A stretch of 37,358 bases of DNA from a virus. Each line of letters opens with the position of its first letter. Positions within the stretch are counted from its first letter, which is position 1. A model generated the notes under the pieces. The model did no database searches. It was not told the DNA's origin and saw only the letters and a program-made list of their open reading frames with translations. Below are positions 1 to 37,358 of the stretch, piece by piece. The position numbers and the translations under genes are program-made. The DNA lies in IMG/VR virus record IMGVR_UViG_3300010413_000090, positions 1 to 37,358 of that record. One strand, written 5' to 3'.

Positions 1-642
1 AGGCACCACAGTCCACAGTTCAGGCACATAATCTATGTGCTTGGCAACCACGACTACTACGGTGGTAAGTTCAAGGAAACATTGTCGGACATAAAGCAGG
101 ACGTATGCTCCATTGATAATGTTTCGGTGCTTGAGCGTGAGGACATCACGATAGACAACGTGAAGTTCTTGTGCGCTACGTTGTGGACAGACATGAACAA
201 GTGGAATCCAAACGATATGTTTACTGCCAAGAGCATCATGTCTGACTACCGAGTGATAACGGTTAGCGTCGAGCCTGGTGAGTGGAGGAGACTGGAGCCA
301 TTCGATACTATCGACGACTTCATAAAGTCCCGCCTTTACCTGGAGGACTCGTTGTCTATTGGTGACCAGAAGTATGTGGTAGTCACCCATCACCTACCAT
401 CCAGAAGGTGCATCAGTCCAGAGCATGAGCTACGGAGCAGTCTGAACTGTGCTTATGCCTCTGACCTGGACCATCTGTTCTTGGATGACGACTACGTGCA
501 TCCGGTGGCTTGGATACATGGACACACGCACTCCAGCGTGAACTTCCTGCATGGTGATACGATGGTAGTTTGTAACCCATTCGGATACTATGGCAGCGAG
601 GTTAACCCAAACTTCAAACAAGACTTGAGGATAGTGGTGTGA
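1..642 (+). CDS. Calcineurin-like metallophosphoesterase, 5'-truncated
   Basis: The reading frame is open from base 1, so the true start lies upstream of the window; 213 residues are visible. LGNHDYY (from about base 40) is the GNHD metal-binding motif of the family. It is followed by VVTHHLPS (about base 380) and by HGHTHSS (about base 520), the GHxH motif. The order GNHD, H, GHTH is that of calcineurin-like phosphoesterases, which use two metal ions to cleave phosphodiesters or phosphomonoesters. The earlier DxH and GD motifs must lie upstream. The substrate cannot be deduced; small phage members may act on nucleotides or RNA 2',3'-cyclic ends. The stop overlaps the start of the next gene. 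Family is secure, function is not. Confidence 0.9.
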   Translation, partial: RHHSPQFRHIIYVLGNHDYYGGKFKETLSDIKQDVCSIDNVSVLEREDITIDNVKFLCATLWTDMNKWNPNDMFTAKSIMSDYRVITVSVEPGEWRRLEPFDTIDDFIKSRLYLEDSLSIGDQKYVVVTHHLPSRRCISPEHELRSSLNCAYASDLDHLFLDDDYVHPVAWIHGHTHSSVNFLHGDTMVVCNPFGYYGSEVNPNFKQDLRIVV

Positions 643-971
643 TGGAAGTCAAAGAACACAGTAACGGACTAGCCAAGGTGATCTTCAAGGAGACGCTCAC
701 CAAAGAGGGCAAGGCATATGGTGAGAACTTTATGTGCTTTGAACTCGACAAGGGGGGAGCCTTACGTGTTACACTTACAAAAGGACACGTGAGGCGCATC
801 ATCCTAGGACCATCTGTCGAGCGATACTTTGGGTCGATGGAAGAGATGATAGGATGGTGCATCAGGATGCAGAGCAGGGTCTTTCCCGCTGAATCTATTG
901 GGTGGCTGACCTCAGAGGGCAGAGATCCAAGGGAATCACGCAGGGAATTGCTACCCGCTGTCAGGCTGTAA
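639..971 (+). CDS. Hypothetical protein, 110 aa
   Basis: The gene begins with GTG at 639, giving a GTGA overlap with the upstream stop; ATG at 642 (TGATG overlap) is an equally plausible start. GAGG lies 6-9 nt upstream of the two options. The protein is mixed alpha/beta with no membrane segment and no cysteine motif, and I do not recognise the family. A C-terminal patch rich in Arg and Glu (SEGRDPRESRREL) is the only compositional feature. It is probably cotranslated with the metallophosphoesterase. A strong hairpin begins five bases after its stop. Confidence 0.7.
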   Translation: MMEVKEHSNGLAKVIFKETLTKEGKAYGENFMCFELDKGGALRVTLTKGHVRRIILGPSVERYFGSMEEMIGWCIRMQSRVFPAESIGWLTSEGRDPRESRRELLPAVRL

Positions 972-975
972 CTTC

Positions 976-1051
976 GCTGGGTGGTGGAGGTACTCTAGGA
1001 CTTTGGTGAGGTGGGGCACCACTGGTATCCCACCACCCAGCTTCTACTTTT
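976..1051 (+). terminator. Long-stem hairpin, possible terminator or processing site
   Basis: GCTGGGTGGTGG (976-987) pairs perfectly over 12 bp with CCACCACCCAGC (1030-1041), enclosing a 42-nt loop, and is followed by TTCTACTTTT. The downstream T-tract is interrupted, so this is a weak fit to an intrinsic terminator; an mRNA processing site or structured leader is also possible. It fills the only gap in this block, directly before the ribosome-binding site of a small membrane protein gene. Confidence 0.5.
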
Positions 1052-1064
1052 AGGAGAGTGAACT

Positions 1065-1175
1065 ATGGACCCTGATTCAGTGAAGTTATTGGCTGATGCC
1101 ATCGACGGTCTTGGGAACGGCATCGGATCATGGATTTTCGTTGGCCTTATCGTAGCAGCATGGATTAGAAGCTGA
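1065..1175 (+). CDS. Small single-pass membrane protein, 36 aa
   Basis: ATG at 1065 follows TAGGAGAG, a good Shine-Dalgarno site. The protein begins MDPDSVKLLADAI and ends in a hydrophobic stretch (about residues 20-34, GSWIFVGLIVAAWI) with a terminal RS, which looks like one membrane segment with a short positive tail. Its TGA overlaps the ATG of the next gene (TGATG), supporting real translation. The role is unknown; phages carry many such tiny membrane proteins, some of which act in lysis or superinfection control. Confidence 0.7.
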   Translation: MDPDSVKLLADAIDGLGNGIGSWIFVGLIVAAWIRS

Positions 1176-1393
1176 TGGCAAGCCTATGCCTACACTGTGG
1201 TAAGGAGGCCAACATCCCTGGGTGGTTTCACCTATGCGTTGGGTGTGTGGATAGCCCCATTGCCAAGCGCATTGAGGAGACACTGAGCTTGAAGGAGTGC
1301 AAATCCTGCTCAGCATTGTTTAAACAGATGCCAGTAAACGAAATTTGTTGGGTCTGTGGTGGACGAGTAAGACATATAAGGGGTCAAACGTGA
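1175..1393 (+). CDS. Small double zinc-ribbon protein, 72 aa
   Basis: Four CxxC pairs (C5xxC8, C21xxC24, C42xxC45, C58xxC61) suggest two four-cysteine zinc ribbons in 72 residues. Such proteins commonly bind nucleic acid or protein partners, but no family is recognised. The start overlaps the previous stop by one base, and the end overlaps the GTG start of the next gene by four, so it sits inside a coupled operon. Zinc binding is inferred from cysteine spacing only. Confidence 0.75.
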   Translation: MASLCLHCGKEANIPGWFHLCVGCVDSPIAKRIEETLSLKECKSCSALFKQMPVNEICWVCGGRVRHIRGQT

Positions 1394-2208
1394 TAGATTT
1401 GGAGTACGCAAAGTGGTTGGCAAGGGTGGCACACCATGGTCAGGTGGATAAGAGCAGCAAGCCATACTATGAACACGTATGGCGTGTGGGTGACCGACTA
1501 AAGGAGACAGGGCACGATGATGAGGTGGTAGCAGCGGGCTACCTTCATGATGTACTGGAGGCTGAGTGGTGTGGCCCCGAGTTCCTCGATGAAGCCTTTG
1601 GAGGCAGGGTTGCTGATCTGGTCTTCATGTTGACTAGAGGTACGGACCAATGGTATATGGACTACATAAAGAGTCTTTGCGAGGACAAGGACGCTGTTGC
1701 AATCAAGATTGCAGACATACTAGATAACCTACGCCCTGGTGGGACAAGTAGCCTCCTCTCGGTCGAGCGTGATCGGTACACCAGAGCATTAAATGTACTG
1801 TATGATGCGCTGCATGGAGACGGAAGTCCCGTAGTTCATAAGATCACTATTCCTACTGCCTCTGACATGGCGGATACTACACTGGGGCCATGGTACTACA
1901 ACGAATCAGTGGACCTTGGAGATTGGATGCCCTGCATAGGGACAAGGGAGGACTCAGGACAGGGGGACATCTACGCATACAGCGGACAGCGATACCTTGT
2001 CTGCGCCTTTCACCCGAGCTTTAATGTATCCAAGGCTGACGCACAGCTAATGGCGAGTGCTCCTATGCTAGTAGCGGAGATCAGCCGACTAAAGCAACTG
2101 CTGTCGGTGGAACAAAGGACAAGCAATAACCTTCGTGAGTCACTTGCATCGGTGGAGCGACAGCTTGTCATCGCTGTCGGAGAGTCAGTAAAGAATGACA
2201 TGGGCTGA
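1390..2208 (+). CDS. HD-domain phosphohydrolase, (p)ppGpp hydrolase-like, with C-terminal phage domain
   Basis: I chose GTG at 1390 because it makes a GTGA overlap with the upstream stop and has AAGGGG six bases before it; the frame extends upstream to a TTG at 1345. Residues 1-125 match the RelA/SpoT/MESH1-type HD fold: AHHGQVDKSSKPYYEHV (H29), LHDVLE (H53-D54) and IKIADILDNLRP (D109) supply the usual HD metal ligands. This family removes the 3' pyrophosphate of (p)ppGpp. No synthetase domain is present. The C-terminal half (about 155-272) has a KADAQLMASAPMLVAEI segment like those at the ends of many small phage proteins, then a coiled-coil-like tail. Alarmone hydrolysis is inferred; another nucleotide substrate is possible. 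Confidence 0.8.
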   Translation: MIDLEYAKWLARVAHHGQVDKSSKPYYEHVWRVGDRLKETGHDDEVVAAGYLHDVLEAEWCGPEFLDEAFGGRVADLVFMLTRGTDQWYMDYIKSLCEDKDAVAIKIADILDNLRPGGTSSLLSVERDRYTRALNVLYDALHGDGSPVVHKITIPTASDMADTTLGPWYYNESVDLGDWMPCIGTREDSGQGDIYAYSGQRYLVCAFHPSFNVSKADAQLMASAPMLVAEISRLKQLLSVEQRTSNNLRESLASVERQLVIAVGESVKNDMG

Positions 2209-2353
2209 ATACTTCTTGATCGTATCTGCTTGCCTCTATATCGGGGCCGGAATCAACTATCTTAGGTTGGGACAAACTGGTCTGACAATTGCTTTCATCT
2301 GCTACGCACTGGCTAATGTTGGCCTTATCATAGCAGCACTACAAGGAAGGTAG
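2195..2353 (+). CDS. Small two-pass membrane protein, 52 aa
   Basis: ATG at 2195 lies inside the end of the HD gene (14-nt overlap) with GGAGAG about 10 nt upstream. The product starts MTWAEYFLIVSACLYIGAGI and has a second hydrophobic stretch (about 28-48, LTIAFICYALANVGLIIAAL), so two membrane helices with a short connecting segment containing Arg. It fills what would otherwise be a gap between two genes. The function is unknown; holin-like and membrane-signalling roles are both possible. Confidence 0.65.
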   Translation: MTWAEYFLIVSACLYIGAGINYLRLGQTGLTIAFICYALANVGLIIAALQGR

Positions 2354-2358
2354 GATAT

Positions 2359-2802
2359 ATGGGCACCAAGGCAGACTTCTATGTTGGTAGAGGTTTGGAC
2401 GCAGAATGGATAGGATCTATAAGGAGTGATGGCTTTCCAGAGGCCATCGACGGTGACATTCTTGACCCTGAACATGAGGAGGGATACAGGGAAAGCGTAG
2501 GTAATATGCTAGAGAACAGGGAGGACAGCCACGATCCTAATGAGGGATGGCCCTGGGGATGGGAGTCAGGTACCCAAACAGAATATGCCTACGCCTTTGA
2601 TAGTGACAAGGTATGGATCTGTCGCTATGGATCACCGTGGGTACTAGCAGATGACTACTTCAACTGGGAAGGTGACAACAGCGAAGAAGATATGCTACCG
2701 GACGTTGAGTATGACCCATTCAGAGAGGCAAATGGTCCTCCTGCTGTGTTACCTGGGGCGGAGTATGAATCAGATGATAACTACTTGAACACGATGGGTT
2801 GA
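2359..2802 (+). CDS. Conserved phage hypothetical protein, 147 aa, acidic
   Basis: The protein opens MGTKADFYVGRGLDAEWIGS, an N-terminus that I recognise from many uncharacterised phage proteins whose function is not known. It is strongly acidic and rich in Trp, Tyr and Gly (GWPWGWES), with no membrane segment. ATG at 2359 follows AAGGAAGG. A 31-base imperfect direct repeat and small hairpin start at its 3' end. Confidence 0.8.
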   Translation: MGTKADFYVGRGLDAEWIGSIRSDGFPEAIDGDILDPEHEEGYRESVGNMLENREDSHDPNEGWPWGWESGTQTEYAYAFDSDKVWICRYGSPWVLADDYFNWEGDNSEEDMLPDVEYDPFREANGPPAVLPGAEYESDDNYLNTMG

Positions 2803-2840
2803 CAGCCGCCGGGGCTGCGCTACGATGGGTGGGCAGCCGG
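2791..2840 (+). repeat. Imperfect direct repeat with small GC-rich hairpin
   Basis: ACGATGGGT followed by a CAGCCG-type block occurs at 2791-2808 and again at 2822-2838. Between them CAGCC (2803-2807) can pair with GGCTG (2813-2817). The repeat spans the stop codon of the upstream gene and the leader of the gene at 2851. It may be a slippage product; no function can be assigned. Confidence 0.45.
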
Positions 2841-2850
2841 GGGGCGTGTC

Positions 2851-3168
2851 ATGAAAGAAGAAGAAACAAGTAAAGAACGGAAGCATTGCTTATTTCTGAT
2901 GGGTGACAAGAAATCTACGAACTGGGCTGGCAGTAAGGCAATAGGAACGATGGTAGGTAGGGGGTCACAGAGACTAGAGACAAGGAGTTTGAAGGCACGG
3001 ATACTGGAACGAGAGAGTCTACCTGTACTTAGGGTGGAGGAGAAGGTCATTCATGGGCAGCTCGTCAAGGTGAAGGTGCTGCCTCCTGCTGGTGCACAGG
3101 GGTGCAACTGGTGGGCAAAAGAATCCAAGATACGCCTTGACAAGGTAGTCATGGTGGACGGAGACTGA
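2851..3168 (+). CDS. Hypothetical protein, 105 aa, upstream of Ro60
   Basis: ATG at 2851 follows a G-rich stretch (GGGGGGCG). The product is basic and Lys/Glu-rich at the N-terminus, with no recognisable motif; a RVEEKVIHGQLVKVKVLPP segment looks like a beta-rich core. It ends two bases before the GTG of the Ro60-like gene, so the two are almost certainly cotranscribed. A role with the Ro60 protein is possible by position only. Confidence 0.65.
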   Translation: MKEEETSKERKHCLFLMGDKKSTNWAGSKAIGTMVGRGSQRLETRSLKARILERESLPVLRVEEKVIHGQLVKVKVLPPAGAQGCNWWAKESKIRLDKVVMVDGD

Positions 3169-3170
3169 CA

Positions 3171-4859
3171 GTGGACTATTCCAGGCACTACAACAAGCGA
3201 CAGACACCCCAGACAGAGGCAATCCCCGGCAAGGACATGGTGGAGAACAGTGCTGGTGGCTACGCCTTTGCTGTGGACGATTGGACTCGGCTAAGTAGGT
3301 TCCTTGTTCTCGGTACAGAGGGCGGAACATATTATGCCACAGAGAGAAAGCTCACCATCGACAACGCCAAGGTTGTAGACCGCTGCATTAAGGCAGACGG
3401 CCCCAGGGTGGTCCGCACCATCACAGAGCTTTCGGATAGCGGTCGAGCCCCCAAGAATGACCCGGCCCTGTTCGCTCTTGCCATGTGTGCTGCGGCTGAG
3501 GACACTACCACAAGACAGCTTGCGTTTGCTGCTCTGCCCAAGGTGGCAAGGATCGGCACCCATTTGTTCCACTTTGCACAATACGCAAATGGACTGCGTG
3601 GGCTGGGTGGTCGTGGCATCAAGAGAGCCATAGCCAACTGGTACTTGGAGAGGGGCACCGACAAGCTGGCCCTTCAAGCAGTAAAGTACAGGAGCCGTGA
3701 TGGCTGGAGCCATCGGGATCTGCTGCGATTGTCTCACCCCAAGGCAGACAACGAGGTTCAGAACAATATCTTCAACTACATTACACAAGGTAACGTGGTT
3801 GATAACCTACCGCAGATCATCCTGGCAACACAGGAGATCCACAACTATGTGGACTTCTGCAAGGATGCCGCAAATAAGGTAGGAAACACCACCCTCAAGA
3901 TCGACAGCGTGACCCTCGACAAGATCGCCTCGATCATCGTTGAGCATCAACTACCCAGGGAGGTGGTACCTACCGAGCTATTGAAGTATATGCAAATATG
4001 GGCTGCACTCCTGCCCCATATGCCCTTGACTGCCATGTTGAGAAACCTCAACAAGATGACAGTAGTGGGACTGCTGCAACAGCTATCGGCTGCAACCGGT
4101 CATGTGTGCACCGCACTGACTGACAAGGATGCCCTAAAGAGGGCGAGAATCCACCCTCTGTCTGTCGTCCAGGCACTACGCATATACTCTAGGGGGTACG
4201 GAGATAGGGGCGGTTTGGCATGGAGCCCTGTTCCTCAGATCCTCACCGCGCTAAATGATTCATTCTACCTGGCGTTCGACCACCTTGAGCCGACGAACAA
4301 GAGGTGGGTGCTTGCGGTGGATGTCTCTGGCTCCATGGATGGTGGTGAGATCGCTGGTATGAGGGGAATGACCCCCAGAGACGGCAGCATCGTCATGACT
4401 CTGGCTACCCTGCACACTGAGCCTCAGTGTGCTACGGTGGCGTTCTCGTCCGTGTCAAGACAGAACGTCACCAGATTCAATTGGTCTGGTGATGCCATTG
4501 TCGATCTTCCTCTGACGAGGGGCATGAACCTCAATGCTGCCATCGACACGGCTAAGATGCTACCCTTTGGTGGCACTGACTGTGCTCAGCCTATGCTGTG
4601 GGCCATCGAAAACAATGTAGAGGCAGACATCTTCGTAATCTACACAGACAACGAGACATGGGCTGGCATGGTCCACCCGGTACAGGCACTAGATATGTAC
4701 CGGCAGAAGACAGGCATCCCGGCCAAGCTGGCTGTCGTTGCCATGACTGCCAATGATGTCTCCATAGCAGACCCAAACGATCCTGGGATGTTGGACTTTG
4801 TGGGGCTTGACAGCAGCACTCCTGCCGTGCTACAATCCTTTGCGTCCGACAACCTTTAG
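3171..4859 (+). CDS. rsr: Ro60-like RNA-binding protein (TROVE + von Willebrand A domains)
   Basis: The 562-residue protein has the Ro60/Rsr architecture at close to the usual length. Residues about 20-370 form the helical-repeat TROVE region (for example ALFALAMCAAAEDTTTRQLA, RGLGGRGIKRAIANWYLER, LKYMQIWAALLPHMPLTAML). Residues about 378-555 form a VWA domain with the MIDAS motif DVSGS near 384, the GGTD threonine near 468 and the TDNETW aspartate near 493. Ro proteins are ring-shaped and bind Y RNAs on the outer surface and misfolded or processed RNA ends in the central hole; in Deinococcus, Rsr works with PNPase. The start is GTG at 3171 with GGAG upstream. The stop lies two bases before the first of four Y-RNA-like folds, which strongly supports the assignment. 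No PNPase gene is seen here. Confidence 0.95.
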   Translation: MDYSRHYNKRQTPQTEAIPGKDMVENSAGGYAFAVDDWTRLSRFLVLGTEGGTYYATERKLTIDNAKVVDRCIKADGPRVVRTITELSDSGRAPKNDPALFALAMCAAAEDTTTRQLAFAALPKVARIGTHLFHFAQYANGLRGLGGRGIKRAIANWYLERGTDKLALQAVKYRSRDGWSHRDLLRLSHPKADNEVQNNIFNYITQGNVVDNLPQIILATQEIHNYVDFCKDAANKVGNTTLKIDSVTLDKIASIIVEHQLPREVVPTELLKYMQIWAALLPHMPLTAMLRNLNKMTVVGLLQQLSAATGHVCTALTDKDALKRARIHPLSVVQALRIYSRGYGDRGGLAWSPVPQILTALNDSFYLAFDHLEPTNKRWVLAVDVSGSMDGGEIAGMRGMTPRDGSIVMTLATLHTEPQCATVAFSSVSRQNVTRFNWSGDAIVDLPLTRGMNLNAAIDTAKMLPFGGTDCAQPMLWAIENNVEADIFVIYTDNETWAGMVHPVQALDMYRQKTGIPAKLAVVAMTANDVSIADPNDPGMLDFVGLDSSTPAVLQSFASDNL

Positions 4860-4861
4860 TT

Positions 4862-4935
4862 GTTGATACGAACCGAAGAGATTAGCTTATCTCATCGTAA
4901 AGAAACCGCTAGTCTCACAACTTGTTTGTATCAGC
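4862..4935 (+). ncRNA. Y-RNA-like RNA, copy 1
   Basis: The RNA begins just after the Ro60 stop. Outer stem 4862-4873 pairs with 4924-4935 over 12 bp (three wobbles at most). An internal loop follows: CGAA (4874-4877) against ACAACTT (4917-4923). The upper stem is GAGATTAGC (4878-4886) with GCTAGTCTC (4908-4916), and a 21-nt loop begins TTATCT. This is the Ro-binding layout of Y RNAs: the order CCGAAG, stem, TTATCTC resembles vertebrate Y RNAs (CCGAAGG, stem, GUUAUCUC), and ACTTG sits at the matching 3' place. A short T-tract (CTTTTG) follows. Expression is not shown; structure and position are. Confidence 0.85.
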
Positions 4936-4943
4936 TTTTGTTA

Positions 4944-5032
4944 GGGATGGACCGACGTAGTAGGGTTATCTGCAAAGGTGCTCTCGTTAGGGAGTCTATA
5001 GAAAAGTCCTGCTGCACTAGCTTGTCCATCTT
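4944..5032 (+). ncRNA. Y-RNA-like RNA, copy 2 (with extra apical hairpin)
   Basis: GATGGAC (4946-4952) pairs with GTCCATC (5024-5030). The internal loop has CGAC (4953-4956) opposite ACTAGCTT (5016-5023). The upper stem GTAGTAGG (4957-4964) pairs with CCTGCTGC (5008-5015), 8 bp including two wobbles. The apical region begins GTTATCT, as in the other copies, and is the longest of the four at 43 nt; it holds a second hairpin, GCTCTC (4980-4985) with GGGAGT (4990-4995). Stem sequences are unrelated to copy 1, yet the CCGA, TTATCT and CTTG boxes and their spacing are kept. Confidence 0.82.
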
Positions 5033-5037
5033 CTGTT

Positions 5038-5110
5038 GTTCAACGAACCGAAGAGATTAGCTTATCTCGTCGTAAAGAAACCGCTAGTCTCACAACTTGT
5101 TCGTTGTAAC
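5038..5110 (+). ncRNA. Y-RNA-like RNA, copy 3 (near-duplicate core of copy 1)
   Basis: Outer stem CAACGAAC (5041-5048) pairs perfectly with GTTCGTTG (5099-5106); GTT (5038-5040) can extend it with AAC (5108-5110) across one bulged T. The core 5044-5103 matches 4869-4928 of copy 1 in all but two of 60 positions. One difference (C5102 for T4927) changes a G-U pair to G-C. The outer stem sequence differs from copy 1 but remains complementary, as expected if structure is under selection. Confidence 0.85.
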
Positions 5111-5114
5111 TTGT

Positions 5115-5180
5115 GTTTGCGAGCCGACTGGTAAGGGTTATCTTGCAATGATCTCCTGACCAACCTACTTGCTCGCTAAC
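5115..5180 (+). ncRNA. Y-RNA-like RNA, copy 4
   Basis: GCGAGC (5119-5124) pairs with GCTCGC (5171-5176), with GTT/AAC extending the stem beyond one mismatch. CGAC (5125-5128) faces ACCTACTT (5163-5170). The upper stem TGGTAAGG (5129-5136) pairs with CCTGACCA (5155-5162) with one A-G mismatch. The 18-nt loop begins GTTATCT. All boxes shared by the other copies are present. The 3' end runs straight into the terminator hairpin, so this is probably the last RNA of the transcript. Confidence 0.8.
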
Positions 5181-5223
5181 CCCCCCCAACGTGCAGTCCA
5201 GAGGGTGCGTTGGGGGGGTTTTT
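5178..5223 (+). terminator. Strong intrinsic terminator after the Y-RNA cluster
   Basis: CCCCCCCAACG (5181-5191) pairs with CGTTGGGGGGG (5208-5218), 11 bp, and can be extended inward with wobble pairs. TTTTT follows immediately. This is a textbook rho-independent terminator and the clearest one in the window. It closes the Ro60/Y-RNA transcription unit and separates it from the radical SAM gene. Confidence 0.95.
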
Positions 5224-5256
5224 GTTTGCCCAAAAGACATAAGGGAAATAAGGTAG

Positions 5257-6123
5257 ATGGGTTGCCTAAACGAAGAGTGTGATGTTGAACATATGTTCGG
5301 TAACATACATCTAAGTGGGCCGTGCAATAGACAGTGCTACTTCTGCATCGGCCAGCACATGATGGCACTAGACAGCTACAACAATCTGGATAAGTGGCCA
5401 TTGGCAGGGATAGATAGATTCGTTACTCTATGCAAGGAGTATGGCGTAGAGGACGTTAACGTGACTGGATCAAACACAGACCCCCTGCTTTATAGGCACA
5501 CTGAAAAGCTAGTTGGGTGGCTCAGGTTGGTCTGGGATGATGTAAAGATAGGCATACGGACCAATGGGGCTGTCCCTCCTGATGTGTCGAAACACACATG
5601 GTCCCTGTATGACAAGGGTAGCATCTCACTGACTAGCTTGGACCCAAGGATATACGCAGCGACGATGGGTAACGGCTACCCGCCAGACATTCCTGGTATA
5701 CTACAGGTTGCGCCATTCATCCCCAAGGTAAACATTGTTCTATGTCCTGCGGCGGTAGAGGGTAGGGATTTGCTCATTACCCTTAATCGCCTGCGTGAAA
5801 TGGGCATAGAAGAAGTCCACCTAAGGGAGCCGTATGGGCAGCCGCACATCGGAAACCCAATGTCAGTTGCAGGATTTGACAGGACAGGGACCCTGTTCGG
5901 GATGCCAGTATATAAGTGCGGAACTGTAGATGTAGTCTACTGGGACGTACACTATGTCAAGATCGGAAGCATAAACCTGTATGCCAACGGCAAAACAAAC
6001 TTGACATACCCTATAACAAAAGGACATTGCCCGCAGACAGGTAGCGTGAAGCCACAGTCTAGCTTCATGTATAGTGGAAGGGTCAGGGAACAATGGTTAA
6101 ACCCCCGTAGCTCAGATGGTTAG
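5257..6123 (+). CDS. Radical SAM protein
   Basis: Near the N-terminus, GPCNRQCYFC gives C23-x3-C27-x2-C30, the signature that binds the 4Fe-4S cluster used to cleave S-adenosylmethionine. The rest of the 288 residues fits a partial TIM barrel: EDVNVTGSNTDPLLY, KIGIRTNGAV and SISLTSLDPR correspond to the strands that bind SAM and substrate. The substrate is unknown; radical SAM enzymes modify RNA, peptides, cofactors or nucleotides. ATG at 5257 has AAGG close upstream. It is the first gene after the Ro60/Y-RNA terminator, and its last codons (NPRSSDG) lie inside the tRNA at 6101. Involvement with RNA is suggested only by these neighbours. Confidence 0.88.
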   Translation: MGCLNEECDVEHMFGNIHLSGPCNRQCYFCIGQHMMALDSYNNLDKWPLAGIDRFVTLCKEYGVEDVNVTGSNTDPLLYRHTEKLVGWLRLVWDDVKIGIRTNGAVPPDVSKHTWSLYDKGSISLTSLDPRIYAATMGNGYPPDIPGILQVAPFIPKVNIVLCPAAVEGRDLLITLNRLREMGIEEVHLREPYGQPHIGNPMSVAGFDRTGTLFGMPVYKCGTVDVVYWDVHYVKIGSINLYANGKTNLTYPITKGHCPQTGSVKPQSSFMYSGRVREQWLNPRSSDG

Positions 6124-6197
6124 AGCAACCGGCCTATAACCGGTCATAGTGTCTGATATACACAAGGTCGTGGGTTCGAGTCCCACCGGGGGTACCA
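6101..6197 (+). tRNA. tRNA, probably Ile (TAT anticodon), with an unusual insertion
   Basis: Acceptor ACCCCCG (6101-6107) pairs with CGGGGGT (6187-6193), then A and an encoded CCA. The D arm is GCTC/GAGC (6110-6126). The T arm is GTGGG-TTCGAGT-CCCAC (6170-6186). The first anticodon-like arm, ACCGG-CCTATAA-CCGGT (6128-6144), gives TAT for the AUA codon but has C at position 33. A second stem-loop, GTGT-CTGATAT-ACAC (6149-6163), precedes AGGTC, the usual short variable loop; as an anticodon arm it would read GAT with the normal T33. Either it is a long variable arm, which an isoleucine tRNA should not have, or it is the true anticodon arm with an insertion before it. Both readings are isoleucine. 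ATA codons occur in many genes here. Confidence 0.8.
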
Positions 6198-6209
6198 GAT
6201 TGGAGGAGT

Positions 6210-6491
6210 ATGTGGAATAGAACATTACCGGAGAACCTATGGTACATATGGGGTAGGGTATTCGACACACAGGAGATGTACGAACGTACAGTCTCCTTGT
6301 TCAATTTGGGATGTGGGTACGTTGTGAATAAGAGGGCTGAGCACGTAAAGATAAAGCCGCCTGTCTGGCCGGGACTACTACCAGATGGTATCTCAAATGG
6401 AACAAAGCTGTCGGTGGAAGAAGCAGAACGCTTCATAGAGGAGAGGAAACAAGGTGTTAAAGCTGAAGGATTTATTAAAGGATCACAGTGA
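6210..6491 (+). CDS. Hypothetical protein, 93 aa
   Basis: ATG at 6210 follows GGAGGAG, a very strong ribosome-binding site, 12 nt after the tRNA CCA end. The protein starts MWNRTLPENLWYIWGRVF and ends in a helical stretch (SVEEAERFIEERKQGVK). No known domain is recognised. It overlaps the next gene by 38 nt. Confidence 0.7.
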   Translation: MWNRTLPENLWYIWGRVFDTQEMYERTVSLFNLGCGYVVNKRAEHVKIKPPVWPGLLPDGISNGTKLSVEEAERFIEERKQGVKAEGFIKGSQ

Positions 6492-6723
6492 GCGAAAAAT
6501 GTATGAGAAGGCCAGGGAGGAGAACGCTGCGAAGGTAGTTGGGTTCTTGGCTAATCTTGAAAGTATGACTGGAATCAAGCACTTAAAGGATAAGATTGAC
6601 GAGTACGACAAGGAGATTGAAGCGTTGGCAAAGGAGGTAAAGTCTTTGGAAATAGAGAATGATGACGGAGAGGTAGTCTCCGTAGACGTAGAGGTAACTG
6701 ACATCATGGCAAAGAGAAAGTGA
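6454..6723 (+). CDS. Small coiled-coil protein, 89 aa
   Basis: GTG at 6454 has GGAGAGG 7 nt upstream, within the 3' end of the previous gene; ATG at 6499 is an alternative but lacks a well-placed ribosome-binding site. The middle (about residues 35-70) is charged and heptad-like (DKIDEYDKEIEALAKEVKSL), suggesting a coiled coil. The tail is acidic, then basic (MAKRK). No family is recognised. Its stop overlaps the next GTG by four bases. Confidence 0.7.
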   Translation: MLKLKDLLKDHSERKMYEKAREENAAKVVGFLANLESMTGIKHLKDKIDEYDKEIEALAKEVKSLEIENDDGEVVSVDVEVTDIMAKRK

Positions 6724-7349
6724 AACGTACAATGCACAATGAAACATTCGAGATTATCTCCACTATCAAATACTTGCACGTGAGGTTTGATGACCACACC
6801 CCATTTGCAACACTAGCCATAGCAAATAGCAGGAAGATTACACCCTCGAATATGTACGACTACGAGTACAGAGTTGGAATAGCAGTCTGTTCAAAGAAGG
6901 ATCAGTTCATCAAGAAGCGAGGCAGAAAGATTGCATCAGCAAGGCTGTTCCTAGATAAGGCAATGGTCCATCAATCACCAACAATCGTGGCCTATAAGGT
7001 CATTGATGAGTTGATGGGGTCCAAGCGATTAGGAAAGCTGGTACAAACCATTGGAGAGAATTGGGGATGTTCCCGTAATGCACGACTAGACGATGGTTCT
7101 GAGTGGGTGAACCTGAGCAGGCTGGCTCGCAGCATCATGTACCTTTGTCGCTTGTGTCGTAGTGACGGGTTGCATAACGAGATAGAAGAGATCGCCTTTG
7201 GACGCCAAGCGGTTCGACCAGAGAGAAGCCAAGCCCCATTCTTTGACAATCTGCCTGTGGCACACCCACTGTTGAGACAACCAAAGAAACCATCAGCCCG
7301 TGAGTTCGCAAGAGATGTGGCGGCAGGGCGGCGGTCTATAAGTGACTAG
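6720..7349 (+). CDS. Hypothetical protein, 209 aa, with a MoxR-like Walker B tail segment
   Basis: GTG at 6720 overlaps the previous stop (GTGA). The body is mixed alpha/beta and basic (FIKKRGRKIASARLFLDKA) with two cysteine pairs near YLCRLCRSDG. The C-terminal segment PFFDNLPVAHP is nearly identical, also at DNA level, to FFDDLPVAHP in the MoxR gene at 9000, where it is the Walker B motif. No P-loop is present here, so this is not an ATPase by itself. No family is recognised. Confidence 0.7.
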   Translation: MKRTMHNETFEIISTIKYLHVRFDDHTPFATLAIANSRKITPSNMYDYEYRVGIAVCSKKDQFIKKRGRKIASARLFLDKAMVHQSPTIVAYKVIDELMGSKRLGKLVQTIGENWGCSRNARLDDGSEWVNLSRLARSIMYLCRLCRSDGLHNEIEEIAFGRQAVRPERSQAPFFDNLPVAHPLLRQPKKPSAREFARDVAAGRRSISD

Positions 7350-7605
7350 GGAAGAAGCATTTGACATTCTGTTGGTGCTTGAGGAAGGTTACAGCCAAGG
7401 AGGAATACTAGGGCAGGGGCTGGCAGCGGCAATGATGCCCCGTGACAAGATTGCAGAGGCGTTTCAGCTACTGATAGATGACGGTACAGTGTACAAGATG
7501 ATAAGCGTGAGAGAGAACGTGCCGAGACAATACTTTATGCGATTTGCACATGAGCTTATAGAGATTGGAATGTGCAGAAGCGCAACAAACAGGGGAACAG
7601 AATGA
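7342..7605 (+). CDS. Hypothetical protein, 87 aa
   Basis: GTG at 7342 overlaps the upstream gene by 8 nt. The protein is mostly helical with a REEAFDILLVLEEGY start and IAEAFQLLIDDGTVYK, a pattern compatible with a small winged-helix fold, although no family is certain. Its TGA overlaps the ATG of the DUF932 gene (ATGA), so the two are probably translationally coupled. Confidence 0.65.
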   Translation: MTREEAFDILLVLEEGYSQGGILGQGLAAAMMPRDKIAEAFQLLIDDGTVYKMISVRENVPRQYFMRFAHELIEIGMCRSATNRGTE

Positions 7606-8558
7606 AGACTGTATTCGGAGAGACACTCTTGTCCTTTGAGGGCAAGCAGGTAACATTCAACGACATGATTAAGCAAGCTGGTCTGGACTTTGAGGTAACA
7701 AAGTGCAGGCTCATAGCACGTAGGCCGGTGTTCGGCGATGAGATCATGTCCAACCTGGTTGCGATCTACAGGAAGGATGATGGAGCCATAGTGTCCCAGC
7801 GTGGGGTCGGAAAGAAGTATGAGATCGTTCAGATCGGCGATGCTCTAAAGTTCTGTGAGTACCTGATCGACCAGAACTATGCAACTTACGGTTATGCTGG
7901 GGCGCCAGGCAAGGGGGCCAGGGCCTACGTCATCCTCAAGGCAGCAGGAGCAATAGACGTTAGCGAGAAGGACAAGATCGAGAACTGGTTTACCGTGTCC
8001 ACATCCCATGATGGTACAGGGAAGATCGAGGTAAGGACAACTCCGGTATTCCCGAAGATTGGTGCTGTTCTGACGCCATCACAAGGCAAGAACCTGTCGT
8101 TCAAGCACACAAAGAATGTTCAAACACACATAACACAGGCCATGAAGACGATCAAACGGATCACCTCGGAGTGGGACAATGCAGAGACGCAGCTCCGAAC
8201 GATGATGAGGGTGAAGATAACGGAGGAGATGGCCGCGAAATACTTTGAGTCCGTGATCGACAGCGACGACATTGAGAACAGTGCAAGGGCACTGAACATC
8301 AAAGAGCAGATGATGACGACGTACAAGTCCGGTACTTACCGGATGATCCCGTCCATGTGCAACACTGTGTTCGGGGCCTACGCCACTGTTCTTGAGTGGT
8401 GCGACAAGCAGAAGACAGTACGCAAGAGTGAGATAAGAACAGAGAATGAAGCCAAGCTCTACACAAAGATCAGCGGATCGGCAGCGAAGCAGAAGGCAGA
8501 AGCGCACGGATTTGCTTGGAAGATGTGTGCCCTTAGGAGGGATCCCACTGGTGTCTGA
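7602..8558 (+). CDS. DUF932 family phage/plasmid protein, 318 aa
   Basis: I chose ATG at 7602 (ATGA overlap, AGGGGAA just upstream); the frame continues 30 nt further upstream. The protein has the DUF932 layout: FGDEIMSNLVAIYRKDDGAI, GVGKKYEIVQIGDAL, GARAYVILKAAG, NWFTVSTSHDGTGKIEVRTT, then a long helical half with MCNTVFGAYATVLEW. The family is widespread in phages and plasmids and has no established biochemical role; some members occur with replication or recombination genes. Length fits the family. Confidence 0.88.
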   Translation: MKTVFGETLLSFEGKQVTFNDMIKQAGLDFEVTKCRLIARRPVFGDEIMSNLVAIYRKDDGAIVSQRGVGKKYEIVQIGDALKFCEYLIDQNYATYGYAGAPGKGARAYVILKAAGAIDVSEKDKIENWFTVSTSHDGTGKIEVRTTPVFPKIGAVLTPSQGKNLSFKHTKNVQTHITQAMKTIKRITSEWDNAETQLRTMMRVKITEEMAAKYFESVIDSDDIENSARALNIKEQMMTTYKSGTYRMIPSMCNTVFGAYATVLEWCDKQKTVRKSEIRTENEAKLYTKISGSAAKQKAEAHGFAWKMCALRRDPTGV

Positions 8559-8991
8559 TAGCATTTACTTGGACAGAATAGAAAGGGCAATCTGGCGTTT
8601 TGGTTTCAGGGTGGTCGTAATATGCTGCGCCTGCTATTTGGGTGGAGCCTTGGCGTTTGCCCTAGGAGCAGGTGAGTCCGTTAAGTCTAATGCCTTAGGT
8701 TTCACAATCCATACTGCTGTTCTCCTTGGTGTTGGTATAATGATACTCCATTATCTGCACTCCCTAGTAAATAGGCTTGTGGACGACGCCGTGTGTGAAG
8801 CTCTGGAGATGTTTCATTACGATACAGTATATCCGGCTATGGACGAGATCCTAAAGCAACACGCACTTGGAAAGAACGAGGAGGTAAAGGAACGATTAGT
8901 GCAGTTGTCTACGCCAATCGACTGGGAAGGTATACGTAAGACCCCAAGAAAGATGTTGAACAAAAACATGGAAACAGGAAAAGGACAATAG
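8551..8991 (+). CDS. Two-pass membrane protein, 146 aa
   Basis: GTG at 8551 has AGGAGG about 10 nt upstream and an 8-nt overlap with the DUF932 stop; the frame extends further upstream inside that gene, which I judge not to be translated. Two hydrophobic helices are clear: residues about 17-38 (VVVICCACYLGGALAFALGA) and about 48-70 (TAVLLGVGIMILHYLHSLV). The remaining C-terminal part is soluble and charged. The function is unknown. Confidence 0.7.
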   Translation: MSDSIYLDRIERAIWRFGFRVVVICCACYLGGALAFALGAGESVKSNALGFTIHTAVLLGVGIMILHYLHSLVNRLVDDAVCEALEMFHYDTVYPAMDEILKQHALGKNEEVKERLVQLSTPIDWEGIRKTPRKMLNKNMETGKGQ

Positions 8992-8999
8992 GAGAAGAG

Positions 9000-10106
9000 A
9001 TGTCAACCAAGTTCGAAGAAGCATTGATGGAGAAGACCCCCGCTGAGTTGAAGGACTACTTGGCGCTGATGCTACCGACTAGCGATTACGTACCCACTAT
9101 TGCCCTTGGACCTCCCGGCATCGGGAAGACAAGGGTGATTCAGCAGTTGGCAAAGGAGCTTAACTACAAGCTGGTCGAGAGTATCCTGTCAATCAAGGAG
9201 CCGACAGACGTTAGCGGTATTCCCAACGTCAGCAAGTGCGGGCAGTATTTCGAGTACGTCCCCGAGCGTCTGTACTATGAGGCCAGCACTGAGGTCGATG
9301 GACCGCCGACCATCATGTTCTTTGATGACCTGCCTGTGGCACACCCACAGACACAAGCAGCGTTCTTCAAGGTAGTTGACGAGCGCAGAGTAGGCAGCGT
9401 AATCCTGAGGGATAACGTCAAGATCGTAGCTGCCGGGAATAGACAGGGTGATGCTGCTGCTGCACATGATATTCCTACCGCTCTGGCCAACAGGTTCTCG
9501 TTCCAGAAGATCAAGGTGTGTGCAAAGGCATGGTTGGAATGGGCAACTGGAAGTGGTAACATTCATCCTACCGTGGTTGGCTACATCATGAAGCAGAGGG
9601 AGCCGGATCTGCATAGCTTTGACCCGGCGTCCTCGGAAAAGGCGTTCGCATCACCTAGGACATGGGAGTTTGTATCCAAGCACCTACGAACACATGATGC
9701 TTTCGGTAGGACACTGGACGAGAGAGACATTGCCGGTCTTATTGGGCCAGGCATTGCATCGAAGTTCAAGGCGTTTCTGGAGTATGGGCGACAGGCTGTA
9801 CCGATTGAGGACATCATCAAAGATCCTGAGGGTGCCAGGGTTCCTGCCAAGAATGAGGTTGATTGTCTGTTCGTAACGATATCAAACATGATCTACCACA
9901 TCAAGGAGAACCCGAAGGCATGGGAGCCGTTCTCTTTGTACATTCTAAGGGATGAGGTAAGCGATGACATTGCGTTCATGCTAGCAACTCATATTGCAAA
10001 GGCGGTGCTGTGGTCTGATACAGACGATGGAAAGAAGGCAGTAGACAGTGCAATATTCCAGCGTCTTGTCGTGCAGTTCCGTGACCACATTGACATGGGA
10101 CGTTAG
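9000..10106 (+). CDS. MoxR-type AAA+ ATPase, 368 aa
   Basis: Walker A is GPPGIGKT (residues 37-44) and Walker B is IMFFDDLP (about 103-110). They are followed by AAFFKVVDERRVGS and VAAGNRQGD, the sensor region typical of MoxR proteins, then NRFSF. ATG at 9000 follows GGAGAAGAG. MoxR ATPases act as chaperones that remodel or insert metal cofactors into a partner, usually a VWA protein encoded beside them; the next gene, three bases away, is such a protein. The target in this phage is unknown. Confidence 0.92.
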   Translation: MSTKFEEALMEKTPAELKDYLALMLPTSDYVPTIALGPPGIGKTRVIQQLAKELNYKLVESILSIKEPTDVSGIPNVSKCGQYFEYVPERLYYEASTEVDGPPTIMFFDDLPVAHPQTQAAFFKVVDERRVGSVILRDNVKIVAAGNRQGDAAAAHDIPTALANRFSFQKIKVCAKAWLEWATGSGNIHPTVVGYIMKQREPDLHSFDPASSEKAFASPRTWEFVSKHLRTHDAFGRTLDERDIAGLIGPGIASKFKAFLEYGRQAVPIEDIIKDPEGARVPAKNEVDCLFVTISNMIYHIKENPKAWEPFSLYILRDEVSDDIAFMLATHIAKAVLWSDTDDGKKAVDSAIFQRLVVQFRDHIDMGR

Positions 10107-10109
10107 AAG

Positions 10110-11525
10110 ATGGCAAGACAATTCAAAAGGCGTGACCAAATAGCCGACGAGGAACGCACACCAGCAACAATAAAGGCGGCAGAGAAGAAGCTGGCTATGG
10201 CCAGGATTACGCTGCTGCGTACCTTTCCTTTATTCGGTGAGATAAGTGTGCGTATGCAGGTTAAGCCAACGTACTCTATCCACACAACAGCAGTAGATCA
10301 GCACAAGACATTCTGGTACAACCCAGAATGGATATGTCTATTGAGCAGGAACGATGTGATCTCAAGCACAGCGCATGAGATTGGGCATCTCATACAAGAC
10401 CTGTTCAGTAGAACTCCAGCAGTCGTAATCCCACACATATGGAACGCAGCAGCGGACGATATGGTGGATACGATGATGATAGATGCTGGCGTTGAGGGCG
10501 GGGAGTGGAGAAAGTCAAAGTGTACGCCTGAGATACAAGAGAAAGCAAGGGCAGCCAGGACCACAGAGCAGCGGTATCGAGAACGGTTGCAGGAAATGGA
10601 ACAAAGTGAGTGTCCTGCTTGTGCTCAGATGGCAAAGATGGCACTAAACGGTGAGATAGAGGAACATAACGAAGGAGATGAGAACTGCGGCTGTGGCTGC
10701 AAAGAGGATGGAGATAAGAAGGAAGGCGAACAAGGTGGGGAGCCTAGAGAGGACGAGGGGAAAGGCGGCTCGTCAAACAAAGAAGGTGGCCCTAGCAAGC
10801 CTGAACATACCTGCGGTAGAGGGGAGCACCCTTGCTGCACAGCAACTATGATGGGACAGGAAAAGCTAACCCCACAACAGCAGGCAGAGATAAATTCAAA
10901 GTGGAGGACAATAATAGTAGGCGCAGCTCTTGCTGCCCAGTCAAGAGGTGACATACCTGGAGAGTTGGAGGAGTTCCTTGCAAAATTAAGCAAGCCGAAG
11001 GTAGATTGGAGGGACCACGTGCGCCTGATGGCAACATCTGTGTTCAACGATAGGTATACGTACTATCGTAGAGCACGTAGGGCATATGCAATGGGACTCA
11101 TACTGCCGGGTAGGACAAAGGCCACCAAGGGAGCAGTAGGAGTATTCGATACCTCGTTTTCTATGTCAGATGGAGAACTGCATAGGTGCTTCTCGGAATT
11201 TGTGGGGCTGATGGAACAGTGTGGGTGCCCTCAGTTGGAAGTAATCTTCCATGATGCAGTCGTGTACTACCAGGGTGAGCACACAAAGTTTGACATGGGA
11301 AAGATAAAAGTACAAAGGGGAGGAACAGACCACAGACCTGTATTCGAGCGATTAAATGACAAGAAGAGAAAGGAGCCGCCTGCAATGGTGGTCTGCTTCA
11401 CGGATCTGGAGACGGTATTCCCAGAAGAACTACCATCGTACCCTGTGCTGTGGTGCTGCCCAGAGAGCAGCAAAGACCATAAGGTACCGTTTGGCAAGAA
11501 GATCGTCGTGAATATGGAGGACTGA
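10110..11525 (+). CDS. Metallopeptidase-like + VWA-like protein (DUF2201 type), MoxR partner
   Basis: The N-terminal domain has HEIGH at residues 89-93, the HExxH zinc motif, followed by NAAADDMVDTMM, which may give a third ligand. A low-complexity Gly/Glu/Lys linker with clustered cysteines (GCGCKEDGD; CGRGEHPCC) spans about 175-250. The C-terminal VWA-like domain has a MIDAS-type FDTSFSMSD near 347 and CFTDLE near 430. This architecture is known from bacterial operons with MoxR ATPases. ATG at 10110 lies three bases after the MoxR stop, so the two are cotranslated. Whether the peptidase site is active is not shown. Confidence 0.88.
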   Translation: MARQFKRRDQIADEERTPATIKAAEKKLAMARITLLRTFPLFGEISVRMQVKPTYSIHTTAVDQHKTFWYNPEWICLLSRNDVISSTAHEIGHLIQDLFSRTPAVVIPHIWNAAADDMVDTMMIDAGVEGGEWRKSKCTPEIQEKARAARTTEQRYRERLQEMEQSECPACAQMAKMALNGEIEEHNEGDENCGCGCKEDGDKKEGEQGGEPREDEGKGGSSNKEGGPSKPEHTCGRGEHPCCTATMMGQEKLTPQQQAEINSKWRTIIVGAALAAQSRGDIPGELEEFLAKLSKPKVDWRDHVRLMATSVFNDRYTYYRRARRAYAMGLILPGRTKATKGAVGVFDTSFSMSDGELHRCFSEFVGLMEQCGCPQLEVIFHDAVVYYQGEHTKFDMGKIKVQRGGTDHRPVFERLNDKKRKEPPAMVVCFTDLETVFPEELPSYPVLWCCPESSKDHKVPFGKKIVVNMED

Positions 11526-11526
11526 C

Positions 11527-11586
11527 ATGATAGTTTGGTGGACATTTCTGGCCCTGGCGTTTATCATGATAATCTTGGAGGACTGA
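11527..11586 (+). CDS. Candidate 19-aa membrane micropeptide
   Basis: A 19-codon frame (MIVWWTFLALAFIMIILED) starts at 11527, six bases after GGAGG. It is one hydrophobic helix with an acidic end. It fills the gap between the VWA gene and the gene at 11588. Its start and the next gene's start share the same 15-base junction, TGGAGGACTGACATG (11515-11529 and 11576-11590). Translation is plausible but unproved. Confidence 0.5.
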   Translation: MIVWWTFLALAFIMIILED

Positions 11587-11587
11587 C

Positions 11588-11896
11588 ATGGACCCCAATC
11601 CCAAGCTGATCGAACGAATCAATAACAGGCACGTAGGCAAGGGGCTAGTAGGAAGGAAGTGCCTATACTACCCCTACTCAATATCATCGGAGCTAACAAA
11701 GGACATCGGCCTATCCGTAGGACAAATGGTAGAGGTAGCTGGAGCTGTTGTTGGAGAGAAGCCAAAGGAAGGAGAGATTGACACAAGGATAGTTGCTGTA
11801 GCCGCTACCGTGAACAAAGTAGATGAAGAGACAGGCATGAGAAAAGTAGTAGGCATTACTGCTAAGGTATTTCTCAGAGACTTGAGCCCGAGGTAG
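11588..11896 (+). CDS. Hypothetical protein, 102 aa
   Basis: ATG at 11588 is preceded by GGAGG. The protein seems beta-rich (VGQMVEVAGAVVGE, RIVAVAATVNKV, VVGITAKVFLRDL) with no catalytic motif or membrane helix, perhaps an OB- or SH3-like barrel, but no family is recognised. It continues the operon that starts with MoxR. Confidence 0.7.
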   Translation: MDPNPKLIERINNRHVGKGLVGRKCLYYPYSISSELTKDIGLSVGQMVEVAGAVVGEKPKEGEIDTRIVAVAATVNKVDEETGMRKVVGITAKVFLRDLSPR

Positions 11897-11901
11897 AAGA
11901 G

Positions 11902-13014
11902 ATGGCAAAACCTAAACTCACTTACGATCAGTTCTTCAGAAAATTTGTAGCAGGGGAACACGGGACAAAGAGGATGGGGTCGTATAAGATATACGATCAA
12001 GATATTCTTACTGGCAAGGACTTCAACTGTGCTGTCATGATGTTCAAGGGGTCGTCGTCAGAGTCAAAGAACGGCATGGTAGTCGGGATATACCTTAGTC
12101 CCCACATTACACTTTTCAATAATGAGTTCACGCTAGGAAGGGGAAACAGGAGCGGCAATCCACTCTCTGTAGAGGGTGCCAAGTCCGCCAACTTGTCCGC
12201 ACTTCACGTTAGGCATGACATAACAGAGGCCGTGCTGGTTGATGAGCAAGACAACCGCATGGGCGTCATGGACATAGAAGGGACTAACTACCTGATCGGC
12301 AAGCTACCCATGAAAGGCAACATAATCCGTGAGAAGGATTATGTGGACGCAACACTTAAGTACAATACAGAAATCTGGGGAAGTGGCACACCACAAACCA
12401 GCTACCGCTACCATAGTGGTTCGGAGCTGCTCATCAGACTACAAGGTCGTGTTGATACTATCGAGGAAGCAGTAGAAAGCACCATCCCCGATGAGGTGAG
12501 AGGCGTAGACCGGGCAGTCTTCTTCAGTGGGCTATGGTTTGTTCCGACGGAAGAGAGAATGTTGTCCGTCCACAGTGAAGAGCTTGCGGATCTAAGGAAA
12601 GAGTGCATGGCGGTACCTCTTCCCTCACTCCATGGAATCCCCAGAGGCGTCCTGCGCGATGGTCAACTATTCGATAACAGCTATGAGGCTGACAAGATAA
12701 CCAAGAACTTTTGGTTCGATAGGGTAAAGTTGCACGATAAGGCATACGCCGAAGTAGTCAGTCGTTGGTGGGATGCAAGGGCCGACATAACCAGAGTCCT
12801 GAATCTTAACAACACATCTGAGCCGAGGTCACAGGACGTTTGTCGGGCTAGCGGTCACAGGTGGAGCGGGGGCCAGTTCAAGTGGGGAAATGATGTTCAT
12901 ATCATAAACTCCAAGGTTGTGACAAAGGGAGTAGTTGAGGGCTGTGCTGGTGGTTCCTTGAATCTGGCTTCGGAACATGAGATACTCTTTCCAAACGTAG
13001 TGCAGGAATACTGA
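11902..13014 (+). CDS. Hypothetical protein, 370 aa
   Basis: ATG at 11902 follows AGAAGAG. The product is a soluble mixed alpha/beta protein with no recognised motif. Segments such as GSGTPQTSYRYHSGSELLIRL and CRASGHRWSGGQFKWGN are rich in polar and aromatic residues. It lies between the MoxR-VWA pair and the sigma-like gene, with only 11 bases to the latter. Its size and intact coding frame make it a confident gene, but I cannot name a function. Confidence 0.75.
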   Translation: MAKPKLTYDQFFRKFVAGEHGTKRMGSYKIYDQDILTGKDFNCAVMMFKGSSSESKNGMVVGIYLSPHITLFNNEFTLGRGNRSGNPLSVEGAKSANLSALHVRHDITEAVLVDEQDNRMGVMDIEGTNYLIGKLPMKGNIIREKDYVDATLKYNTEIWGSGTPQTSYRYHSGSELLIRLQGRVDTIEEAVESTIPDEVRGVDRAVFFSGLWFVPTEERMLSVHSEELADLRKECMAVPLPSLHGIPRGVLRDGQLFDNSYEADKITKNFWFDRVKLHDKAYAEVVSRWWDARADITRVLNLNNTSEPRSQDVCRASGHRWSGGQFKWGNDVHIINSKVVTKGVVEGCAGGSLNLASEHEILFPNVVQEY

Positions 13015-13025
13015 GGTGCTGGGGT

Positions 13026-14312
13026 GTGGGCAGGCGAAAACTGCAACATAGAAGCTACAAGCAGTTAACCAAGGCAGAACAGATCAGCATAGCCAAGAAG
13101 CTGTCCTGCAAGAAGGATGCCTTGTATGTGGCGCTTCTTTCTAGGAGGAACTGTGTGCGAGTCATAATAGACAGGTACACAGAAGCCACAGGAAACAAGA
13201 CAGGCGCAGCTAGGCATGGGGCAGCAGCTAAGCTAGGCGTGGACTACAATTCTTCTGTGCGTGGAAGAAGTAGGAAGGTAGGTGAGAAGATTGATCGTCT
13301 AATGCAGGAAGCTGTGCTGCTATATGATGTTGGGAATTGCGATTTTGGAAATTTCGATCTATGCAAGTCAAAGATATTGGAGGCCAGACTACATCCTAGA
13401 ATATACTTTAGTAGGGAGATGAGGGAGACTGCCAATAGCTATAAGGATATTTTATGGCAGAAGACAGGACCACTATATGACGAGATAGATGCCCTACGTG
13501 GTATTCTGACAGAGTGTGTGTTCGGTGAGATCGAGGAGATATGCGACAGGAGCTGTAGGAATCTGGCTGGGGATGTAATCACGTACAGTGATCTTTGCCA
13601 GCAGGCAAAAATGCTTGCGTTTGAGTACACCCTGATATACGATCCAAACAAGAACAAGAGGACGACCGCCAAGTGGTCGTCCTTTGCCTATTCCATGATA
13701 GACAAGGCGATACGCAACTACATAGCCGAACGTACTAGAAATGTTCAGGTACCTAGATACCTACAGGACAGGTATAGGATAGTGCGGAAGATCATGGACA
13801 AGACCCCAACTGAGGACACCAAGCTACTGGCTGCGCTGGCAAACAAGAGCATTGTCACCAAGAAGGGCAGCATAAGGAGAGATGAACTGTACACGCCAGA
13901 AGAGGTAGAGTACCTTCTGCTGGCGGTGGGGAGTAATGTTGTCAGCTTGGATTTGTTTGTGACCGACGGGGATGAGGGTAGTAGACCTTTGTCTGATTCT
14001 GTTAGTTCGAGCGAACCAACAAGCGAGGACATTCTAGGGAGGAAGGTTGCAGTACAGCAGCTAAGGGACAAGCTGGCTTCCATTCTTAGCTGTGAGGAGT
14101 ACAGAGTGCTGTACCTGCGGTATGGAATGGACAGAGAGACTGGCCCTAGGACACTGGATCAGGTTGTGGCGGACTACCAGGTTGCGTTTGACAGTGTGAT
14201 AAGCAAGTCTATCGTGACTGGTTTGCTGGAGCGGGCAGAGAATAAGCTGCGTAGAAACAGCAAGGAGCTTGAGGAACTCAAGCGAGAGATCCTATACAGG
14301 AGATCAAAATGA
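13026..14312 (+). CDS. Divergent sigma-70-like RNA polymerase factor, 428 aa
   Basis: About residues 186-260 resemble sigma region 2: YSDLCQQAKMLAFEYTLIYD, then WSSFAYSMIDKAIRNYIAER, like the STYA.wWIrqaI segment, then VQVPRYL like the VRiP start of region 3. Near residue 315, VVSLDLFVTDGDEGSRPLSD is like the SLD...L.D linker. Residues about 346-390 (LASILSCEEYRVLYLRYGMD...RTLDQV) resemble region 4. Sigma factors direct core RNA polymerase to promoters. The repeated motif before three gene blocks downstream may be its target; that link is inferred. GTG at 13026 has GAGGTG upstream. Confidence 0.8.
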   Translation: MGRRKLQHRSYKQLTKAEQISIAKKLSCKKDALYVALLSRRNCVRVIIDRYTEATGNKTGAARHGAAAKLGVDYNSSVRGRSRKVGEKIDRLMQEAVLLYDVGNCDFGNFDLCKSKILEARLHPRIYFSREMRETANSYKDILWQKTGPLYDEIDALRGILTECVFGEIEEICDRSCRNLAGDVITYSDLCQQAKMLAFEYTLIYDPNKNKRTTAKWSSFAYSMIDKAIRNYIAERTRNVQVPRYLQDRYRIVRKIMDKTPTEDTKLLAALANKSIVTKKGSIRRDELYTPEEVEYLLLAVGSNVVSLDLFVTDGDEGSRPLSDSVSSSEPTSEDILGRKVAVQQLRDKLASILSCEEYRVLYLRYGMDRETGPRTLDQVVADYQVAFDSVISKSIVTGLLERAENKLRRNSKELEELKREILYRRSK

Positions 14313-14530
14313 GCACTGATGCTGTGATAAGCACATTCGAGAACAGCAACGGCACAAAGAAGGTAGAATGTAGGTCCAATGGCATAGACTATACATTTAC
14401 ACTGGGAGGGACAGATGGGTCCGGTAGCCCCTTTGTAATCACCAAGCCGTTATCGCTGGAAGACTTGCGCCTACTGCTGGGGTGTATTGAAGATGTACTC
14501 TGGCAGCGGAAGAGAGAGCTAGGGATATGA
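14309..14530 (+). CDS. Hypothetical protein, 73 aa
   Basis: ATG at 14309 overlaps the sigma-like stop (ATGA) and its own stop overlaps the next ATG in the same way, so it is part of a coupled chain. It is a small beta-then-alpha protein (VECRSNGIDYTFTLGG, then LSLEDLRLLLGCIEDVLW). No family is recognised; position suggests early regulation, without other support. Confidence 0.7.
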   Translation: MSTDAVISTFENSNGTKKVECRSNGIDYTFTLGGTDGSGSPFVITKPLSLEDLRLLLGCIEDVLWQRKRELGI

Positions 14531-15111
14531 GGAAGACGCTACACCCAGAGCGTTATATTGGAAGGAAGAAGAAGCCTAAGAAGCAGCGTGGGGCAAGGCG
14601 CGGGATCGAGAGGCTAAACAAGTACAACAGGGAACATGAGGCGTGGCGACCACTACCTTCGCCGTTCTCTACGTATTATGACATATCATCTTATGGTAGA
14701 GTAAGGCGCCATACCTCAAAAGGGAAGACCAGGTTAGTCAAGGCATACGTTGACTCCTACGGAAACAAAATGGTTCAGCTTCATGAACCTCGCCGTACAA
14801 CCAGGAGGGTGGCACGCCTAGTAGCTGCGGCCTTCAGGCCAGACATTAAGCTCCACTTGCTTGGATTCAAGAATGGAGACAGGCTTGACGCAAGAGCAAC
14901 CAACCTAAAGGAATTGAAGAGGAATAGTAAGCTTTCTCCTTTGAAAGTTGCTTACATCAAGCTGTTGCTGGCAGAGGGTAATCTCACACTGGCTGCGATA
15001 GCAAAGAAGTACAAGGTAAAAAGGGTAACGATAGAGAAGATAGCCCTGGGGGCTATATGGACGAAGGTCCAGCCAAAGGAGTTTAGGCACAAGAGGAGAA
15101 AAGATGTATAA
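14527..15111 (+). CDS. HNH/NUMOD4-type endonuclease-like protein, possibly inactive
   Basis: EAWRPLPSPFSTYYDISSYG matches the NUMOD4 start (W..i..f...Y.iS..G.v), which is usually joined to an HNH nuclease. RVARLVAAAF and NGDRLDARATNLKE match the second half of a phage HNH domain, where the motif is typically HxNGdk.dNr.eNL. At the place of the key His there is LLGFKNGD, so the catalytic histidine seems lost. A helix-turn-helix-like tail follows (LAAIAKKYKVKRVTIEKIA). Free-standing HNH genes are common mobile genes in phages. ATGA overlap upstream. Confidence 0.78.
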   Translation: MRKTLHPERYIGRKKKPKKQRGARRGIERLNKYNREHEAWRPLPSPFSTYYDISSYGRVRRHTSKGKTRLVKAYVDSYGNKMVQLHEPRRTTRRVARLVAAAFRPDIKLHLLGFKNGDRLDARATNLKELKRNSKLSPLKVAYIKLLLAEGNLTLAAIAKKYKVKRVTIEKIALGAIWTKVQPKEFRHKRRKDV

Positions 15112-15598
15112 CATGAACGTCCGAAGAAGGTTCCACAGCCATGTCAAGTACAATAAGGGCATGTACGATGGGTGCTGGGTGTGGACCGGAATGTTGGACA
15201 AGGATGGCTACGGCTCCATGAAGATTGGTGGCAAGAAGGTAAACGCCAGAAGGCTATCGTGGGAGCTGCACTACGGTTCGATACCAGAGGGGATGTATGT
15301 CTACCGTAGCTGCAAGCGGCACCATACCTGTGTGAATCCAAACCATCTATTCATTTCTACTCCCAGTGACTATAAGGACACACTGTATCTTCAACATCCC
15401 AATACCATACATCTCTCAAGATTCGTAACTCTATGCGAGGAGGAGGTATTCAACTTGCTGTTTGCGGCTAGCTTCACTACAAGGAAGCAGCTACAAGGTC
15501 AGTTCGGGATAAGTAAAGTGCAACTTGATAGGATTCTAGACAGCAGGAAAGTCTACCACAAACAACATTACTTTGAGCCAGGAGGCACCAACAAATGA
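15104..15598 (+). CDS. HNH endonuclease-like protein, 164 aa
   Basis: CWVWTGMLDKDGYGSMKI, then RRLSWELHYGSIPEGMYV and CVNPNHLFIS, is the layout of the common phage HNH family (CW.W.G...GYG, ...H.CDn..CVNPdHL). In place of the usual H.C the sequence is YRSCKRHH, so the first His is replaced by Arg; the nearby HH pair may compensate. The C-terminus has a possible helix-turn-helix (RKQLQGQFGISKVQLDRIL). ATG at 15104 has GAGGAGAAAAG just upstream and overlaps the previous gene by 8 nt. A second ATG lies at 15113. Confidence 0.8.
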   Translation: MYNMNVRRRFHSHVKYNKGMYDGCWVWTGMLDKDGYGSMKIGGKKVNARRLSWELHYGSIPEGMYVYRSCKRHHTCVNPNHLFISTPSDYKDTLYLQHPNTIHLSRFVTLCEEEVFNLLFAASFTTRKQLQGQFGISKVQLDRILDSRKVYHKQHYFEPGGTNK

Positions 15599-16206
15599 CA
15601 GAGCGGTATGAGGAACTGGTGGCGTTATTAGAGGAAGACCACGGCGCTGGACCGATAACTCGCAAGGTCGAGTTGGAAGCCGCCAGGACAATTCGGGAAC
15701 TAATGTGGGCACGCGAGAAGCTAAAGGAGCGCATCGCCAAGGAGCGAGAACTGGAAGCGGGGTCACGCAAGAATCTACAGGAGCGCATCATCGAACTGGA
15801 GCGCATATGTGATGACTACAGAGAGACAAATGAATCAGTTGCAGTCTGCAAAGATCACTGTGCAGAGGTAACTTTGCATGAGGGGTGTCTCGTATGCGAT
15901 TTGCAGGATGCAGAGCGCGAGGTGGAGAAGCTTCGCAAGGAGTGCGAGCAGTGGCAAGCCTACCGGAAGATCATCACGGGCAGCACAGAGGAACTCTTGC
16001 TCATTCCGCGACGCAGCTATACTGAGCTGATGCTCGACAAGCAAAGGCTTGATTGGCTGGAAGCAGAGGTGTTCGGAGGAAACTGTCATTTCTGGGATTA
16101 CTTCGGTGAGGCGAGATGGTTCCATGAAATTGGACGCCCGTACAACAAGAGAGTTGGTAGGAGTGCTCGCAAAACCATCGACGAGGCGATGGAGGAGGAG
16201 AAATGA
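15595..16206 (+). CDS. Coiled-coil protein, 203 aa
   Basis: ATG at 15595 overlaps the HNH stop (ATGA). Residues 1-75 and 95-130 are rich in Glu, Lys, Arg and Leu with heptad patterns (REKLKERIAKERELEAGSR; EREVEKLRKECEQW), so a long coiled coil is likely. CKDHC and CLVC around residues 84-100 may bind zinc. The C-terminal part (LDKQRLDWLEAEVFGG...FWDYFG) resembles a short phage domain found at the end of many accessory proteins. Function unknown. Confidence 0.72.
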   Translation: MTERYEELVALLEEDHGAGPITRKVELEAARTIRELMWAREKLKERIAKERELEAGSRKNLQERIIELERICDDYRETNESVAVCKDHCAEVTLHEGCLVCDLQDAEREVEKLRKECEQWQAYRKIITGSTEELLLIPRRSYTELMLDKQRLDWLEAEVFGGNCHFWDYFGEARWFHEIGRPYNKRVGRSARKTIDEAMEEEK

Positions 16207-16445
16207 TGAAGCGAGACTCCATATTCGAGAGGGCAAACGAGATCAAAGCAAACTCAGTTCCGCGACTAAAGAAGCGAATCACGAAATTGGAGGAGAAGGC
16301 TAGACTTTGGGAAACACGCTATACTGAATTGTTGAATTGGGTGGAGTTCACATACGATACCGACTACAACGAGATTCCAGAAGAGCTATACCACATAACG
16401 CCTAGATGCTACATCTGCCGGATGCGACACCAAGGGAGTTGCTAG
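16203..16445 (+). CDS. Small coiled-coil protein with C-terminal cysteine motif, 80 aa
   Basis: ATG at 16203 overlaps the previous stop (ATGA) with GGAGGAG upstream. Residues 20-45 are helical and charged (RLKKRITKLEEKARLWETRY). The end, CYICRMRHQGSC, has Cys and His spaced as for one metal site. Together with the genes on either side it forms a set of small helical or cysteine-bearing proteins of unknown role. Confidence 0.65.
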   Translation: MMKRDSIFERANEIKANSVPRLKKRITKLEEKARLWETRYTELLNWVEFTYDTDYNEIPEELYHITPRCYICRMRHQGSC

Positions 16446-16446
16446 T

Positions 16447-16719
16447 ATGGACAGTGACGACAAGCTTGACCTTAATAAAGGGATGTCGGAATTAGGTGAA
16501 TTTGTTTTAATAGGAGAAGAGTGGGTAATATATAAAGACCAAGGCAATCCGCGAACGGGTCCAGCTTTGTTTCACAGGTGCGACATAAAGCACACCAGAA
16601 ACAAGTACGGCTTCCATTGTTACGAAAGAGACAGGCGTTGCCCGGTATGCCGAGAGATACCAAAGGGAGATACGCTATCAATGATAGAACTGGCATTGGG
16701 GGGAACATGGAGCCTCTAA
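16447..16719 (+). CDS. Hypothetical cysteine-containing protein, 90 aa
   Basis: ATG at 16447 follows the previous stop (TAG, 16443-16445) by one base. HRCDIKHTRNKYGFHCYERD and CPVC in the second half could form a zinc-binding site (C/H...H...C...CxxC). No family is recognised. It is the last gene before the promoter-like motif at 16750, so it probably ends the sigma/HNH block. Confidence 0.65.
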   Translation: MDSDDKLDLNKGMSELGEFVLIGEEWVIYKDQGNPRTGPALFHRCDIKHTRNKYGFHCYERDRRCPVCREIPKGDTLSMIELALGGTWSL

Positions 16720-16749
16720 GATAGAGGAACATTTCCACGCAACAAAAGA

Positions 16750-16784
16750 AAAGTAACGGGAGGAGCCGTAAAATAAGGTATTAT
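16750..16784 (+). promoter_or_regulatory. Two-part phage promoter candidate, copy 1
   Basis: AAAGTAA (16750-16756), exactly 15 nt, then AATAAGGTATTAT (16772-16784). The same arrangement occurs at 23865 and 28208, each time in one of the few intergenic gaps. TATTAT resembles a -10 box with an extended GG. The upstream box is not a TTGACA -35 element, so a phage-specific sigma is plausible. It lies 32 nt before the helicase start. Confidence 0.75.
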
Positions 16785-16816
16785 CCAGTAGGAGCCTGGC
16801 TCAAACTGGAGATGCC

Positions 16817-18268
16817 GTGGAGATTGTGTTCGACAACTGTCTGGCTACACTTGTTGCCAATACCAAAAGCGATCAAGATGTGGCCCACCAGCTAGCCAAA
16901 GAGCTTTCTGCCCCTGCCCCTGGTGCCAAGTACATCAAGGCACATAAAGTATATCTAAGGAGTGGGGGGCGTCGTGGTTGGGATGGCAAGGCACACATGA
17001 TGGATGGTGCACAGTTCCCAACCGGACTGATCGAGGAAGCACTGAGGGTTCTCAGTCTGTATGGTGTGAATCCAACACTAACTGACCGACGCTCAATAAG
17101 AAACCTCAGTAAGTTCTGTGCACATGATGTTCCTCTTAGAGACTACCAGAACGAAGCACTCCTCTCCGTTATGTTGAATACACTTAACGGAGCGTGGAAT
17201 CCAAGAGGGGTGCTGAGTATGGCTACTGGTAGTGGGAAGACCGAGGTAGCCGCAGCCATATATCAGAGCCTTCCAGTACCTACCCTGTTTCTAGTACACA
17301 GGAAGGATCTGATGGTGCAAACGATAGATAGGTTCAAGAAGTACAACGTCACCGCAGGCCAGCTAGGAGCAGGTAAAAGAAACCTGAAAGAGAACGTGAC
17401 TGTCGCCACAGTGCAGACACTCGACTCTATCCTGAACAGGACTGGTGCTGGACGGGACGAGCTTCTTGATTATCTATGCAACAAGGTAGAGATGGTGTTC
17501 TTTGATGAGGCCCACCTACTAGCAGCAGACCTCCAGAGGGGAAACATATTCATACGGGTGTCCAGGCTGATGAAGTCAGCGTATGCTAGAATAGGACTGA
17601 CGGCGACCCCGTTCATGAGGGATAATTATTCCAACTGGCTACTTGAGGGGGAGACTGGACCAGCACGTTACCAGATAACGAATCAAACCCTGATAGGTGA
17701 CGGATTCCTGGCAGAGCCCATCGTTCACATGATGAAGGTTCCACCAGTAGACGACATAAAGGGGGCATGGCAGAACCAGTACGATCTAGGAATTGTCTCC
17801 TATCGCCCTAGGAACAAGCTGGTTGTGGATGCCATAGGGAAATCTCCCAAGCCAGCACTGGTCATGGTGAGCAGGGTTGCTCATGCAAAGATACTTCAAT
17901 CTGCGGCAGCCATCCGTGGGATGGACATACCGGTACTCAAGGGAGACTCTCCGCTCCAAGAGAGAAAGAGGGTATCGAAACTACTTCGGGATAAGAAGAT
18001 TGACGCCGTAATCTGCACAACAATATTCGATGAGGGAATAGACATACCGTCACTGAGAACAATCATCCTTGCTGGCGGGGGCAAGAGCAAGATAAAGGGC
18101 CTCCAGAGAGTAGGAAGAGGACTGCGAACGGATGACGGAAAAGAGGACGTAAAGATAGTAGACTTCTACGATGCACAAGCACCCATGCTAAAGAGTCACA
18201 GCACAGCAAGGAAGAAGCTGTGGCGAGAGCAAGGGTTCAAGATAAAGCTGCATGACTACGAGGAGTAA
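16817..18268 (+). CDS. SF2 DNA helicase (UvsW/Rad25-like), 483 aa
   Basis: GTG at 16817 follows CTGGAG. After an N-terminal region, LRDYQNEAL begins the helicase core; Walker A is ATGSGKT (about 136-142), motif II is DEAH (about 230-233) and motif III is LTATP (about 261-265). The second lobe carries FDEGIDIPSL and QRVGRGLRT (motifs V and VI). The layout fits phage UvsW-type helicases that unwind branched DNA and R-loops during replication restart. It is the first gene after the promoter motif and is joined directly to the replicative helicase gene. Confidence 0.92.
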   Translation: MEIVFDNCLATLVANTKSDQDVAHQLAKELSAPAPGAKYIKAHKVYLRSGGRRGWDGKAHMMDGAQFPTGLIEEALRVLSLYGVNPTLTDRRSIRNLSKFCAHDVPLRDYQNEALLSVMLNTLNGAWNPRGVLSMATGSGKTEVAAAIYQSLPVPTLFLVHRKDLMVQTIDRFKKYNVTAGQLGAGKRNLKENVTVATVQTLDSILNRTGAGRDELLDYLCNKVEMVFFDEAHLLAADLQRGNIFIRVSRLMKSAYARIGLTATPFMRDNYSNWLLEGETGPARYQITNQTLIGDGFLAEPIVHMMKVPPVDDIKGAWQNQYDLGIVSYRPRNKLVVDAIGKSPKPALVMVSRVAHAKILQSAAAIRGMDIPVLKGDSPLQERKRVSKLLRDKKIDAVICTTIFDEGIDIPSLRTIILAGGGKSKIKGLQRVGRGLRTDDGKEDVKIVDFYDAQAPMLKSHSTARKKLWREQGFKIKLHDYEE

Positions 18269-19651
18269 GTGGGCAACTTCGATGAGCTTTCTTTTGTATA
18301 TGCACTGACAGTAAGGCCAGAGGACTGTAGGAGATTCGCAGGAAACTTCCTTCCAGAGTGGCTGCGCGACGCCACTCTTGTCCCCATATGCCGAGAGATA
18401 TTCCGATTCAATCAGGAATACGGGATACCTCCATCCATCCCCACACTTCGTAAGGTTCTTGAAGCCAGAGACGCAGAGGCGTACAAGCTCCGCTACAAGT
18501 CAGTGCTGGATAGAATGAACGACAATAGCCCAGACTTATCAGAGATGGTCTATTGCGTGGACAAGGCAAGGGATCTGGCTATTGTTCGTTCCGTACAGGA
18601 GATGATGAACTCTCCTGAGTCCCTACGTATCCAAGCTGACCTTGACGGCAAGGAGATGATCCGTCAGGTTCAGCGGTGGGTAAACAAGTTTAGCGATCTA
18701 TCAGACGAAGAGACTCTAACCATAAAGGAGGCAATAGAGAGCCTGATAGAGCAGCAGCGAGGTAATAGAAAGCTATCCAAGATCAAGTCTGGTATCCACC
18801 CCATAGACCTATGGACGAGGGGTGGGGTGAAGCAAAAGAATCTGGGAATCATCGTGGCTCCATCCGGGCATGGCAAGAGTGCTGTCCTGTTGAACATTGC
18901 CTATGCAACATCAGCGTTCGAGCGTAAGAACACATGGTACATTACTAACGAGCTTTGCATGGAGGAGTCCACAGAGAGATTCCTAGCCAGAATAGCCAAC
19001 AAGTCCATGGGCCTAGTTGAAGAGAATCCTGTCGCAGCATACAAGGGGCTACGTGACAGGTGGATGAACCTGGACGAGCGGCTAGTGCTGACCTATGTCA
19101 ACAGGGATATGTGCTTCAATGAGCTAGAAGGAGAGATGGCCAAGTGGACTAACCTGACTGGCTGGAAGCCAGAGGTCATAGTAGTAGACTACTTGGAAAG
19201 AATGAAGCCCAACGACAGTGGATATAGTAGAGATAGAGTGTGGGACTGGCTTGGGGCAATAGCCAGGGATGGCGTCAGGCTCGCAAAGAGGCATAGGATA
19301 CTGGTCTGGACGGCAGCACAGCTCAACCGGGACGCGCTGGAAGCAGAGATTATGACAGCCCGTATGCTACAATCCAGCATAAAACATTTTCAGGAAGCAG
19401 CAGTCTGCATCGGTGTCAGAAAGATACAAGAGGGTGAGGGATTCGAGATACTGGAGTTCACCAGTCTCAAGCTTAGACAGAATAGAACTCCAATGGCACC
19501 CATGCGAATGAAGGCTGACCTTGATAGGATGGTTATTACAAACATCACAAGAGACACAGAAGCAGAAGAGGAAGAAAAGACAGACGTAGACAGAAAGAAC
19601 GGCTCAAAGATGACAAAGAAACTGAGAAAGTACAAAGAGGAAGACCAATAA
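18269..19651 (+). CDS. DnaB-like replicative helicase, 460 aa
   Basis: The N-terminal part is helical; the RecA-like core starts near residue 170 (KSGIHPIDLWTRGG). Walker A is APSGHGKSA (about 197-205) and Walker B is VIVVDYLE (about 304-311). An arginine-rich C-terminus with LKLRQNRTP precedes an acidic/basic tail. This is the layout of DnaB/gp41-type hexameric helicases that unwind DNA at the fork with primase. The start is GTG at 18269, immediately after the stop of the SF2 helicase, with AGGAG overlapping that stop. The last base is shared with the next gene. Confidence 0.9.
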   Translation: MGNFDELSFVYALTVRPEDCRRFAGNFLPEWLRDATLVPICREIFRFNQEYGIPPSIPTLRKVLEARDAEAYKLRYKSVLDRMNDNSPDLSEMVYCVDKARDLAIVRSVQEMMNSPESLRIQADLDGKEMIRQVQRWVNKFSDLSDEETLTIKEAIESLIEQQRGNRKLSKIKSGIHPIDLWTRGGVKQKNLGIIVAPSGHGKSAVLLNIAYATSAFERKNTWYITNELCMEESTERFLARIANKSMGLVEENPVAAYKGLRDRWMNLDERLVLTYVNRDMCFNELEGEMAKWTNLTGWKPEVIVVDYLERMKPNDSGYSRDRVWDWLGAIARDGVRLAKRHRILVWTAAQLNRDALEAEIMTARMLQSSIKHFQEAAVCIGVRKIQEGEGFEILEFTSLKLRQNRTPMAPMRMKADLDRMVITNITRDTEAEEEEKTDVDRKNGSKMTKKLRKYKEEDQ

Positions 19652-20451
19652 TGAACTCAGTAGATGACCTAGTAGAATATTTTGGTGGGTTCAGTAGACC
19701 GTCGAAGCCTGCCTGCCTGAGTTACAGCCTGCCAAGGGCTCACTGCAAGGCAGGGAGCAGGCTTGCCAAGATTAACGGAACCACGTGTAGTATGTGCTAC
19801 GCAAAGAACGGCTACTATTGTATGCCAAACGTGAAGAAGGCAATGAATCGCCGTATGTGGGCCGTGAAAAGGGCGCACCTAAGCAAATCAAACTACTGGG
19901 CCTGGATTGAGGGGTTGTCTGCTGGGATCAATAAGCAGTACGAGAACACAATGAGGCGTGCGACACGGCACGGCAATTCCATAAGCGTCAATACCAAGGT
20001 AAACGGCCTATGGTTCAGGTGGCACGACAGTGGTGACCTACAAAGCGACATACATCTCCGTATGATATTTGAGGTAGCAAGTGCCACACCAAACGTGTGG
20101 CACCTCCTGCCAACAAGAGAGATCGTGACAGTAGACAATGTGATAAGCACGCCAGGCGTCAACGTGCCTGAGAATCTGAAGATAATGTTGTCGGCGCCAG
20201 TCATCGGCGTAGCTCCAGACAGTATTCTCATGAAGTTGGCCCACAGAAGTCCCAAGAACATAGGGACAAGCATGACGTTCAGTACCAAACAGTCTGCGTT
20301 CACGAACACTATGGCAAGATCCAAGGGCAACCCAGTAAAGATCAAGATATGTCCAGCATCAACGAAGAAAATCAAAACGTGTAGCACCTGTAGGTTCTGT
20401 TGGACCAAGGTAGATGTAGACAATTGTGTGGCATTTAAGATACATAGGTAG
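19651..20451 (+). CDS. GP88-like phage protein, cysteine-rich, 266 aa
   Basis: SYSLPRAHCKAGSRLAKING, CSMCYAKNGYY, WFRWHDSGDLQS and WHLLPTREI match the pattern of the GP88 family (phage gene product 88), found in many phages and of unknown function. Cysteines cluster at both ends (CxxC near 47-50; CPASTKKIKTCSTCRFCW near 234-251), suggesting a metal or Fe-S site. ATG at 19651 shares one base with the helicase stop. Placement between helicase and ligase suggests a role in DNA metabolism. Confidence 0.8.
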   Translation: MNSVDDLVEYFGGFSRPSKPACLSYSLPRAHCKAGSRLAKINGTTCSMCYAKNGYYCMPNVKKAMNRRMWAVKRAHLSKSNYWAWIEGLSAGINKQYENTMRRATRHGNSISVNTKVNGLWFRWHDSGDLQSDIHLRMIFEVASATPNVWHLLPTREIVTVDNVISTPGVNVPENLKIMLSAPVIGVAPDSILMKLAHRSPKNIGTSMTFSTKQSAFTNTMARSKGNPVKIKICPASTKKIKTCSTCRFCWTKVDVDNCVAFKIHR

Positions 20452-20456
20452 GAAAC

Positions 20457-21596
20457 ATGACATTACAAAGATTGTACGGGGTATCGAAGACAGGCAAGGT
20501 CAAGACTTGGAAGATATGGGTAGAGGAGGATGGAGCGGCCGCAAAGATTCTAACAGAGCACGGGTACGAGGATGGAGAGAAGCAAGTATCTGAGGTACTG
20601 GTAACGGAGGGTAAGAATCTAGGCAAGGCGAATGAAACCACACCAATGCAGCAGGCGTGTCTTGAGGCCAAATCAAAGTGGAACAAGAAGGTAGATAAGG
20701 GATACGCAACTGACAAGAGAATCGCAGTAGCAGGACCACCCATCCTGCCTATGCTGGCACATGACTTCAAGAAGAGGGGGAACGAGATCAACTGGCCTGC
20801 GGTGACTCAGCCAAAGTTGAATGGAGTTCGCTGCCTGGCGTCCAAGATTACCAATGGCAGGATAGTCTACACATCACGGGGAGGAAAAGAACTCAGAACC
20901 ATCGAGCACTTGACCAGATATCTACTTGAAGCGATGGATGTAGGGCAGACGTTTGATGGTGAGTTGTACACAAACTCCATGACCTTTCAGCAGATTCTCT
21001 CCGCTGTAAAGAAGTTGAGGCCCACCACAGTACAAGTGCAGTATTGGGTGTACGATATGTTCGACAATAAGTACCCCAACCAAGGCTTCTACAGCAGATA
21101 CAGCAGCTACCAGAAACTGCTAGGCAAGCTTGAGCCAAACACCGTGATTGTACCTGTGATCTCAACAATGGCATACGATCTAGAGCTACTGAAGTTGGCT
21201 CACAAAGCAAATGTCAAGAGTCACTACGAAGGAACAATCATTAGGAACATGGAGGGCCCTTATCTATTTGGTCACCGCTCTACTGATCTGCAAAAGTTGA
21301 AGGACTTTGTTCATGAGGAGTTCGTAATCGTAGGGTCGAAGGAAGGCGTAGGAAAAGACAAGGGAGCGATAACCTTCCTGTGTCAGACTGAGGAGGGCAA
21401 GCCTTTCGACTGCCGCCCCGCTGGATCGTATGACCAGCGCAAGGAATGGTGGAAGCAGCGAGACAAGCTTGTAGGTCAGTGGCTCACAGTCCAGTACCAA
21501 ACAAGGTCGGACGACAACATACCCATCTTCCCTGTAGGTGTGGCCATAAGGGACGGAGCCACAGACAGTAAAGGAAACTTTCATCCTGAACTTTAG
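20457..21596 (+). CDS. ATP-dependent DNA ligase, 379 aa
   Basis: QPKLNGVR contains the adenylated lysine (K120) in the motif KxNG, where most ligases have KxDG. YTSRGGKEL is motif Ia, FDGELY motif III, YEGTIIRN motif IV and LQKLKDF motif V. The C-terminal part has an OB-fold look (FPVGVAIRDGA). An N-terminal extension of about 100 residues includes a WGR-like start (LQRLYGVSKTGKVKTWKIWV). Ligase seals nicks in replicated phage DNA. ATG at 20457 follows TAGGAA. Confidence 0.92.
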   Translation: MTLQRLYGVSKTGKVKTWKIWVEEDGAAAKILTEHGYEDGEKQVSEVLVTEGKNLGKANETTPMQQACLEAKSKWNKKVDKGYATDKRIAVAGPPILPMLAHDFKKRGNEINWPAVTQPKLNGVRCLASKITNGRIVYTSRGGKELRTIEHLTRYLLEAMDVGQTFDGELYTNSMTFQQILSAVKKLRPTTVQVQYWVYDMFDNKYPNQGFYSRYSSYQKLLGKLEPNTVIVPVISTMAYDLELLKLAHKANVKSHYEGTIIRNMEGPYLFGHRSTDLQKLKDFVHEEFVIVGSKEGVGKDKGAITFLCQTEEGKPFDCRPAGSYDQRKEWWKQRDKLVGQWLTVQYQTRSDDNIPIFPVGVAIRDGATDSKGNFHPEL

Positions 21597-21608
21597 GGGG
21601 GATCAGCC

Positions 21609-22007
21609 ATGGAAATGTTCAAGCTATTCAGGACACTGAAGAGTAGGCCGGGAAAAATCTTTCCACTGTTCATAGACAAGACAACCCCAGTACCCATAGG
21701 TGAATGGGTACAGGCAAGGTGTCATCCCACAACAGGATATGCCTTGCGACCTGGGTGGCACTGCACACCACATATGTATGCACCACAGCTATTGCGAAAA
21801 GATGGAACAATGGCACCAGACAGAGTGTGGGCAAGGGTGGAAATACCCAATTCAGATAACGGGTGGGAGGAGTACGCCGCAAACAAACGTCCATATGGAA
21901 TTATTGCTGTCCCGGTTGGAGGTTATTATAGATTCTTCAACAGGACAAATGGAACAATATGGTTCATAGCTGGCGAGATGAAGGTAATCAAGGTATATGA
22001 CCAATGA
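21609..22007 (+). CDS. Conserved phage hypothetical protein, 132 aa
   Basis: ATG at 21609 follows GGGGGGAT. The protein is mostly beta and aromatic (MFKLFRTLKSRPGKIFPLFI, RPGWHCTPHM, RVWARVEIP) and resembles uncharacterised phage proteins that begin with MKLFRTL-like sequence. It has no catalytic motif that I can see. It ends the ligase block; a structured non-coding gap follows. Confidence 0.72.
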   Translation: MEMFKLFRTLKSRPGKIFPLFIDKTTPVPIGEWVQARCHPTTGYALRPGWHCTPHMYAPQLLRKDGTMAPDRVWARVEIPNSDNGWEEYAANKRPYGIIAVPVGGYYRFFNRTNGTIWFIAGEMKVIKVYDQ

Positions 22008-22047
22008 CCACAGCGGTTGACAGTGCCCAGCCTATATGGTCGGGTAT

Positions 22048-22132
22048 TCGGTGGCAATAAAGCACCGAGCAGTTGTGGCCACATGGGCTACCTGCGGCCC
22101 TGGCCTGTCGAGGGATCAGGGTCGCAGGTAGC
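22048..22132 (+). other. Structured non-coding region with two hairpins
   Basis: The gap 22008-22157 holds no convincing gene. TCGGTG (22048-22053) pairs with CACCGA (22063-22068). A much stronger stem lies at 22087-22102 with 22117-22132: 16 continuous pairs including one G-T wobble, closed by a 14-nt loop. No T-tract follows, so it is not a standard terminator. A small RNA, an RNase III processing site, or an mRNA-stabilising element are the options. Confidence 0.6.
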
Positions 22133-22157
22133 TAGTAGCTGTGCTGAGAGGTGAATA

Positions 22158-22508
22158 ATGTTGCGCTTGAATAAACTTTACTGTGCTGCAATCGTTGCCG
22201 CAGTCTTCTTCACAAATACAGACCAAGCATCTGCCAATTCCAAGATAGACCGATGTACGGTTCTTTTCGAGGGGGCGCATCAGGCGATGCCGACAGATGA
22301 CACCTACGAGGTGGCGCTGATCCAGGGTGGTGCAATGATCATCGTCAAGCAAGGGATGAAGCCATACACGTGCCTGGAAGTTCCTCAGCCTTGGATTCAA
22401 ATGTTATACTACCGCATGGAGAACCAGAACCCTCCGGGCGAGTGGATAGGCCCACCGGCAGAGGGTGGTAGTCTAGACAACTGCCTGCATGATGGAGGAA
22501 AGTTCTAG
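22158..22508 (+). CDS. Secreted or periplasmic protein, 116 aa
   Basis: ATG at 22158 follows GAGAGGTG. The N-terminus (MLRLNKLYCAAIVAAVFFT, then QASANS) is a standard signal peptide with a likely cleavage after ASA near residue 26. The mature part is small, has three or four cysteines that could form disulfides, and matches no family I recognise. Exported phage proteins can act in superinfection exclusion or envelope modification. Confidence 0.75.
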   Translation: MLRLNKLYCAAIVAAVFFTNTDQASANSKIDRCTVLFEGAHQAMPTDDTYEVALIQGGAMIIVKQGMKPYTCLEVPQPWIQMLYYRMENQNPPGEWIGPPAEGGSLDNCLHDGGKF

Positions 22509-23050
22509 TGAGTGAAGTCACACATATTGGGTTTACAGGGACTCAGGGTGGCATGAGCCAGGAACAGAAGAGTATGCTGCGCGGGCTGATGTCTAGCTAT
22601 AGTCCATTTATTCTACATCACGGAGACTGCTTTGGGGCTGACTGCGAGGCCCATGGGATAGCGTTGGAGATTGGTGGGTGTGTCGGAATCGAGATCCATC
22701 CACCGGAGAATGAATACAAAAGAGCATGGTGTTCCCTAGTGGAGAATCAAAACAAGGTCATAGGTAGCCATAACCCTAAGCCGTACCTGAAGAGGAACCA
22801 CGATATCGTTGAGGCTACCACCGTACTGATAGCTGCCCCTAAGGAGAAGAAGGAGGTACTGAGGTCTGGAACCTGGGCTACAGTGCGGTATGCACGCAAG
22901 GCACACAGGAAGATTCAGCTCCTGTATCCAGATGGTACATTACATAATGAGGAGTGGACGCTGATAGGCTATGACCGTTTCTACTCTAAGTTTCTCTCTA
23001 CCTTGGTAGAGAAAGTAATGGTCAGGCGTGACTGGGAGGAGAAGGGATGA
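22508..23050 (+). CDS. SLOG-like nucleotide-binding Rossmann protein, 180 aa
   Basis: GTG at 22508 shares one base with the previous stop. VTHIGFTGTQGG, FILHHGDCFGADCEAHGIA, KPYLKRNHDIVEATTVLIA and RSGTWATVRYARKA follow the pattern of the SLOG/DprA/YspA superfamily, with the RN..iv and SGTW.T..YA blocks forming the nucleotide pocket. SLOG domains bind or cleave nucleotide derivatives and occur in defence and signalling systems. The specific ligand here is unknown. Family call good, role open. Confidence 0.8.
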   Translation: MSEVTHIGFTGTQGGMSQEQKSMLRGLMSSYSPFILHHGDCFGADCEAHGIALEIGGCVGIEIHPPENEYKRAWCSLVENQNKVIGSHNPKPYLKRNHDIVEATTVLIAAPKEKKEVLRSGTWATVRYARKAHRKIQLLYPDGTLHNEEWTLIGYDRFYSKFLSTLVEKVMVRRDWEEKG

Positions 23051-23286
23051 AGATTACCTGTGGCTCTAGAGCAATTAACCATCATTGCCTTGTCGAGACT
23101 TTCAAGAAAGACAAGGACGGGATGCACAAGGTCTGTACGTGCCACATTGATTCGATGATCCAGTTTGGGGAGCTGGCCGACGGGTGCTGCCGGGAGTGCT
23201 CCTGTCCCAAGACATTTGACGCCTTTGAGCGGCTGTATCCGAAAGAGAAAGTTTCATTGGAATGGAAAGATCCTAGAGACAAGTGA
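23047..23286 (+). CDS. Small Cys/His-rich protein, 79 aa
   Basis: ATG at 23047 overlaps the previous stop (ATGA) with GGAGGAGAAGGG just upstream. CTCHID, GCCREC and SCP (residues about 34-60) with other Cys and His residues suggest one or two zinc sites. No family is recognised. A repeat-rich AT-rich non-coding stretch begins after its stop. Confidence 0.7.
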   Translation: MKITCGSRAINHHCLVETFKKDKDGMHKVCTCHIDSMIQFGELADGCCRECSCPKTFDAFERLYPKEKVSLEWKDPRDK

Positions 23287-23334
23287 GGAGATACTGGGAT
23301 AAAAACTCGTTTTTAAACCGGTGTCTAGGAACCA

Positions 23335-23371
23335 TATATCTATATATCTATGTAATAGATATATAGATATA
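23335..23371. repeat. Perfect AT-rich inverted repeat built of octamers
   Basis: Two copies of ATATCTAT are followed by GTA and two copies of the inverted octamer ATAGATAT; the arms (23335-23351 and 23355-23371) are perfectly complementary over 17 bp. It is the most AT-rich spot in the window, in a 206-nt gap (23287-23492) with no convincing gene. A short AAAAACTCGTTTTT palindrome lies at 23311-23324. It could be an origin unwinding element, protein-binding iterons or a hairpin. Confidence 0.85.
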
Positions 23372-23404
23372 GTTCTTGTTCTGAATGAAATGAAGAACAA
23401 GAAC
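23372..23404. repeat. Inverted repeat GTTCTTGTTC / GAACAAGAAC
   Basis: GTTCTTGTTC (23372-23381) and GAACAAGAAC (23395-23404) are perfect inverted copies 13 nt apart, immediately after the AT-rich octamer palindrome. The right arm is also the beginning of the 63-bp direct repeat. Confidence 0.8.
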
Positions 23405-23454
23405 AGAAACAAGAAGAAGAATAAGAAGAAGATAGAAAAGCAGAAGGAAAACAA
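23392..23454 (+). repeat. 63-bp purine-rich direct repeat, copy A
   Basis: The stretch from 23392 to 23454 is repeated exactly at 23984-24046. It is almost wholly A and G, with AAGAAG-type triplets and only two T residues, so the two strands are strongly asymmetric. It begins about 100 nt before the small gene at 23493. In one frame it would encode a Lys/Asn-rich peptide; I regard that as accidental. Confidence 0.9.
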
Positions 23455-23492
23455 GGGGCATCAACCCCAGTTTAAAAATAGGATTTTAAATC

Positions 23493-23729
23493 ATGGTAGT
23501 AGCAATTAAGGGAACGGCAGTCATCAGGTTTCCCAACGCAAATGGTATAACTCTAAACAAGGAGCATCCCGGTTTTGCTCAGGTAGAAGTATGTGACAAG
23601 CATGGCGTTCGACAGTTCACTCAGGCTTTCGTTCCTTCTGATTGGTTGGTGGCAGTCGTCTCTCTTGAGGAGTTCGATATTGACGCCCCTGTCTCCGTTG
23701 ATACCCTTGAGAAAGGAGCAATAAAGTAA
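23493..23729 (+). CDS. Hypothetical protein, 78 aa
   Basis: ATG at 23493 has AGGA about 10 nt upstream, within a TTTAAAA...TTTTAAA inverted repeat (23471-23490). The protein is a small, probably beta-rich soluble domain (VVAIKGTAVIRFPNANGI, FAQVEVCDKHG) with an acidic end. No family is recognised. It lies between the two copies of the 63-bp repeat. Confidence 0.68.
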   Translation: MVVAIKGTAVIRFPNANGITLNKEHPGFAQVEVCDKHGVRQFTQAFVPSDWLVAVVSLEEFDIDAPVSVDTLEKGAIK

Positions 23730-23730
23730 T

Positions 23731-23859
23731 ATGTGGATCTATGTGATTGGTGCTGCTGCTATTATTGGTGCCACAATCGTAGGTGTTCTCTTGGCCCTAT
23801 GGATCGACAGGCGGGAGGGCAAGAAATTGGCGCGTATGTTGGGAGATAGGCCGCTGTAG
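23731..23859 (+). CDS. Small membrane protein, 42 aa
   Basis: ATG at 23731 follows AAAGGAG (about 12 nt upstream), one base after the previous stop. One hydrophobic helix (residues 2-24, WIYVIGAAAIIGATIVGVLL) is followed by a basic tail (DRREGKKLARM), so the tail should face the cytoplasm. Function unknown. Confidence 0.68.
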   Translation: MWIYVIGAAAIIGATIVGVLLALWIDRREGKKLARMLGDRPL

Positions 23860-23864
23860 CGTTG

Positions 23865-23899
23865 AAAGTAAAGTGTATTTCCGTGGAATAAGGTATTAT
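23865..23899 (+). promoter_or_regulatory. Two-part phage promoter candidate, copy 2
   Basis: AAAGTAA (23865-23871), 15 nt, AATAAGGTATTAT (23887-23899), identical boxes and spacing to copies 1 and 3. It begins six bases after the upstream stop and precedes the primase gene by 155 nt, leaving a long leader that contains GGGGTG/CACCCC (23916-23940) and copy B of the 63-bp repeat. Confidence 0.75.
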
Positions 23900-23983
23900 T
23901 ACGTAGAAGCGTATTGGGGTGCGCTTCACCAAAACACCCCATCAAACCCAACAAACCCTAGTATCAGAAAACAAAAACAAAAA

Positions 23984-24046
23984 GAAGAACAAGAACAGAA
24001 ACAAGAAGAAGAATAAGAAGAAGATAGAAAAGCAGAAGGAAAACAA
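23984..24046 (+). repeat. 63-bp purine-rich direct repeat, copy B
   Basis: Exact copy of 23392-23454, 592 bp downstream. It is preceded by further A-rich sequence and ends eight bases before the primase ATG, so in the mRNA it would form a long, unstructured, purine-rich leader that could help ribosome loading. No classical Shine-Dalgarno sequence is closer. Confidence 0.9.
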
Positions 24047-24054
24047 AGACTTAG

Positions 24055-24951
24055 ATGGATAGCCGCATACTTGAGTGGTTCCAACGAACAAGGCTAGGCG
24101 TAGACAAGTTACCAGGCAGGGGAGAGATAAAGACAAAGTGCCCCTACTGTGGAAGAGAGAACTTCTACTTTTCCACAACCAAGAAGGTTGGTCTATGTCA
24201 TCATGCCAAGTGTGGCAGGACTGTCACGCTAGCGGATCTAGTCAAGCTTGTGGGATTCGGACCAGAGATTGACCTAGCGTTCGTCTCAAGCGCCAGGGAG
24301 GAAGAGAAAGAGCCAGAGCCGGAGATCGTACTTGACCACCCTCCGGTTGTGGTGTCAGATAACGGGGAGTACAATACACATTATCCAAATGTAGTATCCT
24401 ACCTTCATGGGAGAGGGCTCAGCACTCAGGACATACTGAGGTTTGATATCCGCTTCGATGGGGAGAGGATCTACTTGCCTATCCGTGACGAGGACGGCAT
24501 CCTACGGCAGTACAATAGTAGGTTGCTTCATGGGGAAGGCAAGAAGTACAAGTACGCATCCGGCGTAGATTGTACACAGTTCCTTCTGGGATGGTCTGAG
24601 TGCCGCCTGTGGGATAAGCTGTGTCTTGTGGAGAACTCCTTTGTCTCCATATGGCTACGCAACCACGTACAGTGTACTACCCCGTTCGGATCAAACCTGA
24701 GCGACCGCCAGGTTGATCTAATTAAACATTCCAACATACGTTCTGTTGCAATAATGTTTGACGAGGGGGCAGACTCTAGGGCAGCTAAGGCTGTAGGTAA
24801 GCTGCGTAGGGTTGGTGTCCCCTCTTCTTTTGGTATGATCCGTGGCCAGCCTGACGATCATTCTTTGTCTCAGGTCGTGGAATGGGTTAGACTACTACAG
24901 CTCGCGACATCCGCTGGAACGGATAGGCTGAACTTTAGGGAGGACAAGTAG
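24055..24951 (+). CDS. DnaG-type primase with zinc-binding and TOPRIM-like domains, 298 aa
   Basis: Residues 29-53 hold CPYC and CHHAKC, a primase zinc finger. ERIYLPIRDEDGILRQYNSR is the linker typical of phage primases. The TOPRIM-like part has LCLVENSFVSIWL (Glu near 196) and IMFDEGADSRAA near 236-247, corresponding to the conserved acidic motifs. At 298 residues it is shorter than cellular DnaG, like other phage primases. ATG at 24055 is preceded only by the purine-rich repeat. It primes lagging-strand synthesis with the DnaB-like helicase at 18269. Confidence 0.85.
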   Translation: MDSRILEWFQRTRLGVDKLPGRGEIKTKCPYCGRENFYFSTTKKVGLCHHAKCGRTVTLADLVKLVGFGPEIDLAFVSSAREEEKEPEPEIVLDHPPVVVSDNGEYNTHYPNVVSYLHGRGLSTQDILRFDIRFDGERIYLPIRDEDGILRQYNSRLLHGEGKKYKYASGVDCTQFLLGWSECRLWDKLCLVENSFVSIWLRNHVQCTTPFGSNLSDRQVDLIKHSNIRSVAIMFDEGADSRAAKAVGKLRRVGVPSSFGMIRGQPDDHSLSQVVEWVRLLQLATSAGTDRLNFREDK

Positions 24952-25590
24952 ATGGAAGGACAAGGAACGATTATGAGCAAGGCCATGAACTCCGCAAAGC
25001 CTGGGTCCGGTACGCCTACAACGTATTACAATATGTACACGGGCCATTATGGTATTCGTAGCAAGCTGTTCAAGTACAACAATTTCTTCTATAGAATATT
25101 CTATAGCCCATCTGAAGGTGTGGCTTGCGTTACAGTATACGACATTTGTAGACTTCCTGTTCATTCATCACTCAAGGATAGGATTGTTTTCCTGGCCAGA
25201 AAGTACTTTAATAGGATTTTTCAAAGTGAGCTGTCCGATCGTCTGTTGATAGCCAAACACGAAGGAGCCATAAAAGCACACCATATATACGACCCAGAAA
25301 AGAATTGTGTTAGTCGTGGTAATGCTGTTACTATAGACAAGCTTGTAGAGACTGCACATATTAGGGCATTCGATGTAATAGATAATTTGAATACCGCGTC
25401 TATGGTGGAAAGAGAAAGAGCAGCACTATTCCTTGAGGTGGTATCTGATGATACTCTTGCTGATGGATCTCTACTGCTGCGAGCAAGTAGAGATAGAGAG
25501 GGCTTGAAGCCAAAGGAGCAGGAGGCAACTCTCTCTCAAACATTGCAAGGAGCCTATCAAACAAATTCTGATATGGCTGTTTCAAAATGA
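24952..25590 (+). CDS. Hypothetical protein, 212 aa
   Basis: ATG at 24952 follows the primase stop directly; its own stop overlaps the polymerase ATG (ATGA). The protein has Tyr/Phe-rich (YNNFFYRIFYSPSEG) and helical parts but no motif I recognise. Its codons look more T-rich than those of its neighbours, which may mark a separate origin. The placement suggests a replication accessory role, without direct evidence. Confidence 0.7.
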   Translation: MEGQGTIMSKAMNSAKPGSGTPTTYYNMYTGHYGIRSKLFKYNNFFYRIFYSPSEGVACVTVYDICRLPVHSSLKDRIVFLARKYFNRIFQSELSDRLLIAKHEGAIKAHHIYDPEKNCVSRGNAVTIDKLVETAHIRAFDVIDNLNTASMVERERAALFLEVVSDDTLADGSLLLRASRDREGLKPKEQEATLSQTLQGAYQTNSDMAVSK

Positions 25591-28214
25591 ATGATATAAG
25601 GACATGCAGGGCCCATGAGGGCGGGACTCCCAAGTGTGGGCTAGCGTCCAGTGGCTGCCTCACTGTTGAGGTACGTGGCAACACCTGTCCTGCTATCTTT
25701 GAGAGCCGCAGTGCCAAGAGAAATGTTGCAGATCCTCTTCTCACCCTGTCTAAAGATAAGTTCGATATCATGATCGTTGGTGAGGCTCCTGGGGCTGTCG
25801 AGGATGAGCGAGGGCTGCCCTTCCAGGGGTCTGCGGGTGCTAAGCTAGAATCCCTCATAGGGCTTGCGAGGATGCCCCAGGATCGCATATTCATAACCAA
25901 CCTGGTACGGTGCCGCCCCCCTGACAATAGAAAGCCAACACAGACGGAATCCATCGCCTGCGCCCCACATCTGTTGGCGGAGCTGAAGGCAATACAGCCG
26001 AAGGTAGTGGTTCTCATGGGAGCCAGCGCACTCAAGGCATTTAACTTACATAATATAGGTGGTATCACGCTCATACGTGGAAGTATCCACAAGCTGAAGT
26101 TTCCTGGGTGGGACGACGGGCCGGAGTTCACCGTGATCCCAACGCTACACCCAGCCCACCTATTGTATCAGAACAGCCCGAAGACTGAATCGCGTGTGGT
26201 TGATGATCTGGTTTTGGCTGCCTCTGTTGTCGCCGGTCACCAAATAGACAATTCCTATGACGTCCAGTACAAAGTCACTGAGACAATAACAGATTTCGAC
26301 AAGGTGATGGACGAGGTGGGGTCTCAGCCATTCTTTGCGTTTGACACTGAGACCCGATCTCTTGAGTGGTGGCGGGAGCCGCTGATCACCATCCAGCTCT
26401 GCTGGGGCCATCCTGGTGGGCACACGGCAGTCATCCCATGGTACTTGACTTGTGATGACCTTGACCCTGACAGGCTTGAGCCATGGAACTTGAAACCGCT
26501 CTGGAGCCAACAAGATAAAGATCATATCCGAAAGCGGCTAACGGAACTATTCGAGAACGAGAACATAGGAAAGGGTGCACACAATATAAAGTTCGATATG
26601 AACGTATTGAGGAAGCACCTTGGCATAGAGGTCAAGGGATTCCTATGGGACTCGATGTGCCTGCATCATCTGCTGTGGGAGCACCGGCCCCACAAGCTGG
26701 AGGAGCTGGCAGACCTTGAGTTCTGTACTGGAGACTACAGCAAGAGGATACGTGACATCGTTGGGCATGGTGACAAGAAGAAAAAGTTCGATCTGATACC
26801 GAACAATATGCTATGGAAGTACGGCGCAGCAGACGCCGAGCTTACCTACAGGCTGTGCAGCTTGTACTCCAATTCCATAGTACAGAAGCCTAACCTCTGG
26901 TCGATGTACACGGATGAGGTAGAGCCTGGAATCCACACACTGGTGGAGGCAGAGTGGAACGGCATACCAGTGGACGCAGACACCACCAGATTCTTGATGG
27001 AGGATTTCGAGGCAAAGAAAGAAGATATCCTCGTCAAAGCCCGCAAGCTGACAAACCCCACGTTCAATCCTGGGTCACCACAACAGGTAGCGGATGTACT
27101 TGTTGAGATGGGATTTGGAGAGCACATAAAGACCAAGGAGAAAGGAAAGTATTCCACCAACGAGAACAACCTCAATAAGTTCAAAGACCAATGCCCCCTC
27201 GCTGAGCTGGTTCTGGACTACAGACACTACAACAAGATGGCGAGCACGTACCTGGCTCCTGTCCTTGAGCTGATGGATGAGGAAGGAAGATTTCATACCT
27301 CATTCAAGCAGCATGGCACGAAGACTGGAAGATATGCCGCTGCGGTCCTGCACCAGATTGAGCGGCTGGATGACGAGAAGACTGCTGCCGGTATAGTGCA
27401 GATGCGCCATGCGTACTGGGCTGGGCCTGGTAGGGATTATGTTCACTTGGACTACTCTCAGGTTGAGCTAAAGGTCATGGCAATCGAGTCCAATGACCCA
27501 GAACTTTTGAGGGCAGTATTCTACGGAGATGCACATACGGAGACTGCGGCCACCTTCCTGAAGATGTCTGCTGAGGAGTTCAGGAACCATCCCTACTATT
27601 TGTTCAACAGAGCCTCCGTTGGCAAGCGAATCAACTTTGGTATCGGGTATGGTAGTGAGGGGTACAACCTCGTAAGGACAGGTAGGTGGAAGGACGAGAA
27701 AGGTAGAGTACGAAACATTACGTGGAAGATGCTTGATGAGGGCATGGAGGAATGGAGAGCAAGGTTCCACGTGGCAGTAGAGTTCCTGGCCAACCTTCCA
27801 GACATTGCTAGAGACAGTGGTGGTATTATCACAAATGCCTTCGGCCGCGAACGAAGGTTCGGTGACGAGCTTTGGAGCCCAGAGAAGGGCATCCGTTCCA
27901 GGGCAGAGCGAGAGCTGATAAACTTTATCATCCAGGGAGCTGCTGGCTCTCTAATGAATAGGCTGCTGAACAGCGTTCACTTCAAGATTCTTGAGTATGT
28001 CAGGGATGGCAGCCTCAGCAGGGGAGATGTCCAGCTATACAATACAGTCCATGACAGTGGTGGGTGGGGCGTATTGAAGTATCTTACTCCGTGGTTCGTA
28101 GACTTTCTGAAGGCTACAGCCGAACAGCCTGTGCCCCAACTCAAGAACTATGTGTTCTCTGTTGATGTGGGCGCTGGTAATTGTTGGGCCGAAGCTGAGA
28201 TCGCTGCAAAGTAA
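25587..28214 (+). CDS. Uracil-DNA glycosylase domain fused to DNA polymerase I
   Basis: Residues 1-215 are a family-4-like uracil-DNA glycosylase: four cysteines (7, 17, 24, 34) that could hold an Fe-S cluster, GEAPGAVEDERGLPFQG, NLVRCRPPDNRKP and LHPAHLL. From about 250 a DEDD 3'-5' exonuclease begins (FFAFDTETRSLEW, then GAHNIKFDMNVL and YGAADAELTYRL). The family A polymerase follows: motif A HLDYSQVELK (Asp near 622), motif B RASVGKRINFGIGYG (about 675-689) and motif C TVHDSG (near 822), where the usual HDE is HDS. A UDG-PolA fusion is known from some phages, for example SPO1. There is no 5'-3' exonuclease domain. It is the replicative polymerase of this phage. Confidence 0.95.
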   Translation: MNDIRTCRAHEGGTPKCGLASSGCLTVEVRGNTCPAIFESRSAKRNVADPLLTLSKDKFDIMIVGEAPGAVEDERGLPFQGSAGAKLESLIGLARMPQDRIFITNLVRCRPPDNRKPTQTESIACAPHLLAELKAIQPKVVVLMGASALKAFNLHNIGGITLIRGSIHKLKFPGWDDGPEFTVIPTLHPAHLLYQNSPKTESRVVDDLVLAASVVAGHQIDNSYDVQYKVTETITDFDKVMDEVGSQPFFAFDTETRSLEWWREPLITIQLCWGHPGGHTAVIPWYLTCDDLDPDRLEPWNLKPLWSQQDKDHIRKRLTELFENENIGKGAHNIKFDMNVLRKHLGIEVKGFLWDSMCLHHLLWEHRPHKLEELADLEFCTGDYSKRIRDIVGHGDKKKKFDLIPNNMLWKYGAADAELTYRLCSLYSNSIVQKPNLWSMYTDEVEPGIHTLVEAEWNGIPVDADTTRFLMEDFEAKKEDILVKARKLTNPTFNPGSPQQVADVLVEMGFGEHIKTKEKGKYSTNENNLNKFKDQCPLAELVLDYRHYNKMASTYLAPVLELMDEEGRFHTSFKQHGTKTGRYAAAVLHQIERLDDEKTAAGIVQMRHAYWAGPGRDYVHLDYSQVELKVMAIESNDPELLRAVFYGDAHTETAATFLKMSAEEFRNHPYYLFNRASVGKRINFGIGYGSEGYNLVRTGRWKDEKGRVRNITWKMLDEGMEEWRARFHVAVEFLANLPDIARDSGGIITNAFGRERRFGDELWSPEKGIRSRAERELINFIIQGAAGSLMNRLLNSVHFKILEYVRDGSLSRGDVQLYNTVHDSGGWGVLKYLTPWFVDFLKATAEQPVPQLKNYVFSVDVGAGNCWAEAEIAAK

Positions 28215-28242
28215 AATGTCTTCTAGAGAAATAAGGTATTAT
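28208..28242 (+). promoter_or_regulatory. Two-part phage promoter candidate, copy 3
   Basis: AAAGTAA (28208-28214) overlaps the polymerase stop codon; after exactly 15 nt comes AATAAGGTATTAT (28230-28242). The start of the next gene is only 19 nt further on, so the transcript would have a very short leader. It would drive the SSB, RecA and SbcCD-like genes. Confidence 0.75.
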
Positions 28243-28261
28243 GATATAGGACACTACGACA

Positions 28262-28744
28262 ATGAGTGAGCTCAATAGAACGGTATACGTAGAAAGAATA
28301 AAAGAAGTAGATGGAACAAATAGGTGGGTAGCCGAGCAGGTATCCCCAAATGTTTCAGATGACTTTGCAATAGACGAGAACAGGCTAGACTATGAGATGT
28401 GCAGATTGGGGCACCTTCTTGCGTACTACGGAAACCTCAACGCAGACCTGAAGGCAGAGCTTGCCAGGAAAGAAGAGAACCTGAGGCGCACTGCGGCTGT
28501 AACTGCACAGTCTGTGCGGGCACAAGCAAAAGAGAAGAGCGAGAAAATCACTGATGCAACAGTCAAGGAGAGAGTTGAGTCAGACGAATTCTACGGAAGG
28601 ATGCAAGCAGTTTTACAAATGACCAGACTCTATGCTATCATGGCTGAGTCCTGGTTCCAGTCCATGAAGAAGAAGTCTGACCTTGTTGTGTCACTGGCAT
28701 ACAAGCAGGGACGTGAGCTTAAGGCATATGACCATGGCGGTTAG
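28262..28744 (+). CDS. Helical protein, possible recombination mediator (UvsY-like position), 160 aa
   Basis: ATG at 28262 lies just after promoter copy 3. The protein is almost wholly helical: LGHLLAYYGNLNADLKAELARKE style segments, then VKERVESDEFYGRMQ and MAESWFQSMKKKSDLVVSL. This layout, and its place directly before an SSB and near RecA, recall UvsY-type mediators that load recombinase on SSB-coated DNA. The similarity is of pattern only; it may simply be another helical DNA-binding protein. Confidence 0.6.
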   Translation: MSELNRTVYVERIKEVDGTNRWVAEQVSPNVSDDFAIDENRLDYEMCRLGHLLAYYGNLNADLKAELARKEENLRRTAAVTAQSVRAQAKEKSEKITDATVKERVESDEFYGRMQAVLQMTRLYAIMAESWFQSMKKKSDLVVSLAYKQGRELKAYDHGG

Positions 28745-28799
28745 TGCTTTATCAAACAACCATCAAACAACAAAACAAACAAAGGACAAGATGAAATGA
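28745..28799 (+). promoter_or_regulatory. A/C-rich leader with two-codon mini-ORF before the SSB gene
   Basis: Bases 28751-28790 are almost only A and C, so the mRNA should be unstructured. AAAGGA is placed best for ATG at 28791, which gives only ATG AAA TGA; that stop overlaps the SSB ATG at 28796. T4 gp32 represses its own mRNA by binding an unstructured leader, so a similar operator is plausible here. Confidence 0.45.
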
Positions 28800-29701
28800 C
28801 TTCACCTTTTTATGAGAACGACCGAGAGAGCCTTCGACGCAGGGCCGACAAGATTGACGAGCACGCAAATGTACCTTCGCTGTTCCTGGCAAATGGTGCA
28901 ACTACACTTCGCGTTCTTCCTACGTGGAAGCCGGGTGGTGTCTACGTCAAGGAAATCTCTGACCACTTCATCCGGGTGAACAATAGGGCTACCTTCATCA
29001 CGTGTACTGAGGGATCGGGTCCGTGTGCCTGCTGCGAGGAGTATGACAGGCTGATATCTCTTGGTGATGACGCTAGCTTGGCGGCAGCAGAAGATTTGAA
29101 CACGCGCAGGCGCTCTCTGTTCAATGTCGTATTCATTCAGGCGACAGGAGATCACAAGTACAAGCCTGGAGAGGTCTACGTATTGAAGGCTCCGATCACA
29201 GTAGCAAACGACATCGTTAGGATGGACGTTGACGAGGCTGGTGATTGGTATGATGTTACCTCTGTGGTCCATGGCGTTAACTTGAGGATTTCCAGGGACG
29301 GACAGGGAGTAAACACTCGGTACAGCGTACTTCCAGCAGGGGCGAGAACTGGAATCGTTGACTATCTAGCGTCCATCGGTGTTCGCAAGACTCTTGATCA
29401 ATTGTTTAGCGAGATGCACGATCTTGACGCTGCGTTTCCTCCCAGGAGCTACGAGGAGGTAAAGGCCCTGATCGCACAGGCAAACCGACAGCACAGAGGC
29501 CCCAGGCCAGCCGACATTCCTGTCGCAAGTCCGAAGCCGCCTGCTGCAACCGTTCCGGTGCAGTCTCCTGGTGTGGTGCCTCCGGCTCCGGTTCCTGCAC
29601 CTCCGGTGCCAGCTCAAACTACACAACCGGTACCTCCTCCTCCGGCTCCTCCGGCTCCTCCGGTGCCTGTGCCTGCTCCTCCTGATGGGGGTGGAGAATG
29701 A
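28796..29701 (+). CDS. T4 gp32-like single-stranded DNA-binding protein, 301 aa
   Basis: The N-terminal and core parts follow the gp32 family: basic RESLRRRADK start, then FLANGATTLRVLPTWKPGG, a zinc-binding cluster C...CACC (FITCTEGSGPCACCEEYDRL region) and an OB-fold. The C-terminal 65 residues are very rich in Pro, Ala and Val (PPAPVPAPPVPAQTTQPVPP) and end DGGGE; gp32 proteins usually end in an acidic tail that recruits other replication proteins. The protein covers single-stranded DNA at forks and during recombination. ATG at 28796; the next gene overlaps by ATGA. Confidence 0.85.
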   Translation: MTSPFYENDRESLRRRADKIDEHANVPSLFLANGATTLRVLPTWKPGGVYVKEISDHFIRVNNRATFITCTEGSGPCACCEEYDRLISLGDDASLAAAEDLNTRRRSLFNVVFIQATGDHKYKPGEVYVLKAPITVANDIVRMDVDEAGDWYDVTSVVHGVNLRISRDGQGVNTRYSVLPAGARTGIVDYLASIGVRKTLDQLFSEMHDLDAAFPPRSYEEVKALIAQANRQHRGPRPADIPVASPKPPAATVPVQSPGVVPPAPVPAPPVPAQTTQPVPPPPAPPAPPVPVPAPPDGGGE

Positions 29702-29985
29702 TCCAGTTTCATCCTAATGCCAAGATGAATTTATACAAGACTGACGACTATGAAGCTGGCATACATTACATCTTCGCTGAGACGATGCGGGGTGCAATAG
29801 ATGCGTGGAGGTTGGCACAGGAAAAACTACACAGGGGCTGGATTGAATCTGGTGAATGGGCTCCAATCGCCGAGGAGGACATACCTGATCCCCCTAGCGA
29901 GCCAGATAGCATAAAGTGCATAGCCCGTGAAGATGAAATCATTGTAGATATCGGGGAGATAGTACATGAGACGGAAGAAGGTTGA
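29698..29985 (+). CDS. Hypothetical acidic protein, 95 aa
   Basis: ATG at 29698 overlaps the SSB stop (ATGA), with GGGGTGGAG upstream. The protein has an N-terminal alpha/beta part (FAETMRGAIDAWRLAQEKL) and an acidic C-terminal half (IAEEDIPDPPSEPD). No family is recognised. Translational coupling to the SSB gene suggests a related role. Confidence 0.7.
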   Translation: MIQFHPNAKMNLYKTDDYEAGIHYIFAETMRGAIDAWRLAQEKLHRGWIESGEWAPIAEEDIPDPPSEPDSIKCIAREDEIIVDIGEIVHETEEG

Positions 29986-30151
29986 ACTGGACACCTCAGA
30001 CCTACTGTCGATGATTAGACAGTACCAGGATAATGCGTCGCTTTTGTACCTTGCCAAGCAGATTGGGGTATCTGTACCTACCATGGCATCGTACTTGCGA
30101 CCACATACTAAGATCCGTGGTAGAGGACGACGGAGGACAAAATCAAAGTGA
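29966..30151 (+). CDS. Small helix-turn-helix-like basic protein, 61 aa
   Basis: ATG at 29966 lies inside the end of the previous gene (20-nt overlap), with GGGGAG about 9 nt upstream. Residues 25-45 (LLYLAKQIGVSVPTMASYL) fit a helix-turn-helix, and the tail is very basic (RGRGRRRTKSK), as expected of a DNA-binding protein. It could be a small regulator of this block. Its stop overlaps the next GTG by four bases. Confidence 0.65.
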   Translation: MRRKKVELDTSDLLSMIRQYQDNASLLYLAKQIGVSVPTMASYLRPHTKIRGRGRRRTKSK

Positions 30152-30336
30152 TTGCACTTATTGGTATCCTTTTCGTTCTGATCGGTGGCGTTGTATACGT
30201 AATGGCCGGGATGAATGATAAGCAAGAGGAAAGCGCCAAGCAACTTGAGTGGAAGATCCACGATCTTAGCAAGTCGTTACGACAAGACCTTGCTGAGCTT
30301 CGTGTAGAAATTCATAACATAAGGAATGCAAAGTAG
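30148..30336 (+). CDS. Membrane-anchored coiled-coil protein, 62 aa
   Basis: GTG at 30148 overlaps the upstream stop (GTGA). A hydrophobic N-terminal helix (IALIGILFVLIGGVVYVMAG) is followed by a charged helical part (EESAKQLEWKIHDLSKSLRQ) that looks like a coiled coil. It shares one base with the RecA start. Spanin- or holin-like roles are possible but unsupported by neighbouring lysis genes. Confidence 0.65.
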   Translation: MIALIGILFVLIGGVVYVMAGMNDKQEESAKQLEWKIHDLSKSLRQDLAELRVEIHNIRNAK

Positions 30337-31433
30337 TGCCAGACGAGAACACTGAGAAGCTAAACGAACTGTTTAACTCTCTGTCCAAGGCGCTCAAGAA
30401 AGACGAACACGCCGATATCGTAGGGGATGATATCCACCTTAGGAGCTTCGTCCCTTACGGTATTCGGTCTTTGCCTTGTATTGACATCGCCTTGGGCAGG
30501 CCAGGAATACCTGTCGGTAAAGTGGTGGAGCTGTATGGTTGGGAGGGATGCGGTAAGACTACTCTTGCTCTTCACTTGGTAGCAATAGTCCAACAGATGG
30601 GAGGTGCTGCGCTCTGGATAGATGCAGAGAATGCACTAGACGAGTACAGAGCTGCTCAGATTGGAGTAAATACACAAAAGCCACACTTCATTACTGCTGA
30701 GTGTGAGACAATCGAAGGAATAATCCGGACGCAGGAGAAGACACTAGACAATCTTCAAGAAATAAACTACACGAAGCCATTCATCATCGTCACAGATTCG
30801 GTAACTGCTGTGTCTACTGAAGCTGCGCTGCGTGATGACTTCAAGGACGAACAGAGACCAGGACATGAGGCAAAGCAGATTCGTGCTGGGCTGAAGAGAC
30901 TGTGCTACCGACTTGCTGAGTGCAAGGTTCCTTCTGTATTCATCAATCACAATGTCGCGAAGATAACCAGGTTCCCTGGAAGCGACAGGGTATCTGCTGG
31001 TGGTCACGGGATAAAGTTCTGGGCTGCTGTGCGTATCGAGCTTGCGAAGGTTATGGATCTTCGCAAGAAGGTGATGGGAGATTCTGTGCGCTATGGGCAG
31101 AGAGTCAAATTCACCGTGCAGAAGAACAAGGTTGGTGAGCTTGCCAGGCAGTCGTTCGAGTGCAATCTCAGGAACGACATAGGCTTTGATGTCGAAGATA
31201 ACTTACTGGATGCCTGTCGCTGGGCTGGCATGGTCACACGACCAGCCTCAGCGAAAGATACAGAGGCTTCCACTATCTACACATTCACTATTGGTGAAGA
31301 GACAACAAAGTTCAAGAGGGATGAGTGGCCTGGGATTGTTCAAGACCTTGGAGGCATGGAGAAGGTATGGGATCTCATGGCTGACAGGGCCAGCTACGAA
31401 GGAATCCTTAAACCGTATGGAGTTGAGCTATGA
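30336..31433 (+). CDS. recA: RecA/UvsX-like recombinase, 365 aa
   Basis: Walker A is GWEGCGKT (about 68-75), preceded by the RecA-type VPYGIRSLPCIDIALG; Walker B is IIVTDSV near 150. FINHNVAKITRFPGSDRVSAGGHGIKF corresponds to the L2/DNA-binding region, with AGG.gikf typical of RecA. The protein forms filaments on single-stranded DNA and drives strand exchange, here for recombination-dependent replication with the SSB and SbcCD-like nuclease. GTG at 30336 shares one base with the previous stop. RecA versus UvsX naming is a matter of family taste. Confidence 0.95.
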   Translation: MPDENTEKLNELFNSLSKALKKDEHADIVGDDIHLRSFVPYGIRSLPCIDIALGRPGIPVGKVVELYGWEGCGKTTLALHLVAIVQQMGGAALWIDAENALDEYRAAQIGVNTQKPHFITAECETIEGIIRTQEKTLDNLQEINYTKPFIIVTDSVTAVSTEAALRDDFKDEQRPGHEAKQIRAGLKRLCYRLAECKVPSVFINHNVAKITRFPGSDRVSAGGHGIKFWAAVRIELAKVMDLRKKVMGDSVRYGQRVKFTVQKNKVGELARQSFECNLRNDIGFDVEDNLLDACRWAGMVTRPASAKDTEASTIYTFTIGEETTKFKRDEWPGIVQDLGGMEKVWDLMADRASYEGILKPYGVEL

Positions 31434-31720
31434 ACGACATTCTAAAATGGGCGCTAATCGTTATGTTTCTTGGTTTCGCATGGAAGGTAAGCGCAGATGA
31501 CTCGATGCCGAGGCTTCAGTTCACGCCTCAGAACTATGAGTCACTGACGCCTCCCGCAACACAGACGTTCACTGACATCGTGACTCCTGGGTCCCCCAGC
31601 ATCAGCCATGATGCAGGTGCTTGCGCTGGTACTTGGACTGTAGAGACCTATACTATGCCGTCTCTTGATGACAAGACCGACCCCGTGGTTGTTGTTACTA
31701 CGGTGACCTGCAACCAGTGA
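31430..31720 (+). CDS. Secreted protein with signal peptide, 96 aa
   Basis: ATG at 31430 overlaps the RecA stop (ATGA). The N-terminus MNDILKWALIVMFLGFAWKV, then SADD, is a signal peptide with cleavage likely after SA near residue 22. The mature part is short, Thr/Pro-rich (PPATQTFTDIVTPGSP), with two cysteines. No family is recognised. It is odd to find an exported protein between recombination genes. Confidence 0.7.
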   Translation: MNDILKWALIVMFLGFAWKVSADDSMPRLQFTPQNYESLTPPATQTFTDIVTPGSPSISHDAGACAGTWTVETYTMPSLDDKTDPVVVVTTVTCNQ

Positions 31721-32784
31721 AGATAGGAATCATATCTGACATACACTTTCATCTCTGGCGGTATGGCGCAACAGTCAACGCCTACGGGATAAACAGTAGG
31801 CTGTGGGACCAGTGGGCTGTCCTCAGGCAGTTCATCAAGTACTGCGAAGACAATGACATAGGTCATGTCGTCATTACTGGTGATGTGTTTCATACGCACA
31901 ACAACGTCCCAACACAGGTGCTGTATGTAGTGAATGAAGTGTTGTCTGAATTCCCAGGCGACATGGACATCACAGTGATTGCCGGGAACCATGACTTGGA
32001 GAGCAAGAACAGCAGGATCTCCAGCCTGTCGTGGATGCGGCGTAGGGTACGATTGATAACATCATTCGGTAGGTGGACTGCTGATGGCGTCAAGTTTCTG
32101 GGGATAGGCTATACGAACGACAAGCATCACCTTCAATCTTGTCTGTCGGAAGCCAGTGGCAGGATCGCATTCGTGCACCAGGGGGTAGCTGGTGAGTCGC
32201 TAGGAAATGGATTCGTCCTAAAGGATGAGGTCCTACATCCCAGCATGATACCAGACGACGTTGTTCACTGCTTCGCTGGCCACTATCACGACAGGAAGTT
32301 TGTTACTCCAAAGCTGACTATCGTTGGTGCCGCCATGCAGCACACCAGAGGGGATGCAGGTACCGATAGAGGGTGGATCGTATACGATACCGACACTGGC
32401 AACATCACTCCGGTGCTGAGCGTCCACCCTAGGTTCATTGACCTAAACTTTCATGGTACTTCGACTCCACTTGCGGATCTTCCAAAGTCCTACCTAGAGG
32501 ATCTTCCAAAGTCCTACCTAGAAGGAAACTTTGTTAGGGCTGTAAACTTTGTTGGAGATGCTTCGAAGCTTTACGACTACATTGTCAGAGATAAGAAGGC
32601 CAGAGTCCTAGAGATACAGCCACAGGCCATGGAGGAGCGTCAAAAGATTGATGAAGAGGTAAAGGGGCTCACCGCCATTGATGCAGTGAACAAAGTCAAG
32701 GACGGCCTAGACAGTAGAAGGCAAGCAGTGGCTGTCGAGATAGTGGAAAATACATATGAAGTTGCTGAGCCTGAAAATAAATAA
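31717..32784 (+). CDS. sbcD: SbcD/Mre11-like nuclease subunit (T4 gp47-like), 355 aa
   Basis: GTG at 31717 overlaps the previous stop (GTGA). The Mre11 phosphoesterase motifs appear in order: SDIHFH (residues 7-12), VVITGDVFHT, VIAGNHD, VHQG and GHYHDRK. A tandem repeat of DLPKSYLE lies near residue 255. The protein pairs with the SbcC-like ATPase encoded next, as nuclease for double-strand ends and host DNA breakdown. The C-terminal helical part would bind the partner. Overlaps the SbcC gene by 29 nt. Confidence 0.93.
   Translation: MKIGIISDIHFHLWRYGATVNAYGINSRLWDQWAVLRQFIKYCEDNDIGHVVITGDVFHTHNNVPTQVLYVVNEVLSEFPGDMDITVIAGNHDLESKNSRISSLSWMRRRVRLITSFGRWTADGVKFLGIGYTNDKHHLQSCLSEASGRIAFVHQGVAGESLGNGFVLKDEVLHPSMIPDDVVHCFAGHYHDRKFVTPKLTIVGAAMQHTRGDAGTDRGWIVYDTDTGNITPVLSVHPRFIDLNFHGTSTPLADLPKSYLEDLPKSYLEGNFVRAVNFVGDASKLYDYIVRDKKARVLEIQPQAMEERQKIDEEVKGLTAIDAVNKVKDGLDSRRQAVAVEIVENTYEVAEPENK
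32476..32523 (+). repeat. In-frame tandem duplication, 24 bp x 2, inside the SbcD gene
   Basis: The 24 bases from 32476 to 32499 recur at 32500-32523 with one difference (last base). They encode DLPKSYLE twice. The near-identity suggests a recent slippage event; the frame is kept. Confidence 0.9.
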
Positions 32785-34462
32785 CCTGTTCAGCATAGGA
32801 GAGGCAACTCTTGACCTTGATGAAATTGGACTCGTTTTGGTCACGGGCTTCTCGCTTGATGAGGGGTCGCAGAACGGATCCGGAAAGTCGTCGCTCACAA
32901 CCAAGGCCATTACCTGGGGTCTATTTGGTGCAGCTCCACCTGGGGTCAGGCTGGATGATGTCGCAAACAGACACACGGATGGTAAGGCAGAAGTAGAGAT
33001 AGAGTACGTTGGAGTCGATGGCAAGCACTGGAAGATAAGCCGCTCACGAAGACCGGCCTCCCTTAAGCTGTGGGTGGAGAAGGAGGAGTGGTGTGACGTT
33101 TCTGGAAAGGATGTCAGGGAAACACAAGACAGGATAAACTCCTCTCTTGGTAGAGACCTGACAACCTTCTCGCAGTGTGAGATTTTTGGGCACGGAAGAT
33201 CATCCAACTTTCCTGACCTCACACCGTCGGAGCAGAAGAATCTTCTTGAGAGCATCCTTCCATTCGCAGAGCTTGAGGTATGGGAGAACAGGGCTAAGGA
33301 ACATTTAGGTAACGTTACCAAGCTGATATCCAAGCATGAGGCAGAACTTAAAGGCTGTCAACGTGAGCTGAAAGCCATGCAGGAGCAGCTAGACGAAACA
33401 AAATCTTCTGCAAGCTACCACACCTCTCTGATGGCGAATGATAGGGTGGCGCTGCTCAACAAGATAAAGACAGAGCAGAGCAAGTGTGCCAGCATGACCA
33501 TAGAGCAGGCTGAGGAGAACTTTGAGCTAGTACAGGATAAGCTCAATGAGGCTATTGCACTCAAGCGAAGTTGGGAAGACAAGGTTAATGCGATAGCAGC
33601 CAAGCCAAGACTACCAGCATCTGGCAGCCCCTGTCCAACGTGTGGATCAATCGTTGGCGAGGACGCAGACAAGATGAATGAAGAGATAAACGATGAAATG
33701 ATTGCGGCACAAAGTTCCGTGTCACTAGCCACGAACTACTACAATCATTGGAGCGACCGCGTCAACGAGTTCCGAGAGATGCTCAGGGCAGCCCATAGGG
33801 TTAGTACGTACAAAGGTGAGCTTGAAAAGCTAGACCGTGACAACCCATTCGTTGGTAGAATAAAGAAGCTATCAGATAGAGTTGAGGCGCTAAGGAAAGA
33901 GGAAGAGACCACAGCCGATTACGTCAACCAGCTTAGAGAAGAAAGGAAACATTTGTCCTTTTGGGTCCAGATGTTCTCAAAGGATCTAAAGCTGATGTTC
34001 GTCAATGAGGCAGCGCCGTACCTCCAGAGCAGGATAAACCATCACTTGGCGCATCTTGGCAACCCGCAGATCAGTGTAGAAATAGGGACAGTAAAGGAAC
34101 TTTCCACTGGGACGAAAGACGAGCTGGACTTCAGGGTGTGGTCAACCACAGGAGGATTAGGATACCATGCTCTGTCTGGAGGGGAGCAGCAGGTTGTCCG
34201 GTTCGCCACTGGTCTTGGCCTGTCTGACCTTGCAGCCACACAGGCCGTAGGCGACTCCAGTCTACTGATTCTAGATGAACCATTCACCAGGTTGGACCCA
34301 CGGAACTTTGAGGCAGTCGTCAACTACCTTACCGGTGACCTCGGCAAGCAGCGTTCAACAATACTTTTGATATCGAATGATGTCTCTCTGATGTCATTGG
34401 TGCCTAACAGAGTTCATGTTGTAAAGGAAAGGGGAGTTACCAGAGTTGAAGAGGCAGATTAG
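32756..34462 (+). CDS. sbcC: SbcC/Rad50-like ATPase (T4 gp46-like), 568 aa
   Basis: The N-terminus (MKLLSLKINNLFSIGEATLD) and Walker A (NGSGKSSL near 39-46) are of the SMC/Rad50 type. Coiled-coil arms flank a zinc hook, CPTC, near residue 293. The second ATPase half has the signature LSGGEQQ (near 471) and Walker B LLILDEP (near 503). It is a short Rad50, as in phages (gp46). It works with the SbcD-like protein on double-strand breaks. ATG at 32756 lies inside the SbcD gene. Confidence 0.95.
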   Translation: MKLLSLKINNLFSIGEATLDLDEIGLVLVTGFSLDEGSQNGSGKSSLTTKAITWGLFGAAPPGVRLDDVANRHTDGKAEVEIEYVGVDGKHWKISRSRRPASLKLWVEKEEWCDVSGKDVRETQDRINSSLGRDLTTFSQCEIFGHGRSSNFPDLTPSEQKNLLESILPFAELEVWENRAKEHLGNVTKLISKHEAELKGCQRELKAMQEQLDETKSSASYHTSLMANDRVALLNKIKTEQSKCASMTIEQAEENFELVQDKLNEAIALKRSWEDKVNAIAAKPRLPASGSPCPTCGSIVGEDADKMNEEINDEMIAAQSSVSLATNYYNHWSDRVNEFREMLRAAHRVSTYKGELEKLDRDNPFVGRIKKLSDRVEALRKEEETTADYVNQLREERKHLSFWVQMFSKDLKLMFVNEAAPYLQSRINHHLAHLGNPQISVEIGTVKELSTGTKDELDFRVWSTTGGLGYHALSGGEQQVVRFATGLGLSDLAATQAVGDSSLLILDEPFTRLDPRNFEAVVNYLTGDLGKQRSTILLISNDVSLMSLVPNRVHVVKERGVTRVEEAD

Positions 34463-34473
34463 GAGGTAGCGAC

Positions 34474-34680
34474 TTGGGGCGAATAGAGGAACAAGCAAAC
34501 GAAGATGCCAAGTTCCTGTACAAGAGGCTTGGGATAAAAGGTGATGTTGACGAAGGTATCGTCGAGTTGCTAGCACAGATACGTGCTGAGTCCATGGTAG
34601 ATGGCATGAGATGGTTTGCCGAGGCTTTGGCTGAATCTATTGGGGAAGCACCACTAGAGAATGACGGAGAGCAGCAGTGA
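34474..34680 (+). CDS. Hypothetical protein, 68 aa
   Basis: TTG at 34474 is the likely start because AGGAGG lies 8 nt upstream. The protein is helical and acidic (VDEGIVELLAQIRAESM...WFAEALAESIGE). Its stop overlaps the GTG of the ClpP-like gene by four bases. No family is recognised. Confidence 0.65.
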   Translation: MGRIEEQANEDAKFLYKRLGIKGDVDEGIVELLAQIRAESMVDGMRWFAEALAESIGEAPLENDGEQQ

Positions 34681-35342
34681 CAGTGGAATTGCCACAAGTA
34701 GAGGTTCAGAGTCTTTTCTCCCATGGCATAGACTTCTACGAGAGAAGGATATATCTTACTGGTGCGATAACCGAAGAGGTGTCGTCCAATCTGGTGCGTT
34801 CATTGCATCTCATGTCCAGGATCAGCGACCCCATAGAGATAGTTGTTCAGTCCTATGGAGGTGATCTCTGTGCGATGTTCGCCATCTATGATGCCATACA
34901 AATCATCAATAGCGAGGCGTCACCAATCCACACAGTAGGGACAGGAGAGGTGTCTTCGGCTGCCCTGATCATTTTGTCATGCGGCCGTACCAGGTCAGCT
35001 ACAAAGAACACGTACGCCATGGCCCACACGGCCTCGTCTGACGTTCAGGAGAACTACGCTCACACCGTACTATCAGGAGCCAGGGCTACAGATGATATGA
35101 ACCAGAGGATGTGGGAGCTGCTGGCCCAGCATACCTTTCTATCCGCTAAGCAGTGGAGTGACGAGGCCAAGAATCTTGGCGAGGTGTGGATGACGGCAGA
35201 TGAACTAAAAGAGCGTGGGGTAATAGATGACATCATAGAGCCAAAGTGCCCCCCTAAGAAGCCTGTAAGACCTAGGAGTAAAAGTGCAGCCACAGTCAAG
35301 AAAAGCAAAAGGGCGAAAACTTCAGGCGTTCGTAAGAGATAG
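34677..35342 (+). CDS. ClpP-like serine protease, 221 aa
   Basis: RRIYLTGAITEEVSSNLVRS and IEIVVQSYGGDLCAMFAIYD match the ClpP/crotonase fold start (..G.I....a......L....I.l.inSpGG......aiyD). GEVSSAALIILSCG holds the expected nucleophile Ser near residue 94; the following AMAHT supplies His near 115. The Asp may lie in MTADELKERGVIDD. A basic tail (PRSKSAATVKKSKRAKTSG) extends beyond the usual end and overlaps the next gene by 59 nt. Phage ClpP-like proteins often serve as capsid maturation proteases. GTG start at 34677. Confidence 0.85.
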   Translation: MTVELPQVEVQSLFSHGIDFYERRIYLTGAITEEVSSNLVRSLHLMSRISDPIEIVVQSYGGDLCAMFAIYDAIQIINSEASPIHTVGTGEVSSAALIILSCGRTRSATKNTYAMAHTASSDVQENYAHTVLSGARATDDMNQRMWELLAQHTFLSAKQWSDEAKNLGEVWMTADELKERGVIDDIIEPKCPPKKPVRPRSKSAATVKKSKRAKTSGVRKR

Positions 35343-35649
35343 GTTGACTGAGGTCTTTGGGCTGGAAGAAGGAGATGTCGAGAGCAGGCCATCAGGCTCA
35401 CCAGGCACCGACATCATGATGAGCGCAAAGGCAAGGAAGAAGATAGGTGTCAGCTTCGAGTGCAAGAACACTACAGGCACACCATCACGTAGTCAGTTGG
35501 AGCAGTCCAGGGCCAACAAGATCCCTGGTACCTTAGCTGGAGTTGTTTGGAAACCACGTGGCCATCGGTATGATAAGTCGCTTGTAATCTTCGACTTCGA
35601 TGAGTTCATAGCGTGGGTTAAAGAAAGGACAGATAATGTCGCTGATTGA
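35284..35649 (+). CDS. PD-(D/E)XK-type nuclease, Holliday-junction-resolvase-like, 121 aa
   Basis: GTG at 35284 has TAGGAG 6 nt upstream, inside the end of the ClpP-like gene. KGRKLQAFVRDRLTEVFG, then GSPGTDIMM and VSFECKN, is the G.(x)D...ExK core of the PD-(D/E)XK fold (Asp near 42, Glu-Cys-Lys near 59-61). This small layout suits a resolvase-like enzyme that cuts branched DNA before packaging. Exact activity is inferred. Confidence 0.8.
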   Translation: MQPQSRKAKGRKLQAFVRDRLTEVFGLEEGDVESRPSGSPGTDIMMSAKARKKIGVSFECKNTTGTPSRSQLEQSRANKIPGTLAGVVWKPRGHRYDKSLVIFDFDEFIAWVKERTDNVAD

Positions 35650-36625
35650 TACGAAAGAGCAGGCGAAGCGAAAGCTTCTTAACAAGGCAAATGTTCACTC
35701 CGTTGGTATCGGACGTAAGAATGGTACTGGCGATCTGTGTGTTGTGGTAAGTGTGGACCAGAAGGTTCCGCTTGAGGAACTCAAGCGTAGCGACCGAGTC
35801 CCCAAGACTCTAGGCAACTACAAGACAGACGTCGTTGTGAAGCCGAAATTTCGTCTTTACGAAAACACAGGAAGGATGCGCCCAGCGCAGCCAGGATTGT
35901 CCATCGGGCACAAGGATATCACTGCTGGGACGTTTGGTTGCGTGGTTGAGGACAACGAGACTGGTGCGTGGCTGATTCTCAGCAACAATCACGTGCTGGC
36001 AAATGTCAACCAGGCAGAGGTCGGAGATGAGATCCTACAGCCCGGTGCACACGATGGTGGTACGGTTCCCGATGATGTGATTGGCACGCTTGAGCCGTTC
36101 GTCCCCATCGTCATGGGTAATGCCACGCCCGCAACCTGTCCGATCGCTGGCATGATCACGGACATCCTCAATGGCATGGCCAGGTTCCTTGGATCCAAGG
36201 TATACCTGTCGGCCCTTGAGGAGAACGAGGACACCAACCTGTTCGACGCAGCCCTCGCTAGGCCAATAGACCAGAGTGAGATATCCCCAGAGATTCTTGA
36301 ACTCGGGGTTCCAACGGGCTATGGCATTACGGGAGTAGGTGAGTTCGTAAAGAAGAAAGGAAGGACTTCTGATTATTCGGAAGGAACAGTCGAGCAGGTA
36401 AACGTTACAATCCAGGTACAGATGGATGAGTATGGCCTTAGCTATGCTGTCTTTGAGGATCAGGTTCTTTCTGACATTCATAGCGAGCCAGGAGACTCTG
36501 GATCTGCTATACTCAACGCCAACAACGAAGTCGTCGGTCTGCTGTTTGCTGGTGGTGATGGAACTACTGCCTTCTGCAGGATAGACCATATCCTTAGTGC
36601 CTACAATGTAAAGATTGTAACATGA
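35636..36625 (+). CDS. Trypsin-fold serine protease, 329 aa
   Basis: The triad is seen as SNNHVLAN (His near 118), FDAALARP (Asp near 203) and EPGDSGSAIL (Ser near 287), with spacing and motif wording of chymotrypsin-like proteases. The first 80 residues (VHSVGIGRKNGTGDLCVVV) resemble the pro-domain of bacterial S1-type proteases. No signal peptide is visible, so it probably acts inside the cell or in the virion. The target is unknown. It lies beside a ClpP-like protease; ATG at 35636 overlaps the previous gene by 14 nt. Confidence 0.85.
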   Translation: MSLIDTKEQAKRKLLNKANVHSVGIGRKNGTGDLCVVVSVDQKVPLEELKRSDRVPKTLGNYKTDVVVKPKFRLYENTGRMRPAQPGLSIGHKDITAGTFGCVVEDNETGAWLILSNNHVLANVNQAEVGDEILQPGAHDGGTVPDDVIGTLEPFVPIVMGNATPATCPIAGMITDILNGMARFLGSKVYLSALEENEDTNLFDAALARPIDQSEISPEILELGVPTGYGITGVGEFVKKKGRTSDYSEGTVEQVNVTIQVQMDEYGLSYAVFEDQVLSDIHSEPGDSGSAILNANNEVVGLLFAGGDGTTAFCRIDHILSAYNVKIVT

Positions 36626-37358
36626 GTAAGCCTAGATTGATACTGTGGGACCTTGAGACCACTAACCTAAATTCTAATATTGGACACATTGTTAGCTGTG
36701 GCTGGAAGGTTTATGGTGAGAAGGAAGTCCACGTACTCAAGATAGAAGATTACGAACTGTTTGATGACGACCCAACTGACGACTACGCTCTCGTAAAAGA
36801 GGCTGGTGAGGTACTAGGTAAGGCCGATGGGTGGGTCACTTGGTATGGCTGTGTAGCCCCAGACCAGAGGATACTAACAGAGAATCTAAAGTGGGTACCA
36901 GCACGGCAACTACGTGTCGGTGATAGATTGGTTGGGTTCGACGAGAATCCCCCATCCAAAGGTCTAACTAGAAAATACTGTTCCTCAGAAGTCACCTTTG
37001 CGGTGCCGGTCAACAAGGATATGGTGCGTATAGAACTATCAGATGGAACAAATCTGAGAGTCAGCTCTGACCATCCGTATCTAATCCCAAACTCTGGTGG
37101 AAACAGGGCGAATTGGCATTGGGTTAACGCATCCGATCTAAAACCAGGAACTACCCTCACACGAATCCTCCCAGTATGGGATCCAATCAAGAGCTATGAT
37201 GCTGGGTATGTTGCTGGTATGTTGGATGGTGAGGGTTACGTCTCGCAGTTCCAGACAGGCAGAACGGCTCTCACTAGAGTAGCAATGTCCCAGAAATCAA
37301 ACAAGGCTCTAGATAAAGTACTAGAGGTATTGGACAGCTATGCTGTCTCGTACAAGGT
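36622..37358 (+). CDS. DEDD 3'-5' exonuclease interrupted by a LAGLIDADG intein, 3'-truncated
   Basis: ATG at 36622 overlaps the upstream stop (ATGA) and the frame stays open to the window end. Residues 1-76 are an exonuclease start: LILWDLETTNL (the DxE motif) and KADGWVTWYG, the segment before the next catalytic Asp. At Cys77 (base 36850) the sequence turns into an intein: CVAPDQRILTENLKWVPARQ with LRVGDRLVGFDE (block A), then LRVSSDHPYLIP (block B with His). AGYVAGMLDGEGYVS (near base 37200) is a LAGLIDADG homing-endonuclease motif. The intein C-terminus and the rest of the exonuclease lie outside the window. Confidence 0.88.
   Translation, partial: MSKPRLILWDLETTNLNSNIGHIVSCGWKVYGEKEVHVLKIEDYELFDDDPTDDYALVKEAGEVLGKADGWVTWYGCVAPDQRILTENLKWVPARQLRVGDRLVGFDENPPSKGLTRKYCSSEVTFAVPVNKDMVRIELSDGTNLRVSSDHPYLIPNSGGNRANWHWVNASDLKPGTTLTRILPVWDPIKSYDAGYVAGMLDGEGYVSQFQTGRTALTRVAMSQKSNKALDKVLEVLDSYAVSYK

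What the first reader, a model, noticed from the sequence alone, without database searches (positions are those of the whole stretch)
3171..5223. Phage-encoded Ro60 protein followed by four tandem Y-RNA-like genes and a terminator
Seen: a full TROVE + VWA gene, then within 321 nt four consecutive folds, each with an outer stem, a CCGA box facing a (C)TTG box, an upper stem and a loop beginning TTATCT, then an intrinsic terminator. Known: Ro60/Rsr binds Y RNAs, and bacterial Y RNAs lie beside rsr genes; Ro-like genes have been noted in some phages. Inferred: the phage carries a complete Ro RNP with a set of several RNAs, perhaps to steer host RNA decay or to protect or re-target phage RNAs.
Basis: partly seen in the sequence, partly recalled or inferred. 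Interest (0 to 1): 0.95.

Follow-up and report, generated by a model that had tools for sequence, protein, structure and literature searches.

The report
Phage Ro60 with four Y RNAs
A bacteriophage carries its own copy of Ro60, a ring-shaped RNA quality-control protein also found in animals, plus four small "Y RNA" partners that look strikingly like those of animals; such phage sets were already known in outline, but this is a clean, unusually arranged example.

Summary
ORF 3171-4859 is a full-length Ro60 (TROVE + Ro60-vWA; 1.9e-121 to human RO60). It is followed at 4862-5180 by four Y RNAs and a strong terminator. A covariance model built only from other phages' and bacteria's Y RNAs finds exactly these four in the window (E 3e-8 to 4e-5; next hit 1.3). 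A strict structural pattern gives 4 hits here and none in 100 shuffles. Each RNA has a lower stem with a bulged C (CCGA facing CUUG), a 9-bp upper stem, and UUAUC opening the loop. I add a promoter-like site inside the end of ro (4807-4836), the only one matching at least 11/12 in either strand of the window. No tRNA-like (YrlA) domain is present in the array or the fragment.

The kind is known: Ro60 with Y RNAs was reported for many bacteria and phages in 2014 (recalled; paper not held). The more interesting result is general: bacterial and phage "simple" Y RNAs share the architecture of nematode and vertebrate Y RNAs, including UUA(U/C)C, and some pass Rfam's cut-off for a nematode sbRNA family, against a published statement that bacterial Y RNAs are not homologous with vertebrate ones. 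Function in the phage is inferred.

The parts
3171..4859 (+). Ro60 (Rsr) protein, 562 aa: TROVE ring plus Ro60-type vWA domain
   Evidence: Pfam TROVE and vWA_Ro60; PHROG 850 RNA-binding protein; PDB human RO60 1.9e-121, Deinococcus Rsr 9.1e-120, Xenopus Ro 1.4e-118. K172, R176 and H189 align with human K170, R174 and H187 and are invariant in 16 phage Ro proteins.
4807..4836 (+). Putative sigma-70 promoter of the Y RNA array: TTGACA, 18 nt, TACAAT with a TG before the -10; inside the 3' end of ro
   Evidence: 11/12 consensus match; the only match of at least 11/12 in either strand of the 37-kb window. Consensus match only; no transcript data.
4862..4935 (+). Y RNA 1; CCGA at 4873, UUAUC loop motif, CUUG ending 4924
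   Evidence: R1 covariance model 35.0 bits, E 5.9e-7; fold z -5.3
4944..5032 (+). Y RNA 2; CCGA at 4952, CUUG ending 5024; long 36-nt loop that may form an inner hairpin
   Evidence: R1 28.0 bits, E 3.7e-5; Rfam nematode sbRNA RF01656 E 0.0028, below cut-off
5039..5109 (+). Y RNA 3; near-duplicate of Y RNA 1 with compensatory changes in the lower stem
   Evidence: R1 39.9 bits, E 3.3e-8; RF01656 E 0.0019, below cut-off; sequences compared
5115..5180 (+). Y RNA 4; CCGA at 5124, CUUG ending 5171; shortest loop
   Evidence: R1 40.2 bits, E 2.9e-8; fold z -2.5
5181..5226 (+). Intrinsic terminator: 14-bp GC-rich stem, 10-nt loop, TTTTTGTT
   Evidence: fold -28 kcal/mol, z -3.9
4935..4945 (+). U-rich spacer between Y1 and Y2; similar spacers lie before Y1 and between Y2-Y3 and Y3-Y4 (possible processing sites)
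   Evidence: sequences listed; processing is inferred

Best explanation
The locus encodes a complete phage Ro ribonucleoprotein. Ro60 is made from the ro gene. The four Y RNAs are made as a short tandem precursor from their own promoter in the end of ro (and also as the 3' tail of ro mRNA), stopped by the terminator, and cut apart in the U-rich spacers. Each Y RNA docks by its bulged-C lower stem on the outside of the Ro ring, and its 9-bp upper stem and UUAUC loop project from it. Most likely the Y RNAs gate access of misfolded or 3'-ended RNAs to the ring and act as tethers that attach Ro to an RNA-processing partner, probably the host's PNPase, so that the phage controls RNA quality control or decay during infection. 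Different loops (Y1/Y3, Y2, Y4) would allow different partners. Shown here: gene, RNAs, structure, family membership (about 0.95 likely). Inferred: transcription unit, processing, binding, gating and tethering, benefit to the phage.
For: Full-length Ro60 with the Y-RNA-contact histidine (H187, whose serine mutant lacks Y RNA binding; PMC11277228) conserved as H189. The four RNAs carry the Ro-binding features described for vertebrate Y RNAs: a lower helix, one bulged C, and a bulge on the opposite strand (PMC4726728). A model built without the window finds exactly four copies. All 191 model matches in ro loci lie on the ro strand, and the nearest upstream copy has a median distance of 93 nt from ro. 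39 canonical Y RNAs show many pair types at most stem positions. One outstanding promoter-like site and one strong terminator bracket the array. Gating and the PNPase tether are known for Deinococcus Rsr (recalled; PMC4726728, names the Ro60/Y RNA/PNPase complex RYPER).
Against: No expression or binding data. The promoter is only a consensus match. No PNPase or other nuclease gene was seen beside the locus. None of the four RNAs has the tRNA-like domain that I recall being reported in at least one Y RNA of each species studied, so the partner may differ from the known systems. The record is a fragment, so further Y RNAs elsewhere in the genome cannot be excluded.
Confidence: 0.62

Rival explanations
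1. The array is mainly a 3' UTR control element: Ro60 binds the Y hairpins in its own mRNA, protecting or limiting that message (autoregulation); separate small RNAs are incidental.
For: The first Y RNA begins 2-5 nt after the ro stop codon, so ro mRNA that runs to the terminator must carry all four.
Against: In most other loci the Y RNAs lie upstream of ro, not in its 3' UTR (11 up/3 down in named phages, 78/18 in IMG/VR, 70/7 in bacteria). The array has its own promoter-like site.
Confidence: 0.12
2. Passenger cargo: a bacterial ro-Y cassette picked up by the phage with no particular role in infection.
For: The Ro tree needs many changes between phage and bacterial labels (at least 5-9 per group forced by supported branches), so ro seems to move between phages and bacteria.
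Against: Intact ORF and motifs, and compensatory changes between Y1 and Y3, point to selection. Ro is kept across large phage groups (340 records).
Confidence: 0.15
3. The RNAs work as tRNA mimics (YrlA type), serving as substrates or decoys for tRNA enzymes.
For: Phage relatives do carry such Y RNAs (YrlA E 1.3e-7 in Sixama, 6.9e-5 in ET08, 1.2e-4 in Sparky), often near tRNA genes.
Against: No YrlA match in the whole window up to E 5; no T-arm or D-arm motif in the array.
Confidence: 0.03
4. Chance hairpins without relation to Ro60.
For: None found.
Against: None in 100 shuffles against 4 observed; independent model E 3e-8 to 4e-5; conserved in other phages and bacteria.
Confidence: 0.01

Closest known systems
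Bacterial and phage Ro60/Rsr with Y RNAs (Deinococcus Y RNA, Salmonella and Mycobacterium YrlA; Chen et al. 2014 and Sim & Wolin reviews, recalled, not held)
   Same: Ro60 ortholog with Y RNAs encoded beside it; bulged-C lower stem; multiple Y RNAs per locus; found in phages.
   Different: All four are of the simple type, with no tRNA-like domain; they lie downstream of ro with their own promoter-like site, whereas most loci have them upstream.
Nematode stem-bulge RNAs (Rfam RF01656) and vertebrate Y RNAs (RF00019)
   Different: Window copies score below the RF01656 cut-off (29-30 of 38 bits). The conserved UG-CA motif in the middle of the animal upper stem is not conserved here (upper-stem pairs vary freely). 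Bacterial-type transcription signals in place of Pol III.
YrlA (Rfam RF02553)
   Same: Beside ro in related phages; same CCGA box and loop motif at its base.
   Different: The tRNA-like domain is absent from the window's four RNAs.
IMG/VR locus L062 and Streptomyces phage Yaboi (L013)
   Same: L062 has five model matches downstream of ro; Yaboi has a simple Y RNA with the same CAACTTG box.
   Different: L062 also contains tRNA-like Y RNAs; Yaboi's Y RNA is upstream of ro.

Membership tests
Ro60/Rsr protein | TROVE ring domain followed by vWA domain over full length | tested here: met
   Pfam; end-to-end alignment to three solved Ro60/Rsr structures
Ro60/Rsr protein | Residues for Y RNA binding (H187; K170/R174 nearby) | tested here: met
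   K172, R176, H189 at aligned positions, invariant in 16 phage sequences
Ro60/Rsr protein | Binds Y RNA | not testable with these tools
   needs a binding assay
Y RNA | Lower stem with a single bulged C and a bulge on the opposite strand | tested here: met
   all four copies
[quoted passage not shown]
   9 bp (8 of 9 in Y4) directly before UUAUC in all four; in other loci, found by structure alone, 35 of 45 candidates have UUAYC against 0 of 2 on the other strand
Y RNA | Encoded beside ro | tested here: met
   2-321 nt after the ro stop
Rfam RF01656 (nematode sbRNA) | Score at or above the gathering cut-off (38 bits) | tested here: not met
   29.9 and 29.3 bits for Y3 and Y2. Met by relatives: phages L031 38.1 and Yaboi 38.2, bacterial genomes G008 (L158) 41.9 and G011 (L117) 42.4; none of 14 control genomes over cut-off
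YrlA | tRNA-like domain | tested here: not met
   no RF02553 match up to E 5; no T- or D-arm motif in the array
RYPER-type degradosome | Y RNA tethers Ro to PNPase | not testable with these tools
   no neighbour gene informs this

The most novel reading that the evidence does not exclude
Simple Y RNAs of phages and bacteria and the Y/sbRNAs of animals are one RNA family with a shared ancestral design (bulged-C Ro site, 9-bp upper stem, UUA(U/C)C loop). The loop motif, so far tied to animal DNA replication, would then be a part of the Ro particle itself, and phages would have been carrying this particle between bacteria.
Probability: 0.5. Interest if true: 0.72.

Novelty: new member of a known kind. 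Interest (0 to 1): 0.52.

Why it matters
It is a compact, self-contained Ro particle in a virus: one protein gene and four RNAs in 2 kb, easy to move to a laboratory host and test. More generally, the shared loop motif and stem length across animals, bacteria and phages speak against the view that bacterial Y RNAs are unrelated to animal ones, and suggest that the UUA(U/C)C motif serves the Ro particle rather than (only) animal DNA replication. Both points can be tested directly with bacterial or phage RNAs.

Tried and rejected
Exact-peptide search of IMG/VR with the window Ro60 and a DNA search with the Y1/Y3 core found nothing, so no close relative of this phage is available and comparison rests on distant loci. 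Rfam at curated thresholds finds none of the four. Protein-coding explanation of 4862-5180: only short overlapping frames, and the RNA folds explain the conservation. YrlA/tRNA-mimic reading: rejected for this window. RNAalifold on the MAFFT alignment recovers only the lower stem because upper stems and loops vary in length; I tested the upper stem by cognate against shuffled partners instead (summed score 274 against 174 +/- 7). A worry that the UUAYC motif was an artefact of my own search pattern was tested by a structure-only scan. Ro tree: the window is a long single branch with no supported neighbour, so no donor is named. Richness in tRNA genes (12 of 14 Ro phages have at least 15) was noted but not used, since these are large genomes and I had no control set. 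The Chen 2014, Sim & Wolin 2018 and Sim 2020 papers are not held. No structure prediction was run, because the sequence match to solved Ro60 structures is already decisive.

Full report
What is there. The window is an IMG/VR virus record of 37,358 bases, classed without completeness and probably a fragment. Its other genes are those of a tailed-phage replication region: DNA polymerase, DnaB-type helicase, ligase, UvsX-like recombinase, SbcC-like nuclease, sigma-factor-like protein and gp32-like protein. ORF 3171-4859 is Ro60: TROVE and Ro60 vWA domains, end-to-end alignment to human RO60, Deinococcus Rsr and Xenopus Ro at E 1e-118 to 1e-121. The histidine needed for Y RNA binding (H187; PMC11277228) is H189 here and invariant in 16 phage Ro proteins. 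The vWA metal-site motif DxSxS is present (DVSGS, in the alignment).

The four RNAs. After the ro stop codon lie four hairpins, each with a lower stem, CCGA facing CUUG with a bulged C, one unpaired base, a 9-bp upper stem (8 of 9 in Y4), UUAUCU at the start of the loop, and a 4-5-nt bulge on the 3' side. The strict form of this pattern occurs four times on the + strand, not at all on the - strand, and in none of 100 dinucleotide shuffles. Y1 and Y3 are near-copies whose lower stems differ by two double compensatory changes, which is evidence for selection on pairing inside the window itself (sequences). Rfam's best matches are a nematode stem-bulge RNA family, RF01656, for Y3 (E 0.0019) and Y2 (E 0.0028), under that family's cut-off.

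Independent test. I collected ro loci from named phages, IMG/VR and bacterial genomes, picked 34 simple Y RNA candidates from them (aligned), and built a covariance model without any window sequence. It finds the four window copies at E 2.9e-8, 3.3e-8, 5.9e-7 and 3.7e-5; the next hit in the window is at 1.3. Over all loci it gives 191 matches at E up to 0.05, every one on the ro strand; these counts include the 34 training sequences and the window's four. In 21 whole phage or virus records, every one has at least one match at E up to 0.1, though some of those are weak.

Transcription. The only promoter-like site in either strand of the window with at least 11 of 12 consensus bases is TTGACA-18-TACAAT at 4807-4836, with a TG before the -10. 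It lies inside the end of ro and would start RNA near 4843, about 20 nt before Y1. The array ends in a 14-bp terminator stem with a T run. Together these suggest a separate transcription unit of roughly 380 nt, cut into four RNAs, possibly in the U-rich spacers. This is inference from sequence.

Comparison with other loci. Most Y RNAs lie upstream of ro (78 up, 18 down in IMG/VR; 70 and 7 in bacteria; 11 and 3 in named phages), a median of 93 nt away when upstream. Downstream arrays occur but are less common; L062 has five model matches downstream. Several relatives carry YrlA-type Y RNAs with tRNA-like arms; the window has none. Phage and bacterial Ro proteins are interleaved in the tree, with repeated transfer implied; the window's own place is unresolved.

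A wider point. In nematodes and vertebrates the loop of Y/sbRNAs starts with UUA(U/C)C, and the nematode upper stem has nine base pairs (PMC4450293). The same two features appear in simple Y RNAs of phages and bacteria: of 39 canonical copies, 30 have UUAUC and 9 UUACC, though these were selected for that motif. Without requiring it, 35 of 45 structural candidates on the ro strand have it, against 0 of 2 on the other strand. Two phages (L031, Yaboi) and two bacterial genomes (those of L158 and L117) have RNAs over Rfam's curated cut-off for the nematode family, and none of 14 control genomes does. A 2015 review states that bacterial Y RNAs are not homologous with vertebrate ones (PMC4726728). 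The evidence here favours one family, though convergence imposed by Ro60 binding is not excluded, and I could not check whether the 2014 paper already noted the motif. The animal UG-CA motif in the upper stem, also needed for replication activity, is not conserved in phages and bacteria.

What is known. Ro60 with Y RNAs in phages is not new. I recall Chen et al. 2014 (RNA) reporting likely Y RNAs near Ro60 in over 250 bacterial and phage species, at least one per species with a tRNA-like domain; the paper is not held. Held papers mention TROVE proteins in jumbo phages (PMC7824862) and phage YrlA (PMC7765460). Hence: a new member of a known kind, with an uncommon arrangement.

Function. Most likely a phage Ro particle in which Y RNAs gate the ring and tether a nuclease, as described for Deinococcus. 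Nothing here tests that step.

Noticed in passing
window 6101-6197 (+): tRNA-Ile(UAU) gene with an unusually long variable region and encoded CCA, overlapping the last 23 nt of a radical-SAM-like ORF (5257-6123).
   Followed up: partly
window 5257-6123 (+): Radical SAM-like protein directly downstream of the Y RNA array (Pfam E 0.00018, below the curated cut-off; no PHROG match).
   Followed up: no
window 9000-11525 (+): AAA ATPase followed by a DUF2201 metallopeptidase-like/vWA protein: a second vWA gene pair close to ro.
   Followed up: no
window 1345-2208 (+): HD_4-domain protein (PF13328) upstream of ro.
   Followed up: no
window 35636-36625 (+): Trypsin-like peptidase domain protein in a phage replication region.
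   Followed up: no
L009 4985-5041 and 4264-4675 (Gordonia phage GMA2): Pistol ribozyme (56.8 bits) and a tmRNA gene between ro and a tRNA cluster; Sixama (L008) also has a tmRNA.
   Followed up: no
L055 2319-2434; L077 2242-2579: wcaG RNA match above its cut-off next to Y RNAs in L055, and a manA RNA match below its cut-off in L077.
   Followed up: no
named Ro-bearing phages: 12 of 14 carry at least 15 tRNA genes, and ro often lies in or beside the tRNA cluster; no control set was examined.
   Followed up: partly
L012 Microbacterium phage Cece 188-362 and 2005-2324: Five Y RNA candidates in one phage locus, mixing simple and tRNA-like types and using CATG in place of CTTG in the box.
   Followed up: partly
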